Part shown: positions 1 through 59,373 of the stretch, piece after piece
How positions within the stretch are numbered: position 1 is the first letter of the stretch
Layout of the letters: each line of letters starts with the position of its first letter
From: Bdellovibrionales bacterium
Lineage (GTDB): Bacteria > Bdellovibrionota > Bdellovibrionia > Bdellovibrionales > JAGQZY01
NCBI GenBank assembly: GCA_020435205.1
Contig: JAGQZY010000005.1
Location: forward strand, 1 to 59,373
Direction of reading: 5' to 3'
DNA length: 59,373 nt
Made by a program: the position numbers and the translations under genes
The notes under the pieces: model-generated
The model's input: only the letters and a program-made list of their open reading frames with translations
Database searches by the model: none
What the model was told of the DNA's origin: nothing

Positions 1-441
1 CTACCCTACGCTATTATTACTCTAGCTTCTGTTTTTACTGTCTATGTTTTAGCTAGACTATGGTTCGAAGTTCCTTTTCGAGGCTCACATATTGTCTTCA
101 TACTGGCTTGTCTTATTTTTTTAACAGGATACTTGGCTTTAGGGCTGGTGATTTCTGTGGTTTTGCGTCAGCAGCTCACCGCTATGCAGGCGGCAATGAT
201 TGTGGGGCTTTTGCCCACCAATTTATTGTCGGGATTTATCTTTCCCATCGAAAACATGCCTCAAGGCTTTCAGTGGTTAACCTCTATTTTTCCCGTGCGG
301 TGGTTTATGCTTATTGCTAGGGAAGAGTTTTTAAAAGGATCGAGTTTTATACAGCTAGCTGTTCCTATTCTTGCGATGGGGGTGGCGTCTATTATCTTGA
401 CCGGTCTCGCTGTTATCAAGTTTAAAGGGAATTTGGATTGA
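1..441 (+). CDS. ABC-2 type transporter permease, C-terminal part (5' end outside window)
   Basis: The reading frame is open from the first base, so this is the C-terminal 146 residues of a longer protein. It shows three to four hydrophobic segments and the ABC-2 permease signature around 'GLLPTNLLSGFIFPIENMP', followed by a conserved 'FPVRWFM' stretch. Such permeases export drugs, lipids or polymers across the inner membrane together with an ATPase. Its stop codon overlaps the start of a second, similar permease (TGATG), the arrangement of YbhS/YbhR-type exporters, where the HlyD-like adaptor and ATPase usually lie upstream. Substrate is unknown. Confidence 0.85.
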   Translation, partial: LPYAIITLASVFTVYVLARLWFEVPFRGSHIVFILACLIFLTGYLALGLVISVVLRQQLTAMQAAMIVGLLPTNLLSGFIFPIENMPQGFQWLTSIFPVRWFMLIAREEFLKGSSFIQLAVPILAMGVASIILTGLAVIKFKGNLD

Positions 442-1535
442 TGGGTTGGCAGGCTTTGCGTGGGTTTATTAGAAAAGAGTTTCGGCAGAGCCTTCGTGAT
501 CCGGTGATGCAGAGGCTTATTTTTTTAGCGCCCATCCTTCAGATGTTGGTTTTCGGCTTTGCTTTGGATAATCAATCAAAGAATATCAAAATGGCCGTAT
601 TTTCTAAACCCGAGGACGTGGTCATTGGGAGATTTGTCGACAAGGCGCTTGCTTCGGGTTGGTTTGCTGAGGTCGACCGGACGGCTAAAGACCCCTTTCA
701 AGTCATTCAAAGCGGCCGAGCGGAAGTGGCGCTTATTGTGAAAGATGCAAAACTGGGCGATGCGACGGAGCTTTCCCCTGTTCCCGTACAAATTTTAATT
801 AGTGCTGTGAATGTATTGAGAGCGCAGGCCATGGAAAGCTATGTTCAGGCTATTTTGAGTGAAACTTTGGGTTTGACCCAGCTTCAAAGGGGGTTAGTTT
901 CTCTTGAAACAAGGATACTGTATAATCCTCGTATGGAGACATCCTACTTTTTGATACCAGGTCTTATTGGGATCATTATTTGTCTCATCACTGTTTTGTT
1001 AACCTCCATGGCTTTTGCTAGAGAGAGGGAAGTAGGGACCATGGAAATGATTTTATCAGCCCCTATCAGTAAGTGGGAGATTATCTTAGGTAAGGCGATT
1101 CCTTCAGTGATCTTAGCTGGCATTAACTCATTTATGACGTGCTCCGTGGGGGCTATTGTTTTCGGGATGCCTTTTGTTGGCTCTTTAGCTTTGATGAGCT
1201 TAGTCATTCTAGCCTTTATTATTACAACAGTAGCTATTGGTATTGCTATTTCCACCATTTCAGAGACTCAACAACAGGCCATGATGGGGAGCTTTTTATT
1301 TTTGTTTCCTGCACTACTTCTTTCTGGATTGATGTTCCCTGTGGAAAATATGCCAGCTTTCATGAAGATTTTTGCTGAAATCAATCCGATCACCCACTTT
1401 AATTACATTATGAGGAATATCATCCTTAAAGGTGGGGATGTAGAGTTTATTTTTATTCATACAGGAATTATCGTTTTGATTGGTGCTGCAGCCACTGTGG
1501 TTGCTTTCAAAAATTTTAAAACCACTCTGAATTAG
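441..1535 (+). CDS. ABC-2 type transporter permease (YbhR/YhhJ-like)
   Basis: The protein has 364 residues. It has an N-terminal membrane anchor near residues 25-45, a large periplasmic domain (about 45-170), then five to six membrane segments ending with the same 'LLLSGLMFPVENMPAFM' motif as the upstream permease. 'AREREVGTMEMILSAP' is the typical coupling-helix region of ABC-2 exporters. I chose the ATG that overlaps the upstream TGA; a TTG one codon earlier is also possible. The pair is translationally coupled and probably forms a heterodimeric channel of a tripartite exporter. Nothing shows the substrate. Confidence 0.9.
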   Translation: MGWQALRGFIRKEFRQSLRDPVMQRLIFLAPILQMLVFGFALDNQSKNIKMAVFSKPEDVVIGRFVDKALASGWFAEVDRTAKDPFQVIQSGRAEVALIVKDAKLGDATELSPVPVQILISAVNVLRAQAMESYVQAILSETLGLTQLQRGLVSLETRILYNPRMETSYFLIPGLIGIIICLITVLLTSMAFAREREVGTMEMILSAPISKWEIILGKAIPSVILAGINSFMTCSVGAIVFGMPFVGSLALMSLVILAFIITTVAIGIAISTISETQQQAMMGSFLFLFPALLLSGLMFPVENMPAFMKIFAEINPITHFNYIMRNIILKGGDVEFIFIHTGIIVLIGAAATVVAFKNFKTTLN

Positions 1536-1606
1536 TAGGGGTGTTTTTTGTAGAGTACTTAATTTAAATATGACTTACTATTTACCAGTTAACGAAGGAG
1601 TTATTG

Positions 1607-1966
1607 ATGTCACATCTTATCGATAAAAAAGATCACAAAAAAATGGAAGAACAGCATAAAAAATGGAGCCAAGAGCATAAGGTTTTTAAGAAATCCGTGA
1701 AAAAGCTTTTAGCGGCTATTGAAAAAAGTGAAAAACATATCCAGTCGCACGCTAAAGAAATCAAAGCACATGAAAAAGCCATCAAGGCTCACAATGTGTT
1801 TTCGAAAAAGAAAAAACAAAGCAGTGCTCAAAAAAAATCGATAAAGGCGAGCCATCTTAAACATGCTCAGTTGCATAAAAAACTTAAATCCCATCATGCT
1901 GGTCATGCAAAAATGCATGAAAAAATATCGGCTATTATTAAAGAAATTAATAAGCTTAAATTGTGA
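1607..1966 (+). CDS. Lys/His-rich small coiled protein of unknown function
   Basis: This 119-residue protein starts at ATG 1607, six bases after a GAAGGAG ribosome-binding site; a TTG one codon upstream is less likely. It is extremely rich in lysine (about 30%) and has about 15 histidines, with almost no aromatic or cysteine residues, and looks wholly alpha-helical. There is no signal peptide. The composition resembles histone-H1-like or polyanion-binding proteins, and the histidines could bind metal, but I recognise no family. It stands alone between an ABC exporter operon and tRNA-Ala. The strong ribosome-binding site argues that it is a real, well translated gene. Confidence 0.75.
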   Translation: MSHLIDKKDHKKMEEQHKKWSQEHKVFKKSVKKLLAAIEKSEKHIQSHAKEIKAHEKAIKAHNVFSKKKKQSSAQKKSIKASHLKHAQLHKKLKSHHAGHAKMHEKISAIIKEINKLKL

Positions 1967-2062
1967 TGGGGATCCCATGGAGCTACAAAGCTACAGAAAC
2001 AAACTTTTCACCTATAGTAGGCCTGCGGGTAGGGTGTTGTCCCTATTTTTGCCGGATCAAAA

Positions 2063-2138
2063 TGGTGGAGGATACAGGGATCGAACCTGCGACCTCGACG
2101 CTGCCAGCGTCGCGCTCTCCCAGCTGAGCTAATCCCCC
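2063..2138 (-). tRNA. tRNA-Ala (anticodon GGC)
   Basis: Read on the minus strand, the sequence folds as a 76-nt cloverleaf. The acceptor stem is GGGGGAT / ATCCTCC (one G-U pair), the D arm is GCTC..GAGC, the anticodon stem is CGACG / CGTCG around loop CTGGCAG (anticodon GGC, alanine), and the T arm is GCAGG-TTCGATC-CCTGT. The discriminator is A and CCA is encoded. Confidence 0.97.
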
Positions 2139-2268
2139 ACATAGGGTATCTGATTGATTTCACTAGCTTTAATCTCATAAATTTAGGAAATCAAGAGTTA
2201 TTCGTTGAATTTTTCTCGGAAAGCCATTTTACTGTGGGGCCAATTTGAAAATTTGCCGGGGAGGCACT

Positions 2269-2760
2269 GTGAATCGCATCGTAGTTGCACTGATATTTTC
2301 AGTGATTTCAACCATTTCCATTAATAGCTTTGCCGTCGATCTGGCCAACCGCTTGGGTGTAGGCTACTCCAATCAAATGTCAGAGGATCTTCCGGCCATC
2401 ACAGCCCGCTATTACCCGAACTCCATGGTGGGAATGTCCGTGGCCATCGGTGTAGACACAGAAAAAAATAATTCTAAATTTGGTGCTCTTTTTAAGCTTT
2501 ATCGGATTGTGTTCACTGAAAACAATATGAACTTTTATGTTGGTGGTGGCGCTGGTCTTTTGAGTCGCGAAGTGGCTAACGACAACCGCTCAGGGTTTGA
2601 GTTGAACGGGTTTTTAGGTGGTGAGTTTTTCTTTACAGGCCTTGAAAACTTAGGATTTACCTTTGAAGCTGGGGTGGGGATTCGCTCGGACTCTGATGGG
2701 GCTCGGTTTCGCACTATTGGTGACCACCCGCTCCGTGGTGGAATGATATTTTATTTTTAA
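2269..2760 (+). CDS. secreted small outer-membrane-barrel-like protein
   Basis: I chose the GTG at 2269 because a GGGGAGG ribosome-binding site lies about five bases upstream; a TTG at 2245 is in frame but has no such site. The 163-residue product starts with a signal peptide (about 1-21, ending ...SINSFA). The rest is alternating hydrophobic/polar strands rich in Gly and Phe and ends 'GGMIFYF', a C-terminal aromatic typical of outer-membrane beta-barrels. Its size suits an eight-strand barrel. Function unknown; it could be a structural or adhesin-like outer membrane protein. Confidence 0.7.
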   Translation: MNRIVVALIFSVISTISINSFAVDLANRLGVGYSNQMSEDLPAITARYYPNSMVGMSVAIGVDTEKNNSKFGALFKLYRIVFTENNMNFYVGGGAGLLSREVANDNRSGFELNGFLGGEFFFTGLENLGFTFEAGVGIRSDSDGARFRTIGDHPLRGGMIFYF

Positions 2761-2776
2761 GAACAAAGGGTCTTTT

Positions 2777-3157
2777 ATGAAAAAAGTGATTGAAACAAAA
2801 AATGCTCCGGCACCTGTCGGTCCTTACTCCCAAGCTCTTGAAGTGGACGGGACTTTGTATTGTTCCGGCCAGGTCCCTATCATTCCGGCCACGGGTGAGG
2901 TTTTAACGGGGGATATTGAAGGCCAAGCTAAACAAGTGATGATCAACATTGAAGCCGTTTTAAAACAAGCCGACTACAGTTGGGGGGATGTGATTAAAAC
3001 CACTATTTTCCTCACCGATCTTGGTAACTTTGGTAAAGTGAATGACATCTATGCCAGCTACTTCACCTCGAACTTCCCAGCACGGTCCTGTGTGCAGGTT
3101 TCAGCCCTTCCTAAAGGGGTGGATGTTGAGATCGAAGTGCTGGCCCGTAAGGCTTAG
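2777..3157 (+). CDS. ridA: RidA/YjgF/UK114 family enamine-imine deaminase
   Basis: This 126-residue protein matches the standard length and motifs of RidA: 'APAPVGPYSQA' at the N-terminus, 'SGQVPI', the central 'FLTDLGNFGKVN', and the C-terminal 'RSCVQVSALPKGVDVEIEVLA' with the conserved arginine that binds the substrate carboxylate. RidA is a cytosolic trimer that hydrolyses reactive 2-aminoacrylate and related enamines released by PLP enzymes, protecting the cell from damage. It overlaps the following gene by one base (TAGTG), so the two are probably co-translated. Confidence 0.95.
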   Translation: MKKVIETKNAPAPVGPYSQALEVDGTLYCSGQVPIIPATGEVLTGDIEGQAKQVMINIEAVLKQADYSWGDVIKTTIFLTDLGNFGKVNDIYASYFTSNFPARSCVQVSALPKGVDVEIEVLARKA

Positions 3158-3729
3158 TGAAAAAACGAAAACTGATCCTTAGTCTTTTTTTAGGATGTGG
3201 CCTGCTTTTTAGTGTGTTCTTCGCGGGTCTTTGTTTTTCCAGTTATAAAAAGGTTTCTAGTTATCCGGTGACGGCCTGGCATATTGATCACAAAGCCGAT
3301 TGTGGCATTGTCCTCACCGGCGGGCCTGGTCGTATTTTTGATGGCTTTGAAATGCTTTATTTGAATCGGGTGAAAAAATTAATTATCTCTGGGGTCAACC
3401 CAAAGACCGAGCTCAATGATATTTTTCCGCAAAGAGCTTTTTACGGCGAGCTGGATCCTGGTGATATCATCCTGGAAAAAAGCTCGCTGACCACCTATGG
3501 TAATGCTCAACAAACTCTGCCCTTGATTGAAGCACTCAATTGTCGGGATGTTGTGTTGATCACTTCAAAGTTGCACATGCATCGCGCCTATAAAACCTTT
3601 CGCGCAACCTTCCCTGAGGAGATTCCCGTTTATCAGCGATCCACGGTGGGGAAAGGGGATTCTTTGCACTGGACCAGAGTCTGGAGTGAGAGTATCAAGG
3701 CTGTCTTTTATGATCTCTGGTTTTATTAG
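3157..3729 (+). CDS. YdcF/SanA (DUF218) family membrane-anchored protein
   Basis: The 190-residue protein starts with GTG overlapping the ridA stop codon. An N-terminal membrane anchor (about residues 7-28) is followed by a DUF218 domain: 'CGIVLTGGPGRIFDGFEML', 'VKKLIISG', 'SSLTTYGNAQ' and 'VVLITSKLHMHRA'. The family (YdcF, SanA, ElyC) is linked to envelope integrity and undecaprenyl carrier metabolism, with the catalytic domain outside the inner membrane. Specific function is not shown. The gene is followed by 130 bp before the Mla-type operon. Confidence 0.85.
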   Translation: MKKRKLILSLFLGCGLLFSVFFAGLCFSSYKKVSSYPVTAWHIDHKADCGIVLTGGPGRIFDGFEMLYLNRVKKLIISGVNPKTELNDIFPQRAFYGELDPGDIILEKSSLTTYGNAQQTLPLIEALNCRDVVLITSKLHMHRAYKTFRATFPEEIPVYQRSTVGKGDSLHWTRVWSESIKAVFYDLWFY

Positions 3730-3862
3730 AGCCGCCGGTCCCATTTTCGACCCGACCTAGGTTAGAAGTCTTTGTTGAAAAATCCCAGCTAAACCTTTTG
3801 TTTTCCAGCATTTTTGCCGATGAGCTTTCTAGAGATTCACGGATAAAAAGGAAAGCTAAAAC

Positions 3863-4678
3863 ATGTTTGCATTGGTCGATCGCATTGGGCATCAAGTGGC
3901 TCAAAACCTCAATTACACCTACGAGCTCTTTTTACTATCCTATCTCAGCTTTCGTTCGACATTAACATCCGAGTTCCAAGGTTGGCGCACCCTCTTTGGA
4001 GTGATTTCTGCGCAAATCTATTTCACCGGTTGGCAAGCTATGCCGCTAATTTCTTTTCTAGCTTTTGGCTCAGGAGCTTTGGTGGCTTTACAAGCCATCA
4101 TGCAAATGACTTTCTTAGGTGGAGTGAACTATGTGGGCACTTTCATGGTTATGGTGGTGGTGCGAGAGCTCGGTCCACTCCTGACTGCGCTTATAGTGAT
4201 TGCTAGATCGGGAACAGCTGTGGCTTCGGAACTGGGGTCGATGAAGGTGAATAAAGAGGTGGATGCTTTGAAAGCCATGGGCATTAATCCTTTGAGCTAC
4301 ATTATTTTTCCGCGCTTGCTCGGTGGCATCATTTCGGTAATTTGCCTGGCCTTTTACTTCATCATGTTTGCCACTTTTTCAGGATTTTTAGTTTGTCGAT
4401 TTGTTAAAGGTCTTCCATTTGATCTTTACTTCAGTTCGCTGTCGCAGGCGGCGGGCATGAGTGATTTTTTTATTTTCTTTATTAAAAATTTTATGAGTGG
4501 GTTGATTATCTTTTCAGTCAGCTGCTACCAGGGGTTGCAAGTGGATAAAAGTCCCCATGAGATTCCTCAGGTGACAACAAAAGCTGTGGTAAAAAGTACG
4601 GTTTACGTTTTGATGTTCAATATGCTTCTGACTTTGTACTTCTACTTTGAGTACATCACGACGATGGGGATGATATGA
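3863..4678 (+). CDS. mlaE: MlaE family ABC transporter permease
   Basis: The protein has 271 residues, the normal MlaE length. It has an N-terminal amphipathic region, then about five membrane segments. The family hallmark 'VRELGPLLTALIVIARSGTAVASELGSMKVNKEVDALKAMGI' region (about residues 106-148) is intact, including the EL.SM coupling motif. In E. coli, MlaE is the inner-membrane permease that moves phospholipids between the inner membrane and the MlaD ring. The next genes overlap by four bases each (ATGA) and encode a MlaF-like and a MlaD-like protein, so this is the first gene of a lipid-transport operon. Confidence 0.93.
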   Translation: MFALVDRIGHQVAQNLNYTYELFLLSYLSFRSTLTSEFQGWRTLFGVISAQIYFTGWQAMPLISFLAFGSGALVALQAIMQMTFLGGVNYVGTFMVMVVVRELGPLLTALIVIARSGTAVASELGSMKVNKEVDALKAMGINPLSYIIFPRLLGGIISVICLAFYFIMFATFSGFLVCRFVKGLPFDLYFSSLSQAAGMSDFFIFFIKNFMSGLIIFSVSCYQGLQVDKSPHEIPQVTTKAVVKSTVYVLMFNMLLTLYFYFEYITTMGMI

Positions 4679-5388
4679 GTAAGAAACCCATTAAGCGACT
4701 GGCTTTTGAAAATCTCACTATTGAATTTGGTGATAAAAAGATTGTAGATAATTGCAGCTTTGAGTTCCCCTTGAATCGAAAAATTCGCATGTTATTTAAT
4801 AACGATGTTAACAAATATGCAGTTCTTCATGCATTCACGCAAGTGGAGGGCATCACCCAAGGGAAGTATTTCTTCAATGAGGACGACGTCACTCAATTTT
4901 CCTTTGAAGAGTTTATGTCTTATCGCTTAAATATGGGGATTGGGTTTTCAACAAGAGGATTGTTACATAATCGTTCGTTGCAGGAAAACCTTTTGTTACC
5001 TTTGATGTATCACAAGATGATGTCTATGGATGAGGCCCTTGAACACTTAAAAAAGTTTTACGAGTACTTTGATATCTCCTCGGTCAAAGACAGACGTCCA
5101 GCTGAAGTAGGGCCGAATATGCAAAAGGCCACTCTTTTGATTCGTGCCTTTATTCATGAGCCGGAAATTGTCTTTTTAGACAATCCAGAAATGCTTCTTT
5201 CCAAAGGCCTGTATGCCAATCTATTACAGCTTATCGACGATCAGGTTGAAAAGGGGAATTTGAAGCATCTCTTTTTTTCAACCGAAGATGAGGATTTGTC
5301 GGATTGCATTGCTGATGGTTTTATCATTGTGAAAAAAAATAAGTTTGAATTTGTAGAAAATAAAAAACAAATGAGGTTAGCGGTATGA
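4675..5388 (+). CDS. MlaF-like ABC ATPase homologue with degenerate active site (pseudo-ATPase)
   Basis: The 237-residue length and general pattern follow MlaF, and the operon position is exactly that of the ATPase. However, every catalytic motif is altered. The Walker A site (residues about 41-48, FNNDVNKY) lacks the glycines and the Ser/Thr after lysine. The Q-loop glutamine is Ser (FST at 91-93). The signature motif is VGPNM (145-149) instead of LSGGM. Walker B is IVFLDN (165-170), with Asn replacing the catalytic Glu, and the H-loop histidine is gone (FSTEDED, 201-207). The reading frame is intact and tightly coupled to both neighbours, so it is a maintained protein, not debris. It may be a structural partner or regulator of MlaE. 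Confidence 0.85.
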   Translation: MSKKPIKRLAFENLTIEFGDKKIVDNCSFEFPLNRKIRMLFNNDVNKYAVLHAFTQVEGITQGKYFFNEDDVTQFSFEEFMSYRLNMGIGFSTRGLLHNRSLQENLLLPLMYHKMMSMDEALEHLKKFYEYFDISSVKDRRPAEVGPNMQKATLLIRAFIHEPEIVFLDNPEMLLSKGLYANLLQLIDDQVEKGNLKHLFFSTEDEDLSDCIADGFIIVKKNKFEFVENKKQMRLAV

Positions 5389-6350
5389 AGCTAAAATTTA
5401 ACCTATTTGAACGAGTGGCTGGTATGTTTGTGTTGACGGCCATTGCGAGTGCGGTCGGAACGACGGTTGGCATGGGTATTAAAAAAGGTTGGTTTGAAAC
5501 AAAGGTCGACTTTAAAACCTACGTTAAAACGGCCGACGGCATTCACTCTGGAACGCCTGTCCATCTTGCGGGTTTACAAGTGGGCTCCGTGGAAAGCGTG
5601 GATCTTATTAAAGGCCAAGAAGTGGAAATCCACTTTCGCATCATTAAGCGCTTTACCAGTAGTTTGACTCGTGACTCAAAAGTGCGGGTAGTTAGGCCCT
5701 TTATCATTGGTGAAAAAGTTCTGGAAGTGGACGCTGGTGAAGGTAATGGGGGTCCAGTTAAGCCCGGTCAAGTTTTAGTTGCCGAATACGCACCTGACCT
5801 TTTAGATCTTCTGGGTGGAAATAAGTTGGGGTCTTACGTAGAGTCATTAAACTCTGCTATGCAGAATCTGCAAAAACTCGCAGAAGCCTTTTTGTCCAAT
5901 GAGCGCTCAGACAAAATTATCGAGCTCTTTGACCAAATGGTCCCTCTCATGGATCGGATGAACTCTATGGCGAGCGAAGTTTCAACTTTGTCAGCTACAC
6001 TCAACGAAAATCGCAAAATGGCCAAAGCCATGGACCAGTTTTTATTTATCTCTGAACAAATGAATGAAACTTTACCAGCTATGGGGAAGGTATCTAAGGA
6101 TATGCCTCAGCTGACGAAAAATATTTTAGAGCTCTCACAAAATCTCAATAGCCTTACCAAAGATATGCAAGAAATTGTCCCTATCGTTAAAGAGATGGCT
6201 CCTCAGTTTCCAGAGGCCAGCCAAAAAGCAGTGCGTGCATTGGATGAAACGGTAGTGACATTAAAAGCTATGCAAAAAACTTTTTTCTTAAGAAGTTCGG
6301 TGCGTGAAGTGAAAGAAGAGGAGAAGCAGCGAAAGCCTGCCAATAAGTAA
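5385..6350 (+). CDS. mlaD: MlaD-type MCE domain lipid-transport protein
   Basis: The 321-residue protein has one N-terminal membrane segment (about 8-30) and an MCE domain at about 40-125 ('VKTADGIHSGTPVHLAGLQVGSVESVDL', 'VRVVRPFIIGEKVLEVDAG'), followed by a long coiled-coil or helical tail rich in 'MDRM' and 'LSQNLNSLTKDM' patterns. MCE proteins form hexameric rings that carry phospholipids through the periplasm; a helical tail can extend the ring into a tube. It overlaps the pseudo-ATPase by four bases and the following gene by one, confirming an operon. Confidence 0.92.
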   Translation: MKLKFNLFERVAGMFVLTAIASAVGTTVGMGIKKGWFETKVDFKTYVKTADGIHSGTPVHLAGLQVGSVESVDLIKGQEVEIHFRIIKRFTSSLTRDSKVRVVRPFIIGEKVLEVDAGEGNGGPVKPGQVLVAEYAPDLLDLLGGNKLGSYVESLNSAMQNLQKLAEAFLSNERSDKIIELFDQMVPLMDRMNSMASEVSTLSATLNENRKMAKAMDQFLFISEQMNETLPAMGKVSKDMPQLTKNILELSQNLNSLTKDMQEIVPIVKEMAPQFPEASQKAVRALDETVVTLKAMQKTFFLRSSVREVKEEEKQRKPANK

Positions 6351-6823
6351 TGGGTGAAAGACGAGTTCCGCTTCAGCATTTTGATATCGAAAGTCTGGCT
6401 CGCAGCCTTAAACTTGCTTCGATTGATGTCATTCAAACGGCTAACACCAATATTGAAAGTCATTGGTACCGCTCAGCGGGACCAGTGGATTTGTACTATT
6501 GGCAAAGCCACAGTAAGCTTGTCAAAGTCCAAATCAATATTTATGGACAAATCGTTGAGTGGAATGAATTTGATGGTGTGAAAACCGGTTACCTTAAGGA
6601 TGAATCGGAAGAAGATATCGGCCGAGAGTCGGTGGCCTTTGATAAGGACGCCAATCCTTTTGCTGTTCAGCAGGCCATTGATTTTCTTGGGCAGGTGGAG
6701 AGTATAGAGGGAAATTTAAAGCAGCACATCATTCGACAAATTGGGTTTTATAATCGCTGGCCCCATATGCGTCCCACAGGCTTTTTAAGCTGGCTTTTCC
6801 GCCGTCTCGGTAAAAAATCATAG
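6350..6823 (+). CDS. hypothetical protein in Mla-type operon
   Basis: The 157-residue soluble protein starts with an ATG overlapping the mlaD stop (TAATG). It has no signal peptide or membrane segment. It contains 'DLYYWQSHSKLVKVQINIYGQIVEWNEFDGVKTGYL', which reads as a small beta-rich fold, and a basic C-terminus. I do not recognise the family. Tight coupling to mlaD suggests a cytoplasmic accessory role in the lipid-transport system, or a link to the LolC/E-type permease that follows 34 bp downstream. Confidence 0.75.
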   Translation: MGERRVPLQHFDIESLARSLKLASIDVIQTANTNIESHWYRSAGPVDLYYWQSHSKLVKVQINIYGQIVEWNEFDGVKTGYLKDESEEDIGRESVAFDKDANPFAVQQAIDFLGQVESIEGNLKQHIIRQIGFYNRWPHMRPTGFLSWLFRRLGKKS

Positions 6824-6857
6824 ACAGGCCCGCCATAATCCGAGACAAATAACAGGT

Positions 6858-8087
6858 ATGTTAAGCCTCGAGTTTTTCCATCGATTTTTACTCTCTCGTC
6901 GAGCGGGTTCTCTGGTAAGGACCATTGCTCGCATTAGTATTGTGGGTATTTGGCTAGGGGTTGCGGCTCTGGTTGTGGTTATGAGCGTGATGAATGGATT
7001 TAATACATCCATTCGCTCACGTTTGCTTGAAGTCGAACCTCATTTGGTGGTTAATTTTGAGGAGGCGCACTCCGCAAAAGATGTGCAGAACCATCCGGCC
7101 TATAAAGATATTACCGCCTTAGGTGATGAAGCCAAATCCCATATATTTGCTAGTCAAGACGTCATCCTGCGTACGAGCGAGGGCTATGTGCAGGGGGCTG
7201 TCGCTAAGGGAGTGAGTAAAGAGCGGCTGGGTGAACTTTTGGACTATGCTGATCGCAAGGCCGGACGCCCCGATCCTGAACTTAGAGCCAAGCTTGATAA
7301 CATGGAGCCTGGAGAAACTATTTTTGGCATGGGCCTTGCGGATGGCATGGGCCTTTTTCGCGGGGATAATGTGGTATTGATTCCACCTGAGTCTTTGCTC
7401 ATGCCTGCTGGTGAGGTGCCAAAACTGTCTCAAGGGACGGTCCGTGGGTTTTTGCTTACGGATATTGAGCGCGTCGATAACAAGATGTTATTTTATTTGA
7501 TTGATCAGTCTTTCCCACGCTTGCGTGAAGTCAGTGGTCGCAAAATCGGAGTGGAGATGTGGCTTAAAGACCCCGATAGAGCGCCAGCGATCAAAGGGCA
7601 GTTACAAAGATCAGGCCTAGAAATAGAAACCTGGGAGGAGCGCAATGCCAGTCTCTTTTTTGCTCTGAAAGTTGAAAAACTCGTCGTGAGTGTCTTGGTC
7701 GGCTTGAGCACGTTGATTGCCGGCTTTTCTATTATTTCGGTGATGGTGCTATTGCTCACCCAAAAGAAAAAAGACGTGGGTAACCTTTTGGCTATGGGTA
7801 TGACCCAATCCCAGACGCGAAAGATTTTTGTAGATGTAGGGATGTTTTTGTCACTTTTTGGTGTGGTGGCAGGTATTCTTACTGGAATGCTTCTTTCTTT
7901 TGTGATCAACAATTTTTCACAGGATGTTTTGCCTGCCTTTTATGAGGAAACTAATATTCCTGCAGAGATTCGTTTTTATCAGATTGTCTTCATTTTATTG
8001 TTTGCCATTGGTTTTAGTTTTTTTGCTTTAAACCTCACTATGAAAAGGCTGGCGGGACATAATCCCAGCGAGGTTTTAAGAGGTTAG
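6858..8087 (+). CDS. LolC/LolE family lipoprotein-releasing ABC permease
   Basis: The protein has 409 residues with the classic LolC/E layout: one N-terminal membrane segment ('ARISIVGIWLGVAALVVVMSVMNGF'), a periplasmic domain of about 220 residues, then three membrane segments (about 270-400) with 'ISVMVLLLTQKKKDVGNLLAMGMTQSQTRKIF' between the first and second. Such permeases extract lipoproteins from the inner membrane and hand them to LolA, with ATPase LolD. No LolD-like gene is adjacent; the only ATPase homologue nearby is the degenerate MlaF-like protein. Its 3' end overlaps the convergent queD by four bases. Confidence 0.92.
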   Translation: MLSLEFFHRFLLSRRAGSLVRTIARISIVGIWLGVAALVVVMSVMNGFNTSIRSRLLEVEPHLVVNFEEAHSAKDVQNHPAYKDITALGDEAKSHIFASQDVILRTSEGYVQGAVAKGVSKERLGELLDYADRKAGRPDPELRAKLDNMEPGETIFGMGLADGMGLFRGDNVVLIPPESLLMPAGEVPKLSQGTVRGFLLTDIERVDNKMLFYLIDQSFPRLREVSGRKIGVEMWLKDPDRAPAIKGQLQRSGLEIETWEERNASLFFALKVEKLVVSVLVGLSTLIAGFSIISVMVLLLTQKKKDVGNLLAMGMTQSQTRKIFVDVGMFLSLFGVVAGILTGMLLSFVINNFSQDVLPAFYEETNIPAEIRFYQIVFILLFAIGFSFFALNLTMKRLAGHNPSEVLRG

Positions 8088-8554
8088 CCAAAGGTGACGG
8101 CTTGGCCTTCGCTTTCTTCAATGCTCACGGAAAATTCTTCTACAGAAATGTCTTTAAAAGATTCGTCCAATTGAAAATAAAACCATTGGGCGAGGCTTTC
8201 GGCAGAGCTATTAGCGATGGGTAGTAACAAGCAATCTTGTTTAGGGAAAGAATAAAATTTTTCACCAAAAGTGACTTCAATATTGGTAAAAGTTTTTTTC
8301 ACGTCAAGAAAGCGAGATTCGGTGGGGATGAGGACTTTTTCGTCCAGTTGATCGCAGACTTTTTGTATCTTATCTTTTAGGACCTGAAACTCAATGGCAA
8401 GGCCTGTTTTGTTATCTAAATCGGAAAATTCAAAATCCACTGACACTTGGTAGTTATGCCCATGCAAACACTCAGCGCGGTCTTTACTAAAAACGGTAAA
8501 GTGGGTGGCGGAGAACTTAAAGCGCTGCTTTGCTAATTGAACCAAAAAGGCCAT
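8084..8554 (-). CDS. queD: 6-carboxy-5,6,7,8-tetrahydropterin synthase / 6-pyruvoyltetrahydropterin synthase family
   Basis: The 156-residue protein carries the zinc site of the family (H18, and H31 and H33 in 'LHGHNY') and the catalytic Cys (C29 in 'RAECLHGHN'), plus the C-terminal 'SAESLAQWFYFQL' and 'VSIEES'. The enzyme converts dihydroneopterin triphosphate to 6-carboxytetrahydropterin, the first dedicated step to queuosine and other 7-deazaguanines. The start codon abuts the dapD stop, so it is probably co-transcribed with dapD although the pathways are unrelated. A tetrahydrobiopterin role cannot be excluded. Confidence 0.88.
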   Translation of the reverse strand: MAFLVQLAKQRFKFSATHFTVFSKDRAECLHGHNYQVSVDFEFSDLDNKTGLAIEFQVLKDKIQKVCDQLDEKVLIPTESRFLDVKKTFTNIEVTFGEKFYSFPKQDCLLLPIANSSAESLAQWFYFQLDESFKDISVEEFSVSIEESEGQAVTFG

Positions 8555-9360
8555 TAGACGGGGACCTGGAACTCACGAAGAGCGTCGTTCAGTGATGTTT
8601 TTTCATCCGTAGAGGCTTTGCGCTTGCCAATAATCAAAGCGCAGGGGACATGAAATTGACCGGCAGGGAATTCTTTTTCCATACTACCAGGGATGACTAC
8701 AGAGTTTTCTGGAATGAAGCCGCGGTATTCTTTTTGATGTCCTTCCGAGACATCAAAAATTTTGGTACTGCCGGTGATGGTGACGCCGGCGCCAATCACC
8801 GCCCCCTGGCCGACTTGCACCCCTTCTACTAAAATGCAGCGACTGCCAATGAAGCAATTGTCTTCAATGATCACTGGGTTGGCTTGCAAGGGTTCAAGGA
8901 CGCCGCCAATGCCTACGCCACCAGAAAGGTGGACGTTCGCGCCAACATAAGCACAAGATCCCACTGTCGCCCAGGTATCTACCAAGGTGCCTTTGCCCAC
9001 GTAGGCTCCAATATTGATATAACTTGGCATAAGGATGGCGCCCTCATCGACAAAAGATCCGTAACGAGCGAGAGCCTGGGGCACCACCCGTACCTTGTCT
9101 TTTTCCGACCACTGCTTAAGTGGGATTTTATCAAAAAAGCGAAAGGGAGGGTTGTCGATGATCTCCATTTTTTGTGTGCGAAAATAAAGCAAAATGGCTT
9201 TCTTAGCCCACTGGTTAACCACCCAGCCACCCGTGGGGGATTTTTCGCAAACCTTGAGTTCGCCACGATTTAAAAGTGAAATCGCTTCTTCGATCACATC
9301 TAAATAATCTTGGAGTTCATCCACGGGAAATTCAAAAATTTTGTTAATGGTGTCTTTCAT
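8554..9360 (-). CDS. dapD: 2,3,4,5-tetrahydropyridine-2,6-dicarboxylate N-succinyltransferase
   Basis: The 268-residue protein has the expected DapD length. A helical N-terminal domain is followed by a left-handed beta-helix of hexapeptide repeats ('INIGAYVGKGTLVDTWATVGSCAYVGANVHLSGGVGIGG' region, about 118-160). Diagnostic are 'VDTWATVGSCA', 'GVLEPLQA', 'IIEDNCFIGSRC' and 'VVIPGS'. DapD succinylates tetrahydrodipicolinate in the succinylase branch of lysine and meso-diaminopimelate synthesis in the cytosol. It lies one base after an M14 amidase gene and close to murI, so the cluster supplies peptidoglycan precursors. Confidence 0.97.
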   Translation of the reverse strand: MKDTINKIFEFPVDELQDYLDVIEEAISLLNRGELKVCEKSPTGGWVVNQWAKKAILLYFRTQKMEIIDNPPFRFFDKIPLKQWSEKDKVRVVPQALARYGSFVDEGAILMPSYINIGAYVGKGTLVDTWATVGSCAYVGANVHLSGGVGIGGVLEPLQANPVIIEDNCFIGSRCILVEGVQVGQGAVIGAGVTITGSTKIFDVSEGHQKEYRGFIPENSVVIPGSMEKEFPAGQFHVPCALIIGKRKASTDEKTSLNDALREFQVPV

Positions 9361-9361
9361 T

Positions 9362-10024
9362 CTACAAGCTCTCCAAAACTTTTATGCCTTCAAGGATTGC
9401 GGGAACATGGGTTTTTAAAATGTCAGAAGCCGCCATGCCGCGATTGAATTCGTAAGTGATCGTAGGGATCTGTCTTTCTAGGCCACTGTAGGTCCCTAGA
9501 GATCCAGGGGTGGGATAGCCGATATCATCAGTGATAATGTAGCCTGTGCGTTCCGATATAATCTTTGCTACTTTTTCGCAATCGCCATTGATGTTAAGCA
9601 TGGGCTTCCAGGAGTGAAGGGAAAATATAAACTTCGGTTGATGATTTTGTAGATAGTTCACCAAGGCTTGGTTTTCGGGTTCGCTATTCGCTTCTGATCC
9701 GGGATGATATTTTTCCTCAGCGACCTCGGAGGTCCAGTCTTGGGTGGGGAGATTGCGATTCAGGTCTACGCCCCGTGCGTTTCGCCGTTGCTTGCGAAGG
9801 GCGCCATCCAAATTAAAAATAGGAACCAAGGTTAGATTGAGCTTAAAGGGAAAGTCTTGGCTGAATTTTTGTAAAAGACCGTTGGCACCAACAATGCCTT
9901 CGATCTCATCGCCGTGAACCCCGCCAACAATTAAAATTTCAGGACCAGAGCTTCCAAACTTGTAAGCGGGAATGGAAAGTCCTTCTGATGTTTTGCCAAA
10001 TTGAAATGCTTTTTGATAAGCCAT
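9362..10024 (-). CDS. M14 family zinc carboxypeptidase/amidase, MpaA-like
   Basis: The 220-residue cytosolic protein shows the M14 metallopeptidase site: HGDE (H37, E40), the substrate-binding 'NARGVDLNRN' (arginine near residues 84-90), the third zinc ligand H137 in 'SLHSW', and the catalytic glutamate E192 in 'TYEFNRG'. There is no signal peptide. Length and motifs resemble MpaA, which releases meso-diaminopimelate from the murein tripeptide during cell-wall recycling; succinylglutamate desuccinylase/aspartoacylase-type activity is the alternative. Its position directly upstream of dapD makes a diaminopimelate-linked role attractive, including the possibility that it acts on the succinyl intermediate (inference). 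Confidence 0.82.
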   Translation of the reverse strand: MAYQKAFQFGKTSEGLSIPAYKFGSSGPEILIVGGVHGDEIEGIVGANGLLQKFSQDFPFKLNLTLVPIFNLDGALRKQRRNARGVDLNRNLPTQDWTSEVAEEKYHPGSEANSEPENQALVNYLQNHQPKFIFSLHSWKPMLNINGDCEKVAKIISERTGYIITDDIGYPTPGSLGTYSGLERQIPTITYEFNRGMAASDILKTHVPAILEGIKVLESL

Positions 10025-10106
10025 GAGATCCCCTTTTTATGCGCAGCACTATTAGGCTAAAATCCAACAGATCCATTTCTAACAAACCACCGCGGCCTTG
10101 TCACCA

Positions 10107-10889
10107 CTATCCGATGGGGGAGAACCACTGAATGGATTGGGCAAGGGTTTCACCCAGCAGGGCTTTAGTGTGCTGAATGAAATGGGGAGCGTGATCGGTG
10201 AGATGAATGGTGATTTTCTTGGGGGTGTGATCCTGTCGACTCAAATTTTGTTCGGAAAGCTCAGAGGCTAGCACAGTGGCTGGATTGATCAGTGCTACGG
10301 CAGGACCACAAATTTTTTGAATGCTTTCTTTTAGGATAGGGTAGTGGGTGCATCCCAATAAAACTGTGTCCACCTGCTTATTTATTAACGGATCCAGATA
10401 ACTTTTTAAAACCATATGAGCGAGCTCATCGTTGATATGTCCCTCTTCCACTAAGGGCACAAGCAGTGGGCAGGCTTGGGAGGCCACTTGTACTTTCGGA
10501 TCTAAAGCTTGCATTTGTTTGGGATAGACCTGGCTTGCCGTGGTGGCTTTCGTGGCCATGACCCCAATCTTTTTATTGGTACTCTGCTTTATAGCTTGGT
10601 CGCAGCTGGGCGCAATCACGTTAAAAACTGGGATCCCACTATACTGATCGAGATCTAAAGCCACCGAGGAGGCTGAGTGGCAGGCGATGACAATCCAATC
10701 CACCTTTTGCTCTTTTAAAAATTGGCAGTTTTCATGGACGAACTTTTGAATAGTCTCTGGTGCTTTATTCCCGTAGGGGAGCCTTGCTGTATCTCCGAGG
10801 TAGGTGAACTGAGCTTCGGGGAACTTTTCAACCAGCTCTTTAAGTACAGTGAGTCCGCCCACACCGGAGTCAAATAAACCTATGTGCAT
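10107..10889 (-). CDS. murI: glutamate racemase
   Basis: The 260-residue protein starts 'HIGLFDSGVGGLTV' and has the two-cysteine racemase site. D7/S8 bind substrate and C180-T181-H182 lie in 'LGCTHYP'. The first catalytic cysteine C70 sits in 'IACHSAS', where the usual motif is ACNTA; the Asn and Thr that contact glutamate are His and Ser here. MurI makes D-glutamate for peptidoglycan in the cytosol. The start overlaps the upstream membrane-protein gene by ten bases, so they are co-transcribed. Aspartate racemase is less likely given the overall motif match. Confidence 0.93.
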   Translation of the reverse strand: MHIGLFDSGVGGLTVLKELVEKFPEAQFTYLGDTARLPYGNKAPETIQKFVHENCQFLKEQKVDWIVIACHSASSVALDLDQYSGIPVFNVIAPSCDQAIKQSTNKKIGVMATKATTASQVYPKQMQALDPKVQVASQACPLLVPLVEEGHINDELAHMVLKSYLDPLINKQVDTVLLGCTHYPILKESIQKICGPAVALINPATVLASELSEQNLSRQDHTPKKITIHLTDHAPHFIQHTKALLGETLAQSIQWFSPIG

Positions 10890-11587
10890 TGGGGCGCCTC
10901 AAGTTTTAGAGTTTTTAGGGCAAAGAAGGTTAATGTAAAGTAAATGCCCACGAGAAGGGAAAACATCCAGCCGACAAAATAAAAGCCTGCGGTCAAAAAA
11001 AGTGAGCCTGTATCGCTCCCGAGTTTTTCACTGAGAGCGGGTCCCACTCCTTGCAACATCAATAAGAAGAAAAGAGCAAAACCGTGACCTTTCACAAGCT
11101 TGGACGAAGTTTCTAAAGCATCAAGTTTGCCTTTTTTATAGGTGTCATCAAGGGCGGCCACGAGGCAGGTGAAGCTTAAGCGGACCCAGCGAATCAATCC
11201 TGGGATGATCAGTAAAAAGGCGTAAAGGCCCACGCTGATGGCAGCCCGGATGTATTCAATTAAGGTCTGCTGGAAGTTTTTAAAGGTGAAGGGGAGGAGG
11301 GGCTCTCCGATCCCGTTTTTCATCTGGCGCTGGGTGCTTTTGGCCACCATGATCAGCCAAGTCACCGTGATGAGGCTTTCAAGGACAAAGGCGCCTAGGC
11401 CCACACTCACCAGCTTGAGGGTTGATGCCTCGTAGGGGTTGTCAAAGCGGGCCTGATGGAGGCTTGCCACATAATATTCGAGTCCCCAGAGGGTGATGCT
11501 CAGTGGTATTAGATAAAATGCCACTTCTTTCATCACTCTTGGAAAGAGTTCCATACTGTGTTGCCATCGTGCTTTTGACCAGATCAT
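10880..11587 (-). CDS. multi-pass membrane protein of unknown function
   Basis: The 235-residue protein has about five hydrophobic segments (near residues 22-42, 60-85, 115-140, 172-190, 200-225) and a short basic N-terminus. The layout resembles glycerophosphoryl-diester or DUF975-like membrane anchors, but I cannot assign a family. It is the first gene of the minus-strand murI group, overlapping murI by ten bases. The ATG is preceded by GAGGT four bases upstream; this site lies in a small inverted repeat (11592-11607). Confidence 0.8.
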   Translation of the reverse strand: MIWSKARWQHSMELFPRVMKEVAFYLIPLSITLWGLEYYVASLHQARFDNPYEASTLKLVSVGLGAFVLESLITVTWLIMVAKSTQRQMKNGIGEPLLPFTFKNFQQTLIEYIRAAISVGLYAFLLIIPGLIRWVRLSFTCLVAALDDTYKKGKLDALETSSKLVKGHGFALFFLLMLQGVGPALSEKLGSDTGSLFLTAGFYFVGWMFSLLVGIYFTLTFFALKTLKLEAPQCT

Positions 11588-11591
11588 GATT

Positions 11592-11607
11592 ACCTCAATT
11601 TAGAGGT
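11592..11607 (-). promoter_or_regulatory. inverted repeat covering the ribosome-binding site of the 11587 gene
   Basis: Arms ACCTC and GAGGT flank a six-base loop. On the minus-strand transcript the GAGGT arm is the ribosome-binding site, so the hairpin could mask it. The stem is only five base pairs, so the effect may be weak. Confidence 0.3.
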
Positions 11608-11650
11608 GACAATTTAGCACAGATTGTGGGAAGTTGGGAAACTCATCCAT

Positions 11651-11739
11651 GCCCCGGTGGCGAAATTGGTAGACGCACAGGACTTAAAATCCTGGGACCT
11701 TCACCGGTCGTGCCAGTTCAAGTCTGGCCCGGGGCACCA
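11651..11739 (+). tRNA. tRNA-Leu (anticodon UAA)
   Basis: An 89-nt class II tRNA. The acceptor stem is GCCCCGG / CCGGGGC, the anticodon stem CAGGA / TCCTG surrounds loop CTTAAAA (anticodon TAA), the long variable arm is GGACC..GGTC, and the T arm is GCCAG-TTCAAGT-CTGGC. The discriminator is A and CCA is encoded. Confidence 0.97.
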
Positions 11740-11854
11740 CCTGCGGAGAGCTGCTGTGCGTAGCAAGGCTCCGTAATGACTAGCTGCTCGTGAACACATC
11801 AAAGAAAATGGATGGGACTTGCGACTTCATATAGAGGCACATTTGGGGGGTAAA

Positions 11855-14257
11855 ATGGTGAAGCTGTCACTGTTACTAATAAACTTATATTATTTAACGT
11901 TTCCTGTGCAGGTGTATGCCGCCACGACGCCCATCAAAGACAGCCAGCATTTCATTCAGTACAGGAAAAGCCAAGCGCTTTGGGGGGCAGCGAATTGTGA
12001 TCTCGCCATAGTGAAAAAAGAGTTGGAGAGTGGAACGGAGATACACAAATTATTGGTTGATCCGGATGCCCTGTTAAAAAAACCATTTTTGTCGAACGGA
12101 GGTTCAGATACTATTCTTCATGTTGCTGCTGAGTTCTGCGACGATATGGGCCTTTTTCAATATTTACTTAAGTATAAAGAGTTAATAATAAAACCTTTCA
12201 TGAGTTTAGATACTCATGACAGGGTTGCATCAAGATATGCTAAACACGGCAAAAATCTCGAAATATTAAAGCTGCTCGTTGAAAACGATCCTGATGCTCA
12301 TAAATTTCATTATAGCGCCGACTCTGAGGAAGAAGAAGGTCTACCACTCATTGCTCATGCCATTGAAGGCGGGAACTTAGATTTTGTTAAATATGCACTT
12401 CAATTTACGGACTTAAATGAGTGGCTTTCATCGAATGACACCCACATTACAGTTGGAGGGGTAGCGCTTCGAGCCGCTGTTAAATATGCCCCATTTGAAA
12501 TATTCAAATACATGTTTAGCCAAGATATGATTGCAGTGTCCAAAGCAAAATCACCAACCTTTAATAAAGATGAGCTGACGTCTGTCATTGATTCTTTTAG
12601 TGTCAATCAGGCGCAGATTCACGCAAGTGATAAATACGTAAAAGATTTAACTAAAAAGATTAATTTTTTGGTTAATAATGGTTTTGACCCCCATGGAAGC
12701 TATTTAGAATTTCCAAAGAGTCTATTTTTAGCACAACTTAATAATGAACCTTCTGCAGTCCTCACTCAGATCATAAATACAACCCATTCAGCTAGTCATC
12801 TCAATCTTGCTTGCGAGTTTGCGGTAAGAGTTGAGAGTATAACGTTGCTTGAGCTCTTATTTGATGCGCTTAAAAAGACGGGTTTCGATATAAATACACG
12901 CAGAGACCTTTTAGATTTAGCGGTGTCTATAGATTCGTTAGTCATGGTGAAATATTTAAAGAGCAAGGGTATCTTACCAAAGACCTTTCAGAATCTGCTG
13001 TGGCGTGCATTATCTGCAGGGTCTCAAACGATGGCAAAATACATCATAGATAACTTTGAGACTAATGATCTGCCTAATGCTCTTAGCGCTAGTTTGTTGA
13101 GTATGATTGAAGTTCACCCCAGCTTTTCAACCTACGATTCAAAAAATATTATTATGATGGCTGAGCTATTACTTCAATCGGGAGCTAAAATTAACCAACC
13201 CAAGATTCTAAAGGCATTCAAATTTCAAACCTTGTATTCTGCTCCAGCAGAGAGGTTTACGGATATCTTTGATCTCTTTATCAAGTACGGAGCCAGTTTT
13301 GATATAGACGGCGGAGATGTTCTTTCTAATGCCGTTTCTCTTCCTAGATTTGGAGATGCCCAGAGCCTCGAGGAGGCTCAAAAAAGTTCTGTAAACATAT
13401 TGCGCTACCTAATTTTAAAGCTCCCTTTACGCTTCAGGGCCCAAGATTTTAATAATGCTCTCGTTCAAGCTGCCTCTGAATGTAATTTTACTGCATTAGG
13501 CTTTTTTCATGAGAAACAAAAAATAGGCTATGGAGTCACAGGAGAACGGGGGAACATGCTGCATGTTTTACATAAATGCTCTGAAGATATTGAGCCGTAT
13601 GTGAAAGGTTTTGTTGAGGAAGGTAATGATATTAATGACGCCTCTTATGGGCAAACACCTTTGGCTGCAGCGTTTAGGTATGATGGGGCTGACACCAGGA
13701 ATGTAGATCTCTATATAAAATATGGGGCGACCTTTGGTGTGAAATCAGTAGACTACAACGAAAAACATCCCATTGAATCCTGGTTGTATGATGTTAACTC
13801 GGGGTCTCATAAGGCGATGTATGTCCTAAAGCTCATTCTTGAAGAAGAAAGAAAAGTTTATACGACAGGTTACATTACGACCCTTCTGCATACTATTAAT
13901 TCAACCTTTGTAAGGGAAGAGTATGTAAAAATTCTCATCGAGAACGATGCTGTATTGGACGGGCAGGATAATGATTTGAATTCTGCTTTGATGTATGCGG
14001 TTCAAAGAAAATACATTAACCTTGTAAAGTCATTGGTTGATGCCGGTGCAGATTTAAACTTAGTCAATATTGGATTAAACTCGGCACTTCATTTTGCTGT
14101 GCAAGCGAAATCACTAGAGATAGTTAAAATATTAGCTGAGAACGGTGCCCACCTTAATTTAAAAAACAAAGAAGGTAAAACTGCTTTGGCCATTGCAATT
14201 ATGAATGGTTCCAGTGACATCTCTAAGTATCTATTGGAAAAAGGGGCGAAACTCTAA
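11855..14257 (+). CDS. large secreted ankyrin-repeat protein
   Basis: I chose ATG 11855, which follows a GGGGGG stretch and opens a signal peptide (about 1-22, ending VQVYA). A TTG at 11819 would hide it. The mature protein of about 778 residues is mostly degenerate helical ankyrin-like repeats. Three canonical copies close the protein (about residues 700-800: 'NSALMYAVQRKYINLVKSL', 'NSALHFAVQAKSLEIVKIL', 'KTALAIAIMNGSSDISKYL'). Ankyrin repeats bind partner proteins; being exported, this one acts in the periplasm, at the surface or outside. The gene is AT-richer than its neighbours and follows tRNA-Leu, which would fit horizontal acquisition. No operon partner. Confidence 0.85.
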   Translation: MVKLSLLLINLYYLTFPVQVYAATTPIKDSQHFIQYRKSQALWGAANCDLAIVKKELESGTEIHKLLVDPDALLKKPFLSNGGSDTILHVAAEFCDDMGLFQYLLKYKELIIKPFMSLDTHDRVASRYAKHGKNLEILKLLVENDPDAHKFHYSADSEEEEGLPLIAHAIEGGNLDFVKYALQFTDLNEWLSSNDTHITVGGVALRAAVKYAPFEIFKYMFSQDMIAVSKAKSPTFNKDELTSVIDSFSVNQAQIHASDKYVKDLTKKINFLVNNGFDPHGSYLEFPKSLFLAQLNNEPSAVLTQIINTTHSASHLNLACEFAVRVESITLLELLFDALKKTGFDINTRRDLLDLAVSIDSLVMVKYLKSKGILPKTFQNLLWRALSAGSQTMAKYIIDNFETNDLPNALSASLLSMIEVHPSFSTYDSKNIIMMAELLLQSGAKINQPKILKAFKFQTLYSAPAERFTDIFDLFIKYGASFDIDGGDVLSNAVSLPRFGDAQSLEEAQKSSVNILRYLILKLPLRFRAQDFNNALVQAASECNFTALGFFHEKQKIGYGVTGERGNMLHVLHKCSEDIEPYVKGFVEEGNDINDASYGQTPLAAAFRYDGADTRNVDLYIKYGATFGVKSVDYNEKHPIESWLYDVNSGSHKAMYVLKLILEEERKVYTTGYITTLLHTINSTFVREEYVKILIENDAVLDGQDNDLNSALMYAVQRKYINLVKSLVDAGADLNLVNIGLNSALHFAVQAKSLEIVKILAENGAHLNLKNKEGKTALAIAIMNGSSDISKYLLEKGAKL

Positions 14258-14285
14258 TTTGCTGGATTGGGCTGCGAGTGAGGGG

Positions 14286-16361
14286 TTAAGGCATCGATTT
14301 GTTGATGTGTTTTCCATATTTTTGCATGCATTCAGTAATGTTGCGAGGCCCATTCTTTTGCTGGTAATAGCGATACGCAGATTTCTTTATTTTTGAGTTC
14401 TGAACTTTCTGGTTGTTGCGAACAGAGGCTTTGCTGAGGTTCTTAAAAGAAAACGGAGGCTGAAATAAAGAGTGCATGCTGTTGCATTGGACAAGGACAT
14501 TTTCCACTTTGGCTTCAGGGTCGCTTGTCATATCAAAAGTAAAAGTTCGGCTATAAATAGAATTTCCTCGGATATTGAAAAAGCGATTTCCGTAGATTTT
14601 TGCTCCCCAGGGAACAGGACCTTCCATGAATTCAGTGGCATTGGCCAAGCGGATGCCTGTAGCTACATCATAGGCAATATTACCCGCAAAGGTGGTTGGG
14701 CCTCTAAAGATAGCGACATGTCGAGGTTTATGCTTAAAGAGGTTGTTAGCGATAAGCGAGTTTCGGTGAACGTTGCTTAAATTAAATATAAAAGTGTGTT
14801 TCTGTTCTGAGTCCGGAAAGGTGCGCAGGTGTTTGACAACAGACAGGGGGAGAGGCGTTTGCAGAGTGACCTTATAGTAATGTCCCTGATAATGATTTTG
14901 TGAATTGCGTAGGACTATCTTTTCAACCTCGTCGATAATATAGCGGCCCCAATCATCACCCTCAAGGGAGTCAAAAAATTCTAGAGTGTCCCCAGTCTGC
15001 ATGCCGATATGCTTGTTAGAGCTGGTAGACTTGATTTCAATAGTTTTTCGATTTTTATAGATTTTGGTAATGCCTAAAACGGAAGAAGCCAAATTGATGG
15101 AATCGTCGGCTAGGGCCTCAAACGTCGAGTTAGAAATATTGACAGGGGCTCTTCCGTCTACACTGTGAATCCCATCAGACATAGATGAAATCCAACGGTC
15201 CTTTAATCTTTTTATATGAAATTCGTTAAAGGTAATGGGTCCAATATTGTTTTCGTTGAGGACGGCAAACTTAAAGGTGTCATGAATGGATATGTTTTCA
15301 AAAACAACATTCCCGCAGTGGTTTAGGTAAATCATAGGATTTTTATCTCCTATGGAATCCTCGGGGAATTCATCTTCTCGGTTAATATATTGAGCTAAAT
15401 TTTCTTCCCAGGATTTCTTAACCCTAGGCAGGTAAAAAACAAGCTGTTCTCCAGTCAAAATCTCATTGTATCGGGCTTGAGCCTTGGCTTTGGACTCATT
15501 CTCGATCGCCAGGGCAATCAGTCGCTGCTTTGGATTGAGCACATTCACGGTTTTAATTAAAAATAGGCCGCTCGGGACTCCTGCTGATAACTTTTTGTTT
15601 TTTTGCCAGAGAGTGGCCTGCTCCCAGGTGGGGCGCAGAAAATTCTTGGCAAGGAGTTGTCTGGAGAAATTGACTCCCGCTCCAGGAACCATGCGCTGAG
15701 AGGCATCGATCCGAACTTTGATCCAATATAAGTTATTCTTTTTATATTTTCCAACAATCTCTCCAGAGGTATAAAGCGGGCTATCTAGCTCAAGACTCAA
15801 TCCACTGATTTTGATATTGTAAGAATTGTGAAAGTAAAAAGGCCTATTGTAAAATGAGGTGATGAATTTTGAGTTGTTGCCAATAAGACGGATTCTTTTT
15901 GCATTGATGAATTTCAACTGCGACCAAGAGCGATTGTTTCTTTTCAAGTGGTAGGTCTTGCCAGCGTTTAGAATGATCCTTGCTATAATATTTGGATCGG
16001 ATTGGGTTTTGCTTTTTGCCAAGTCAATAGCGGCTTGCAGTTGGGGCTGGTCATTGCCGCCACTAGGGGCGCCCACGCGAATATCAAAGCAAGTTAAAAC
16101 TTTTTTACCGATCTGAATATTGCACAAAGAGCTGGAGGTGGCCAACGGCGCCGAAACGGATGCCGACTGCACAGAAGCGTCTAAATTAGACCCGGCACTT
16201 TTTTCTGCAAATTCGGTTAAAAGGATATCGGAGTCTTGATAGGTTTGAAAGTCATTATCGGAAGAAGGGTGACTTAAAGCGCCTTCCGATGTGAGTTGTC
16301 CGCAGTTTGAATAGCTAGCTAATAATACAATGGCTAATAATGAAAAGGTAATGATTCTCAT
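14286..16361 (-). CDS. exported right-handed beta-helix protein (possible lipoprotein)
   Basis: The 691-residue protein starts with a hydrophobic signal (about 1-18) ending 'YSNC-G', which may be a lipobox with Asn before the cysteine. From about residue 100 it reads as a parallel beta-helix: an early 'LQAAIDLAKS...IILNAGKTYHL' as in polygalacturonase and pectate-lyase-like proteins, then many short strands such as 'NVVFENISIHDTFKFAV' and 'PVNISNSTFEALADDSINLAS'. 'DGIHSVDGR' and 'ADDSINL' resemble GH28/PbH1 coils. The family often cleaves or binds polysaccharides; I see no clear complete catalytic set. It is convergent with the ankyrin gene, only 28 bp away. Confidence 0.8.
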   Translation of the reverse strand: MRIITFSLLAIVLLASYSNCGQLTSEGALSHPSSDNDFQTYQDSDILLTEFAEKSAGSNLDASVQSASVSAPLATSSSLCNIQIGKKVLTCFDIRVGAPSGGNDQPQLQAAIDLAKSKTQSDPNIIARIILNAGKTYHLKRNNRSWSQLKFINAKRIRLIGNNSKFITSFYNRPFYFHNSYNIKISGLSLELDSPLYTSGEIVGKYKKNNLYWIKVRIDASQRMVPGAGVNFSRQLLAKNFLRPTWEQATLWQKNKKLSAGVPSGLFLIKTVNVLNPKQRLIALAIENESKAKAQARYNEILTGEQLVFYLPRVKKSWEENLAQYINREDEFPEDSIGDKNPMIYLNHCGNVVFENISIHDTFKFAVLNENNIGPITFNEFHIKRLKDRWISSMSDGIHSVDGRAPVNISNSTFEALADDSINLASSVLGITKIYKNRKTIEIKSTSSNKHIGMQTGDTLEFFDSLEGDDWGRYIIDEVEKIVLRNSQNHYQGHYYKVTLQTPLPLSVVKHLRTFPDSEQKHTFIFNLSNVHRNSLIANNLFKHKPRHVAIFRGPTTFAGNIAYDVATGIRLANATEFMEGPVPWGAKIYGNRFFNIRGNSIYSRTFTFDMTSDPEAKVENVLVQCNSMHSLFQPPFSFKNLSKASVRNNQKVQNSKIKKSAYRYYQQKNGPRNITECMQKYGKHINKSMP

Positions 16362-16697
16362 GCCACCCCTATCTTAACTGTCTCACGGATATGGATCTTT
16401 ATAAAGTTGGGATCTAGGATTGATACGACTCTTCGCGTGTGGCCATATGGGGTAAGGCTGACGCTCAGGGGGGCTCTTGTTATGCCATGATTTTTATGAT
16501 CTCAAATTGAGATAACTTTGCCTGAGAGGGTAGGGCTCATTTTGGAGGTGATCTACTGCGACATGCATGAGGTTTCACTCCAATGGTTCTCTGGTAAGTG
16601 ATGGCCCGCCCATTTTTAGCTGAAAAGGACATATGCCCCATTGAATTTCTACTGGCTGAGCCGTACTCTGACCCAAGCATTTTGCATTGAGGAGCGT
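16362..16697 (+). other. intergenic region between divergent genes with a palindrome
   Basis: These 336 bases separate the beta-helix gene (minus) from the efflux operon (plus). No convincing gene is present. It holds the palindrome at 16499-16513 and, at its end, the GAGG ribosome-binding site of the TolC-like gene. Promoters for both directions must lie here, but I see no clear consensus. Confidence 0.6.
16499..16513. promoter_or_regulatory. palindrome ATCTCAA-A-TTGAGAT, candidate operator
   Basis: Perfect seven-base arms around a single central base, 137 bp upstream of the beta-helix gene and 184 bp upstream of the efflux operon. A second copy of the same core (TCTCAA-N-TTGAGA) lies at 24366-24380. 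The symmetry and sharing suggest a transcription-factor site; the factor is unknown. Confidence 0.4.
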
Positions 16698-17945
16698 ATG
16701 AGACTTCAGTTTTTGTTTGCGGTGGTTGTGATTGTCTCGGGTGGATCGGTGGCCTTTGCCGACAGTGGTGCCCAAAAAATAGGCTTGTCGGAGGTCTCTA
16801 AAAAAGTTTCACAAAGGTTTCAGCTGGAAAATTTTGTGAAAGCCAAGGGGGAAATCCCCATCCTGGAGGCCAAAGATCAAGCTGCTTTTGAAAACCCCAC
16901 GATCTCTTATGGGGCGGGTCGCCTCAACTACAATGGGGGACAGGGGACTTCCGGTTATGATGAACTCGCTGTGAGCCAAACTTTATCTATGAACGGCCGC
17001 AAAGGTCGTTTTGCCAAACAGGGTGAGCACCTGAGTGCCATAGGCAAAATCAAAGGTATTGAAACCAAACTGCAACTGATGAGCCGAAGTTTACTGGCAG
17101 CCATCGAGTTTTATATTTTTAAGCAAAAGTATCAGCACATCGATGAGCGCAGAAAATATCTTAAATTGGTGACTCAATTTTTAAAGAGTCGAGCCTTTTC
17201 CTCGCCACAGAAAAAAATTGAGCTTCAGCTGATTGAAAATAAACTGCAAGAAGTGGGTGTGGAAGCTAATGAGATTTTATTAGGCCTTGAAAATGCCAGC
17301 CGAAGCCTCACTTTTTTCATTGGTCCGTTTCAACAAGAACAGGTCACCATTGATTTTTTAAATGATAAAAAAATTTTGGCGCTGGCGAGTCGCTTGCAAG
17401 GGACTTCGCTCAGTGAAGAAGAGATCTACAAGCATCAAAAAGAGTACTTGAAGCTTGCCAAAAGAACAGAATCCCTAGGCTGGGTTCCGGATCTGCAGCT
17501 TTATTACTCTCAGGCCAATGAAAGATATTTCGGCGGAAACCGCAACCAAGTTTTGGGTCTTGGCATAGAGGTGCCTCTATTTAACATGAAAAATTCTAAA
17601 AGAAGGGCGGTCGCAGCTAGCCAAACTGTTCTAGATCTAGAGATGTCCTTAAAAAAGAGCCAGCTTGAGGTGCAAAGAAACAACCTTGCTAGCCAAGTTA
17701 TAAAGGGGGTTTCTTTCCAAGAATTTTATAGTGCTAAAAAAATCCATCAAAAAGAAAAGCTCCTGAAAAAATTCAATCAAGACTTTAAAAAAGGTTTAGT
17801 GAAAGCCTCTGACTTTTTGGACTATGAAGATCAAGTTCATATGCTACACAGCCGAAGTCTTGATGCTTATTTGCAAATTTATAGTGGGCTGTTTGGCTTA
17901 ATCGAACTGTCGGGTGATGAAAAGGCCTTGCAGGAGGTTCTCTAA
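16698..17945 (+). CDS. TolC-family outer membrane efflux protein (CusC/CzcC-like)
   Basis: I chose ATG 16698 with GAGG about seven bases upstream; it exposes a signal peptide (about 1-21, ending SVAFA). The 415-residue protein has the TolC pattern: 'FENPTISYGAGRLN' near the start, long helical coiled-coil hairpins, 'LGLGIEVPLFNMKNSKR' at about 295-310 and a second helical pair. TolC-type trimers form the outer-membrane exit duct of tripartite pumps. The stop overlaps the start of the RND pump gene (TAATG). No N-terminal lipidation cysteine is present. Confidence 0.9.
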   Translation: MRLQFLFAVVVIVSGGSVAFADSGAQKIGLSEVSKKVSQRFQLENFVKAKGEIPILEAKDQAAFENPTISYGAGRLNYNGGQGTSGYDELAVSQTLSMNGRKGRFAKQGEHLSAIGKIKGIETKLQLMSRSLLAAIEFYIFKQKYQHIDERRKYLKLVTQFLKSRAFSSPQKKIELQLIENKLQEVGVEANEILLGLENASRSLTFFIGPFQQEQVTIDFLNDKKILALASRLQGTSLSEEEIYKHQKEYLKLAKRTESLGWVPDLQLYYSQANERYFGGNRNQVLGLGIEVPLFNMKNSKRRAVAASQTVLDLEMSLKKSQLEVQRNNLASQVIKGVSFQEFYSAKKIHQKEKLLKKFNQDFKKGLVKASDFLDYEDQVHMLHSRSLDAYLQIYSGLFGLIELSGDEKALQEVL

Positions 17946-20900
17946 TGTTGCGGTTCTTTACGTGGGTTTTAGGTAATAAGCTCCTTTTGATGGCACTGGC
18001 TACTTTAGTGTTTGCCTGGAGTCTTTTTGGTTTAACCACTTTAAATATTAGTGCGGTTCCCGATATTACGAATAAACAGGTGATGATCAATACCAAGACG
18101 GGGTCTTTTTCTACGGAGCAAATTGAAAAAATTGTAACCTATCCCATTGAAATTGAAATGTCAGGTTTACCAGGGGTGCATGAGGTGCGCTCGCTTTCTA
18201 AGTATGGGTTGTCCCAAGTCATCGTGGTTTTTGAAGACGAGGTGGACCTCTATTTTGCGAGACAAGTGGTCAACGAGCGCTTGCAAGCCGCCAAGGGCCA
18301 GTTGCCGGCAGGGCTCACCCCAGAGCTGGGCCCAGTGTCAACGGGGCTTGGTGAGATCTTGATGTGGGTTTTGCAATTGAAAGCCGACTCTCCCGAAATG
18401 CAAAAATCAAGAAAGGAGCAGCTGCAGTACTTACGGCGCATTCAGGATTTTTACATCCGCCCTAGGATTAAAAGGATCCCTGGTGTCGCTGAGGTGGACA
18501 CCAATGGGGGCTTTAATACAGAAGTTCACATCAATTATTTCCCTGCGGCCCTTGATAAGTATGGGATCAATGTTTCGGATTTAATCGACTCTGTCCGTGA
18601 GGTCGGGACGTCTTTTGGTGGCTCTTATATTAAAAATGAAGACCAACAGATTACGGTGCGCTCGCTAGTGCCTATCAAAGATCTTTCCTCCATTGAAGGC
18701 ATCGTTTTAAAAAGAATGCCTTCCGGGAAAAATATTTTTGTCAAAGACGTTTGCTCGGTGAAATTTGAAAGCAGCCCGCGGGTGGGTGGTGCCACTTTTG
18801 ATGGTGAGGAAACCGTACTCGGAACCCTGCTAATGCGTATTGGCTCCAACAGTCGCAATGTGGCCAGGGCGGCGAAAAAAGAGCTAGAGGTAATGAGTCT
18901 GCCTTCTGATGTCGAGCTCAAAGTGGTCTACAATAGGGAATACCTGGTGAATAAGACCATTGGCACCGTTACGAAAAACCTCATCGAAGGCGCCTTACTG
19001 GTCATTTTTATTTTAATGTTAGTGCTTGGTAATTTTAAAGCGTCAATAATTGTGTCCATGGCTATCCCCATGTCTATGCTGGTGGCCCTAAAGGGTATGA
19101 AGATGTTTGGGATCTCAGCCAACCTCATGAGTTTAGGGGCCATTGACTTTGGTTTACTTGTTGATGCCTCGGTGGTGATGGTCGAAAACTTTTTGCGCAG
19201 GATGGGTCATGCGCCCTCGTCTTTGGATGCTAAGGCGCGCTTAAAGCTGCTTGCCGAATCTTGTGCTGAGGTTTCTAAGCCAGTGATTTTTGGCCTTGCC
19301 ATTATTATGCTGGTTTACGTCCCTATTTTATCGCTTGAAGGTGTTGAAGGGAAGATGTTTGAACCCATGGCATTGACAGTACTCATGGCTCTGGGCGTGA
19401 GTTTAATTGTGGCCCTGCTTGTGATCCCTATCTTACTGTTTTTGGTTTTTGGCAAAGGAGTTATGGAAAAAGAGCCCCTGCTCTTTCGTTGGATCAAGGC
19501 CTCTTACACTCCCGTTTTAAATAAGGTTCTTGTCTACAGAAAAAGCACCTTGCTGGCAGGATTGATTTTATTTATTTCTGCCTTACTGGTCTTTTTAAGA
19601 TTGGGAGCTGACTTTGTTCCCCAATTAGATGAAGGGGATTTGGTGATTGGTTTAGTGCGGGATAGCAAGCAACACATCGATAAATCCATTGATGAGCAAA
19701 CCAAAGCTGAAAACATCATTAAACAGTTCGCAGAAGTGGATTATGTTTTCTCACGTATCGGGACCCCTGAAAGCGCCACCGATCCTATGGGGCCAAATTT
19801 TGCTGACACTTTTGTTATGTTAAAAAAGAAGAGCTCGGATTGGCCCCTAGTGAATGGTAAAAAGCGATCAAAGACCGAGCTTTTTGAAGCCATAGCTATT
19901 GCGCTTGAAAAGGGGATGGATGCCCAAGACATTTCATCGACCCAGCCCATTGAAATGAGGTTCAATGAGATTCTTGAGGGCAGTCGAGCGGACATCACTT
20001 TAAGGTTTTTGGGTCCAGACCTTGATGATCTTTTAAATTATGCTAACCAAGCCGAAATTTTACTCAAAGATATCAATGGGGTGCAGAGTGTTGAGTTTGA
20101 CGCCTTGACGGGACTCACCAAATCCAAAGTCCTCGATATCGAAGTGTCTTCGGAACAGGCTTTGATCTATGACCTTAAGCCTTTGGATGTGAATGAATAC
20201 GTAAAATCGTCCTTAGCTGGTGAAGAGGTGGGCACCTTTTTTCTCAATGGCATCAAAACGCCTTTTGTTTTTCATCTGGATGAAGAAGTGCGCGATAACA
20301 TTGACCGACTCAAAAAACTTCCTGTCCCATTGAAAGAAGGGGGCACGGTCGAGCTTGAAAAGCTAGCTCAGTTTCATTTCTCTGACCGCGTGACCACCAT
20401 TGCAAGGCGTTGGGCTGAGCGATATTCGGCCATTTCCATTTACGTTAAAGACAGGGACATCAGCTCCATCGTTGGTGAAGCCAAAGAGAAACTGGATCAG
20501 AACATAAAACTCAAAGCGGGCTATGCCATGGAGTGGGGCGGGCAGTTTAAAAACCTTGAGCGCGCTCGTTCTAAACTTCTGGTGATTGTTCCCCTGACTC
20601 TTTTGATCATCTTTTTTATGATCTTTTTTATGACAAACTCACTGGCCCAAGCTTTGGTTATTTTTACTGCAGTTCCCATGGGACTTGCCGGCGGTGTTTT
20701 CATGCTGGCCTTAAGGGGGATGAATTTTTCCGTATCAGCAGCCGTTGGTTTCATTGCCCTATCGGGCATTGTGATTTTAAACAGCATGGTGCTGGTGAAT
20801 TACATCAACCAACATTTATCCTCTGATCAAGATGTCATAGAAGTGATTCGTGAGGGTGCCCTATCGCGCTTGCGTCCTGTGGTCATGACAGCTCTAGTCG

Positions 20901-21061
20901 CTGGTCTTGGTTTTTTACCCATGGCCTTTAATACCGGTATGGGGGCAGAGGTGCAGAGACCATTAGCTACAGTCGTAATTGGGGGACTTATCACCTCGAC
21001 TCTTTTGACGATGCTTGTGGTTCCGACGCTGCTTGTGATCACTTTAAAGTCAAAGCATTGA
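17945..21061 (+). CDS. RND efflux pump, heavy-metal efflux (CzcA/CusA) type
   Basis: The 1038-residue protein has the 12-TM RND layout: TM1 at about 12-30, a large periplasmic loop, TM2-7 at about 340-530, a second loop, and TM8-12 at about 865-1030. The TM4 motif 'DFGLLVDASVVMVEN' keeps the two Asp and one Glu used for proton transport in CzcA/CusA. N-terminal 'ISAVPDITNKQVMI' and 'YPIEIEMSGLPGVHEVRS' are HME-type signatures. It would export metal ions or small toxic compounds from the periplasm. No CusB/CzcB-type adaptor lies in the operon, which is only the TolC-like gene and this one. Confidence 0.93.
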   Translation: MLRFFTWVLGNKLLLMALATLVFAWSLFGLTTLNISAVPDITNKQVMINTKTGSFSTEQIEKIVTYPIEIEMSGLPGVHEVRSLSKYGLSQVIVVFEDEVDLYFARQVVNERLQAAKGQLPAGLTPELGPVSTGLGEILMWVLQLKADSPEMQKSRKEQLQYLRRIQDFYIRPRIKRIPGVAEVDTNGGFNTEVHINYFPAALDKYGINVSDLIDSVREVGTSFGGSYIKNEDQQITVRSLVPIKDLSSIEGIVLKRMPSGKNIFVKDVCSVKFESSPRVGGATFDGEETVLGTLLMRIGSNSRNVARAAKKELEVMSLPSDVELKVVYNREYLVNKTIGTVTKNLIEGALLVIFILMLVLGNFKASIIVSMAIPMSMLVALKGMKMFGISANLMSLGAIDFGLLVDASVVMVENFLRRMGHAPSSLDAKARLKLLAESCAEVSKPVIFGLAIIMLVYVPILSLEGVEGKMFEPMALTVLMALGVSLIVALLVIPILLFLVFGKGVMEKEPLLFRWIKASYTPVLNKVLVYRKSTLLAGLILFISALLVFLRLGADFVPQLDEGDLVIGLVRDSKQHIDKSIDEQTKAENIIKQFAEVDYVFSRIGTPESATDPMGPNFADTFVMLKKKSSDWPLVNGKKRSKTELFEAIAIALEKGMDAQDISSTQPIEMRFNEILEGSRADITLRFLGPDLDDLLNYANQAEILLKDINGVQSVEFDALTGLTKSKVLDIEVSSEQALIYDLKPLDVNEYVKSSLAGEEVGTFFLNGIKTPFVFHLDEEVRDNIDRLKKLPVPLKEGGTVELEKLAQFHFSDRVTTIARRWAERYSAISIYVKDRDISSIVGEAKEKLDQNIKLKAGYAMEWGGQFKNLERARSKLLVIVPLTLLIIFFMIFFMTNSLAQALVIFTAVPMGLAGGVFMLALRGMNFSVSAAVGFIALSGIVILNSMVLVNYINQHLSSDQDVIEVIREGALSRLRPVVMTALVAGLGFLPMAFNTGMGAEVQRPLATVVIGGLITSTLLTMLVVPTLLVITLKSKH

Positions 21062-21149
21062 GCTTAATGATCACCTCCTTGGGTAAGGCTTGAGCATGCG
21101 CCCCAAGCGTCTAAAATTTGCTAGCTGAGATCAATAATAGAGACAGGTG

Positions 21150-21178
21150 TTGACACGTTTAAAATCCTTGGCTAGATT
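21150..21178 (+). promoter_or_regulatory. sigma70-type promoter of the ArsR-like gene
   Basis: TTGACA at 21150-21155 (consensus -35), a 17-base spacer, then TAGATT at 21173-21178 (-10). A start of transcription about seven bases later would fall at about 21185, only three bases before the ATG at 21188, so the transcript would be leaderless or nearly so. The -10 overlaps the left arm of the operator. Confidence 0.75.
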
Positions 21179-21198
21179 GTCAACCAGATGGTTGACAA
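21177..21198. promoter_or_regulatory. perfect inverted repeat over -10 and start codon: candidate ArsR operator
   Basis: Ten-base arms TTGTCAACCA and TGGTTGACAA are separated by GA. The repeat covers the end of the -10 element, the likely transcription start and the first codons of the ArsR-like gene. Bound repressor would block RNA polymerase, so autoregulation is expected. Confidence 0.8.
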
Positions 21199-21535
21199 TA
21201 AAGAAGAGCACCTCGACCGCGTTTTTTCTGCACTCGGGGACCACAACAGAAGAAAAATGCTACGGATGCTGGCCAAACAAAGTCTCAATGTCTCCGAGCT
21301 CGGTGAGCCTTTTGGGATAACAAAGCAGGCGGTCTCAAAGCACTTGCGGGTCTTGGAGGGCGCGGGGCTGGTGAAAAAGCAAAAGGATGGAAGAGTTCAG
21401 CGCTGCTCATTCAATCCAAAGGCTTTGGATCAGGTGCAGAAGGTTGTCGATCAGTACAGGGGATTCTGGGATCGGCAACTGGATTCTTTAGATGAGTACA
21501 TTCAGTCGGTAACTAAACAAGGGGAGAAAAAATGA
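21188..21535 (+). CDS. ArsR-family winged-helix transcriptional regulator
   Basis: The 115-residue protein contains an ArsR-type winged helix: 'DRVFSALGDHNRRKMLRML', recognition helix 'ITKQAVSKHLRVLEGAGLV', and wing 'KKQKDGRVQRCSF'. No metal-binding cysteine pair is visible, so it belongs to the group often paired with SRPBCC proteins rather than metal sensors. The start is fixed by the domain and has no ribosome-binding site, which fits a leaderless mRNA. Its start codon lies inside a perfect inverted repeat. It overlaps the following SRPBCC gene by four bases. Confidence 0.93.
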   Translation: MVDNKEEHLDRVFSALGDHNRRKMLRMLAKQSLNVSELGEPFGITKQAVSKHLRVLEGAGLVKKQKDGRVQRCSFNPKALDQVQKVVDQYRGFWDRQLDSLDEYIQSVTKQGEKK

Positions 21536-21951
21536 ATCTATCAATTAACAGGGTGTTTAATGGCCCATGCCATTTGGTTTTTGAAGCTTGGACCCATCCT
21601 GAAATTATCAAAAAATGGTTTTCGCCAAGTGGGGAGTGGATCGTTCATGTAGAAAGTATGGCGGTGCATCCTGGCGGTCAATATAGCTATGTCATTGCTT
21701 CGCCAGATGGTGAAAAAAAATGGCCGGTTAGTGGTGAATATAAAGAAGTCACTAAAAACGAAAAGTTAGTTTTTACATGGAACACCATGGATGTAAAAGG
21801 CACTCTGGTCACAGTCACTTTCAAAGACCTTGGAGACAAGACGGAAGTGATTTTGGTTCACGATATTTTGCCAAATCAAGAGCAGGTCGATGAGCACAAA
21901 TATGGTTGGGAAGCTTGTATGGATCAACTTTCGAAAAAAGTTTTAAAGTAA
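21532..21951 (+). CDS. SRPBCC/AHSA1-like ligand-binding protein
   Basis: The 139-residue protein matches the AHSA1-type START-like fold: 'INRVFNGPCHLVFEAWTHPEIIKKWFSP', 'GEYKEVTKNEKLVFTW' and 'TLVTVTFKDLGDKTEVILVHD', closing with 'GWEACMDQLSKKVL'. These small cytosolic proteins bind hydrophobic ligands in a cavity. They are typically the second gene of a two-gene operon with an ArsR regulator, as here (four-base overlap). Ligand unknown. Confidence 0.92.
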   Translation: MNLSINRVFNGPCHLVFEAWTHPEIIKKWFSPSGEWIVHVESMAVHPGGQYSYVIASPDGEKKWPVSGEYKEVTKNEKLVFTWNTMDVKGTLVTVTFKDLGDKTEVILVHDILPNQEQVDEHKYGWEACMDQLSKKVLK

Positions 21952-22002
21952 GAAAGGGTGCCAATCCATCGTTGCCTAGGAGGTTTGGGGTAGCTCCCGG
22001 CA

Positions 22003-23211
22003 TCAACCTGAAGGGATGCCCAGAATAAATACCACAAAGCAAAGCAGAGCGAGGGCTGCAAATTTTAATGTCGTGCCCCGGCTGTGCTTGGGATCTTTTT
22101 TGGCGACCGCAAAAGCAACTAAGCATTGAAGGGCATAAAAAAGAGCAAAAGCCCGAGAGGCATGGGCGATGATCTGATTTACGTTGGCTGTCCAGGTGAG
22201 GACGATACAGATGAGTGTAATGATAGCGTAATTGAAGCGAAGTGGGATTTCATTGTGACTTAAATCTCCGATCAGACCTGCCGCACTCTCAGTGTCTGCC
22301 AAAGATGCATTGAACTGACTGAAGATAGCGGCCACGCTGAGTAAAATGGGAAGAACAAGGGCGATAGGAGCCATCATTTTTAAAATGCCGGTGACGTCAG
22401 CGCTGACTTGATTTTGAAAAAGAACAGTGGCAAGGGCAATAAAGGTTAGGTAAATTATGGAAGAAAGAAGTTGAGCGCGGCTCATGGTTTTTATCCGCAG
22501 TTCCCGAGAAAAACTGTCTCCCAAATAGCGCGAAGTCTCAAAGCCCTGCACCACAATCAACAGCCCAAGCACCACGCGCAGATCGTGAAAGGAAAGATTC
22601 GAATCCATATCGGGCAAGGCCCACTGGCCGCGAACAGCCAAATAGGTATTGTGATAGCCTAGCGCCCACAGGAGGGCTGCAATCATACCCAAATTAAGAC
22701 TAACAATATATTTTTCCAGTTTCTCAATACCGCTAAAACCGCGCCATGTTCCGCTAATGCCAATGATCACTAGCAAGGTAGTGGTTAAAAAGTTTGAGGC
22801 GAGGTGGTTTTTAATGTGAAAGGCATTGAGAGCAAAAGCCGACAGAAGTTGCAAGTAGTAGGTGATCGAAATAAAGTAGGCTCCAGCTAAAATAAACCTG
22901 GAAACCAGGGCAATCTCTTGCGCTAGGCCGGGCTTTCCTTCTAGGGGTTCAAAGTGGGCAATGTTAAAGCGGATGGCCGAGCCGACGGCATAGGCCATCA
23001 TTAAGAGTGCGGCCATATAAAAGACGGAATAAACTCCCACCACGTGAGCCAAAAGAGGTGCGCAGACAAGAAAACCACTTCCCATAATGGAGGAGAGTGG
23101 GGTGATGGTGGCTAGCCAATTTTCCGATCGGGAAAGTTTTTTGGAAAAAGCGAGATAGATGGTTAGGGTAGTGGCCACCAAAAGTATGGAGACATTAAAA
23201 AGGTCTAGCAT
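22003..23211 (-). CDS. polytopic membrane transporter, APC/LeuT-like
   Basis: The 402-residue protein has about eleven to twelve hydrophobic segments. 'LATITPLSSIMGSGFLVCAPLLA' near residues 34-56 resembles the broken first helix of APC-fold transporters, and 'FETSRYLGDSF' lies in the middle. I cannot name a subfamily with confidence; an amino-acid or cation symporter is plausible. It stands alone, with an inverted repeat (ATCCCA / TGGGAT, 23263-23276) about 50 bp upstream of the start that could be an operator. Confidence 0.7.
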   Translation of the reverse strand: MLDLFNVSILLVATTLTIYLAFSKKLSRSENWLATITPLSSIMGSGFLVCAPLLAHVVGVYSVFYMAALLMMAYAVGSAIRFNIAHFEPLEGKPGLAQEIALVSRFILAGAYFISITYYLQLLSAFALNAFHIKNHLASNFLTTTLLVIIGISGTWRGFSGIEKLEKYIVSLNLGMIAALLWALGYHNTYLAVRGQWALPDMDSNLSFHDLRVVLGLLIVVQGFETSRYLGDSFSRELRIKTMSRAQLLSSIIYLTFIALATVLFQNQVSADVTGILKMMAPIALVLPILLSVAAIFSQFNASLADTESAAGLIGDLSHNEIPLRFNYAIITLICIVLTWTANVNQIIAHASRAFALFYALQCLVAFAVAKKDPKHSRGTTLKFAALALLCFVVFILGIPSG

Positions 23212-23262
23212 GGCGCCAAAGTATTACTCCCCTTGTCAGGGTTCAACCTCTTTTTATCTCAT

Positions 23263-23276
23263 ATCCCATGTGGGAT
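23263..23276. promoter_or_regulatory. inverted repeat ATCCCA-TG-TGGGAT upstream of the transporter gene
   Basis: Six-base perfect arms around TG, about 50 bp before the start of the minus-strand transporter. It may be an operator; no T-tract follows on either strand, so it is not a terminator. Confidence 0.3.
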
Positions 23277-23307
23277 CTCATTTGTTACCCGGTGAGGTTG
23301 AATGCCT

Positions 23308-24234
23308 TTAGTGTCTTGAATCATCCCCCGCTGATGGTTGGGTCTGTTGTTGACCTGCTGAGATATTCTCGAGGACGGCCTCTCCTCTTTTTACCATCTG
23401 GTTGGCGCAATCATTGATAATGACGTCACAAGAGACTTGTTTTAAATCTTCGCCGGTGGGTCGTGCCATGCAAATTCTTTGTTTCAGAGCCGATTCGGCA
23501 GAAATCTGAATTTTAACCTTGCCGGTGCGGCGATGTTTAAAGTCTTGCTTTTGGCACTCCATAGTTCCGTGACAAAAAATGATTCCAGCCTGATTGAGTT
23601 GTAGGGCTGGGCTGTCGTCGGCTCTGCGTTCCCCTTTAATTCTTTTTTCGTCTATCCACTGACAAGCCGTCACTTTTTCAATAAAAGGTTTACCAAGGCA
23701 TCCCTTCTTAGAGGCCACCTTTTCGGGAAGTTCGAAGATCTCGTCTTTAAAAAAACGATTAATCTCAGGACTGTTTCGCATCGTTCGTTTGGCCGTTTCT
23801 TCGTCAGGAAACATTTCAAGCTGCCTCGGAGTGAGTTTGTCGAGGTTTCTCGGGCGATACAATTCTATACGAACTCGGGCTGCGAGTTGACCATCGCCGT
23901 TATCAACAATAGAGGGGACGGCAATGCAGTAAGCTTGGCGTCGATCGTCCATTTCTCCAGCCATTCCGGGGCTGAGGTTATTTCGTTTAAAACCCAGGCT
24001 GACCAGATGGTTCATGACTCGGATTTTCTCTTCTTCGCAGCCGTCATTGAAGTTTTGGTAGTATTTGTCGTCACCCGTAAGTTGCGTTACAGATGTGGTA
24101 TAAATTCGCCCTCCGCAAACACCTTTGGTTGAGCGACCAAACATTTTTCGCATGGTCTGCTTGCTATTGGCTTGACCGGGAAAAGTGATGGAGGCGATAG
24201 CGATGAAACATAGAAAGGGACCCCAATATTTCAT
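23308..24234 (-). CDS. secreted cysteine-containing protein of unknown function
   Basis: I chose ATG 24234, preceded by GGGAG nine bases upstream, giving a 308-residue product with a signal peptide (about 1-24, ending GQANS). The mature part has about twelve cysteines ('GVCGGRIYTT', 'DGCEEEKIRV', 'QAYCIAVPS', 'KGCLGKPF', 'TACQWI', 'IIFCHGTMECQKQDF', 'QRICMARP', 'VSCDVIINDCANQM'), so disulfide bonds are likely. No family recognised. A TCTCAA-N-TTGAGA palindrome lies 131 bp upstream. Confidence 0.75.
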   Translation of the reverse strand: MKYWGPFLCFIAIASITFPGQANSKQTMRKMFGRSTKGVCGGRIYTTSVTQLTGDDKYYQNFNDGCEEEKIRVMNHLVSLGFKRNNLSPGMAGEMDDRRQAYCIAVPSIVDNGDGQLAARVRIELYRPRNLDKLTPRQLEMFPDEETAKRTMRNSPEINRFFKDEIFELPEKVASKKGCLGKPFIEKVTACQWIDEKRIKGERRADDSPALQLNQAGIIFCHGTMECQKQDFKHRRTGKVKIQISAESALKQRICMARPTGEDLKQVSCDVIINDCANQMVKRGEAVLENISAGQQQTQPSAGDDSRH

Positions 24235-24365
24235 AATTTTTCTCCCATACCAAAATTGACGACGTGTCTCAATTCTAGCACATGCCATTTCAATTTAAAA
24301 CAATGGAGGCTTCAGAGCGCAGGACTTTAGGCTCTAAAGAGCGGAAAACAGTAGTGTATAATGGA

Positions 24366-24380
24366 GTCTCAACTTGAGAC
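24366..24380. promoter_or_regulatory. palindrome GTCTCAA-C-TTGAGAC, candidate operator
   Basis: Perfect seven-base arms around one base, 131 bp upstream of the secreted protein gene. It has the same core as the palindrome at 16499-16513, which lies at a similar distance (137 bp) from another minus-strand gene for a secreted protein. Confidence 0.4.
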
Positions 24381-24440
24381 CCTCTGTTGAGGTGAAGAGT
24401 GACCAGACCGGGGTGAGGGGCCAGATTTTAAGCCTGTCAT

Positions 24441-25340
24441 TTATCTTAAGACTCGATAAAAAAAATCGCGTAACCACTCACTGGCTTGGTCTTTTTGAGT
24501 TCGCTTTGACCAAATGAGTTTTACATCGTAATTGGGTAGATCTAGTGGTGGATCAAAGGTTTTAATGCTGTGGCGCTGACTGCAAAAATGCAAAAAACGA
24601 CTAGGAGCAGTGAGAATGCAGTCACTGTTTTCAAGAATAAAAGGAGCGCTTGAGAAATTGGCTACGGTGTGGGTCAAATTTCGCGTTCGATTAATTTTTT
24701 CCAGCGCGCTGTCGACCACGCCCTTCACGCGATCACCACTGCTGGTCATGGTGTGGGGATAAGATAAAAAGCTTTCTAGATCTTTTTTTGTTTTAAAAAT
24801 GGGGTGACCTTTGCGGGCGGCACAGATGAAGACCTCTTTGTATAGGACCCGTTGCATAAGGTTTGGATTGTCAAAGCTGCGTACGCCAATGGCTCCGTCA
24901 ATTTCTGAGCTTAAGAGCTGGGAGGGGATTTTTTCCAGGTTCCAGCGCACAAGACGGATGCCGATCTGGGGAGCTTCTGTTTTTAACTGGGAAATGATTT
25001 TAGCCATAAACATTTGTTCGATGATGTCAGAGGTCGCAATATAAAAATTTCGTTTAGAAGTTTTTGGATCAAAATCAGTGGCATCAATGATGTAGTCGAG
25101 CTCGCTCATCCAACGCTTGAGAGAGGGGTAGATCTTTTCGGCTTTGGCCGTTGGCAAAAGATGGTGCCCTTCACGAATGACAATTTCATCCTTAAGCTGA
25201 TGACGCAGTTTTTTTAGCGAGTGGCTGATGGCTGATTGAGTGACTCCTAGTTTTTTGGCGGTTTCTGTCACACTCAAGGTGTCAAGCAGAGTTATAAGTG
25301 TTGGAATTAACTCAATTTTTATATCATTAATTTGATTCAT
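24441..25340 (-). CDS. LysR-family transcriptional regulator
   Basis: The 299-residue protein has the N-terminal LysR winged helix ('LLDTLSVTETAKKLGVTQSAISHSLKKLRHQL', about residues 18-50) and a C-terminal effector domain of the periplasmic-binding-protein fold (about 90-299). The substrate domain resembles the NodD/PcpR-type group. It is divergent from an SDR and aldo/keto reductase pair, the standard setting for a LysR protein that controls both its own gene and the neighbours. Two copies of an 11-base direct repeat lie at its start (25325 and 25355). Confidence 0.93.
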   Translation of the reverse strand: MNQINDIKIELIPTLITLLDTLSVTETAKKLGVTQSAISHSLKKLRHQLKDEIVIREGHHLLPTAKAEKIYPSLKRWMSELDYIIDATDFDPKTSKRNFYIATSDIIEQMFMAKIISQLKTEAPQIGIRLVRWNLEKIPSQLLSSEIDGAIGVRSFDNPNLMQRVLYKEVFICAARKGHPIFKTKKDLESFLSYPHTMTSSGDRVKGVVDSALEKINRTRNLTHTVANFSSAPFILENSDCILTAPSRFLHFCSQRHSIKTFDPPLDLPNYDVKLIWSKRTQKDQASEWLRDFFYRVLR

Positions 25341-25365
25341 TTAATAATGATAGACATTAATTTGA
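25325..25365. promoter_or_regulatory. direct repeat CATTAATTTGA x2, 30 bp apart, in the LysR-SDR divergent region
   Basis: Two identical 11-base copies start at 25325 and 25355, an exact spacing of 30 bp, close to three helical turns. The first copy lies in codons 2-5 of the LysR gene and the second in the intergenic region upstream of the SDR gene. They could be binding sites on the same DNA face. Confidence 0.4.
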
Positions 25366-25421
25366 ATAATATCAAGCTTTCGCCGAAAATGAATTCAATA
25401 ACAGAAACCGAGGAGGTTGAA

Positions 25422-26294
25422 ATGAGTCAAACCATCTTAATCACAGGAGCCAGCGGTGGCTTTGGAGAAAGAACAGTAAAAATCCTTTTGCAGCAAAACC
25501 ACAAAGTGGTGGCAAGCATGAGAGGAGTCACGGGTAAAAATAAAGAGAAGGCTGCTCATTTGGCTGGCCTAGGAGCCAAAGTGGTTGAATTGGATGTGAC
25601 CAATGATGAGAGTGTTGAGAAGGCCATCCTCAACGCCATTCGTGAGGTCGGAAACATCGATGTGGTCATTAACAATGCTGGTGTTGGAGTTTTGGGACGG
25701 CAAGAAGCCTTTACTATTGAAGATTTTCGCAAGCTCTTTGAGGTGAATGTTTTTGGTGTGCAAAGAGTCTTGCGAACGATCATTCCCCATTTTCGAGAAA
25801 ATGGCGGCGGGACCATCATCAATGTTTCCAGTTTGTTGGGGCGGATCACTATTCCATATTATGGTCCCTATAACGCATCCAAGTGGGCCATTGAAGCCTT
25901 GACTGAAAATTATCGCACTGAACTTTCCTCCTTTGGTATTGATGTTTGTATACTTGAGCCCGGAGGCTTCCCCACCACCTTTATGGATAACCTAATCAAA
26001 CCATCAGACACATCTCGAGATTCCCAGTATGTTAATGTGGAGCCCTCTCCTGAAGTTTTCTTTCAGAATTTTGAACAAGCTTTGGCCGCGAATCCTGCGC
26101 AGGATCCTCAAAATGTTGCCGAGGCCATTTCTAAATTGGTGGCAACCCCTAAAGGGCATAGACAATTTCGAACCATCGTCGATAAGATGGGTATGGGTGA
26201 TCACATTGAAGGTTACAATGAGGGCTTGAAACAGATCACCCAAGGCGTCTATGGCGCATTTGGCATTGATCACCTTTTGAAATTAAAAAACTAG
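25422..26294 (+). CDS. short-chain dehydrogenase/reductase (SDR)
   Basis: I chose ATG 25422, preceded by GAGGAGG; an upstream ATG at 25332 would overlap the LysR gene and give an unusual N-terminus. The 290-residue enzyme has the classical SDR motifs: 'TGASGGFG' cofactor site (residues about 8-15), 'NNAG', the catalytic Ser in 'INVSSLLG', and 'YNASK' (Tyr-x-x-x-Lys). It reduces or oxidises a small carbonyl or alcohol with NAD(P). Ten bases separate it from an aldo/keto reductase, so the two form an operon under the divergent LysR regulator. Substrate unknown. Confidence 0.93.
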   Translation: MSQTILITGASGGFGERTVKILLQQNHKVVASMRGVTGKNKEKAAHLAGLGAKVVELDVTNDESVEKAILNAIREVGNIDVVINNAGVGVLGRQEAFTIEDFRKLFEVNVFGVQRVLRTIIPHFRENGGGTIINVSSLLGRITIPYYGPYNASKWAIEALTENYRTELSSFGIDVCILEPGGFPTTFMDNLIKPSDTSRDSQYVNVEPSPEVFFQNFEQALAANPAQDPQNVAEAISKLVATPKGHRQFRTIVDKMGMGDHIEGYNEGLKQITQGVYGAFGIDHLLKLKN

Positions 26295-26304
26295 GAGAAA
26301 AATT

Positions 26305-27258
26305 ATGAAAAAAACCAAGCTTGGTTCACAAGGTCTTGAGGTCCCTGTCATTGGATTGGGATGTATGGGGATGTCTGATTTTTATGGATCCTCTTCTGAA
26401 AATGAAAATTTAAAAGTCTTGGATCATGCCGCCGAAATCGGCTGCAGCTTTTGGGACACGGCCGATATGTACGGCCCTTTCACCAACGAGGCATTGTTAA
26501 GTAAAGCTTTAAAAGGCAAAAGGGATAAAATCACCTTAGCGACCAAGTTTGGGGTGTCTCGTGGTGAAGATGGAAGTTGGAAAGGGATCAAAGGTAATAA
26601 AGAGTACGTTAAAGCCAGTTGCGAGGCATCCTTAAAAAGACTGGGCACGGATCATATCGATGTTTACTATCAGCATCGCCTAGATGTCGACACGCCCATT
26701 GAGGAAACTGTGAGTGCTATGGCGGACTTAGTTAAGGAGGGTAAGGTTCGCTACTTGGGTTTATGCGAAGTGGATTCTGAAACATTAACTCGCGCCAACA
26801 AAGTTCATCCCATTAGTGTTTTGCAAACGGAGTACTCCTTGTGGTCTCGAGAAGTTGAAAATGAGGTTATTCCCACTTTGCGGGAGCTCAACATAGGTTT
26901 TGTGGCTTACAGCCCTTTAGGAAGGGGGTTTTTATCTGGAGCCATTCGCTCTCGTGCTGATCTTGAACCCGGAGACTGGAGGCTGGAAAACCCAAGATTT
27001 TCTGAAGAGGCCATTGCCAAGAATGTTCGTCTTGCTGATCTTGTGGCCGAAATGGCCAAAGACCTTCGGGTGAGCCCTGCCCAAGTGGCTTTAGCTTGGT
27101 TGCTATCAAGGGATTTACCACTGGCTGCCATTCCAGGGACGAGAAAAATTCATCGATTGGATGAGAACTGGGCGGCGCAAGAGGTCGCCATTCCTGTACA
27201 GTCTATGGAAAGCCTCAATTCTTTACTGCAACAAGGTGTGGTGGGAGACCGCTACTAA
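26305..27258 (+). CDS. aldo/keto reductase
   Basis: The 317-residue protein has the AKR TIM-barrel motifs: 'IGLGCMGMSDFYG' near the start, the catalytic tetrad Asp and Tyr in 'FWDTADMYGPFTNE', Lys in 'ATKFG', and His in 'YYQHR'. NADPH-binding residues occur in 'AYSPLGRGFLSG' and 'IPGTRK'. It most resembles the AKR13-like group that reduces aldehydes. It is preceded by AGGAG and follows the SDR by ten bases. Together they suggest a carbonyl or aldehyde detoxification unit. Confidence 0.94.
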   Translation: MKKTKLGSQGLEVPVIGLGCMGMSDFYGSSSENENLKVLDHAAEIGCSFWDTADMYGPFTNEALLSKALKGKRDKITLATKFGVSRGEDGSWKGIKGNKEYVKASCEASLKRLGTDHIDVYYQHRLDVDTPIEETVSAMADLVKEGKVRYLGLCEVDSETLTRANKVHPISVLQTEYSLWSREVENEVIPTLRELNIGFVAYSPLGRGFLSGAIRSRADLEPGDWRLENPRFSEEAIAKNVRLADLVAEMAKDLRVSPAQVALAWLLSRDLPLAAIPGTRKIHRLDENWAAQEVAIPVQSMESLNSLLQQGVVGDRY

Positions 27259-27516
27259 AGACTTTTTAAAAATTAGTGTTCTACAGAGGAAGCCGCGTCG
27301 CTCGAACACTGAACCTTTGGCAGGTTTTATAAAGGAGGGGACCAAACTTGGCAGGTGTTGGCTCGTATTTGCGGCTGAGTGTAGGTTAAGCCCTCCTAAT
27401 TTTGAGTACGTCCGAGGTTTTGTCTTTAGGTCATGGCATCTCATTTGCTCTAAAAAGTGAGAAATTCAAGAATCTCACGGCTTGTGCCCTTGGCGGCCGC
27501 ATATAAGGACAACCGA

Positions 27517-29538
27517 ATGAAAAATATTGTCTTATTATTGACCCTTCTTTTTGGCTTTCTCAACAACGCACAAGCGACGGGGGTAAATGACTGGAATCAG
27601 TTTATCTCTGAAAATACAGGCAAAGCTCAGTTGTACCAAAATAACTCTGAAGCTTTGCAGGCTCGCCTAGCCCTATTGCAAGCAGCACCGGCTGGATCAA
27701 GGGTGAAAATTGCTACCTTTGTTTTTGATTACGGTGAGGTTGTTGAGAATTTGGCTGCTCATATTTGTGATGCTACTCGGAGTGTGCGTGGAGTGCATGT
27801 GGAGCTTTTAGTGGATAGTAAATCCGGGGATCAGTTAGATAAAAATGGTCCCTTTGACACCACTAAAGATATGAAGAAAGTGGAAGAACTCTATCAGCAC
27901 ATGGCAAACTGTGGTGCCCATGTTTATATCCACAACAGCTTTACTGATTATAACGAAATTTCAGCTTTTATGATTGGCACTGGTAATTATATTCCTAACG
28001 TATTTACCGCTGAAGATGCCAATGGTAGTAAAGTGTCGGCTTTGCAAGCTCTAGGCCGAATCAAAGCACTGAAGGCACACTTACAACAAGTGATGAAGTC
28101 TAAAGGTTATGACTTAAAATTGGTTTCTTTTATCAATAGACTGCAAAACTTTACATTAGCTCTCAGTCACCTTACCTCTATGGCTGGTCGTTACGCCGAC
28201 AACAAAAATCTTGAAAGAGAGGAGTCTCCCGAAGCTAGCATTGAAGGTTTACGCAAGTCCTTTCATAAGCTCATCACAGATCCTTTAGTTGCTAAAACAG
28301 ATGTAGAAACCTTTGGTAATCTTGCAGAAGATATTAAAAAATCCATTTTTTCTGATCCTCTTTTAAACCAGATTCGCGAAAAGATCAGACTTTATAACCG
28401 CCTCAATCATCGTAAGCTCTTTATGGTGGAGCTCCCCAATGGTAAAGCTTGTGGTTTTATTGGTGGTCGGAATCTTGGTGATCACTATTTAGCCAACCAT
28501 GAGGACAGTTTTCATGATGGTGATGTAATGACTTGTGGGAATTTGCAAGAAGGTTCACTTATGGATCAAATGGCTCAGTCCTTTGAAGAGTTAAAAACGG
28601 ATCGCAAAGATCCTTTGATGACTGGCAACCTTAACAATATTCGCAAGGTTGAAATCAATCATCATTATAAGTTTGATAAATTAAAACTGAGTCATCTGGT
28701 GCTAAAAAGTGCCACTTTTCCTCAAGGCAAAGTTTTTGCTGATTTTGCCGACGCCAAGCTTTTAACCAGCGGTTGGGATCCTCGTGGTGATGACATTCAC
28801 TTTCAAATGCTCCGTGCTATCAAACGTGAGCAAAAAGAGATATATATTGAAACGGCTTATGCCGAGCTTAATAGTTCCTTACGCAGGGCTCTTGAAGATG
28901 CTCTTGCGAGAAATGTCAGCGTTCATATTGTGACCAACGGCTACTTTATTAGCGATGGAATGTCGGGGATGATCCGTATTGCCATGGCTCATTGGAATGA
29001 AGTGATGAAAAAGCGTTACCCAAAACTGTTTAATATTGAGTTTGCCACTCTGCAATCCAAACATATGATTCATTTTAAAGGAGCAGGTTTTCGTTGCCAG
29101 AAAAGAGGTGACCAAGTTTATCGAACCTATTTCATGGGTTCGCATAACTTTCATCAACGCTCGGGATTTTCTGATAAAGAGCATATGATTAATTGGAATG
29201 AATCTACTGATGGAGATTGCTCGACTCCAAGCCATGATTTGATCAGTTATCGAAATGAGTACTATGGTAAGACAGCCGGTGAACGCGCCAGATATATTAA
29301 AACCTACTACAATCCTAAATATCCTGAATTTAGCAGCCTTTATTTTGAGCTTTTAGAAGTGACTCGCAATCACAACGATGAAAAGCATTCCACCATAGCC
29401 AGAGGTTTGATCCGCACTTTTTACAGTGTCACTAATCAGGGCATGACGGTGAACTACCGTCATCCACAAAAGATGGAAACCTTTGTCGAGAAACTTGAAG
29501 AAGGTGGTCTTAAAGATCTCATCGGCTTTTTGTTTTAA
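27517..29538 (+). CDS. secreted phospholipase D-superfamily protein
   Basis: I chose ATG 27517, preceded by AAGGAC, which opens a signal peptide (about 1-20, ending NAQAT). The 673-residue protein has two PLD half-sites: H298-x-K300 in 'NHRKLFMVE' followed by 'GFIGGRNLGD', and H519-x-K521 in 'MIHFKG' followed by 'YFMGSHNFHQRSG'. The first site has Glu in place of the usual Asp five residues after the Lys. Such enzymes cleave or transfer phosphodiester bonds in phospholipids or nucleic acids; export suggests action in the periplasm or on another cell. It is convergent with a phosphoesterase gene (four-base overlap). Confidence 0.9.
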   Translation: MKNIVLLLTLLFGFLNNAQATGVNDWNQFISENTGKAQLYQNNSEALQARLALLQAAPAGSRVKIATFVFDYGEVVENLAAHICDATRSVRGVHVELLVDSKSGDQLDKNGPFDTTKDMKKVEELYQHMANCGAHVYIHNSFTDYNEISAFMIGTGNYIPNVFTAEDANGSKVSALQALGRIKALKAHLQQVMKSKGYDLKLVSFINRLQNFTLALSHLTSMAGRYADNKNLEREESPEASIEGLRKSFHKLITDPLVAKTDVETFGNLAEDIKKSIFSDPLLNQIREKIRLYNRLNHRKLFMVELPNGKACGFIGGRNLGDHYLANHEDSFHDGDVMTCGNLQEGSLMDQMAQSFEELKTDRKDPLMTGNLNNIRKVEINHHYKFDKLKLSHLVLKSATFPQGKVFADFADAKLLTSGWDPRGDDIHFQMLRAIKREQKEIYIETAYAELNSSLRRALEDALARNVSVHIVTNGYFISDGMSGMIRIAMAHWNEVMKKRYPKLFNIEFATLQSKHMIHFKGAGFRCQKRGDQVYRTYFMGSHNFHQRSGFSDKEHMINWNESTDGDCSTPSHDLISYRNEYYGKTAGERARYIKTYYNPKYPEFSSLYFELLEVTRNHNDEKHSTIARGLIRTFYSVTNQGMTVNYRHPQKMETFVEKLEEGGLKDLIGFLF

Positions 29539-30380
29539 AGTTCATCCACCCAAATATCCTCGATGGATGGGGCTGTGGAGTCATTGAGACCCAAGTTGTC
29601 TAAGCCAAAGTTTTCTTCAATGAGCTTCATAATGCTGTAGTGGTTGTGGGCCTCGGTCAAGCGAGTTCCGCTCACTAAAGCTTCGCCCCACAGACTGGTG
29701 TAGATATGATTGTGATAGCGGGTTTTGCTCTCATCAAAAGTGCTGACCAACAAAAGACCTTTGGTAAAATTAGGATCCTTTAGATAAGGTTCAAAGGTTT
29801 TTTTGTACCAGCGGTCGGCAAACTTAACGCCTTTGTCATGACCGTCATTATTGAGTGTCGGAACGTAGATGGCATAATGGGGAAGACTTTTATTCTTAAC
29901 ATCAAGGTCAAACTCACTGGCATTAACAATGTTTTGGCAACGAAGCGGATCGTTTTGAACATTGGCGTAACTCATAAAAGGGTTATGTCGCCTAACATAG
30001 TTTTTGTAATTTTTTTTGTAGCAGTGACCGGGGTAGTCCTCAGCATAAAGCTTCCAGCTTAAGCCCTTCTCTTCCAGTAAATCGCCAATGTGATTCACGT
30101 TGAGGGTCACAGTTTTATCGTGATGGATGCCATGGGTACTCCCGCTGGTCATGGCAATGTAGTTGCCCTGGGAGGGGTGGGTCAGACCATCGAAATTGGT
30201 GAAGAGGACGCCTTCGTCGGCCATTTTTTTAAAAAAAGGCTGTTTCAGAGCTTGGTCATAATCTGTATTTTCAAAAACGATAATAAGAATCCGATCAAAA
30301 TGTTGCCCCTGTGCGACTGCACGAGTGGGTAAAAATAACATGAGAAAAAGTGCAGGTAATGAAAGGCAAAAACGCGTCAT
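29535..30380 (-). CDS. secreted phosphoesterase (acid phosphatase/phospholipase C superfamily)
   Basis: I chose ATG 30380, which starts a signal peptide (about 1-23, ending TRAVAQ); the longer frame has no such feature. The 281-residue protein matches the phosphoesterase family of AcpA and bacterial phospholipase C: 'IVFENTDYDQAL', 'FTNFDGLTHPSQGNYIAMTSGSTHG' with the metal-bound nucleophile region, and 'NDGHDKG' and 'STFDES' metal sites. It probably hydrolyses phosphate esters in the periplasm or outside. It converges with the PLD-like gene and overlaps it by four bases. Confidence 0.87.
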   Translation of the reverse strand: MTRFCLSLPALFLMLFLPTRAVAQGQHFDRILIIVFENTDYDQALKQPFFKKMADEGVLFTNFDGLTHPSQGNYIAMTSGSTHGIHHDKTVTLNVNHIGDLLEEKGLSWKLYAEDYPGHCYKKNYKNYVRRHNPFMSYANVQNDPLRCQNIVNASEFDLDVKNKSLPHYAIYVPTLNNDGHDKGVKFADRWYKKTFEPYLKDPNFTKGLLLVSTFDESKTRYHNHIYTSLWGEALVSGTRLTEAHNHYSIMKLIEENFGLDNLGLNDSTAPSIEDIWVDEL

Positions 30381-30635
30381 AGGACCCCCCAATTGGCATT
30401 TTGGCATCATGCTCCTGGGATTTTGGATCCACAAATCTTGATGCGCCGCAACTGCTAGAAGAGGGGATTTTACTGATGGGATCTTGCTATTCCATGGGAT
30501 TTTCGGGCTCTCTATGGGCAGACATAAATATTTGTGCTCCCGGGCAAAAACCAATCCTCCATTGCATTTTCGCGCTGTATAGGATGAACTATCCGAGTTT
30601 ATAGGGCTAGCTGAAACCCCACCAAGGAGGTCGTG

Positions 30636-31211
30636 GTGAGAGTTGTATTAACCTCAATCTTTATCGTTCTTTTTTCCCAGCCAGTCATGGCTCAGTCTAA
30701 TTTGGATCGCTTTAAAATTCCTCTTTTCACTGCAGAATCTTTGGACGTGAATGACTTGGGTTTTGGAAAAGAAGACACCCAAAGCAATTTTAAGCTGCAA
30801 AAAGACTTAGAGGAGCGGACTCGCATGCTACAAAACCATCAGCTGTGGGGATTGGTGAGTGTGGCGGCTATGGGTGCAGCCTTATTGTCTGGTGGCGAAG
30901 GTAATTTGCCGCCTGAACATCCTTTTTTAGCAGGGTTAGCTTTGGGAACTTATTCGGTCTCGGCCTATTATGCCCTTGCGGCACCAGATCGCCCTGAAGG
31001 GGCTTCTTATGGACAATTGAACTTGCATCGTTGGTTGGCTTGGATTCATTTGCCGGGAATGATTTTGACTCCTGTGGCGGGATACCTTGCCGCCAAACAA
31101 TACGAGAAGAATGAGCCTCTCACTGGCCTTGCGGCTCAACATAAAAATATTGCGGGTATTACGGCCATCACTTTAGCCATTTCTGCGGCTCTCGTGACTT
31201 TTGAGTTCTAG
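30636..31211 (+). CDS. four-helix membrane protein, cytochrome b561-like (inferred)
   Basis: The GTG at 30636 is five bases after AAGGAGG; GTG 30633 is too close. The 191-residue product has a signal or first helix (about 1-20, ending VMAQS) and about four further hydrophobic segments. Histidines sit at helix ends: 'QNHQLWGL', 'PPEHPFLAG', 'LHRWLAWIHLPGM' and 'AQHKNIAG', a spacing suited to bis-histidine haem. The next gene encodes a YceI-type protein, as in the E. coli yceJ-yceI pair, where the partner is a b561 cytochrome. The assignment rests on this context and the histidines. Confidence 0.6.
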   Translation: MRVVLTSIFIVLFSQPVMAQSNLDRFKIPLFTAESLDVNDLGFGKEDTQSNFKLQKDLEERTRMLQNHQLWGLVSVAAMGAALLSGGEGNLPPEHPFLAGLALGTYSVSAYYALAAPDRPEGASYGQLNLHRWLAWIHLPGMILTPVAGYLAAKQYEKNEPLTGLAAQHKNIAGITAITLAISAALVTFEF

Positions 31212-31219
31212 GAGGAGTT

Positions 31220-31747
31220 ATGAAATTTTTAATGTTCAGTCTTTTTTTGTTTCTTTGCCTACCAGTTTGGTCCTCCCAGTACGCTCTTGAAAAATCCCAC
31301 ATTAACTATACTGTGAAATACACCTTTAAAACTGTCCATGCCAAAACAGAAAAAGCCCGTGGCAAAGGAGTTTGCGAAAAAGGAAGTTGCCAGTTTTTAG
31401 TGGCAGTCCCAGTCAAGGAGTTCAACTCGGGTGATAGCAGCCGTGATGTGCGAACGCTGGAGGTCACCAAAGCCGCCCTTCACCCTCTGGTGAAATTTAA
31501 TGTGACTGTGCCAGAAGGAAATCTCAAATCCGATTTTAAATCAGATGTTGAGGTAGAGTTGGCTGGGGTGAAGCAAACCCTCAAGGATATCCCTTTTACC
31601 GTCAAAAAGGATGGCAATCAGTTTTCAGTGAGTTCAAAGTTTGCCATTCAACTGACAAAATTTAAAATTGAACGCCCCAAATTATTAACCATCCCCATTG
31701 ACGATGAAGTGCCCATTGACTTTACTTCGACCTGGTCAGTGAAGTGA
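31220..31747 (+). CDS. YceI-family periplasmic lipid-binding protein
   Basis: The 175-residue protein starts with a signal peptide (about 1-18, ending PVWSS) and shows the YceI pattern: 'YALEKSHINYTVKYTFKTVHAKTEKARG' near the start, 'VPVKEFNSGDSSRDVRTLEVTKAALHPLVKFNVT' in the middle and 'FAIQLTKFKIERPKLL' near the end. YceI proteins are lipocalin-like barrels that bind isoprenoid chains such as polyprenyl quinone precursors in the periplasm. It has a GGAGGAG-type ribosome-binding site nine bases after the upstream gene, so they form an operon. Confidence 0.88.
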   Translation: MKFLMFSLFLFLCLPVWSSQYALEKSHINYTVKYTFKTVHAKTEKARGKGVCEKGSCQFLVAVPVKEFNSGDSSRDVRTLEVTKAALHPLVKFNVTVPEGNLKSDFKSDVEVELAGVKQTLKDIPFTVKKDGNQFSVSSKFAIQLTKFKIERPKLLTIPIDDEVPIDFTSTWSVK

Positions 31748-31748
31748 T

Positions 31749-32393
31749 TTAAGGATTGGTGAAATTGAGCTGCAAGGCTTTAGGGAGGTCTGCAATTTTA
31801 TCAGACTGGTGACCAAGGTCTTTAAGTAAACCGTTTTCGATACTATAAATCCACCCATGGATATTCAGTTTTTGTCCTTCGCTCCAGGCCTTTTGCACAA
31901 CGGGAAGGGCGGAAATATTTTCGATCTGCCTTTCTACGTTCAATTCGCAAAGGCGATTCACTTTCTCTTTGTGTTCTTTGCATTGGGTTTGAATATCATG
32001 GTGATGACGCTCGTAGGTTTCTGAAATGTCATGGATCCAATGGTTGATCAAGCCCAGGTAGTTTTGGTTAATAGCCCCTTCCACGCCACCGCAGCCATAG
32101 TGCCCACAGACAATAATGTCAGTCACTTTCAAAAAATTGACTGCATAGTCGATCACAGATAGGCAGTTGAGGTCGCGGTAGGAAACAAGGTTAGCAATAT
32201 TGCGATGGACAAACATGGCTCCTGGATCTAATCCACAGATTTGAGTGGCAGGGACTCGGCTATCGGCGCAACCGATCCAAAGAATCTTAGGAGTTTGTTG
32301 TTTTGCTAATCTTTTAAAAAAATCTGGGTCCTGTTGGTGAATAGATTCTGCCCATTTTTTGTTGCTTTCAAACAAATGACTTAGGGTTTTCAC
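31749..32393 (-). CDS. can: beta-class carbonic anhydrase
   Basis: The 214-residue protein has the zinc ligands and active site of beta-carbonic anhydrases at the same numbering as E. coli Can: C42-x-D44-x-R46 in 'GCADSRVPA' and H98/C101 in 'GHYGCGGV'. The enzyme interconverts CO2 and bicarbonate in the cytosol, feeding carboxylation and pH balance. Its end lies one base from the end of the convergent YceI gene. Confidence 0.97.
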   Translation of the reverse strand: MKTLSHLFESNKKWAESIHQQDPDFFKRLAKQQTPKILWIGCADSRVPATQICGLDPGAMFVHRNIANLVSYRDLNCLSVIDYAVNFLKVTDIIVCGHYGCGGVEGAINQNYLGLINHWIHDISETYERHHHDIQTQCKEHKEKVNRLCELNVERQIENISALPVVQKAWSEGQKLNIHGWIYSIENGLLKDLGHQSDKIADLPKALQLNFTNP

Positions 32394-32496
32394 AAGGCCT
32401 CCTCAATAATGAACTCATATGACCAAAAAAAGGGCCTGAGGTCAAAGCCTTGCTTGAGGTTAAAAAAGGCAAAAGGATCCTTATTCGTGGAGTTTA

Positions 32497-32524
32497 AATA
32501 AAAAGCCTGAGCATCGCCCAGGCT
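32497..32524 (-). terminator. intrinsic terminator after the 32551-33048 gene
   Basis: On the minus strand a stem of AGCCTG / CAGGCT with a nine-base loop is followed by TTTTTATTT. It lies about 27 bases after the gene's stop codon. Confidence 0.85.
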
Positions 32525-32550
32525 AGAATCATCGAATCGAATTTTTGAGG

Positions 32551-33048
32551 TTATCGGTCGATGGGTGTAATTTTCACTTTCATCACATCAAGAAGGCTTA
32601 GCTCAATGCCAGCGCCTTTTTTAAGATTTAAGCCAAAGGGGATAGCGAGACCCGCTTGACCTCTTTCGGCTTTAAAAAGAATGGTGGTGCCAAGGTCTGC
32701 GCCAATGGGGCCAGCTTGTACCCCTGTTTTTACAAAAAGGTACTCACCAACTAAAGAGTCAGCGGACTCGATAAGTCCAAGGCCTGTCGAAAAAAGTTTG
32801 GCATCATCTATTTTGGTAAGTCCTAAGCCAAAGCCGACACTTTCGGCTTCAACAACAACGTCCATCACAGGTTGAAAACGGTTGCTTTCTTTATCATAGC
32901 AAGAGATTTGGCCTTGACCATCCAGAGTGGCGTGACCAACAAAAAAGTGCCATGACTTTCCGCTCATGTCGGCTTCGATATAGCACTGAGAAGCGTTGGC
33001 AACCGATGACATTCCAATTAAAGTTATAATCGCAAAAAAGATTCTCAT
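32551..33048 (-). CDS. secreted glycine-rich protein of unknown function
   Basis: The 165-residue protein has a signal peptide (about 1-19, ending VANAS), followed by 'QCYIEADMSGKSWHFFVGHATLDGQGQISC' and many Gly/Leu/Ile strands. It looks like a periplasmic or outer-membrane beta-rich protein. No family recognised. It has its own terminator (32497-32524), so it is a monocistronic gene. Good ribosome-binding site (GGAG) eight bases before the ATG. Confidence 0.7.
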   Translation of the reverse strand: MRIFFAIITLIGMSSVANASQCYIEADMSGKSWHFFVGHATLDGQGQISCYDKESNRFQPVMDVVVEAESVGFGLGLTKIDDAKLFSTGLGLIESADSLVGEYLFVKTGVQAGPIGADLGTTILFKAERGQAGLAIPFGLNLKKGAGIELSLLDVMKVKITPIDR

Positions 33049-33208
33049 TTTTTCTCCTTTATTGAGTTCATTTATTGATTACAAAATAGGCAAAAATGGT
33101 CTCACAGTAAATGAAACGCATTTACAGATCAGTGGGAAAGCTGTCAAAATAGGCAAGAGTAGGGGCGCAGGGGCTTGAGCTCCTCCCAGGGACAAGCTAA
33201 AAGAGCCC

Positions 33209-33988
33209 ATGGAAAAAGATAAAGAGAGTGTTTTTAACAGCGTGCCTGAGTTTGAATACCAAGAAAAGGCTGTGTCTATAGATGCCGCAGAGTTTGTTAA
33301 ACTGTGTGAGTCCCGGCGCAGTGTTCGCGTCTTTGAAAATGCGCCCATCCCTGAGGATGTCGTCGAGAAATGCTTGGATCTGGCTATGTTGGCACCGAAC
33401 TCTTCAAATCTGCAGCCGTGGGAATTTTATTGGCCAAAGTCTGCTGATAAAAAAAGGCAAGTGGTGGAAGCTTGTCTTGGGCAGCCAGCAGCTAGCACTG
33501 CCGCTGAGATTATTGTTGTCGTGGCACGCACAAAAACTTGGAAAAAACACGCCCGACAAATGGTAGAGCTTTTTAAGACTTCAGAACAAAAAGTGCCAGA
33601 CTCGGCATTGAGTTATTACGAAAAGATTGTCCCCTTTGCGTACACCCAGGGTCCACTGTCGATCATTGGACTTTTCAAACGAGTGACTTTATTTTTCTTG
33701 GGTTTTTTTCGCCCGATCCCCCGCGAACCGGTCAATCATCAGCAGATGATTTTATGGGCCTCAAAAACAGCCGCCTTAGCTTGTGAAAACTTGATGTTAG
33801 CTTTTCGGGCTTTTGGTTATGACACCTGTCCAATGGAGGGGTTGGACTCTCGCCGCATGAGGAAAATACTCGGGCTTCCTCGTGATGCCGTTGTCGTGAT
33901 GGCTATTGGAGCCGGTCAGAGATCTGCTCGCGGAGTTTATGGTCCACGAATTCGCTTTCCTCGTGACCAGTTTATCAAAAGAATTTAA
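33209..33988 (+). CDS. nitroreductase-family flavoenzyme
   Basis: The 259-residue protein shows the nitroreductase FMN motifs: 'LCESRRSVRVFENAPIPEDVVEKCLDLAMLAPNSSNLQPWEFYW' (residues about 28-75), 'WASKTAALACENLMLAFRAFGYDTCPM' and the C-terminal 'IRFPRDQF'. It has an extra hydrophobic insert at about 150-175 ('IIGLFKRVTLFFLGFFRPIP') not usual in the family, possibly a membrane-facing helix. Such enzymes reduce nitroaromatics, quinones or related compounds with NAD(P)H. The closest group and substrate are unknown. It is followed 14 bp later by an outer-membrane protein gene. Confidence 0.88.
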   Translation: MEKDKESVFNSVPEFEYQEKAVSIDAAEFVKLCESRRSVRVFENAPIPEDVVEKCLDLAMLAPNSSNLQPWEFYWPKSADKKRQVVEACLGQPAASTAAEIIVVVARTKTWKKHARQMVELFKTSEQKVPDSALSYYEKIVPFAYTQGPLSIIGLFKRVTLFFLGFFRPIPREPVNHQQMILWASKTAALACENLMLAFRAFGYDTCPMEGLDSRRMRKILGLPRDAVVVMAIGAGQRSARGVYGPRIRFPRDQFIKRI

Positions 33989-34002
33989 GAGTTTTTTCAA
34001 GT

Positions 34003-34758
34003 ATGTTTTTTCTTATTCAAAGTAGAATCGCTATCTTTTCATCGTTGTTGTGCTTATGCTTTCCGTCTTTTGCCTTTATCAATGTGGAGTCTTTGCGCCA
34101 GTCGGGTCGTGATGAGGCGAATGGTAAGACAAAATTGGAATTCAACGGACGCAACGGAAATACGGACAAAGTTATCATTCAAGGAGCCTCAACCAATCGC
34201 TTCATGATGGATAAAAATGAAGTTCTTTTTTTACTCTCTTATCAGTATGGAGAAACTTCAAAGGTCAAAGACACTAATAATGGTTCGGGACACCTGCGTT
34301 TGACCCGCCCGTATCGTCCATGGATGGCGAGTGAGGCTTTTTTACAGTCCCAATTTGATGAATTTCAAAATCTGACTCGTAGAAACCTGATGGGTTTGGG
34401 GATGAGGTGGAGGCTATTTGAAAAGCCAGCTCATTTTTTATTTTTAGGGACAGGAGCTTTTCACGAAGAGGAAGACCTCAAAGGATTGCCTGGTAATTCG
34501 GATATGCGCGGCAATATGTATCTCTCTTATTTGCAAAAAATTAACAACTCCTCAGAACTATCCTCGACTTTATATTACCAGCCCAATTTTAAAACTTTTC
34601 TGGATTTTCGCCTAAGGTTTCAAGTTTCTCTTGAAGTAAAAATGAATTCCTTTTTATCCATAGTGACTGACCTTTCTGTGGCCCATGACAGTCGACCACC
34701 TGAGGGGGTAGAACTTACAGACACAGTTTATTTAGTGGGCTTTCTAGTGAATTATTGA
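34003..34758 (+). CDS. DUF481-like outer-membrane beta-barrel protein
   Basis: The 251-residue protein has a signal peptide (about 1-24, ending PSFAF). The rest alternates strands with aromatic-rich turns: 'TKLEFNGRNGNTDKVIIQGASTNRF', 'SYQYGETSKVKDTNNGSGHLRLTRPY', 'MGLGMRWRLF', ending 'GFLVNY' with the C-terminal aromatic of an outer-membrane barrel. The pattern fits the DUF481 (YdiY-like) family of unknown function. It converges with the next gene and overlaps it by seven bases. Confidence 0.78.
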   Translation: MFFLIQSRIAIFSSLLCLCFPSFAFINVESLRQSGRDEANGKTKLEFNGRNGNTDKVIIQGASTNRFMMDKNEVLFLLSYQYGETSKVKDTNNGSGHLRLTRPYRPWMASEAFLQSQFDEFQNLTRRNLMGLGMRWRLFEKPAHFLFLGTGAFHEEEDLKGLPGNSDMRGNMYLSYLQKINNSSELSSTLYYQPNFKTFLDFRLRFQVSLEVKMNSFLSIVTDLSVAHDSRPPEGVELTDTVYLVGFLVNY

Positions 34759-35321
34759 AAGCGGAGAATCGCTGGATTGTATTTCTGCACGATGATAGTG
34801 AGTTGAAGTTGTTGGTCAGGGCCCACAGGCACAAGCTCATTAGGGCAGGAAATCTCTCCTTCTTCAGTTTCTTGGCAGCGGAGGATGGCTTGACTGGGGC
34901 CGGGGGCGCCCTCTGGCTTCACAAAGATCTGCTGCTTGTTTTCCAGTTGTTCCCAGTCTCCTGAAGTGATGAGTGCACTCATTTTGGCTTTTTCCATGAT
35001 GACGATGGAGGCCTGGTAAGGCTTCCAAGCACAAAAGCCCTCTGTTGTTGGATTGAGGACGCCGTCCAATCGACCCGCTTGATCGGAAAGAGCGAAGGCC
35101 TCCTCATCGAAATGTGGGTACCAGGTGGACTGAGCATCTGGGAATCCCCAGCTCATGCAGCCTAGTAAGTGGCGAGTGGTGCGATTCACCACGTGTAGGT
35201 ATACGGACAAGTCTTTTTGGCTTTGGTTGGTAAAGGAACCTGTGATCATCAATTCTTTTTCAAAGCCCCAAGCTGGGAGAATCATTAGCAACGTGAAGAT
35301 AGAACTGACAACTTTTAGCAT
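34752..35321 (-). CDS. secreted protein of unknown function
   Basis: The 189-residue protein has a signal peptide (about 1-19, ending PAWGF). The mature part has four cysteines ('LLGCMSWG', 'EGFCAWKP', 'AILRCQETE', 'EISCPNEL'), which suggests periplasmic disulfides. No family recognised. It is convergent with the DUF481-like gene and separated from the minus-strand genes that follow by about 175 bp, including a bidirectional terminator. Confidence 0.7.
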   Translation of the reverse strand: MLKVVSSIFTLLMILPAWGFEKELMITGSFTNQSQKDLSVYLHVVNRTTRHLLGCMSWGFPDAQSTWYPHFDEEAFALSDQAGRLDGVLNPTTEGFCAWKPYQASIVIMEKAKMSALITSGDWEQLENKQQIFVKPEGAPGPSQAILRCQETEEGEISCPNELVPVGPDQQLQLTIIVQKYNPAILRFQ

Positions 35322-35443
35322 TCCGTGGCTCCTTAGTGGACTTTCGTGAAGATAGTGGAAGCGAGGGCAATAAACAAATGAGTAGCTGGGAATCAGAAAA
35401 TTTTACAGTTCGCGCAGGTTTCAGATGGGTTGAAGATTGCGAT

Positions 35444-35476
35444 AAAAAAAGCCAGATCTCATGATCTGGCTTTTTT
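35444..35476 (-). terminator. bidirectional intrinsic terminator
   Basis: An eight-base perfect stem GCCAGATC / GATCTGGC with a four-base loop TCAT is flanked by A7 and T6, so it works in both directions. It lies 20 bases after the stop of the minus-strand gene at 35497. Confidence 0.95.
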
Positions 35477-35496
35477 CAGTCGAATGTTGTCGAAGA

Positions 35497-36003
35497 TTAC
35501 TTGGATTTTCCACAATAGTAGACGGCTTGATTCACCTGAGCTTGCAGAGTCACAAGGTAATTCGTGATCTCAGCATGGTTAGAAATCACTAAGCGATCTG
35601 AAGTCACATTGCTGGCATCAGTTAGATAGACCACCTTGTTGGTGCCATCCGAGTAGATGAGTGTCAGGTAGCCAATGCCAGTCCCTGTTGAGGCGCCTGT
35701 ACCTGCGCTGATCGTTCCGGTATTAATGAGAGCAATTAATTTAGCATAGGCATCGGAAACTTTGGGATCGTTAGCTTGCGTGGCTAAACTTTTTCGGCAG
35801 GTGTCGCTGTAAGGGATATAGAAGTCGTTAGCATTGTTTGACCAAACGAGTTTGACGTTATTTGGGTTGGTGAATGCAATTTGAGTCGCACCAGTCGTGG
35901 TTGCCTTAGGCTCTTCGGACGGGGCGCTACCGCCTTTCTTCCCACAGTTAGCCAGGGCTAAGCTGAGAGCCACTGCACTGATTAGGGTAATAAAAGATTT
36001 CAT
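35497..36003 (-). CDS. putative lipoprotein of unknown function
   Basis: The 168-residue protein has a signal peptide ending 'LALANC-GKKGG', a lipobox-like site with Asn before the cysteine, followed by a Gly/Ser/Pro-rich linker, as in exported lipoproteins. The body ('NNVKLVWSNNANDFYIPYSDTCRKSLA', 'GYLTLIYSDGTNKVVYLTD') is small and beta-rich. No family recognised. GAGGAG precedes the ATG. It follows the LD-transpeptidase gene by 18 bp and ends before a strong terminator, so the two are probably one transcript. Confidence 0.75.
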   Translation of the reverse strand: MKSFITLISAVALSLALANCGKKGGSAPSEEPKATTTGATQIAFTNPNNVKLVWSNNANDFYIPYSDTCRKSLATQANDPKVSDAYAKLIALINTGTISAGTGASTGTGIGYLTLIYSDGTNKVVYLTDASNVTSDRLVISNHAEITNYLVTLQAQVNQAVYYCGKSK

Positions 36004-36021
36004 AATTTCCTCCTCAATCTC

Positions 36022-37026
36022 TTAAAGTTCATCTTTATCATCGTTATAAATGGCCACGAGAACTCGGTAGCCTCCCACTTCGAGCAGTCCAGAACGTAGA
36101 TATTCTGGGTCGGCCTCACCATAGCGGGGAATAAAGCTAGGCACTGTTCCCCAATATTTGGTTAAACCGCCTTCAAGGCAGGAGTGACTCAAGCGTCCAG
36201 TGATCGTATTAAATAGACATTGAGCTTTTTCGCGAGCGAGGCGAATGCAGCCCCCTGAATCTCTGCGGCCCAATTTTCCATAGTTATAGGTGCCATGGAT
36301 GGCGACCCCTGAAAGATCACCATTTTGGTATTCGTGATAGAGGAACATGCTTTCGTACATGTTGGCCCCTTTAAAAGATTCTGAAGAGTAGTCCTCAAAA
36401 AGGCGCTTGGGATCCAGTTTAAAAACCCCTGTATAGGTGGCAATCTTAGCGCCACCAGGGAGTCCTGAAGACACTGGCCAAATGTGAATGCGCTTCCAAT
36501 CGGTAAAAATATCAGAATCATCTTGGCGAACAAAAACTTGCATTTGTTGGGCTGAGCGATGGCTGGGGGTTTGGTCGGTGCGTGCGGCCACGTTGATAAT
36601 GAGGGCCATATCAAAGTAGTTGAGGAGGCGAACTGGTTTTTGTTGTTCGGGTGACCACATCCAACGGTTCACAAGATCCATCACTTCCGTTCGTGACTGC
36701 CTCCAGCTCCCTCTCAGTGGGAATTCTTTATCGGCACTGGATTCAGTCAAAGGGTGATCAGTCAAAACTTGCTCGTTTTTGCTGTGGGAGGCGCGGGCGG
36801 CTGTTGTGTTGATCGGGGTCCAGGCGCTGCGCTTGTAGCTTCCTTCGTTGAGATCGCATTCAACCCCAAATTCTTGGGCAAGGACATCGCAGCCACCATC
36901 GGTTTCTTCGATGACCGCAGCCTCCTGGGAGGGTTGTTCAAAGCGTTCATCTTTGCTTCCACAAGAAATGAGGAGCATGAGGCTAAGGCCAGCGAGAATA
37001 GGGTAGAGCGTTGATTTCATCATCAT
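36022..37026 (-). CDS. L,D-transpeptidase (YkuD domain) lipoprotein
   Basis: I chose the first of three consecutive ATG codons at 37026, giving 334 residues; a TTG at 37074 only adds 16 unlikely residues, and no clear ribosome-binding site decides. The signal ends 'LISC-G', a normal lipobox. The C-terminal YkuD domain carries H244-G-T and S-G-G-C260 in 'HGTYNYGKLGRRDSGGC', the catalytic histidine and cysteine. Such enzymes cross-link peptidoglycan stem peptides (3-3 links) or attach proteins to it. Lipidation places it in the periplasm at a membrane. Seven further cysteines occur. Confidence 0.9.
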   Translation of the reverse strand: MMMKSTLYPILAGLSLMLLISCGSKDERFEQPSQEAAVIEETDGGCDVLAQEFGVECDLNEGSYKRSAWTPINTTAARASHSKNEQVLTDHPLTESSADKEFPLRGSWRQSRTEVMDLVNRWMWSPEQQKPVRLLNYFDMALIINVAARTDQTPSHRSAQQMQVFVRQDDSDIFTDWKRIHIWPVSSGLPGGAKIATYTGVFKLDPKRLFEDYSSESFKGANMYESMFLYHEYQNGDLSGVAIHGTYNYGKLGRRDSGGCIRLAREKAQCLFNTITGRLSHSCLEGGLTKYWGTVPSFIPRYGEADPEYLRSGLLEVGGYRVLVAIYNDDKDEL

Positions 37027-37156
37027 ATAGAAGCGGTTCACAATTTGTGCCAAAAAGAGACGAAGGGGGAGCAAGAAAGATGCTGATGGCGCCCCTAATA
37101 TTAGGTACTTAGAGTTATGACCTCAAGTTGGCTCTAGGGTCATTGAGCCTGGTGAC

Positions 37157-37201
37157 AAAAGGCGCTTTACACTGTTCAGAAAAAAGAACTGAGCGCCTTT
37201 T
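37157..37201 (-). terminator. intrinsic terminator overlapping the symporter stop codon
   Basis: Ten-base arms AAAAGGCGCT and AGCGCCTTTT with a 25-base internal loop that itself contains short complementary GTTC / GAAC. It lies at the very end of the minus-strand symporter gene and its first arm shares the stop codon. A short T-run follows. Confidence 0.75.
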
Positions 37202-39101
37202 AGATGATTTTCTCGAGAGTAACGGCTTTCCCGGGAAGGAAGTAAGCCTCTTCGAAAGTGGGGGTGGACATGGCGATGTCTTTATCCCCCAGGGCTTTGT
37301 TGGTCTTCACCTTTACGTGGTAAGAACGAAGGCCCCCGAGCCACCAGCGACTGTCGGTCATATAAAGCAGATCCCCATCTCGAGCTTTCAGAGTCGTCAT
37401 GGCTGATGGAGCCACTTCAATCCAATCGGCTTGAATAGACTCATCTTTTTTGACCTGCATTTCATAAACCTTTTTGCCCACTTCATGGTTGGGTTCGCCC
37501 CCTTTGTAGGAGTGCATAGCTTCATCCAGGGTGTCGATAGTCAGTCCAGTCACATCTTTATCATCTCTGTGACTAGTGAGCAGAGTAATGACAAACCCGA
37601 TCACTGCTGTAATGAGCATTCCAAATAAAGCGCGGAAATAAATATAAATTCCATTTTGTGGGCCCGATAAAAACCAAGCCAATGGGTCTATGACATCGGG
37701 AAACCACACGGTTATGACAGTAACAATACTGCCAAGAATCATAGAGGCGCAGGCGGCTGTCGCGTTGAATCTTTTCCAAAATGCACCCATAAAAATAGTG
37801 GTCACAATGGCTGGGATAATGATCATGATCCCTTTGTAGTGGATCGACATTAAGCTTCCCTTCTGCGCATGGAACCAAATCACTAACAATAGCCCTATGA
37901 AAGTTGTGATAATTGAGGCCCAGCGTGCGGCCTTCAAATAATGTTCATCCGAGGCCTCTGGTTTAATCAGTGGTTTGTAAAGGTCGTAAATGCCAATGGC
38001 GGCACAGGCATTGATAAGGGTGTCAATGGTAGACATCAAGGCTGCCATGAGAGCTGCAACAATAAAGCCAAAGATCCAAGCATTGTGTTTAACGGTGGCC
38101 CAGCACACAATAATAAAAGTGTGAAAGGTATTTTGAATATCAACAAATTCATAGCCTGCTAGGGCTCCACCAGTGACTGTTTGTTTGATCACTAAAGACT
38201 TTCCGATCCAACCAATGGCGCCAACAATCACAGCAGAGACGGGAAGGGTGACCATCACATTAAAGAAAGCGGCTTTGCGCCCCTCATTCACGCTTTTGAT
38301 GGTCAGGTAACGCATCAAAAAGCCCTGGTTCATAAAAGTGAAGGCGATACTGCCCGCTAAGGCTTCGCCCCAAAAGAGACCGGCTGAGTTGAACATGGGG
38401 TTGTCAGTGAGATGCACAAATGGCAATCGATGGTTGACGGGGAGATAAGCCCACCACTCATCAAAACCACCTAAAGCATAAATCCCTGCAAAGATGGCAA
38501 GGCCTCCGGCTACATAAAGCATGATCCCTTGAAACAGGTCAGTAAAGATCACAGCCGTTTGTCCGCCAAAGGTCACATAAGCACCTAGGAAGGCTGCTAA
38601 AATAGGAACCGAATACAATTGTGGGACACCAAACATTCCCTCGAGGGCGACACCAATGGTGTAGAGGTTATAGCCAATATAAAAAAACATATAGGCTAAG
38701 ATAATGGTTAGCGAGATATAGCGAGCGGTGCGATTAAAGCGGCGCTCAAAATATTCAGGCACTGACTTGATGCGGGCAAAATAGATAATGGGGAGCCATC
38801 CAAAAAGAAAAAAGGGCGCCAAGAACCAATCGTTGAGGTAGGTCATGGTGGAGCTCATCCCAGTGTTATAGCCTTGTTCTGAATATTTCAAATAACTGTA
38901 AGAGCCGATACCGGTTGCCACCATAGACGCAGCCGGAAGCCACCATGAAAAACGATTTCCCGAGTAAAAGAAGTCATTAATATTTTTATTAAAGCGAGCA
39001 AAATACCCACCAAAAGCGGTGATGACAGCAATATACACAACAGCGACGATAGCGATGGCAATGATTGAGCCATTTTCTAATTCAATTCCAAACGAATCCA
39101 T
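37200..39101 (-). CDS. sodium:solute symporter (SSS family) with soluble tail
   Basis: The 633-residue protein has about thirteen membrane segments and SSS motifs: 'FSWWLPAASMVATGIGSYSYL' (unwound first helix), 'YVTFGGQTAVIFTDLFQGIML', and 'MAALMSTIDTLINACAAIGIYDLY' with the sodium-site serine/threonine cluster. It couples Na+ entry to uptake of a sugar, amino acid, vitamin or organic acid. A tail of about 110 residues beyond the last helix is soluble and rather long for the family. It abuts the gene for a small membrane protein (39102-39422), so the two are co-translated. Confidence 0.92.
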   Translation of the reverse strand: MDSFGIELENGSIIAIAIVAVVYIAVITAFGGYFARFNKNINDFFYSGNRFSWWLPAASMVATGIGSYSYLKYSEQGYNTGMSSTMTYLNDWFLAPFFLFGWLPIIYFARIKSVPEYFERRFNRTARYISLTIILAYMFFYIGYNLYTIGVALEGMFGVPQLYSVPILAAFLGAYVTFGGQTAVIFTDLFQGIMLYVAGGLAIFAGIYALGGFDEWWAYLPVNHRLPFVHLTDNPMFNSAGLFWGEALAGSIAFTFMNQGFLMRYLTIKSVNEGRKAAFFNVMVTLPVSAVIVGAIGWIGKSLVIKQTVTGGALAGYEFVDIQNTFHTFIIVCWATVKHNAWIFGFIVAALMAALMSTIDTLINACAAIGIYDLYKPLIKPEASDEHYLKAARWASIITTFIGLLLVIWFHAQKGSLMSIHYKGIMIIIPAIVTTIFMGAFWKRFNATAACASMILGSIVTVITVWFPDVIDPLAWFLSGPQNGIYIYFRALFGMLITAVIGFVITLLTSHRDDKDVTGLTIDTLDEAMHSYKGGEPNHEVGKKVYEMQVKKDESIQADWIEVAPSAMTTLKARDGDLLYMTDSRWWLGGLRSYHVKVKTNKALGDKDIAMSTPTFEEAYFLPGKAVTLEKII

Positions 39102-39422
39102 CTACAAGGCTCCTTTGTACGGGATGGAGATCGCTAAGTAGATCCACAAGGCATGGGCGATAGCGAAGTAAAAAAAACCTCCAACAATCAGGGCAAACCA
39201 TTTTCGGTGCAAGGGGCGCGAAAGATTGCAGGCCCCTGTTTTTAAAATCAGCAGCACTCCCGATCCTGTATAGAAAAAGCCAAACCCGTAGAGGTAAAGA
39301 TAACTTGTCCATGGATTATCGGCACCCAGGGTTTGAATCAAATAGCGGGGAAAGTAAAAGGCAAAGACCAAGAAAGCGGGTAACATAAGCCACCACTTCA
39401 AAGAACCCAATTTTTCAGACAT
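39102..39422 (-). CDS. small three-helix membrane protein upstream of the symporter
   Basis: The 106-residue protein has ATG 39422 with GGGAG eight bases before it; a TTG at 39437 is in frame but lacks such a site. It shows three hydrophobic segments ('WWLMLPAFLVFAFYF', 'YLYLYGFGFFYTGSGVLLIL', 'WFALIVGGFFYFAIAHALWIYL'). It ends exactly where the symporter gene starts. Small membrane proteins next to SSS transporters are known as accessory subunits, so a partner role is likely but unproven. Confidence 0.72.
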   Translation of the reverse strand: MSEKLGSLKWWLMLPAFLVFAFYFPRYLIQTLGADNPWTSYLYLYGFGFFYTGSGVLLILKTGACNLSRPLHRKWFALIVGGFFYFAIAHALWIYLAISIPYKGAL

Positions 39423-39562
39423 TATGTAGACTCCCAATAATTGGCTTGGTTTCTAGCAGAATGGGTTTAGGGCAACAAGAAAAGATAGGAGCTGGGCTTC
39501 GTGCGAACCGCGTCAGAGGCGGCTTTTGGCTTATTTTTGCTTAAAAATTAATCAGGCGGGTG

Positions 39563-40084
39563 TCACCAAACGTATTTGATGCCGAGGGTGGTGCGGTTCT
39601 CATCATGCTTGCTTTGGTGTTCTAATGCGATCTGGCTATTGTTGATTTTAAACAATTCCACCTCGGCATTGAAATCGCGAAATTCATTAGCAAACCAGAA
39701 TCGATACTTTAGCAAATATTCCATTTCGACTTCAGCGCTCAGTTGGCTCAAGTTGAGCTTTGATCGCAGCTTGAAATCCTCACCTTCAATTTTTGCACTT
39801 TCGTTAATGGATTGCTCAAGGTTTTTCATTTTCGCTAGTGAACTATCGGGATTTTCTTTTAAAAATTTTTGCAAATGAAAATCAAATACAGTGGAAACAA
39901 AAGTTTCAGGAGAGGAAGCATCTTTGGCTTTCTCTGGAATGATTTGGGCTTCTTCTTCCATTTTCTTTTGAAAATAGAGATAGTTTTCTGGGAGCTTCAA
40001 GACGGCAATATCTCTTTCCGCAGCCAAGGTGTGGCCAGCCACAAGAGTCAAAGTTGTTATGAGCATCAAAAACTTCATAGCCAT
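39563..40084 (-). CDS. secreted protein of unknown function
   Basis: The 173-residue protein has a signal peptide (about 1-22, ending HTLAA). The mature part is partly helical and acidic ('KMEEEAQIIPEKAKDASSPETFVS') and ends in 'FEAEVELFKINNSQIALEHQS'-like strands closing 'TTLGIKYVW', with a terminal aromatic. It may be a small outer-membrane or periplasmic protein. A start at 40078 is also possible; GAAGG sits four bases before ATG 40084. No family recognised. Confidence 0.65.
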   Translation of the reverse strand: MAMKFLMLITTLTLVAGHTLAAERDIAVLKLPENYLYFQKKMEEEAQIIPEKAKDASSPETFVSTVFDFHLQKFLKENPDSSLAKMKNLEQSINESAKIEGEDFKLRSKLNLSQLSAEVEMEYLLKYRFWFANEFRDFNAEVELFKINNSQIALEHQSKHDENRTTLGIKYVW

Positions 40085-40293
40085 TAAACCTTCAAAGAGA
40101 ATGCCATAAATGAAAGGAGTCTATTTTTAGACTAACTTAAAAAACTAAAAAATTCCAAAGGCTTACGGATTAAGGGCCAGGCGAGTCCCGTGGCGAGCGG
40201 AGCGGCGTGGCCGGAATGCCGACAATTATGGGCACCCAGTGCTTGACCCTAAGCCCATCCCGCGGCTTAGTGACGGAAAGTGAGGAGTCTTTT

Positions 40294-40965
40294 TTGCGGC
40301 TAATATTGTGTCCATTGCAGATTGAGTTAGACTGGGTTCGTTCCATTTTTCAGGAGCGTGGATTTTCCCTCATAGAAAAAAGTTTGGCAGCAAAATTGAG
40401 CTATTGGCAAAGTTCAGAGGGTTGGCTCCTGGCCTCAGGTGGCCATGGCAAGATCAACTATGCACTGCGCGCCAGCCGTATCCTGACTAGCCTCCCAGCC
40501 ATTGAATCTGTGATTTGTCTCGGGGCGGCTGGTGGCCTTGGTCCTCAAGTTTCCCCTTTGGATGTTGTGGTGGGTACAGAAAGTATCGAGCATGATTTTA
40601 AGCCAGCCAGTCCAAAAGTTCCCCGTCCTATCGTCAAGGCCGATGGCGAGCTGTTGGCGCAAGCCAGAGAGTATCGGCCCATGGATTTTCAAGTGCATTT
40701 TGGCCCCATAGCGAGTGGTGACGAAGATATCCAGTCTAGTGAGCGAGTGGAAGCTTTATTAGAGCAAACCGCTGCTTTGGCAGTGGCTTGGGAGGGGATG
40801 GCCGCTGCCAAAGCTTGTCGCCATTTTGGCAAAAAGTTTTTAGAAATTCGAGGTGTGACCGATCTTTGTTCATCCCATTTGCTTTCTGAGTTTGGCAAGA
40901 ATTTGGAAAGGGCAATAAAAAATGCCACCGAAGTGGCATTAAGCAGTCATTCTCATGACCTTTGA
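40294..40965 (+). CDS. nucleoside phosphorylase-type hydrolase (MTA/SAH nucleosidase or futalosine hydrolase-like)
   Basis: I chose TTG 40294, six bases after TGAGGAG, which starts 'RLILCPLQIELDWV', the normal beginning of the family; the longer frame begins with a nonconserved 29-residue stretch from GTG 40207. The 223-residue enzyme shows 'GHGKIN', 'CLGAAGGLGP', 'IASGDEDI', 'AWEGMAAAKAC' (catalytic Glu) and 'IRGVTD' (catalytic Asp). It would hydrolyse a nucleoside such as methylthioadenosine, adenosylhomocysteine or futalosine; which one cannot be told. Its 3' end contains a minus-strand terminator. Confidence 0.8.
   Translation: MRLILCPLQIELDWVRSIFQERGFSLIEKSLAAKLSYWQSSEGWLLASGGHGKINYALRASRILTSLPAIESVICLGAAGGLGPQVSPLDVVVGTESIEHDFKPASPKVPRPIVKADGELLAQAREYRPMDFQVHFGPIASGDEDIQSSERVEALLEQTAALAVAWEGMAAAKACRHFGKKFLEIRGVTDLCSSHLLSEFGKNLERAIKNATEVALSSHSHDL
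40914..40940 (-). terminator. minus-strand intrinsic terminator with UUCG loop inside the 3' end of the nucleosidase gene
   Basis: On the minus strand AATGCCAC - TTCG - GTGGCATT forms an eight-base stem with a C(UUCG)G tetraloop, followed by TTTTATT. It stands about 160 bases after the stop codon of the large FecR-domain gene and serves transcription from that side. On the plus strand it lies in codons of the nucleosidase. Confidence 0.85.
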
Positions 40966-41100
40966 TTCACCGGGAAAGTAAACAAATCTATCTCTAGATT
41001 AAATGATTTTGACAAAAATGTCCCATATTGATCTCAAGGTGAAACATTTTTTTACAGCTGTTGAGTATTTATTCAAAATGGCTGTTTTAAACTGAGACAA

Positions 41101-44100
41101 CTAGTGAGATTTTTTGCGAATGACTCTGAAGATTTGGGGTTCTGACCACGCCTTAGGATAGCCGTCCTGTTTTCCACGCAAGCGAATATAGTAAATGCCG
41201 GAATCTAAGTTTTGACTAATCACTGTTTTGGTTTTTCCAGACACGGATTTAGTAAGAACTGGATTGGTCATAGCCGGTGAACGTGAGATCTCAATATCAT
41301 AGGTGTCGGCTTTTGAAGAGTATTCCCACTCAAGAACAAAAAAGGCATCGGCCTTATCCATTAAGATAAAGGTTTTTCGTTTTTCGGGACGAACAATCTT
41401 GGGGAAATATTTTCCTTCTGCTGTTGAAAGGTCGCCACTTTCTCTGGCAACACTAGCCAAGTGGATTTCCTTGTCTGGATCACCATGATTGAACCAAAAA
41501 TCTTCCTTAGAGTAGGGACTCAGAGGCTCTTTTGTGAGCGGATCGATGGCGCGAACCTTCCAGGAAAGATAACCCGTTTGATTGGGGATTGTTGTTTTGG
41601 TGTCATTGATAAACAAATTTTGCCTATTTTTATCACTTTTAAAATAGGTGTACTTAACCTGAAAGGAATCAACACCGGGGAGGGGATTCCAGTTTAACAA
41701 GTATTCTTTGTTCTCCTGATTGGTTCCGCTTGCTGTAGGGGCTGGGAACCACGATACGATGGTGCCCGTGGCTGGAGGGGAAAAGTCATCAGTTTTGTAA
41801 ATAGGCTGAACTTTAAAATAAGTTTTGCCAATAGGAACAAAGTCAGGGATCAACACTTTTTTTGTGGTCTCTTCCTCATGGTAAATTTCCTTGAAGTCAG
41901 GGTCACGAGAAAAAGACACTCTGTATTTGTCAGCTTTGCTGCCACCTTGCCATTTGATGGTTAGCTTCGTCTTTCGGTGTTTGGTGGGCATAGTTTTATC
42001 AGCAAGAACTTTTGGGTAGTCGCTTTCCACCATCCAATACATAATTTTATTTTTTTCCAATTTCACAGTTGGTAAATCTTTTGGCCAAAGAATTTTGAGA
42101 TCAAACTTCTGTGGAGACGTCCAGCTGGAAACCTGTTTTTCCTCAGTGTGGCGGCCGCGAACTCTCCAGTAATAAACACCATCTTCGAGAATCTCGACTT
42201 GGTAAGTCGTATCTTTAGTAAAGTCTTTGAGGAGAGACTCTTTGAAGTCAGAGGATTTTGAAACCTCAATATCGTATTCAGTCCAAACCTTATATTGATC
42301 AGACCATACAAAGTCCTGAAGTGGGGTTTCTCCGCGAGGAACAGGATAACGTAAACGGCTTTCATTTTCTGGACTTACAGGCAAAGGCGGCACATTAATT
42401 TTTGCCGTGAAAGTCGAGGTTTCAGAAGGGGTTTCACTCGCTCCATCTCTTCCAATGACACGCCAAAACACTTGTCCAACCATAGGAAGTTTCAATTCAA
42501 CTTCATTCTTTTGTTTAATGCGACGACGAATAGGGGATTTGAAACTCTTATCGCGGCTGAGTTCTAAAATGTATTCATCAAAAGCAACATCAGCCTTCCA
42601 ACGGAACTTGGTGTTCATTGAAGTGACATACCACATTGCTTCGTAATCATGAGGAGCCACCAGACTAATCACTCCGCCGTCACCTTTATTTTCTAGCGGA
42701 TCTTTGCGGGGATCAAATTCACCGGGGCGTAAGGTGCCTTGAGCCATGGCTCTTTGCGCAAGAGTGGCAAGGACGTCTTCGCTGAGGCCTCCCTCTTTCA
42801 AGGCTTCCAGAGCCTTTTTATCAAGGGCTCCTAAACGAATGGCATTAATGGCTTTGTCGTCAAGTCCTTGAGCTTTCAATTTATTGAGAGTTTCTTTATC
42901 GAGAGTTCCGTCAATCAATTTTGTTAAGGTCTCTTCGTCAAAAGCTCCTGACTTGAATAGGGCCAAAACTGCGGGACTCAGTAAGCTCTGTTGCAATCGC
43001 GCTAAAAGGTTTTCACTGATACCAGCAACACGTAAAGCTTCAATAGCCTCACTGTTGAGAGAGCCACTTTCGATCATAGCTTGATCCATTTTATCAAAAC
43101 CTTGTTTTTCAAGGGCTTGACTGGATTTCTTATCCAACTCACCGTAGCGCAATGCAGACACATTTTTTTCGTTTAAAACACCCTTACCAATGGCTCCTAA
43201 ACCCTGTTTGCTCAAGGCGCCTTTGCGGAAAGGAACAAGGGTTTTTTCAGAAATTCCAGCCTGACGAAAGGCTGAAATCGCTGTCTCGTTAAGAAACCCA
43301 CCGGCGATGACGGCGCGATCGAGTTCGTCGACACCCTCTTTGTTTAACTGGTTTTTGTCTTTTTTAGCTAAACTATTATCCATAATGTGACTGAGAGTCT
43401 TCTCTTTAACAGCCCCTTTGCGAATAGCGGCAATGGCTTTTTTGCTGAGAGCTCCGCCGCGCAAGCCCACCAAGGCTCGATCAGAGATTCCTCCTTCGCG
43501 AAGAGCGTCGATGGCCTCTTGGTTAAGAATGCCTTTTTCAATAACCAATTGGTCTGAGCGGGAAAGACCTTGCACAGCCAACTGATTGCGAGTGTTCTCA
43601 TCCATAGTTCCATAGCGCAAAGCAATTAGGTTTTGGTCATCAAGCACCCCATTACTAAGTGCTTTGAGGCCTGGAGGGCTGATAGTGCCTCTTTTAAAAC
43701 TAGCAAGAACGTAATCACTGATGCCACCCGCTTTGAGGGCAGCCAAGGTTTCTTGATCAAGAGCTCCGTGTTTTAACACTAAAAGGGCTTGGTCATCGAG
43801 GCCCCTCTTTTTAAGTTCAGCTAACTTTTCCTCGCTGATTGTACCATTGCGGAGTGCGGCTAGAGTTTCATCATCAAGAGCACCACTTTTTAATGCAGCC
43901 AAAGCTTCTGGACTCATTTGTGTTTGTTGCAACTGTGCCAAAGTAGTTTCTGAGAAGCCGGCAGCTTTCAGTGCAGCTAAGGTATCTTTGTCGAGAGCGC
44001 CATAGGCAAGAAGATCAAGTGTCTCGTTGGAAAAGCCCTTTTTGCGAAGAGCGGATAGCTCCTCAGCGGAGAGGTCGCCCCGGCGAAGTTTGAGGAGAGT

Positions 44101-44778
44101 CTCCTCATCAATCTTACCCTCTTTTAAGGATTGTAAAGTCAAGGAGTCAAATAAAGACGGGCGAAGTGATTTTACCAAAACTGGCTTTTTTTCCTTCGCT
44201 TTTTCTTTTTCTAAGGGATTGTTTGTGCTGGCTAAGGTTTCTACTTTCTTACCATTGACCTCTGCGACTCCCTTAAGAACCGCAATTGGCGGTAAGGGGT
44301 TTGCTGTTTCAACTTTAAATTTCCCGCCTTTTGTTGAAATATCCTCAGTTTGCCCATTGCGAATCACTTTGAAAGTCGATTCTTTTTCAACATTAGCTAA
44401 GAAACTACCATGTTGTAAGTTAAGTTGAAGAGTTCCATTTTTTCTAGAAAGAATAATCATGGAGTCAGGATCAAGATTGATTTCACCACCATCGTCAAGT
44501 GCAATAGTCACTGTAGAACTGGAGCCTGTAAAGATCCAGTCATTCTCAAAAACATCGCTGTTAGCATCAGCGCGATGCCAAACCAAACTTTGATCAAATT
44601 TTCGTTTCACTTGATTCTGTAGTTTTGCAAAATGACCAATTTTTATGGAGCCGGCACCAGCTGAATCGCCCCATATGATGTCATAGAAGAGCCATCCACT
44701 TGACATCACCGCCAAGCAGAGACAGGCCATCACAATGATGGAGTCTGATTTTTCTAAACGACTTTTCGCAAATAGCAT
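41101..44778 (-). CDS. giant membrane-anchored FecR-domain protein with 36 thirteen-residue repeats and FN3-like modules
   Basis: The 1225-residue protein has one membrane anchor (about 14-32), a FecR-type domain (about 70-175: 'NDWIFTGSSSTVTIALDDGGEINLDPDSMIIL', 'GTLQLNLQHGSFLANV', 'VLKGVAEVNG'), then exactly 36 uninterrupted 13-residue repeats (residues 212-679) and about five FN3-like sandwich modules (about 700-1220), each with a 'YWRVRG'-type strand. Anchor and modules place most of it in the periplasm. FecR domains relay signals or bind in the envelope. It is divergent from a PP2C / RsbW-like / STAS cassette. The start is the first ATG, with a GAGGAAA-type site before it. No catalytic motif seen; a sensor or scaffold is likely. 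Confidence 0.85.
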   Translation of the reverse strand: MLFAKSRLEKSDSIIVMACLCLAVMSSGWLFYDIIWGDSAGAGSIKIGHFAKLQNQVKRKFDQSLVWHRADANSDVFENDWIFTGSSSTVTIALDDGGEINLDPDSMIILSRKNGTLQLNLQHGSFLANVEKESTFKVIRNGQTEDISTKGGKFKVETANPLPPIAVLKGVAEVNGKKVETLASTNNPLEKEKAKEKKPVLVKSLRPSLFDSLTLQSLKEGKIDEETLLKLRRGDLSAEELSALRKKGFSNETLDLLAYGALDKDTLAALKAAGFSETTLAQLQQTQMSPEALAALKSGALDDETLAALRNGTISEEKLAELKKRGLDDQALLVLKHGALDQETLAALKAGGISDYVLASFKRGTISPPGLKALSNGVLDDQNLIALRYGTMDENTRNQLAVQGLSRSDQLVIEKGILNQEAIDALREGGISDRALVGLRGGALSKKAIAAIRKGAVKEKTLSHIMDNSLAKKDKNQLNKEGVDELDRAVIAGGFLNETAISAFRQAGISEKTLVPFRKGALSKQGLGAIGKGVLNEKNVSALRYGELDKKSSQALEKQGFDKMDQAMIESGSLNSEAIEALRVAGISENLLARLQQSLLSPAVLALFKSGAFDEETLTKLIDGTLDKETLNKLKAQGLDDKAINAIRLGALDKKALEALKEGGLSEDVLATLAQRAMAQGTLRPGEFDPRKDPLENKGDGGVISLVAPHDYEAMWYVTSMNTKFRWKADVAFDEYILELSRDKSFKSPIRRRIKQKNEVELKLPMVGQVFWRVIGRDGASETPSETSTFTAKINVPPLPVSPENESRLRYPVPRGETPLQDFVWSDQYKVWTEYDIEVSKSSDFKESLLKDFTKDTTYQVEILEDGVYYWRVRGRHTEEKQVSSWTSPQKFDLKILWPKDLPTVKLEKNKIMYWMVESDYPKVLADKTMPTKHRKTKLTIKWQGGSKADKYRVSFSRDPDFKEIYHEEETTKKVLIPDFVPIGKTYFKVQPIYKTDDFSPPATGTIVSWFPAPTASGTNQENKEYLLNWNPLPGVDSFQVKYTYFKSDKNRQNLFINDTKTTIPNQTGYLSWKVRAIDPLTKEPLSPYSKEDFWFNHGDPDKEIHLASVARESGDLSTAEGKYFPKIVRPEKRKTFILMDKADAFFVLEWEYSSKADTYDIEISRSPAMTNPVLTKSVSGKTKTVISQNLDSGIYYIRLRGKQDGYPKAWSEPQIFRVIRKKSH
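42742..44145 (-). repeat. 36 in-frame 39-bp (13-residue) repeats with six-repeat higher-order period
   Basis: The repeats lie within the FecR-domain gene and encode residues 212-679 without gap or insertion. Consensus: x-E-T-L-x-A-L-[KR]-x-G-x-[LI]-[DS]. Leu/Ile at positions 4, 7 and 12, Gly at 10 and Asp/Ser/Asn at 13 are most conserved. Copies six apart resemble each other best (15, 21, 27; also 17, 23, 29), giving a 78-residue (234-bp) cycle. At the DNA level the copies are well diverged, so the array is old. Confidence 0.9.
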
Positions 44779-44821
44779 TTTTTCCTCATTTTCTTGTCGG
44801 AAATCGAGGAGTAAAGCTTAG

Positions 44822-44877
44822 TAGGTCTTAGGTCTAAATGTGACCTCGACTGAAGTCAGAGATTAATTTTTATTAAT
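44822..44877. promoter_or_regulatory. repeats in the divergent FecR-repeat / PP2C intergenic region
   Basis: The 130-bp gap holds a tandem direct repeat TAGGTCT x2 (44822-44835), an inverted repeat AGGTC / GACCT (44830-44846) and an AT-rich inverted repeat ATTAAT / ATTAAT with a TTTT loop (44862-44877). These may be binding sites for control of the divergent genes; I see no clear promoter consensus. Confidence 0.35.
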
Positions 44878-44908
44878 GAATGAGGTGTGAGATGCCGAGA
44901 TAAGGGCT

Positions 44909-46726
44909 ATGGAAATACCAAAAAAATCGTTGTCGATTAAAAATAAAATTTTAATTGTCCTGGCATCCTTGCCTGTGCTGTCCATATCTTTGATTGTGGC
45001 TACGGCAACAACGGTTTTTAAAGAAGACAAATTGGCCTATGTTTTTGATACGGCCTTGTCTTCAACTCGAGCTAAGGCCAATACTTTAGATTCGCAAATT
45101 TCCGGCTTTACCCAATCTTTAAAAGCTTTGCAGGCGAACTATGACCCAGACCTTAAGCGCCTAAGTTTTGCTGGAAAAAAGTATTTTGATGCTGAACCTA
45201 ATATTAAAGCTTTTTATAATTTTCAATGGGATGGGAAGAGGTTCCTCACTCATTATAAAAAAGCAGGTGATGGAGTTGATCTCGATGATTCCGAATTAGA
45301 AGAGATGGATGACCTACTCAAGGAAGCTTGGTATGAGGGTTTTTCAGTTGGAGTCTCCAAACAGCGTCCTATGCATATGTATATTGCGGCCCGCATCGGT
45401 GAAGATGGGGGTGGTGAAATTGCGGCTATTATGGTTGAGACTTCACAATCTTTTTCACTTTTTGGAAAAGGACCTCGTGGAGAAAACTACTTATACCATC
45501 CTTTGCGTGGGCGACTCGCTGGTGGCGATAGCCAATTGGGGTTGGATCAATTCTTGGCTAATCAGGTTTTCAATCAAAAGTCTCGAGATGCCACTAAGGA
45601 AGTGGAGCTAGGGAAGGAAAAATATTTAGCATCTTATTCTCGCCTTGAGGCGGGAAAGCTATTTGTGGTTTCGACGATAAATAAGGACAGAGCTCTCGTG
45701 GCCGTTCGTAAACTTATGGCCAGGTCTTTTGCTTTTGGGCTCTTTATACTCAGTGTGGTCGGTATTATTGGTGTCTTTGCTTCTAATGGTTTGACCAGCG
45801 CGTTGCGAGGACTTGCTGAGGCCACTTCTAAAGTTATGGATGGAGATTTTACTGTTCGTGTGGAAACAAAAAATGATGACGAAATTGGCTCTCTAGCTAT
45901 GAGTTTTAATAAAATGACAGAAGAAGTTTCAAGACTCATGGAAAAGACTGCGCAGAATGCACGTATGGAGGCCGAACTAAAAACAGCACAAACCGTACAA
46001 GAAACTCTGTTTCCGCCGAGTTCAGCACAAATCGGACCTGTGCAAATCTATGGTAAGATGGAGCCTGCTTCTGAGTGCGGTGGCGATTGGTGGTATTATT
46101 GTCAAATCGACAAAAAAGTGTGGGTTTGGATTGGTGATGCCACTGGCCATGGTGTGCCGGCAGCTCTTTTAACCAGTGCGGCGCGCGCGGTGGCGTCCGT
46201 TATCGAAAAAATCCCAGATATGACTCCAAGTCGAGCCCTAGAGGTTATGAATCGAGCTATTTATTCGACCTCAAAAGGGGAGATGATGATGACTTTCTTT
46301 TTGGGTTGTATCGATCTGGATAAGAACACTTTTACTTATGCTAATGCCTCCCACGATCCACCTTTTTATCTGAACAATGAAATTACAGGAAAGCCAAAAA
46401 GAAAAGATTATTTTCCTCTCATGGAAATCAATAACCCTCGCCTTGGTGAATCGGATGGGACTCAATATAAAGAATATTCCATGCCAATTGCTATGGGTGA
46501 CAAGATTATCTTCTATACGGATGGAATTATGGATGTCAAAGATCCCAAAGGAGATATTTGGGGTGAGCGTCGCTTTTTAAAGTCTCTATCAAGAATTAAT
46601 GAAACAAACATTGAGTCTACAGTAGTGGATGTGTTTGATGACTTGAACAACTTTAGACAAGATATTCCTTTAGATGATGATGTGACTCTCATTGTTGTAG
46701 AGTTGGAGAAGGGTAAAGCAGCTTAA
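44909..46726 (+). CDS. membrane sensor with HAMP and PP2C (SpoIIE/RsbU) phosphatase domain
   Basis: The 605-residue protein has TM1 (about 12-34), an extracytoplasmic sensor region (about 35-268), TM2 (about 272-292), a HAMP linker ('LAEATSKVMDGDFTVRVETKNDDEIGSLAMSFNKM', about 300-338), a short coiled coil and a PP2C phosphatase domain ('ECGGDWWYYCQ', 'WIGDATGHGVPAALL', 'IIFYTDGIMD', 'PLDDDVTLIVVE') with the acidic metal ligands. In RsbU-type systems the phosphatase dephosphorylates a STAS antagonist. The two genes that follow, with no gap and a one-base overlap, encode the ATPase and STAS partners. Confidence 0.93.
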   Translation: MEIPKKSLSIKNKILIVLASLPVLSISLIVATATTVFKEDKLAYVFDTALSSTRAKANTLDSQISGFTQSLKALQANYDPDLKRLSFAGKKYFDAEPNIKAFYNFQWDGKRFLTHYKKAGDGVDLDDSELEEMDDLLKEAWYEGFSVGVSKQRPMHMYIAARIGEDGGGEIAAIMVETSQSFSLFGKGPRGENYLYHPLRGRLAGGDSQLGLDQFLANQVFNQKSRDATKEVELGKEKYLASYSRLEAGKLFVVSTINKDRALVAVRKLMARSFAFGLFILSVVGIIGVFASNGLTSALRGLAEATSKVMDGDFTVRVETKNDDEIGSLAMSFNKMTEEVSRLMEKTAQNARMEAELKTAQTVQETLFPPSSAQIGPVQIYGKMEPASECGGDWWYYCQIDKKVWVWIGDATGHGVPAALLTSAARAVASVIEKIPDMTPSRALEVMNRAIYSTSKGEMMMTFFLGCIDLDKNTFTYANASHDPPFYLNNEITGKPKRKDYFPLMEINNPRLGESDGTQYKEYSMPIAMGDKIIFYTDGIMDVKDPKGDIWGERRFLKSLSRINETNIESTVVDVFDDLNNFRQDIPLDDDVTLIVVELEKGKAA

Positions 46727-47461
46727 ATGGGCAAGGTCATATACCTAAAAGATTTTCTGAAAAACCAACACGGCACCTTAGAGGGCAAGGTGGTTGTGGG
46801 TTCTGACGTGCGCCCGGCACAAGCCGTAAATTTGGCAATCACCAATCGATCTTTACAAGTCGTCACTGATGGTTTTGACGAAAGTTTGGCCTTAAAAATT
46901 TCTGAAAATCCTGATGATTTTGTGCGCGACCCTGGTGAGTATTTATTAGGACAAGATAGTAACGGAATTGGTAGTTTTCAACAAAAGTTTTTTCGACAAT
47001 CCAAAAAGGATGACTTTCTTTTTCAAATTGAAACCTATTTAAAAAGTGGGCAGCATCGTCGCGTACGTGATGATATATATCTCATCGCCGACGAGCTATT
47101 TACAAATTTCGCTAAGTCGTCAGCTGAAGACTCTAAAACTATGGTTTTTGGAATTGAAAACGATAAAGATACAGTCATGATTTATTGTCGAGATCAGCAA
47201 GGAGCTTTGGATCCTCACATCATGCTGCAAAGCATTCAGCGCTGCTATCAGCAAGGTGTGAAGGCGTCGATTCGTATGGATAGCAAAGGAGGCGCCGGCA
47301 TTGGTAGTTTTCTTATGTATAGTGTATCGACGGGGATGGCTATTATTGTTGAGCCAGGAAAGCATTCTATGGTGTTGCTATGGATGCCTCGTAAGGCGCA
47401 TCACGAGGATCGGGTGGATATGAATAAGAATCTTTTTGTGATTTCAGGTAAGGGGGAGTAA
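46727..47461 (+). CDS. RsbW/SpoIIAB-like GHKL ATPase (anti-sigma/serine kinase type)
   Basis: The 244-residue cytosolic protein starts right after the phosphatase stop. Its C-terminal half is a GHKL ATPase: N-box 'ADELFTNFAKSS' (N127), 'YCRDQQGALDP' for the G1 box and 'KGGAGIGSFLMYS' for the G2 box. Residues 1-100 form an extra domain not usual in RsbW, of unknown fold. Such proteins phosphorylate a STAS antagonist and hold a target (sigma factor or other) until released. It overlaps the STAS gene by one base. No sigma-factor gene is adjacent. Confidence 0.85.
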   Translation: MGKVIYLKDFLKNQHGTLEGKVVVGSDVRPAQAVNLAITNRSLQVVTDGFDESLALKISENPDDFVRDPGEYLLGQDSNGIGSFQQKFFRQSKKDDFLFQIETYLKSGQHRRVRDDIYLIADELFTNFAKSSAEDSKTMVFGIENDKDTVMIYCRDQQGALDPHIMLQSIQRCYQQGVKASIRMDSKGGAGIGSFLMYSVSTGMAIIVEPGKHSMVLLWMPRKAHHEDRVDMNKNLFVISGKGE

Positions 47462-47961
47462 TGTCGTTCACGATTAAAAAGGAAGAGAAAGATGGTAAGC
47501 CATTCTTGATCTTTTCTGGAGCTATCGACGAAGAAGCTGATTTCCCACAGTTTGGACCCTTGGGGCCTGAAGTGATCGTTGACCTTAAAGAGGTGCAGTC
47601 GATCAATTCAGTGGGAATTCGATCATGGCTCATTTGGTTTACCGACCAGAAAGAGACCCTGTTCATCTTTGAAGGTTGCCCTAAAGCTGTTGTTATGCAA
47701 ATGAACATGGTGGAAGGGTTTTTGCCGGAGAAGTCAAAAGTGCATTCTATGGTTATGCCATTTTATTGCGAAAAGTGTGATAAAGAAATCGATCGTCTTT
47801 TTGAAGTGGGTAAACAAATCTTAATTCAGGGTGAGGATGTCGAAGTCAAATTTGATGCTTCTCAAATTTGCGAGCCTGGCTGTGAGCCAGAGCTTGATAT
47901 TAACAAAGCCAAATATTTACGTTTTTTAGTTCGTTTAGAACAACAAAACCAAGCCGCCTAA
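47461..47961 (+). CDS. STAS-domain antagonist-like protein with cysteine-rich tail
   Basis: The 166-residue protein has an N-terminal STAS fold ('FLIFSGAIDEEADFPQF', 'EVIVDLKEVQSINSVGIRSWLIWF', about 14-60) with Ser47 and Ser50 at the usual phosphorylation site. The C-terminal part holds C103-x-x-C106 and C137-x-x-x-C141, which could bind zinc. STAS antagonists are phosphorylated by an RsbW-type kinase and dephosphorylated by the PP2C protein; both partner genes lie just upstream. The cysteine-rich tail is unusual for this family and could add a protein or metal contact. Confidence 0.85.
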   Translation: MSFTIKKEEKDGKPFLIFSGAIDEEADFPQFGPLGPEVIVDLKEVQSINSVGIRSWLIWFTDQKETLFIFEGCPKAVVMQMNMVEGFLPEKSKVHSMVMPFYCEKCDKEIDRLFEVGKQILIQGEDVEVKFDASQICEPGCEPELDINKAKYLRFLVRLEQQNQAA

Positions 47962-47975
47962 AATTTTGGGCGGCT
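47952..47975. terminator. convergent hairpin between the STAS and fadD genes
   Basis: Seven-base arms AGCCGCC / GGCGGCT with an AT-rich loop lie across the stop codons of both convergent genes. A strong T-run is missing on both sides, so it is a weak or partial terminator at best. Confidence 0.45.
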
Positions 47976-49623
47976 ATTCTCGAAGTTCTCGCCTGAGAAT
48001 TTTACCCACATTAGACTTGGGAAGTTCATTTCTAAACTCAACAAATTTAGGGACTTTGTAGGCTGTCAAACTTTCCCTAGCAAAGGTTCTCAATTCATCA
48101 GAAGTGACTTCTGATTTTTTAACGACAAAGATTTTTACAGCTTCTCCTGACTTCGCATCGGGAACACCTACAGCCGCGACTTCCAAAACGCTGGGGTGAC
48201 TGGCGATAACGTCTTCAATTTCATTGGGATAAACATTAAAGCCGGATACTAAAATCATATCCTTTTTGCGATCCACAATTTTGAAAAAGCCATCTTTATC
48301 CATCATAGCGACATCACCTGTGTGCAGCCAGCCATTTTGGATCACTTGTGCAGTCTCTTCGTCCCGCTTCCAATAGCCTTTCATGACCTGTGGGCCTTTT
48401 ACGCAGAGCTCGCCGGCTTCGCCTTCGGGAACCTCTTTGCCCTCTTCATCGACGAGCTTGACTTCTGTATTGGGGACCGGGAGTCCAATGGTGCCGCGCC
48501 TTTCGGTGCCATCAATAGGGTTCACGCAAACCACGGGCGAGGCCTCGGTTAAGCCGTATCCCTCAATCACTTTAGTGCCAGTGATGTCTTCCCAGTTTTT
48601 TGCGACGGCGTCTTGCAGAGCCATGGCTCCAGCAACACTCAATTTAGCATGTGAAAAATCCACTTTTTTAAAATCTGGGTGATTAATGAGAGCATTGTAA
48701 AGAGTATTGACCCCCGTCATGACGGTGAAGGGGTGCTTATTCATAGTTTTAATAAAATCGGGGATGTCCCTTGGGTTGGTAATGAGAATATTATGAGCTC
48801 CGTAGCACATCAGAGCTAGGCAGTTCACTGATAGCGAAAATATGTGATAAAGGGGGAGCGGTGTTAAAATCACCTCTTCTCCTTCCACAAATTTGGGCGC
48901 CATCCACGCAAAAATCTGATTCATATTAGCGATGATATTGCCGTGGGTGAGCATGGCAGCTTTAGAGACCCCGGTGGTTCCCCCCGTATACTGAAGGAAG
49001 GCAAGGTCACTTAAATCACAAGGAACCTTTTGCATGGGGCGCTGTTTACCTTCTTCAATCACCTTAACAAAACTATGAGCTTGTGGAAGCTTGTAGGCGG
49101 GCACCATCTTTTTAACGTATTTAATTACGTTGTTGACCAAAATTCGCTTCACTGTTGGGAATAGGTCGCCAATTTCAGTGACAATGACATGCTCAATCGA
49201 GGTTTGCTTAATGATTTTTTGTAGGTGACTTGCAAAATTTGCCAAGATCACAATCGCTTTGGCCTCGGAGTCCTGAAATTGATGAAGCATTTCCCGTTCG
49301 GTGTAAAGTGGATTTGTGTTGACCACCACCAGGCCAGCTTTTAAGGCCCCAAAAAGGGCGACAGGATATTGCAAAAGGTTGGGCATTTGGATGGCAATAC
49401 GATCCCCTTTTTTTAGGCCACAATGGTTCTGCAGGTAGGAAGCAAAAAAATCAGAAAGGCGATCGATTTCATTGTAGTCGTAAGTGACATCCATGTTGGT
49501 GAAGGCGGGCTTGTTGCCAAATTTTTTCACCGTCGCTTCAATCATTTCAGCAATCGATTTGTAGTTTTCGACGTCGATAGTTGCAGGCACCCCTTTGGGG
49601 TAATTTTGATACCAGACCGCCAT
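47974..49623 (-). CDS. fadD: long-chain fatty acid-CoA ligase
   Basis: The 549-residue protein has the adenylate-forming enzyme motifs: 'LQYTGGTTGVSKAAMLTHGN' (ATP/AMP site), 'PLPLYHIFSL', 'EGYGLTEASPVVCVNP', 'GWLHTGDVAMMDKDGFFKIVDRKKDMILVSGFNVYPNEIE', and the C-terminal 'PKSNVGKILRRELR' lysine. It activates fatty acids to acyl-CoA at the inner membrane for beta-oxidation or lipid synthesis. Length matches FadD. GGAGAAAT precedes the ATG. It stands alone on the minus strand. Confidence 0.96.
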   Translation of the reverse strand: MAVWYQNYPKGVPATIDVENYKSIAEMIEATVKKFGNKPAFTNMDVTYDYNEIDRLSDFFASYLQNHCGLKKGDRIAIQMPNLLQYPVALFGALKAGLVVVNTNPLYTEREMLHQFQDSEAKAIVILANFASHLQKIIKQTSIEHVIVTEIGDLFPTVKRILVNNVIKYVKKMVPAYKLPQAHSFVKVIEEGKQRPMQKVPCDLSDLAFLQYTGGTTGVSKAAMLTHGNIIANMNQIFAWMAPKFVEGEEVILTPLPLYHIFSLSVNCLALMCYGAHNILITNPRDIPDFIKTMNKHPFTVMTGVNTLYNALINHPDFKKVDFSHAKLSVAGAMALQDAVAKNWEDITGTKVIEGYGLTEASPVVCVNPIDGTERRGTIGLPVPNTEVKLVDEEGKEVPEGEAGELCVKGPQVMKGYWKRDEETAQVIQNGWLHTGDVAMMDKDGFFKIVDRKKDMILVSGFNVYPNEIEDVIASHPSVLEVAAVGVPDAKSGEAVKIFVVKKSEVTSDELRTFARESLTAYKVPKFVEFRNELPKSNVGKILRRELRE

Positions 49624-49686
49624 GATTTCTCCTTTTGCATATTTGGCCCATCTTAACCAAAAAGCCTAAGCAGTGTCCACGGTGGA

Positions 49687-50433
49687 TTAAAAGTAGAAGC
49701 GAGTTCCGAAAAGAATGCCGCTGCGCCTCTGAGTCCATTCGGCACTCAGAGCGTCAATAAGCTCAAGTCGCTCGTCAAACCAGGTCCCATAGATTCGCAT
49801 AGCCCCGTACTCAATATGGGCCCCTCCTTCCACCCTGTACCCTTCAATGCTGATCTCATTTTTCGACTCGGCCTTCAAAATATGCTCATAGCGACCGGTG
49901 AGAGCAAAGGCGCGAAGTAGGTAGAGGTCCATTTTGGCGCCTCCAACCTGGTGTTGAATTTCATCAGTGCCTGCAAACTTTCGGTTCATCAACCCATATT
50001 GAAGGGTCAAGTTTGTACTTTGATCAGAACTTCCAAGGAGGCGGAGTAAAAATAAGGCCTTCCACTGATCAATGACCTCATCGGTGTGTTCGTATTCTCC
50101 ATAGAGGCCGACCACGGTGGCATAGGCGCCAAAGGCGCCACGATAGCTGCGAAAATCTCGGTCGCTGGTGCTGGCGGCATTGCTGACCGTTGTTTCTAGA
50201 CTTGCGGTATCAGCACTAAGAAAAAATTCATAGGGACTGGGCTTGTTGTAGGATAGCCACATGTCCATGAGCTTCAAATTCTTTTTTTGGTCAAGCCATT
50301 CACTGAGGCTCCAGCGTTTGGCATCTTTGGCCATTTGCTTTTTGCGAATGTCGGCATAGAAATCGGTTGCCGCGGATGGGCGGGCTAAAAATAAGATAAA
50401 AATAAATAGGAGTGCTTTTTTAGATTGCAGCAT
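49687..50433 (-). CDS. secreted outer-membrane-type protein of unknown function
   Basis: The 248-residue protein has a signal peptide (about 1-22, ending PSAAT), a helical stretch, then alternating strands ('FGAYATVVGLYGEYEHT', 'NLTLQYGLMNRKF', 'GGAHIEYGAMRIYGTWF') and a C-terminal 'FGTRFYF', the aromatic end of outer-membrane barrels. GAGGAGG lies before the ATG. No family recognised. Confidence 0.75.
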   Translation of the reverse strand: MLQSKKALLFIFILFLARPSAATDFYADIRKKQMAKDAKRWSLSEWLDQKKNLKLMDMWLSYNKPSPYEFFLSADTASLETTVSNAASTSDRDFRSYRGAFGAYATVVGLYGEYEHTDEVIDQWKALFLLRLLGSSDQSTNLTLQYGLMNRKFAGTDEIQHQVGGAKMDLYLLRAFALTGRYEHILKAESKNEISIEGYRVEGGAHIEYGAMRIYGTWFDERLELIDALSAEWTQRRSGILFGTRFYF

Positions 50434-50552
50434 GAAACCTCCTCTTTCCCTTTATTTTCTAGGAAAAGAGGCTGAATGGAAAATAGGGTCCCAAGCTGAG
50501 AAAAGGTCGATTAATAAGTCACAACTGTAAAAGCGGCATGAGTGAATTTGAT

Positions 50553-50885
50553 TTAAAATGAGTCATCTAAAGACACTTCTTGGTCTTCAACAGCCTCAGT
50601 TTTCTCAAAGAAAAGTTGAGCCCCTTCGTTGCCAGTGGCTTGTAACTGAGGAGCGGTATTGTCGATCATGATGGCTTGCTGCGCGCGCTCTCCCCACTCA
50701 TCAACACGATCATACTCTTCAGAAAATTGCTGCCTTTTGTGGTCATTATAATCTTTATTTGAATCCATCAATGCTTGCTTTAAAGACATCTCAGTGTCGT
50801 CGAGACGATCATTGGCATGAGCTATTCCGTCTAAACCGAGCAATAGTGTTAACATCACAAAAATGGTAGTGACTTTGGTTTTCAT
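50553..50885 (-). CDS. small secreted acidic protein of unknown function
   Basis: I chose ATG 50885, which follows GGGGGA and gives a signal peptide (about 1-24, ending IAHAN). The 110-residue product is acidic and helical ('DTEMSLKQALMDSNKDYNDHKRQQFSEEYDRVDEWGERAQQ'-like region, about 30-70), with no cysteine. No family recognised. It could be a small periplasmic chaperone-like or stress protein. Confidence 0.6.
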   Translation of the reverse strand: MKTKVTTIFVMLTLLLGLDGIAHANDRLDDTEMSLKQALMDSNKDYNDHKRQQFSEEYDRVDEWGERAQQAIMIDNTAPQLQATGNEGAQLFFEKTEAVEDQEVSLDDSF

Positions 50886-51085
50886 GGTTTCCCCCGATAG
50901 TGAATCTGTTCTTTTTAAAGTGCAATCGAGATGCCAAGGGGAGGCGGTTTTTGTTGTCGCACAATGAGATTTTTTGTGCAAATGATGGGCAGTTGACCAT
51001 CCAGGGACCGGTTCCGCCCCTTTGTATCAAATTGAGCTTGTCTGGGGGAGGGAATCGTGGTGAATTTTCGTAAAAGGAGTGCTTT

Positions 51086-51649
51086 ATGAGAATACTCGTA
51101 CTTTTATTAATAGCGAGCCAATTGGTGTATTGTGCCCACAATCCCCACAAGGCTAAAGAAATCGATACCAGCATGGAAAAAGAAGAAGCTTTAAATGGGG
51201 AGTCCAGTATTGGCGTTAAAGATGGTGATATGGTCTACCAAAAAAAGGTGAATATGGCCGAGGAGCTGCGTCGCTTACAAATTAGTGTCTATTCCATGGA
51301 AGATCGGGTCTACGGCAATCGTAAATTCGGATCACAAGGTCTTTATGGAACCCTTAAAAAATGCCGCTTGGATTTAGTCAGCCCCGAGAATGGTGGCGAT
51401 GGCAAACTCATTTGGACGGAGCCCATTGACCGCGTGACTGACAAAGAAGAAGAGTTCGATATTGGCTACGATGACAAGGACAAAATCATTGGTGTGAGCC
51501 AGGAGTTTTTAAAGGATCGCATTGCCCGTTTTAAGGACTACAAGAAAGTGTTGCAAAAGCGCGAAGATGAATACAAAGAGAAAGTTGAAATTTGCGATGC
51601 AAAATTAAAAATGCAAAAGCATACTGAAAAAGAGAAAGCGAGCAACTAA
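51086..51649 (+). CDS. putative lipoprotein with coiled-coil tail
   Basis: The 187-residue protein follows AAGGAG. Its signal ends 'LVYC-AH', a lipobox-like site with Tyr before the cysteine. The rest is charged, with 'MAEELRRLQISVYSMEDRVYG' and a C-terminal helix (about 140-187) rich in Lys/Glu. No family recognised. Two hairpins follow, the second a good terminator (51710-51738). Confidence 0.7.
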   Translation: MRILVLLLIASQLVYCAHNPHKAKEIDTSMEKEEALNGESSIGVKDGDMVYQKKVNMAEELRRLQISVYSMEDRVYGNRKFGSQGLYGTLKKCRLDLVSPENGGDGKLIWTEPIDRVTDKEEEFDIGYDDKDKIIGVSQEFLKDRIARFKDYKKVLQKREDEYKEKVEICDAKLKMQKHTEKEKASN

Positions 51650-51672
51650 ACCAAGGTCCAGTTTCCAAAAAG

Positions 51673-51691
51673 GGCTGCGCCAAGAGCAGCC
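51673..51691 (+). terminator. hairpin after the 51086 lipoprotein gene
   Basis: Six-base stem GGCTGC / GCAGCC, followed by TTTCC; weak T-run. Likely a minor or partial terminator. Confidence 0.45.
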
Positions 51692-51709
51692 TTTCCTGGG
51701 TAAGATAAG

Positions 51710-51738
51710 GGGTGCATTTTCTGCACCCTTTATTTTTT
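51710..51738 (+). terminator. intrinsic terminator between the lipoprotein and hydrolase-like genes
   Basis: Seven-base stem GGGTGCA / TGCACCC with a TTTTC loop, followed by TTTATTTTTT. It ends just before the GGAG of the next gene, so the hydrolase-like gene must have a promoter within or beyond it, or be read through. Confidence 0.9.
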
Positions 51739-51747
51739 GGAGCGAGC

Positions 51748-52704
51748 TTGAAAATCCCTTGGATCATGAAAGATGAAATTCTAGAACCTGAAGTGAGCCT
51801 TAAAGGTTTGCAGTTATTTCGGCAAGATCCCAATTTAGATTTTATTAAATTAGCACGCAAACAAGGGTTGGATGTGGCTTCGGCCTATGCTTACCGCTAT
51901 TTCGGTCAATTTTTAGATCGCTTCCGTCGCGAGATGGAACTGCAGACTCGTGAATACAATCCAGAGAATGCCGAGGTCGATATTTTAATTGTGGTCCCCG
52001 ATTCCAGCCTCGGGTTTGAAGTGTATTTTAAAAAATTCACTCAAGATATGGCTCGTTTGGCCTATGGCTGTGGGTTTACTCGCGTCCAGCAAATTGAGTT
52101 AAGAAGTCCTTCTGTCGTGGACTCAGCAAGGCAGCTTTCCAAGGTTTTGCAAACCCATGCAGAAAAGGAACGCCAATCGATTTTAATTTCCCTTTCCTTT
52201 GCTTCGGCAACAGCCCGCTTAGCCTTAGATAATTTAAATAAAGAGGTTTTGAGTTCAGTGCGGGGTTGGCTCAATTTTTCTGGGTTGATCTTCGGATCTC
52301 CGCGATATTTTTTGCGTAAGCAAGAGAACTTTTTTTCACGGGGACCAGACTTACGGTCTTACTCAAGTGAGCAGAAGTATTTTTTAAAGCCCATGAGTGC
52401 GCACTCCCTTCGGTCTTACCACTTTCTATCCATGGGTACGAGCCACCAGTTATCCATTGCGGATCAAAGAAGGCGACAAGGCTTGAAAGCTTGGGGGCCC
52501 AATGATGGCTTTGTGGCTTTTGAATCCTACAAAAGAGTCCTAGGGTCGGTGATTCCTATTTGGGGCCAGGGACCTTTTATTCACTTGGATCCCGTGCATG
52601 GTCTTATTTCCAAAGCCCTCTGTTCATTGGTTTGCCCTGTTCCCAGTAAGCTGATTAAAGGCCCTTCTCTAGGAACCGGACATGCTTTTTCGACGAAGCC
52701 TTAG
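51748..52704 (+). CDS. alpha/beta-hydrolase-like (lipase-type) protein with altered nucleophile motif
   Basis: I chose TTG 51748, five bases after GGAG; ATG 51766 is the alternative. The 318-residue protein reads as a lipase-like alpha/beta-hydrolase: strand and elbow 'ILISLSFASATARLAL' (Ser-x-Ser-x-Ala instead of Gly-x-Ser-x-Gly), 'GLIFGSPRY', the acid in 'GPNDGFVAFES' and a histidine in 'FIHLDPVHGL'. No signal peptide. It overlaps the next gene by 23 bases. It may be an esterase or an inactive relative; the cluster suggests lipid or envelope metabolism. Confidence 0.55.
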   Translation: MKIPWIMKDEILEPEVSLKGLQLFRQDPNLDFIKLARKQGLDVASAYAYRYFGQFLDRFRREMELQTREYNPENAEVDILIVVPDSSLGFEVYFKKFTQDMARLAYGCGFTRVQQIELRSPSVVDSARQLSKVLQTHAEKERQSILISLSFASATARLALDNLNKEVLSSVRGWLNFSGLIFGSPRYFLRKQENFFSRGPDLRSYSSEQKYFLKPMSAHSLRSYHFLSMGTSHQLSIADQRRRQGLKAWGPNDGFVAFESYKRVLGSVIPIWGQGPFIHLDPVHGLISKALCSLVCPVPSKLIKGPSLGTGHAFSTKP

Positions 52705-53971
52705 TCTCCTTTTTTTCCTTTTTCCACTTTCGAGTCAGGCTATTTATGGTGAGCTTGATTCTGTGTACCGACATTTTGATCAAAAGATTGATGGACGTGA
52801 TGAGAGCCGACCTCAATTTCAGCTATCAGTGCAAGGAGGAGGAGACCTTGGTGAGCATTGGCGTTACAAATGGAATCCCATTGCTCTCTTCGATCCACAA
52901 TCCAAGGTGCAGGTGCAAAAGAACTTTTTTGATATCTATGAAGCTTATATTGAGTATAGCAAAGATGTGTTTTCATTGAAGCTAGGGTGGTTGCAACAAA
53001 ATTGGGGGGTGACAGAAGGTTTCGATCCCACTGCCGTTCTCCACTCTTACCGGATTTGGGATCCTATGGACATGAAGAGGCTGGCCTCGCTAGCAGCGCT
53101 TGCCCAGTGGGGTTGGAGTTCGTCCTTATTTGAGATCCTCGTCGTTCCAAAGCGTCGCCGTTCGATGCTCCCTCAGCAGGGGAGTCGTTGGTTGCCGGAA
53201 GGCTATTTGCAAACGGAGCAAGTGGTGGACGACTTTCTTTTTGTTTTACCCGAGCGCCTCAACTACTCCTATGCCGACAGTATCGAACTCAATCGGGCCC
53301 GCGACTGGAATCTTGGATTGCGCTATTATCATCAGTTGGATGAGTTAGATGCCTCGGTATTTTTTTATGATGGTGCGGCTCCTGTCCCCTTCACCCAGAT
53401 CGGCCTGGTGGTGGATTCTATCGGTACGGTGAATGGCCGAGACGCCTATTTTTTGAATTCTCAAGTCACTCTTACGCCCATAGAATATCGGCAACAAACC
53501 CTTGGAACCACTCTCGTTTACAATGTCGCGGGTTTTATTCTGCGCTTTGCGGGAAGTTACCAAAATACCATGGGAGATTTTTTAGCCTTGAATGATTGGC
53601 AACATTCTCAAGTTTATGCTCTGGAAAGAACTTTTTTAGGTGGTCGTTTGACGGGACTCTTTGAATACTCCACCGTTAAACGCGAAGGAGGACTGAACTC
53701 AACGGTGTCCTCGATCAGTCGACTTTTTGATGACACCTACCTTTTGGCCTTGCGTGGGGAGATCAATGAACAGTGGAGTTTTTTAGCGAGTTATCTCAGA
53801 CAAAATATAGAAAGAGATCAGGTTTATCGAATTTCTATCAACGGAAAATTGAGTGATGACTGGGGTGTGGACCTTGGGTGGCTTTCACTCGCGGAAGATA
53901 ACCCGGATACGGCCTTGGCGAGTTACAGTAAAAACGATCAATATTGGTTGAAGGTACAACTCTATTTTTAG
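52682..53971 (+). CDS. outer-membrane beta-barrel protein (DUF1302/porin-like)
   Basis: The 429-residue protein has a signal peptide (about 1-20, ending SSQA) and about sixteen predicted strands, such as 'HWRYKWNPIALFDP', 'YIEYSKDVFSLKLGWLQQNWGVTEGFDPTAVLH' and 'WNLGLRYYHQL', ending 'YWLKVQLYF' with the C-terminal aromatic. The '..GWLQQNWGVTEGFDP.. DPMDMKRL' passage resembles DUF1302-type outer-membrane proteins found beside MMPL/LolA-like transporters. The MMPL and LolA-like genes lie 1.6 kb away, so it could be their outer-membrane component. Confidence 0.8.
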   Translation: MLFRRSLSLLFFLFPLSSQAIYGELDSVYRHFDQKIDGRDESRPQFQLSVQGGGDLGEHWRYKWNPIALFDPQSKVQVQKNFFDIYEAYIEYSKDVFSLKLGWLQQNWGVTEGFDPTAVLHSYRIWDPMDMKRLASLAALAQWGWSSSLFEILVVPKRRRSMLPQQGSRWLPEGYLQTEQVVDDFLFVLPERLNYSYADSIELNRARDWNLGLRYYHQLDELDASVFFYDGAAPVPFTQIGLVVDSIGTVNGRDAYFLNSQVTLTPIEYRQQTLGTTLVYNVAGFILRFAGSYQNTMGDFLALNDWQHSQVYALERTFLGGRLTGLFEYSTVKREGGLNSTVSSISRLFDDTYLLALRGEINEQWSFLASYLRQNIERDQVYRISINGKLSDDWGVDLGWLSLAEDNPDTALASYSKNDQYWLKVQLYF

Positions 53972-55497
53972 AAGGGGTTCCAATACATCCACAACCCCGT
54001 TTCACTACGCAGAAGGCTTTCCACTCGGTAGCGTAGGTGATCACTCACTTCCCAGGCTGGAATTTGCCAGTTGTATTGTTCACTTTTAATTTTGTCAGTG
54101 AGAGCGTCGCCAATTCTTTTGCTATCAATGCTAGTGTCTTTCACTCTGTATTTACTTACGTACTCTTTGTTCATAGTGGCTTTCCAGTTGAGTAGAGTCG
54201 CACTCAAGGTTTTTACCCAGATTCTTCCTTGGTAGGCTTGCACACTGAGGAAGGCATCGATTGGACTTGACCATTCAACATAGGGGACATAACTGCCATT
54301 TCGAGGTGCGAACATTTGTAGAACCACGCGGCTTCGGAGCCGCAGCTCCATGCGTTCACCCACATTTTTAAGGCCACTAATTTCGGGCGTTTGTACGAGA
54401 AAGGCATGAAATTGAAATTGGGCATCATTTTTAAAATTGAGGAGGTCGGGCCAGGCATATTTTTTTTGAGTTTCTGAATTCATAAAGTCTGAAAAACCTC
54501 CCAGCTCATCAGAAGTAAATTTTTGGGTAAAATTTCCGTTGGCAAATAGCTTTTCTGCCAAGGGAGTAACGATTTCTATGGGGACGACCAAGGTGGGTCC
54601 TGCGGTGTGAGGGGACTGACCTATTGTCTTTTGAAATGGAATCGTCTCCACACTATTTTTTGCTCGCGAGACTCCGCGAAATCGCATCAGAAGATCACCA
54701 GAAAAGTGAAATCCTTGCTCAGCACTCTTGTTTTCTAATTGATAAGGAGTGAAAATCGCCAAAAAGTTTTTATTGTTTTCAATGATTTGGTGGCGTTTAA
54801 AAATTGTTTGGTTGATGTCTTCTTGTAAGGCTTGAATCTTTTGCTTCATTTGTTCATGAATTTGACTTTGCAAGGAGGTAGAAGATTGGAGCTCTTTTTC
54901 AATCTCACGGCGAAGTATTTTTTCATAGCCTTTTACTCCCTGGCAACTAAAGTTTCCGAGAGACCAAGCCTGGGCTTGCCACTGGGTATTAGACTCCTCA
55001 AGTTTCAATGCTACTTGATTTCCAAGATTTACAATTTTAATTTTACCACTAAATTCAGCCTGGTTTGGCTTCAGCTCCAAGGGAAGGTTTTCACAAGAGG
55101 CTTCAAAATCAAGAGTGATTGAAGTTCCCTCCGATTGATGATTTTCAGTGAACTGAGTTTGAATGCGACCAATGAAAACCTTGGCGGACAGAGCTCTGGT
55201 TTTGATGGTTTGGACTTCATCAAACAACCAGGGTTGTAGGGGCTCTAATTCATAGCTTAAATTGACTTCAATGTTTTCAGCCCAAGTGGGGAACTGGGAC
55301 TGGAGGGAAAAGTTTTGTAATGTCACTTTCTGTGAATCTTTGTATTGGCTGGCTAGTAGGGGGCTATCGCCATGCCCCAGGGAGCGCGGCATTTGCAAAT
55401 AAAAGGAAGCCTGGATTTTATGCTCCGCTTGGGCTGGTGATATAAAAAGTAAGACTAGACCAAGAGCTAGACAGAGTTTCCCAAGAGTCATTTTCAT
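53968..55497 (-). CDS. large secreted protein, possibly lipid-binding
   Basis: I chose ATG 55497; the longer frame only adds 12 residues. The 509-residue protein has a signal peptide (about 1-26, ending PAQAE) and two beta-rich halves ('VTLQNFSLQSQFPTWAENIEVNLSYELEP'; 'RMELRLRSRVVLQMFAP') joined by a long helix ('YEKILRREIEKELQSSTSLQSQIHEQMKQKIQALQEDINQ' region, about 190-240). This two-lobe plus helix layout recalls TULIP lipid-binding proteins, but I cannot confirm a family. It is divergent from the MMPL exporter by 48 bp and converges with the outer-membrane barrel gene (four-base overlap). Confidence 0.6.
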   Translation of the reverse strand: MKMTLGKLCLALGLVLLFISPAQAEHKIQASFYLQMPRSLGHGDSPLLASQYKDSQKVTLQNFSLQSQFPTWAENIEVNLSYELEPLQPWLFDEVQTIKTRALSAKVFIGRIQTQFTENHQSEGTSITLDFEASCENLPLELKPNQAEFSGKIKIVNLGNQVALKLEESNTQWQAQAWSLGNFSCQGVKGYEKILRREIEKELQSSTSLQSQIHEQMKQKIQALQEDINQTIFKRHQIIENNKNFLAIFTPYQLENKSAEQGFHFSGDLLMRFRGVSRAKNSVETIPFQKTIGQSPHTAGPTLVVPIEIVTPLAEKLFANGNFTQKFTSDELGGFSDFMNSETQKKYAWPDLLNFKNDAQFQFHAFLVQTPEISGLKNVGERMELRLRSRVVLQMFAPRNGSYVPYVEWSSPIDAFLSVQAYQGRIWVKTLSATLLNWKATMNKEYVSKYRVKDTSIDSKRIGDALTDKIKSEQYNWQIPAWEVSDHLRYRVESLLRSETGLWMYWNPF

Positions 55498-55545
55498 AGA
55501 ACAATTATAAATGGATTTAACAAAAAGCGCCACCGAAGAGTATCA

Positions 55546-57783
55546 ATGAAAACCAAGCTGAGTTTTTTGACAAAAAATTGGCCAAAGACCGCGAAAATTT
55601 TTAAGGTTCTGTTTCTGATCTGCCTTTTTTCGTCGGTCTTATTGGCACCTAAATTAAAACATCTCGATACCCAGTATTCGGTAACTCAATTCATGCCTGA
55701 AAATCACCCTTTGATCCAGCAACACGAAAAGGTGCTGGAAGACTTTTTGATTGATAAATTTTCTCCGATGATTGTTGAAATCAATACTCCTGGAGAGTCC
55801 TGGTTGAGCAAAGACAAGATGGACCGCCTGCGCAAGCTCACTCAGGCCATTGCAGAGCTTGCAGAGGTGGACTCGGCGCGGAGTCTTGCCACAGTTGAGA
55901 GTTCTGCCGAATCGGGTGGGGATATTGCCATGGGGGGACTGATGGAGCTCACCGACGAGTCCAGTTGGAACTCTCGAGTGATTTCAGACCCAACCCTCTA
56001 TCCTTTGCTCATTTCAAAAAACTTAGATGCCGTGGTGATCTCTGTGCAAACGGGGATGGCTCGGTCGGAACTCCTGCAGCTGATGGATAGCATCCGCAGT
56101 CAGGCGCAAACCTCCTTCCCCAGCGCTGAAGTCTCCATTGGGGGCATACCAGCTATGCAAGCGCAAATGTCTCATCTTATTGGTCAAGAGTTAAAGTTAT
56201 TCTTAGCTTTAGCCCTTTTTGCAGCCTGCCTGTCTTTGCTTTTGGTGTTTCGGGATATTTTTTCTATTTTACTACCGTTCTTTGCTGTGGCTATTAGTTG
56301 TTTGCTCACGTTGGAGTGGATGGTTCTTTGTGGTTTGAGTTTCAATGCCCTTTCTGCAACAGTCACGGTATTGGTCACGGTGATTGTGGTCGCTATGTCC
56401 ATCCACAGCCAACTCCGTTACTTTGAAGAGTCCTTGCATCAAGAAAAAAATGAGGCCCTTGTGTCTACTTTTGTGGCTTTATTTTTGCCAAACTTTTTAA
56501 CCGCAGCCACCACAGCTGTCGGCTTTGCTACTTTACTCATATCTGATGCACCACTGATTCGTGAGTATGGCTTCGCCGTTGCTAGTGGAGTGCTCATCGC
56601 TTGGTTTGTAACCACTCTCTTTTTATTTGGTTTTCTTGAGCGCTGGCCACGAGCAAAACCAAGAAAGTGGGTGGGCGCATCCCCAGGGTTTTTGGCAAAG
56701 CTTGTGGACTATCGGCCTTGGCCTGTTGTTGTTGTCATGATTTTGGCTTTGATCGGCCTCATTCTAGGAAGCTTTTTATCTTGGGATGGAAAACTCTTTG
56801 ATGATTTGCCCAAACATCACGAATCTCGGCGAGTGACTGAATTTGTAGATAAAAATTTGGGGGGAGTGGTCGACTTCAATCTTGTATTGCATGCTAAGGA
56901 AGAAGGCTTTTGGGTGGAGCCCTCTCATTTGCGTAAGGTTGATGAGTTGGAAAAAGAATGGCGGCACAAAGAAGGGGTGGGGTCAGTCATTAGCATGCCT
57001 GAGCTCTTGCGGCAGTCCGCCAATGATCCCTTCTGGACGATACCCAAAGAACGGGGGCAAATTGCAGAAAGAGTCTTTATGTTTTCCTTAGGGGAGACGA
57101 ATCCCATGCAAACCTATCTTTCCCCAGATCAAAAAAGCTTAAGAATTGCCATTCGTTTACAAGACCTCCCTGCTAATCAATTGCAATACACCACGCAGGA
57201 GATGACCAAGGAATTGGGTGGAGTTTTTCCTGATTTACAAATTCAAAAAGGAGGAGTGGCCTCTTACGTTCATGAGCTCAATCGCTATTTGTCATTAGCT
57301 TTGATGAATGGTTTTTGGTGGGCTATGCTTGCGATCAGCATTTTGCTTCTATTTATTTTTCGTTCCCTCACTTGGACGTTGATAGCGGCGATCCCTAATT
57401 TTTTGCCCGCTATGGGTTTACTTGGGCTTTTAGGTTGGCTGCAGCAACCTATAAAGCCAGCGATTGCGATTATTTTTTCCATTGCACTCGGAATTGCTTT
57501 TGACAATACCGTTTACATTTTGACGCGAATTCGATCCTATAATGAGGGAGTTGGACAAAAGTTTGTCAAAAAGGCCATTCTTGAGGAGGGACTTTCCTGC
57601 TTTATATCTTCGATTTGCCTTTTTAGTGGTTTTGCTATTTTTCTTATGTCATACTTTTCTATAAACCGATACTTTGGATTGTTTTTACTTTTTTCAATAA
57701 TGATTGGGCTTATTGGCGATTTGCTTTTTTTACCAAGCTTAATGGCTAGTCTGCCACAGGCAATTATCAAGAGGCTAAAATGA
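55546..57783 (+). CDS. MMPL/RND-family (HAE3-type) exporter
   Basis: The 745-residue protein has the small-RND layout: TM1 (about 18-36), a first periplasmic domain, TM2-6 (about 210-365), TM7 (about 382-402), a second periplasmic domain, then TM8-12 (about 585-735). Motifs include 'QYSVTQFMPENHPL', 'LSATVTVLVTVIVVAMSIHS' and 'AIIFSIALGIAFDNTVYILTRI'. Such exporters move lipids or hydrophobic compounds across the inner membrane. It overlaps a LolA-like gene by four bases, a known pairing. Confidence 0.9.
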   Translation: MKTKLSFLTKNWPKTAKIFKVLFLICLFSSVLLAPKLKHLDTQYSVTQFMPENHPLIQQHEKVLEDFLIDKFSPMIVEINTPGESWLSKDKMDRLRKLTQAIAELAEVDSARSLATVESSAESGGDIAMGGLMELTDESSWNSRVISDPTLYPLLISKNLDAVVISVQTGMARSELLQLMDSIRSQAQTSFPSAEVSIGGIPAMQAQMSHLIGQELKLFLALALFAACLSLLLVFRDIFSILLPFFAVAISCLLTLEWMVLCGLSFNALSATVTVLVTVIVVAMSIHSQLRYFEESLHQEKNEALVSTFVALFLPNFLTAATTAVGFATLLISDAPLIREYGFAVASGVLIAWFVTTLFLFGFLERWPRAKPRKWVGASPGFLAKLVDYRPWPVVVVMILALIGLILGSFLSWDGKLFDDLPKHHESRRVTEFVDKNLGGVVDFNLVLHAKEEGFWVEPSHLRKVDELEKEWRHKEGVGSVISMPELLRQSANDPFWTIPKERGQIAERVFMFSLGETNPMQTYLSPDQKSLRIAIRLQDLPANQLQYTTQEMTKELGGVFPDLQIQKGGVASYVHELNRYLSLALMNGFWWAMLAISILLLFIFRSLTWTLIAAIPNFLPAMGLLGLLGWLQQPIKPAIAIIFSIALGIAFDNTVYILTRIRSYNEGVGQKFVKKAILEEGLSCFISSICLFSGFAIFLMSYFSINRYFGLFLLFSIMIGLIGDLLFLPSLMASLPQAIIKRLK

Positions 57784-58553
57784 CAAATTTTATGCGAACC
57801 TGTTTAATCCTCATGACTTTTTTTGTGATCACTCCTGTATTTGCGGCAAAAACGATGACGGCCGATCAGGTTTTGAATCATGTTGAAAAATCACTCAATA
57901 GTAAAGATGAAGTTGCAACAGTGGAGATGACAATCACTGAAAAAAACGGCAAAAGTAAAAGTCGGCATCTAGTTATTAAAAAGAAGAATGCTGGTGAAAA
58001 ACAGCAAGTCTTAGTGCGTTTAGAAAAGCCGACGGATATCCGAGGGGTTGGGCTCTTGAGTGTTATAGAAAAGGACGATGAGGACCAGTGGCTTTATCTA
58101 CCTTCGACTAAAAAAAGTCGTCGGATTGTTAGCAGCAAGAAGAAGGATAGTTTTTTGGGGTCTGAGTTTAGTTACGAAGATTTTAGCCCAACGACCTACA
58201 AAAAATTTAAAAATAAAATCGTAAAAATGGATAGTATCAAGGGTGTTCAGGCTTATCTCATAGAAAGCGTAGCTCAGAAAGGGGACGCCCCCTATTCAAA
58301 AATTTTAACATGGGTGAGTGTAGAGGGTTATCGCATCTTGCAATCGCAGTATTTTGATAACAAAGGAAAGAAATTGAAGGTGATGACCTTTCAAGGTTAT
58401 AAAAAATATGCCGGAGATTCTTGGCGGGCACAAAAAGTGGCCGTGCGTAATTTACAAAACAAAAGGCAAACCACTCTTCTTCTGTCAGAGCTCAAGCTAA
58501 ACACGGGGATCAAGGACAACGAGTTTTCTAAGCGAGCTCTCGAAAGCTATTGA
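57780..58553 (+). CDS. LolA-like outer-membrane lipoprotein-sorting family protein
   Basis: The 257-residue protein has a signal peptide (about 1-22, ending PVFAA). The rest matches the LolA/LppX-like fold: 'VATVEMTITEKNGKSKSRHLVIKKK', 'VLVRLEKPTDIRGVGLLSVIEKDDEDQWLYLPSTKKSRRI', 'SFLGSEFSYEDFSP', 'VQAYLIESVAQ', and later 'VMTFQGYKKYAGDSWRAQKVAV'. It probably carries a lipid or hydrophobic cargo through the periplasm for the MMPL exporter, with which it is co-translated (ATGA overlap). Confidence 0.9.
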   Translation: MTNFMRTCLILMTFFVITPVFAAKTMTADQVLNHVEKSLNSKDEVATVEMTITEKNGKSKSRHLVIKKKNAGEKQQVLVRLEKPTDIRGVGLLSVIEKDDEDQWLYLPSTKKSRRIVSSKKKDSFLGSEFSYEDFSPTTYKKFKNKIVKMDSIKGVQAYLIESVAQKGDAPYSKILTWVSVEGYRILQSQYFDNKGKKLKVMTFQGYKKYAGDSWRAQKVAVRNLQNKRQTTLLLSELKLNTGIKDNEFSKRALESY

Positions 58554-59373
58554 ATGTGTTTCATAAGGCTTTGATAGACTTTTGATTTTTCGTAGGTGTT
58601 GCGAACATGGGTGAGAGCAGCCTGTGCTGTGAACTCACGATCTTTTTGATTGGATAAAATGTGTTCCAACTTATCGGCCATGGAATCAACATCCTGGGGT
58701 TCGCACAAATATCCATAATTGCCGCTGCCAAGAATTTCGGTGACGCCCCCGGCATTGGTTCCAAGGACGGGCACGCCGCTGGCCATGGCTTCCACGACTA
58801 CAAAGCCGAAGGTTTCGCGGTAAGACGGCAGAACAAAAAGGTCAAGGTTGGCGTATATCTTGTAAACGTCTTTGCGAAAGCCCGTAAATATCACGCGCGT
58901 TTGTAGGTTGAGGTCTTCAACCAATTTGTGGATATCCTTGGCGTAGGCCATTTGAGCCTCCTCCCCTTGGGTGGCCTCGCCGACCAAAACCAATTTGCAG
59001 TTGACATATTTTTGTGAAACTTTGTGAAAGGCTTTGACTAGCTCGAGTTGACCTTTTTGCCTGTCGAGTCGGCCGACCGCACCGATAGCAAATTGATCTT
59101 CGCGGATGCCGAGTTGATAGCGAAAAGCTTCTGATCGTCGGTTGGGGTTAAATTTGTTGCAATCGACGAAATTGGGAACTGTACAGTACAGATCTTCATG
59201 CACGGGGAGGTAAGGGAGTAGAGCTTTTTTTTGCCAGTGGGTGAGGACGCAGAGTTTATTGAGGCGTTTATAAATCCAACGGTGTAAAAAATCTTTTTTC
59301 TTCACTCCGAGTAGCATTTGTGCAAAGCCAATAAGTTGGATGTCAGGGAAACCAAGCATGGCTGGGCTCACTA
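58547..59373 (-). CDS. GT4-family glycosyltransferase, C-terminal part (5' end outside window)
   Basis: The minus-strand frame is open to the window edge and lacks the N-terminal domain, so the gene continues upstream. The visible 274 residues contain the GT-B C-terminal domain: 'IGAVGRLDRQKGQLELVKAF', 'KLVLVGEA', 'RVIFTGFRKDVYKIYANLDLFVLPSYRETFGFVVVEAMASGVPVLGTNAGGVTEIL' with the conserved E-x7-E type nucleotide-sugar site. It adds a sugar to a lipid or polysaccharide, probably in envelope glycan assembly. It overlaps the LolA-like gene by seven bases at the convergent ends. Confidence 0.9.
   Translation of the reverse strand, partial: VSPAMLGFPDIQLIGFAQMLLGVKKKDFLHRWIYKRLNKLCVLTHWQKKALLPYLPVHEDLYCTVPNFVDCNKFNPNRRSEAFRYQLGIREDQFAIGAVGRLDRQKGQLELVKAFHKVSQKYVNCKLVLVGEATQGEEAQMAYAKDIHKLVEDLNLQTRVIFTGFRKDVYKIYANLDLFVLPSYRETFGFVVVEAMASGVPVLGTNAGGVTEILGSGNYGYLCEPQDVDSMADKLEHILSNQKDREFTAQAALTHVRNTYEKSKVYQSLMKHIQ

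Follow-up and report, generated by a model that had tools for sequence, protein, structure and literature searches.

In the 59,373 nucleotide stretch of Bdellovibrionales DNA analysed here (the window), a minus-strand ORF of 1225 aa (41101–44778) contains a long tandem array of 13-residue repeats, which raises the question of what fold such an array adopts, how it arose and what it contributes to the protein that carries it. On the basis of the ORF, its Pfam FecR match and its orthologues, we describe the product as a FecR/FN3-like envelope protein, of which all features are given on the minus strand. At the N-terminus lies a hydrophobic segment (residues 13–31; 44686–44742; Kyte–Doolittle peak of 2.12) that is probably a signal anchor or transmembrane helix, followed by a FecR domain (residues 82–172; 44263–44535; PF04773, E = 1.1e-7, 32.7 bits against a cut-off of 24); together these confirm the FecR-domain membrane protein proposed in a previous, sequence-only reading of the locus. 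The C-terminal region (residues ~700–1222; 41113–42681) was delimited by tblastn to relatives, in which residues 704–1222 aligned, and appears to consist of FN3/Ig-like modules, the FN3 name being our own reading. No Pfam match was obtained for this region at an E-value of 0.01, and within it residues 936–1058 match PHROG 31, tail fibre J.

The array itself occupies residues 212–679 (42742–44145), and these divide into 36 blocks of 13 residues with no insertion or deletion, just as the sequence-only reading had it. Positions 7 and 12 of the repeat are hydrophobic (LIVMF) in every copy and position 4 in 30 of 36, compared with a best column of 20 among 2000 composition shuffles, whilst Ser, Asp or Asn fills position 13 in 33 copies. 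This part of the previously described pattern therefore stands; the Gly ascribed to position 10, however, was overstated, as it is found there in 23 of the 36 repeats and at position 11 in 12, with one or both positions occupied in 32. It is the third and fifth repeat classes of each six that carry Gly at position 11 instead of 10, a shift that had escaped the sequence-only reading. Additionally, the array is bordered by two degenerate, cap-like blocks: residues 199–211 (PVLVKSLRPSLFD; 44146–44184) on the N-terminal side, a repeat 0 whose translation keeps V4, L7, F12 and D13 in register, and residues 680–692 (QGTLRPGEFDPRK) on the C-terminal side.

Autocorrelation along the array was high at every tested multiple of 13, with the maximum at a lag of 78 (z = 22) and the next highest value at 156. 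In agreement with this, repeats six apart share on average 5.17 of 13 residues, compared with ~3.0–3.5 at lags of one to five repeats, and identity is also raised at lags of 12, 18 and 24. The lag-6 value was reached by none of 5000 permutations of repeat order, and the maximum over lags 1–12 was 4.52 among 1000 such permutations. The six resulting units of 78 aa (unit 1, 43912–44145; unit 2, 43678–43911; unit 3, 43444–43677; unit 4, 43210–43443; unit 5, 42976–43209; unit 6, 42742–42975) can be aligned without gaps at pairwise protein identities of 24–47 %, which together with the lag-78 peak substantiates the six-unit organization suggested earlier. The accompanying idea that 36 = 6 × 6 reflects a closed or defined superhelix is unsupported, as duplication of a 78-aa block explains the super-period. 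As such, the array would have been built in two steps, with a 13-mer amplified first and a block of six amplified thereafter (13 to 78 to 468 residues). In the unit alignment, units 3–5 share a variant in which the buried position 4 of classes 3 and 4 (repeats 15–16, 21–22 and 27–28) is polar, being R/K/S and then Q/R/Q; the pairs concerned lie at 43054–43131 (unit 5), 43288–43365 (unit 4, which has a net charge of +6) and 43522–43599 (unit 3). These repeats may represent repeated binding or flexible sites, and the confidence of the structural models described below is also low around repeats 18–24.

When the whole array was submitted to AlphaFold2 (AF2) as a single sequence, a helix was predicted approximately every 13 residues in most repeats, with a mean pLDDT of 57 overall and ~70 in repeats 1–10; in repeats 18–24 confidence was low and helices were merged or missing. 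A 12-repeat model, for which the alignment consisted of three 156-aa double units taken entirely from the array itself, returned 12 helices for 12 repeats (mean pLDDT 82, pTM 0.64). The predicted helices are 7–9 residues in length, span approximately positions 1–9 and stop before the Gly, which fits the capping pattern read from the sequence, in which position 13 serves as N-cap and the Gly turn as C-cap. For artificial perfect repeats, AF2 can assign high confidence to solenoids that are unrealistic, as demonstrated on beta-solenoids (PMC11795689). As a prediction of secondary structure, one short helix per 13-residue repeat is nonetheless well supported, and the modelled array has the tandem helical repeats in constant register that characterize an alpha-solenoid. 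Each unit would then comprise a Ser/Asp N-cap at position 13, a helix at ~1–9 and a Gly-hydrophobic turn at 10–12, with positions 4, 7 and 12 building the common core. A Foldseek search with the 12-repeat model against the PDB and viral models returned nothing at an E-value below 0.001 (TM-scores of ~0.2), and no match was found with the low-confidence full-array model.

A profile built from the 78-aa unit and searched against 369 genomes of the phylum detected this locus only, the array being absent from the 368 others, including the congener. With a 156-aa profile and a relaxed threshold, the same phylum yielded additional weak matches (E of 7e-4 to 0.05); those viewed were single low-scoring stretches with no 13-residue array and were taken as chance. 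No relative was found in GTDB scans using the native protein or the array consensus, nor in a scan of viral contigs with the consensus, all of which require an exact short peptide match at the outset and would thus miss diverged arrays. By tblastn, the native protein matched nothing in phages or plasmids and the consensus matched nothing in phages. For plasmids, none of the consensus matches opened was judged to be related (H3, H7 and the Streptomyces match H8 stand outside this set): a Lysinibacillus match was a Gly-rich low-complexity 13-mer stretch, a Mammaliicoccus match was a short acidic repeat, two enterobacterial matches adjoin ToxN genes and are presumably ToxI RNA repeats, and a Shinella match was an ALTTAQ repeat protein.

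Profile scans with Pfam, NCBIfam and PHROGs securely placed only the FecR domain, in line with the earlier statement that no named family fits the repeat; TPR, HEAT, ARM, PPR, ankyrin and other named repeats gave no match at an E-value of ≤ 10 in Pfam and NCBIfam. In classical alpha-solenoids, each repeat comprises two or three helices and ~30 residues or more. The PPR, for example, has 31–36 residues (PMC11514114). The array resembles TPR, HEAT, ARM, PPR, Sel1 and TALE repeats in being a tandem of helical units whose predicted stacking gives an elongated domain, but differs in having one predicted helix per 13 residues and in matching none of them in Pfam or Foldseek. We considered it improbable, at the lowest level of any explanation weighed here, that the array is a diverged member of a known family, for which the candidates were ALTTAQ (PF20080), the helical oligomerisation domain of the CPSase large chain (CPSase_L_D3, PF02787) and designed helical repeats (DHRs). 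The isolated array does score above the Pfam cut-offs for CPSase_L_D3 (35.8 bits) and LPD26 (29.8 bits), and the local helix-Gly-hydrophobic-Ser-helix turn of the former fits the repeat junction. The best stretches, however, cover just 29 of 80 profile positions (51–79) for CPSase_L_D3, far from a whole-domain match, and 22 of 62 for LPD26, in each case equivalent to one helix-turn-helix, and there is no carbamoyl-phosphate synthetase context. That the isolated array (42742–44145) passes both cut-offs could mislead automatic annotation.

The ALTTAQ repeat is the nearest natural analogue that we found, as it is likewise bacterial, very short and free of gaps, with a Ser/Thr that resembles an N-cap, and its hydrophobic spacing, read from sequence, equals that of the helix part of our repeat (5 then 3). 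The array consensus weakly matches (E = 9e-3) the Shinella protein mentioned above. Against membership in this family, the ALTTAQ unit in this example keeps a register of 8 residues rather than 13 and has no Gly turn, and ALTTAQ_rpt matched neither the array at an E-value of ≤ 1 nor any other part of the contig. The Shinella protein is a giant one encoded on a Shinella zoogloeoides plasmid (NZ_CP132312.1); a single PDB entry resembles it strongly in sequence, namely 9zem, whose 120-residue chain bears the name HeliScrew4. DHRs (5cwb, 8cwy) share with the array a helix-turn-helix rich in Leu, Ala, Lys and Glu and match it weakly; they are artificial, though, the spacing of the matches is ~50 residues and the PDB scores are sums of domains of ~5 bits each, so that the similarity looks compositional. 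On profile evidence, the array is best filed as an alpha-solenoid repeat variant not assigned to any named family; with repeat and predicted fold matching nothing searched, it seems to be a protein spacer or binding scaffold of a new type.

Both ends of the host protein are much more widely distributed. Relatives across the order possess the FecR and FN3-like portions without the array, and the FN3/Ig-like modules are conserved in these orthologues. The congener orthologue has 652 aa, lies in the same gene order and likewise lacks the repeats, whilst in one relative (L034) the FecR match ends at residue 376 and the FN3-like match starts at 406, leaving a linker of ~30 residues. Judged by these alignments, the array is an insertion relative to the orthologues, situated between the FecR domain and the FN3-like modules, and its absence from the congener implies that it is dispensable for the core function. 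The sequence-only reading had no means of detecting this insertion or the conserved gene pairing described below.

This restricted distribution might suggest a recent tandem expansion or an assembly artefact, but both are ruled out by divergence among the 78-aa units, which are 38–56 % identical in DNA. At amino acids common to two units the same codon is used at a frequency of 0.349, compared with 0.335 expected on the basis of codon usage within the array; codon identity is thus at chance and synonymous sites are saturated, which makes the array old. Synonymous sites are likewise saturated, or nearly so, in the genes compared between this genome and the congener, such that the array may have originated either before or after the congener split. 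Nearly neutral expansion, in which a linker 13-mer was amplified and the resulting soluble helical spacer, though of no particular use, was tolerated, would agree with the presence of the array in one species and its absence from the congener. We nevertheless regard it as distinctly unlikely, because the 36 repeats have kept an exact register with no indel or stop despite saturated synonymous sites, and because core positions 7 and 12 are invariably hydrophobic. That the register has outlasted synonymous saturation argues instead for selection or constraint on the protein.

The genomic context of the host gene offers some indication of the pathway involved. Divergently oriented to it, on the plus strand, is a gene for a HAMP and SpoIIE/PP2C (RsbU-type) phosphatase with an N-terminal sensor region (44909–46726; PF07228, E = 4.8e-37; PF00672, E = 1.9e-11), followed by an RsbW-like HATPase protein (46727–47461; PF02518, E = 0.0025, below the cut-off, the assignment also drawing on conserved order) and an RsbV-type protein (47461–47961) that has no Pfam match and is STAS-like by reading and conserved order. 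The SpoIIE/PP2C homologue divergently adjoins the FecR gene in all 17 relatives whose flanks are intact (L004 and L007–L022), and the three-gene order PP2C, RsbW-like, STAS-like is kept in several families. The host protein resembles other FecR-domain envelope proteins in its above-cut-off PF04773 match, its N-terminal anchor and its orthologues across the order. Its setting seems to differ from the classic FecI/FecR pair, in which a cognate ECF sigma factor is encoded alongside, in that its gene neighbours an RsbU-PP2C partner switch, and the array is found only in this species in the sample; the adjacent genes encode a symporter, a nucleoside phosphorylase-like protein and the PP2C, HATPase and STAS-like proteins, with no FecI-like protein recognized in translations of ORFs that were in part profile-searched. 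The FecR/FN3-like and RsbU-type PP2C genes thus probably specify an envelope-sensing partner switch, the functional link being suggested by their neighbourhood. In our literature search we found no paper describing a FecR–RsbU-type pair, and its conservation suggests a pathway in this order that leads from the envelope to a partner switch.

Taking these observations together, the explanation we favour, and hold with about equal confidence and doubt, is that the array is a lineage-specific, one-helix-per-repeat alpha-solenoid that serves an envelope-sensing protein as a spacer or scaffold in the periplasm. From its place in the linker that joins the FecR domain, anchored in the membrane, to the FN3-like modules, it would lengthen the reach or set the spacing of the distal periplasmic modules and offer its repeat surfaces as a binding scaffold, whilst the envelope protein would report to the divergently encoded RsbU-PP2C/RsbW/RsbV partner switch; the compartment is suggested by topology and the phosphatase link by gene neighbourhood, the helices being predicted. 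A less probable, though still credible, alternative is that the array serves above all to bind a ligand or partner, be it peptidoglycan, a client protein or another subunit in self-assembly, with length being secondary. Alpha-solenoids often serve as binding scaffolds (PMC11514114), class-specific residues persist past synonymous saturation, and the polar replacements shared by units 3–5 would provide three repeated putative sites. No homologue or known binding surface accompanies these features, however, and duplication history alone could give class-specific similarity.

Returning to the spacer interpretation, we tentatively propose, at somewhat less than even confidence, that the array is a natural 13-residue, one-helix-per-repeat solenoid with no solved representative, in which equivalent helices surround a common core and two-level duplication in one lineage has produced a periplasmic rod. 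If the fold is as predicted, its repeats would be among the shortest of any helical solenoid in nature and would carry a clear two-level duplication record; they would also provide a simple rule for making rods to a desired length, as well as an example of a new domain arising within a conserved signalling protein. Elsewhere in the same genome, a second protein, in which no 13-residue array was seen, also carries a FecR domain, with a score of 60 bits (L001, G000:C90:17170-17484).

Follow-up and report, generated by a model that had tools for sequence, protein, structure and literature searches.

A probable transmembrane partner switch of Bdellovibrionota whose phosphatase receptor has a near-constant periplasmic FecR-FN3 companion, with a proposed mechanism

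The divergent locus and its four proteins

The window analyzed here, a 59,373-nucleotide stretch of a Bdellovibrionales contig, contains a large minus-strand gene standing head to head with three coupled plus-strand genes. The former encodes a FecR-FN3 periplasmic protein with a predicted inner-membrane anchor (41101..44778, 1225 aa). Across a divergent intergenic gap of 130 bp (44779..44908) follow the genes for a transmembrane PP2C phosphatase (44909..46726, 605 aa), a GHKL (HATPase) kinase (46727..47461, 244 aa) and a STAS protein (47461..47961, 166 aa). The kinase ATG directly follows the phosphatase stop codon, and the STAS ATG shares one base with the kinase stop. This agrees with the first-pass annotation, which described a giant protein facing a gap-free PP2C, kinase and STAS cassette; its observation is confirmed as a whole, and all four reading frames were recovered in place. 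We looked for a sigma-70-like promoter in the 130-bp gap and found no candidate there, and a shared promoter of this kind was rejected. No sigma gene was identified among the ten window neighbors and cassette genes scanned with Pfam. The targets of partner switches may be encoded away from the cassette.

In the phosphatase, a HAMP domain (residues 294-340, 45788..45928, plus strand; Pfam E 2e-11) precedes a SpoIIE/PP2C catalytic domain (residues 401-599, 46109..46705, plus strand; Pfam SpoIIE E 5e-37), and the acidic residues D393, D410, D531, D538, D590, and D591 are invariant across 19 homologues, so that this is an RsbU-type PP2C (SpoIIE) protein with intact acidic residues. The extracytoplasmic sensor recognized earlier (residues about 34-267, 45008..45709, plus strand) can now be specified further. 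It lies between two TM-like stretches, and its AlphaFold2 model (pLDDT 93.8) has a tandem Cache fold and matches dCache receptors in the PDB (Foldseek, VIA), among them the periplasmic domain of Chlamydia RsbU (PDB 6mab; VIA Z 12.8, rmsd 5.0 over 213 residues). The sensor family profile also finds dCache chemoreceptors and PDB dCache domains by sequence (E 1e-4). As judged by model and profile, the sensor is a dCache domain followed by HAMP.

The assignments of the kinase and the STAS protein rest on family profiles and motifs, because Pfam is weak for the window proteins. The kinase has the N-, G1- and G2-boxes of a GHKL kinase, with E123, N127, D156, G159, and G193 invariant across 38 homologues and G189, A190, and G191 nearly so, alongside a weak Pfam HATPase_c match (0.0025). 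The STAS protein has no Pfam STAS match, and its assignment rests on a family profile whose four best PDB matches, at weak E values (0.02-0.05), all belong to STAS proteins. Its candidate phosphorylatable residue, Ser50 (codon 47608-47610, plus strand), is invariant across 58 homologues and in the alignment occupies the position of the DSxG serine of TM1442. The C-terminal extension of this protein contains C103, C106, C137, and C141, which are not conserved in every homologue and possibly form a zinc site. In relatives, fusions of phosphatase with kinase (L239, L247, L249) and of kinase with STAS protein (L192, L244) link the products of the cassette, and Pfam confirmed SpoIIE, HAMP, and HATPase_c in the L247 fusion.

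Paralogues of the smaller cassette proteins occur in other settings. One kinase-STAS pair (L070:8534-10495, corresponding to G000:C153; L072:8860-10825) is followed by a 153-aa protein matching the FliG C-terminal domain, an arrangement that may connect another switch of the same family to the flagellar motor. Four STAS paralogues without a PP2C gene adjoin genes for metallo-beta-lactamase-fold proteins (L081:8698-9738, L086:9601-10581, L095:9870-10841, L096:8803-9780), and another (L100:7824-8987) adjoins the gene for an MscS-type mechanosensitive channel.

The giant protein has one TM-like stretch near its N terminus (near residues 12-35, with the anchor placed at about residues 12-32, 44683..44745, minus strand), identified by hydropathy, and behind it a FecR domain (residues 82-172, 44263..44535, minus strand; Pfam PF04773, E 1e-7), as in FecR regulators. 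A cytoplasmic N-terminal anti-sigma domain is absent; since only 11 residues precede the TM-like stretch, there is no space for one. FN3/Ig-like modules were placed by homologue comparison in the last part of the protein (residues about 702-1222, about 520 residues; 41113..42675, minus strand). The FN3-like modules proposed in the first-pass annotation therefore hold at the level of the family, in which 14 of 24 homologues match Ig_Rha78A_N, 3 of 24 match fn3, and a motif W...YWRV...S.WS recurs along the alignment, whereas Pfam fn3 finds no match in the window protein.

Between these regions lie 36 probably helical units of 13 residues each, joined without gaps (residues 205-672, 42763..44166, minus strand), which correspond to the solenoid noted earlier. 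Residue autocorrelation reaches 0.24-0.26 at lags 13, 26, and 39, compared with 0.04-0.14 at other lags, and a low-confidence single-sequence model (pLDDT 53) has one short helix per unit. Tandem Repeats Finder detected no repeat at the DNA level in 42763-44166. The only PDB matches of this stretch were designed helical proteins, which we regard as compositional. The array was seen in just 1 of 368 genomes of the phylum, the window's own, and in most FecR homologues its place is taken by a linker of ~20-30 residues; long homologues owe their length to FN3-type modules. For these reasons we rejected the solenoid as a core part of a conserved system, and it may be a lineage-specific spacer in this species.

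Pairing of FecR and receptor genes across Bdellovibrionota

Open reading frames were called in relatives and annotated by profiles that were built from the window proteins and then refined iteratively on the retrieved loci. Among the 80 top-ranking loci from a single scan of named genomes, nearly all titled as Bdellovibrionota groups, the FecR gene adjoins the phosphatase gene or lies no more than three genes away at 67 of the 74 evaluable loci. Of the 79 full-length phosphatase genes, 63 are directly preceded by a divergent FecR gene (median gap 104 bp) and four have one within three genes; five of the rest are at a contig edge and seven have no FecR neighbor. The paired loci come from genomes titled Bdellovibrio, Bdellovibrionales, Bacteriovoracaceae, Halobacteriovorax, and others. 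We also evaluated 118 genomes of the same order, which are not independent samples and include many small genomes among those without both genes. A FecR relative was present in 75/75 genomes with a close phosphatase (E <= 1e-70), with none lacking it; where the phosphatase was absent, 19 genomes had a FecR relative and 24 had neither. Even two genomes with a cassette lacking a FecR neighbor (G018, G104) encode FecR proteins elsewhere. A link once drawn by gene position in a single genome is thus a phylum-wide pairing with co-occurrence by genome, and the pattern that the first-pass annotation named as refuting, a cassette without a FecR-repeat neighbor or the reverse, with no co-occurrence, is rare. 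In these data, the pairing of FecR gene and cassette is characteristic of Bdellovibrionota.

For 68 adjacent FecR/PP2C pairs, the distance matrices of the two proteins correlate (r 0.66-0.75; Mantel p 0.0005 for the sensor). Sensor-specific co-evolution with FecR was dropped as an argument, given that the partial correlation was higher for the catalytic domain (0.49) than for the sensor (0.15).

Some loci depart from the common pattern. One record titled Streptomyces griseus (L195, CALQIT020000074.1) has a cassette of the usual Bdellovibrionota type, accompanied by CheA, CheY, and FecR; it is probably a metagenome bin with a wrong label. At eight loci (L209, L214, L216, L223, L227, L228, L230, L243) the divergent FecR and PP2C genes have no kinase or STAS gene nearby, and a protein of 395-482 aa is encoded 3' of the phosphatase. 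The two of these sequences that we read (L214, L227) begin with a signal-like segment and end in a barrel-like C-terminal part; Pfam gave no match for the L214 protein.

Analysis of FecR loci also revealed a second type of receptor. At nine loci (L139, L288, L289, L290, L291, L293, L297, L298, L299), a FecR gene has an adenylate-cyclase-type gene next to it or no more than three genes away; this is a non-random sample, because eight of the nine were drawn from 20 FecR loci picked for having no known PP2C neighbor, and at about half of those 20 no receptor partner was seen. Six of the cyclase-type proteins (L139, L288, L289, L290, L291, L293) were examined with Pfam, and all contain cyclase and HAMP domains. 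Five show dCache similarity (Pfam dCache_1 or the sensor profile), which is absent from L289. The remaining three (L297, L298, L299) were assigned solely by similarity to the L289 cyclase region. Because FecR is found near cyclase-type receptors at these loci, it appears to go with the receptor and not with one output. The earlier proposal that the giant protein modulates the phosphatase sensor gains from such cyclase-output receptors; contact between the two is something we infer.

Since the receptor gene is almost always back to back with the FecR gene across the phylum, our results suggest that the phosphatase receptor and the FecR protein are one previously undescribed envelope-sensing device. 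The same layout would also be produced if FecR and cassette were merely co-regulated through a divergent promoter region and used under the same condition, with no contact between FecR and the receptor. The short median gap would provide such co-regulation, and the co-evolution signal, not being specific to the sensor, is compatible with it. On the other hand, FecR, an FN3 protein, and the cyclase are encoded in the same direction at L289, L290, L298, and L299, and FecR also adjoins FecR-less-promoter arrangements. Because the pairing survives beyond one promoter layout in this way, we consider co-regulation by itself improbable and favor a single sensing device.

Fuller clusters and a proposed mechanism

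In several families the cluster is longer: facing a divergent FecR gene stand, in this order, the PP2C, kinase, STAS, CheA, CheY, and response-regulator genes. PAS, Hpt, and HATPase_c domains are present in the CheA-like protein, and the response regulator combines a receiver domain with DnaJ-like or DUF4388 regions. In relatives, a regulator of the DUF4388/DnaJ/TPR type belongs to the same cluster, often directly 3' of the STAS gene. Many Bdellovibrio-type clusters are missing the kinase and have CheA after FecR instead; unlinked kinase homologues are present in those genomes of this type that were checked. The window's own genome has a relative of the regulator on another contig (G000:C147), and a search of it for a CheA-like kinase gave nothing beyond generic ATPase-level matches. 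Some cassettes have recurring metabolic genes upstream (homogentisate- and RibD-type enzymes), which we considered incidental.

Because the fuller clusters add CheA, CheY, and response-regulator genes, the output is probably something other than a sigma factor, and the DUF4388/TPR response regulator is our best lead for it. The first-pass annotation had reasoned similarly from the lack of an adjacent sigma gene. A classical sigma-factor switch, with the kinase as anti-sigma factor, the STAS protein as its antagonist and FecR as a loosely linked neighbor, would account for the presence of PP2C, GHKL, and STAS proteins that keep their conserved residues. It fits poorly with the lack of a sigma gene among the scanned cassette neighbors, with the identity of the conserved neighbors (CheA, CheY, response regulator), and with the co-occurrence of FecR by genome, and it seems unlikely to us.

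We therefore favor a transmembrane partner switch whose receptor has a near-constant periplasmic FecR-FN3 companion, and assign this reading, together with the mechanism proposed here, a probability of roughly 0.68. The FecR-FN3 protein, anchored in the inner membrane, would extend into the periplasm, sense or relay the state of the envelope, and dock on the dCache domain of the phosphatase or present a signal to it. By analogy to SiaA and other receptors of the HAMP-PP2C type, HAMP would then convey this change to the phosphatase domain. The conservation of catalytic and acceptor residues, the coupling of the genes, and the fusions point to a cycle in which the GHKL protein would phosphorylate Ser50 of the STAS protein and PP2C would remove the phosphate. 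While in one of its phosphorylation states, the STAS protein may bind its target, for which the response regulator with DUF4388/DnaJ/TPR-like regions is the best candidate and a sigma factor the less likely one. The interpretation offered originally is supported in part: the pairing of giant gene and cassette holds, the repeat array lies outside the conserved core, and the sensor has been re-specified as dCache.

FecR domains of characterized systems act in signal input. An alternative in which the FecR protein is instead the output, with the switch controlling the expression or state of what would be a structural protein of the envelope, would suit a large FN3-type modular protein with no known ligand but conflicts with this input role and with the persistence of the pairing with cyclase receptors, and is very unlikely.

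A broader form of the favored reading is that FecR-FN3 proteins are dedicated, exchangeable periplasmic co-receptors of Bdellovibrionota, which would couple envelope state through HAMP receptors (PP2C or cyclase) to a CheA/CheY/DUF4388 network and would not be anti-sigma regulators; we regard the odds on this generalization as evenly balanced. Predation by Bdellovibrio and Halobacteriovorax depends on sensing and crossing envelopes. If the proposal is true, FecR-domain proteins gain a function besides the control of sigma factors, and a conserved envelope-to-cytoplasm signaling module can be named for the phylum of these predators.

Relationship to known systems

Our literature searches of open-access papers found none describing a FecR-paired partner switch. 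The cassette resembles RsbU/RsbW/RsbV of Bacillus in its PP2C phosphatase, GHKL kinase, and STAS protein, and Chlamydia RsbU (PDB 6mab) in the structure of the periplasmic sensor. It differs from RsbU-type systems in the recurrent FecR-FN3 companion, the cysteine-bearing C-terminal extension of the STAS protein, the lack of a sigma gene among scanned neighbors, and the linkage of its relatives to CheA, CheY, and a DUF4388-type regulator.

SiaABCD of Pseudomonas aeruginosa comprises a HAMP-PP2C phosphatase, a kinase, and a STAS-like substrate, and its target is not a sigma factor (PMC7647112, PMC8457831). The window system shares the transmembrane HAMP-PP2C phosphatase, the kinase, and a putative STAS-type substrate, but has a FecR partner and no diguanylate cyclase in the cassette. 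Membership in SiaABCD was rejected, as the SiaA equivalog model NF038263 scored 79.6 bits against a cut-off of 700. DUF1987 (SiaC-type) was found neither among 25 of the 27 families matched by 58 STAS members nor in the window protein. Membership in the slr1658 family was likewise rejected, far below the cut-off.

FecR anti-sigma regulators (FecI/FecR; Leptospira LIC_12756, PMC12155086) share with the giant protein a FecR domain behind a single TM anchor. The window FecR protein differs from them in its 11 residues before the TM stretch, its FN3-like extension, and a receptor gene as partner. In the Burkholderia BiofilmReg operon, a LysM-FecR protein is encoded with a CHASE2 histidine kinase and a response regulator (PMC5192318). 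Both loci thus encode a FecR-domain periplasmic protein together with a transmembrane sensor, a kinase there and a phosphatase receptor here; BiofilmReg has a CHASE2 histidine kinase and response regulator in place of PP2C and STAS proteins, and its FecR protein carries LysM and not FN3.
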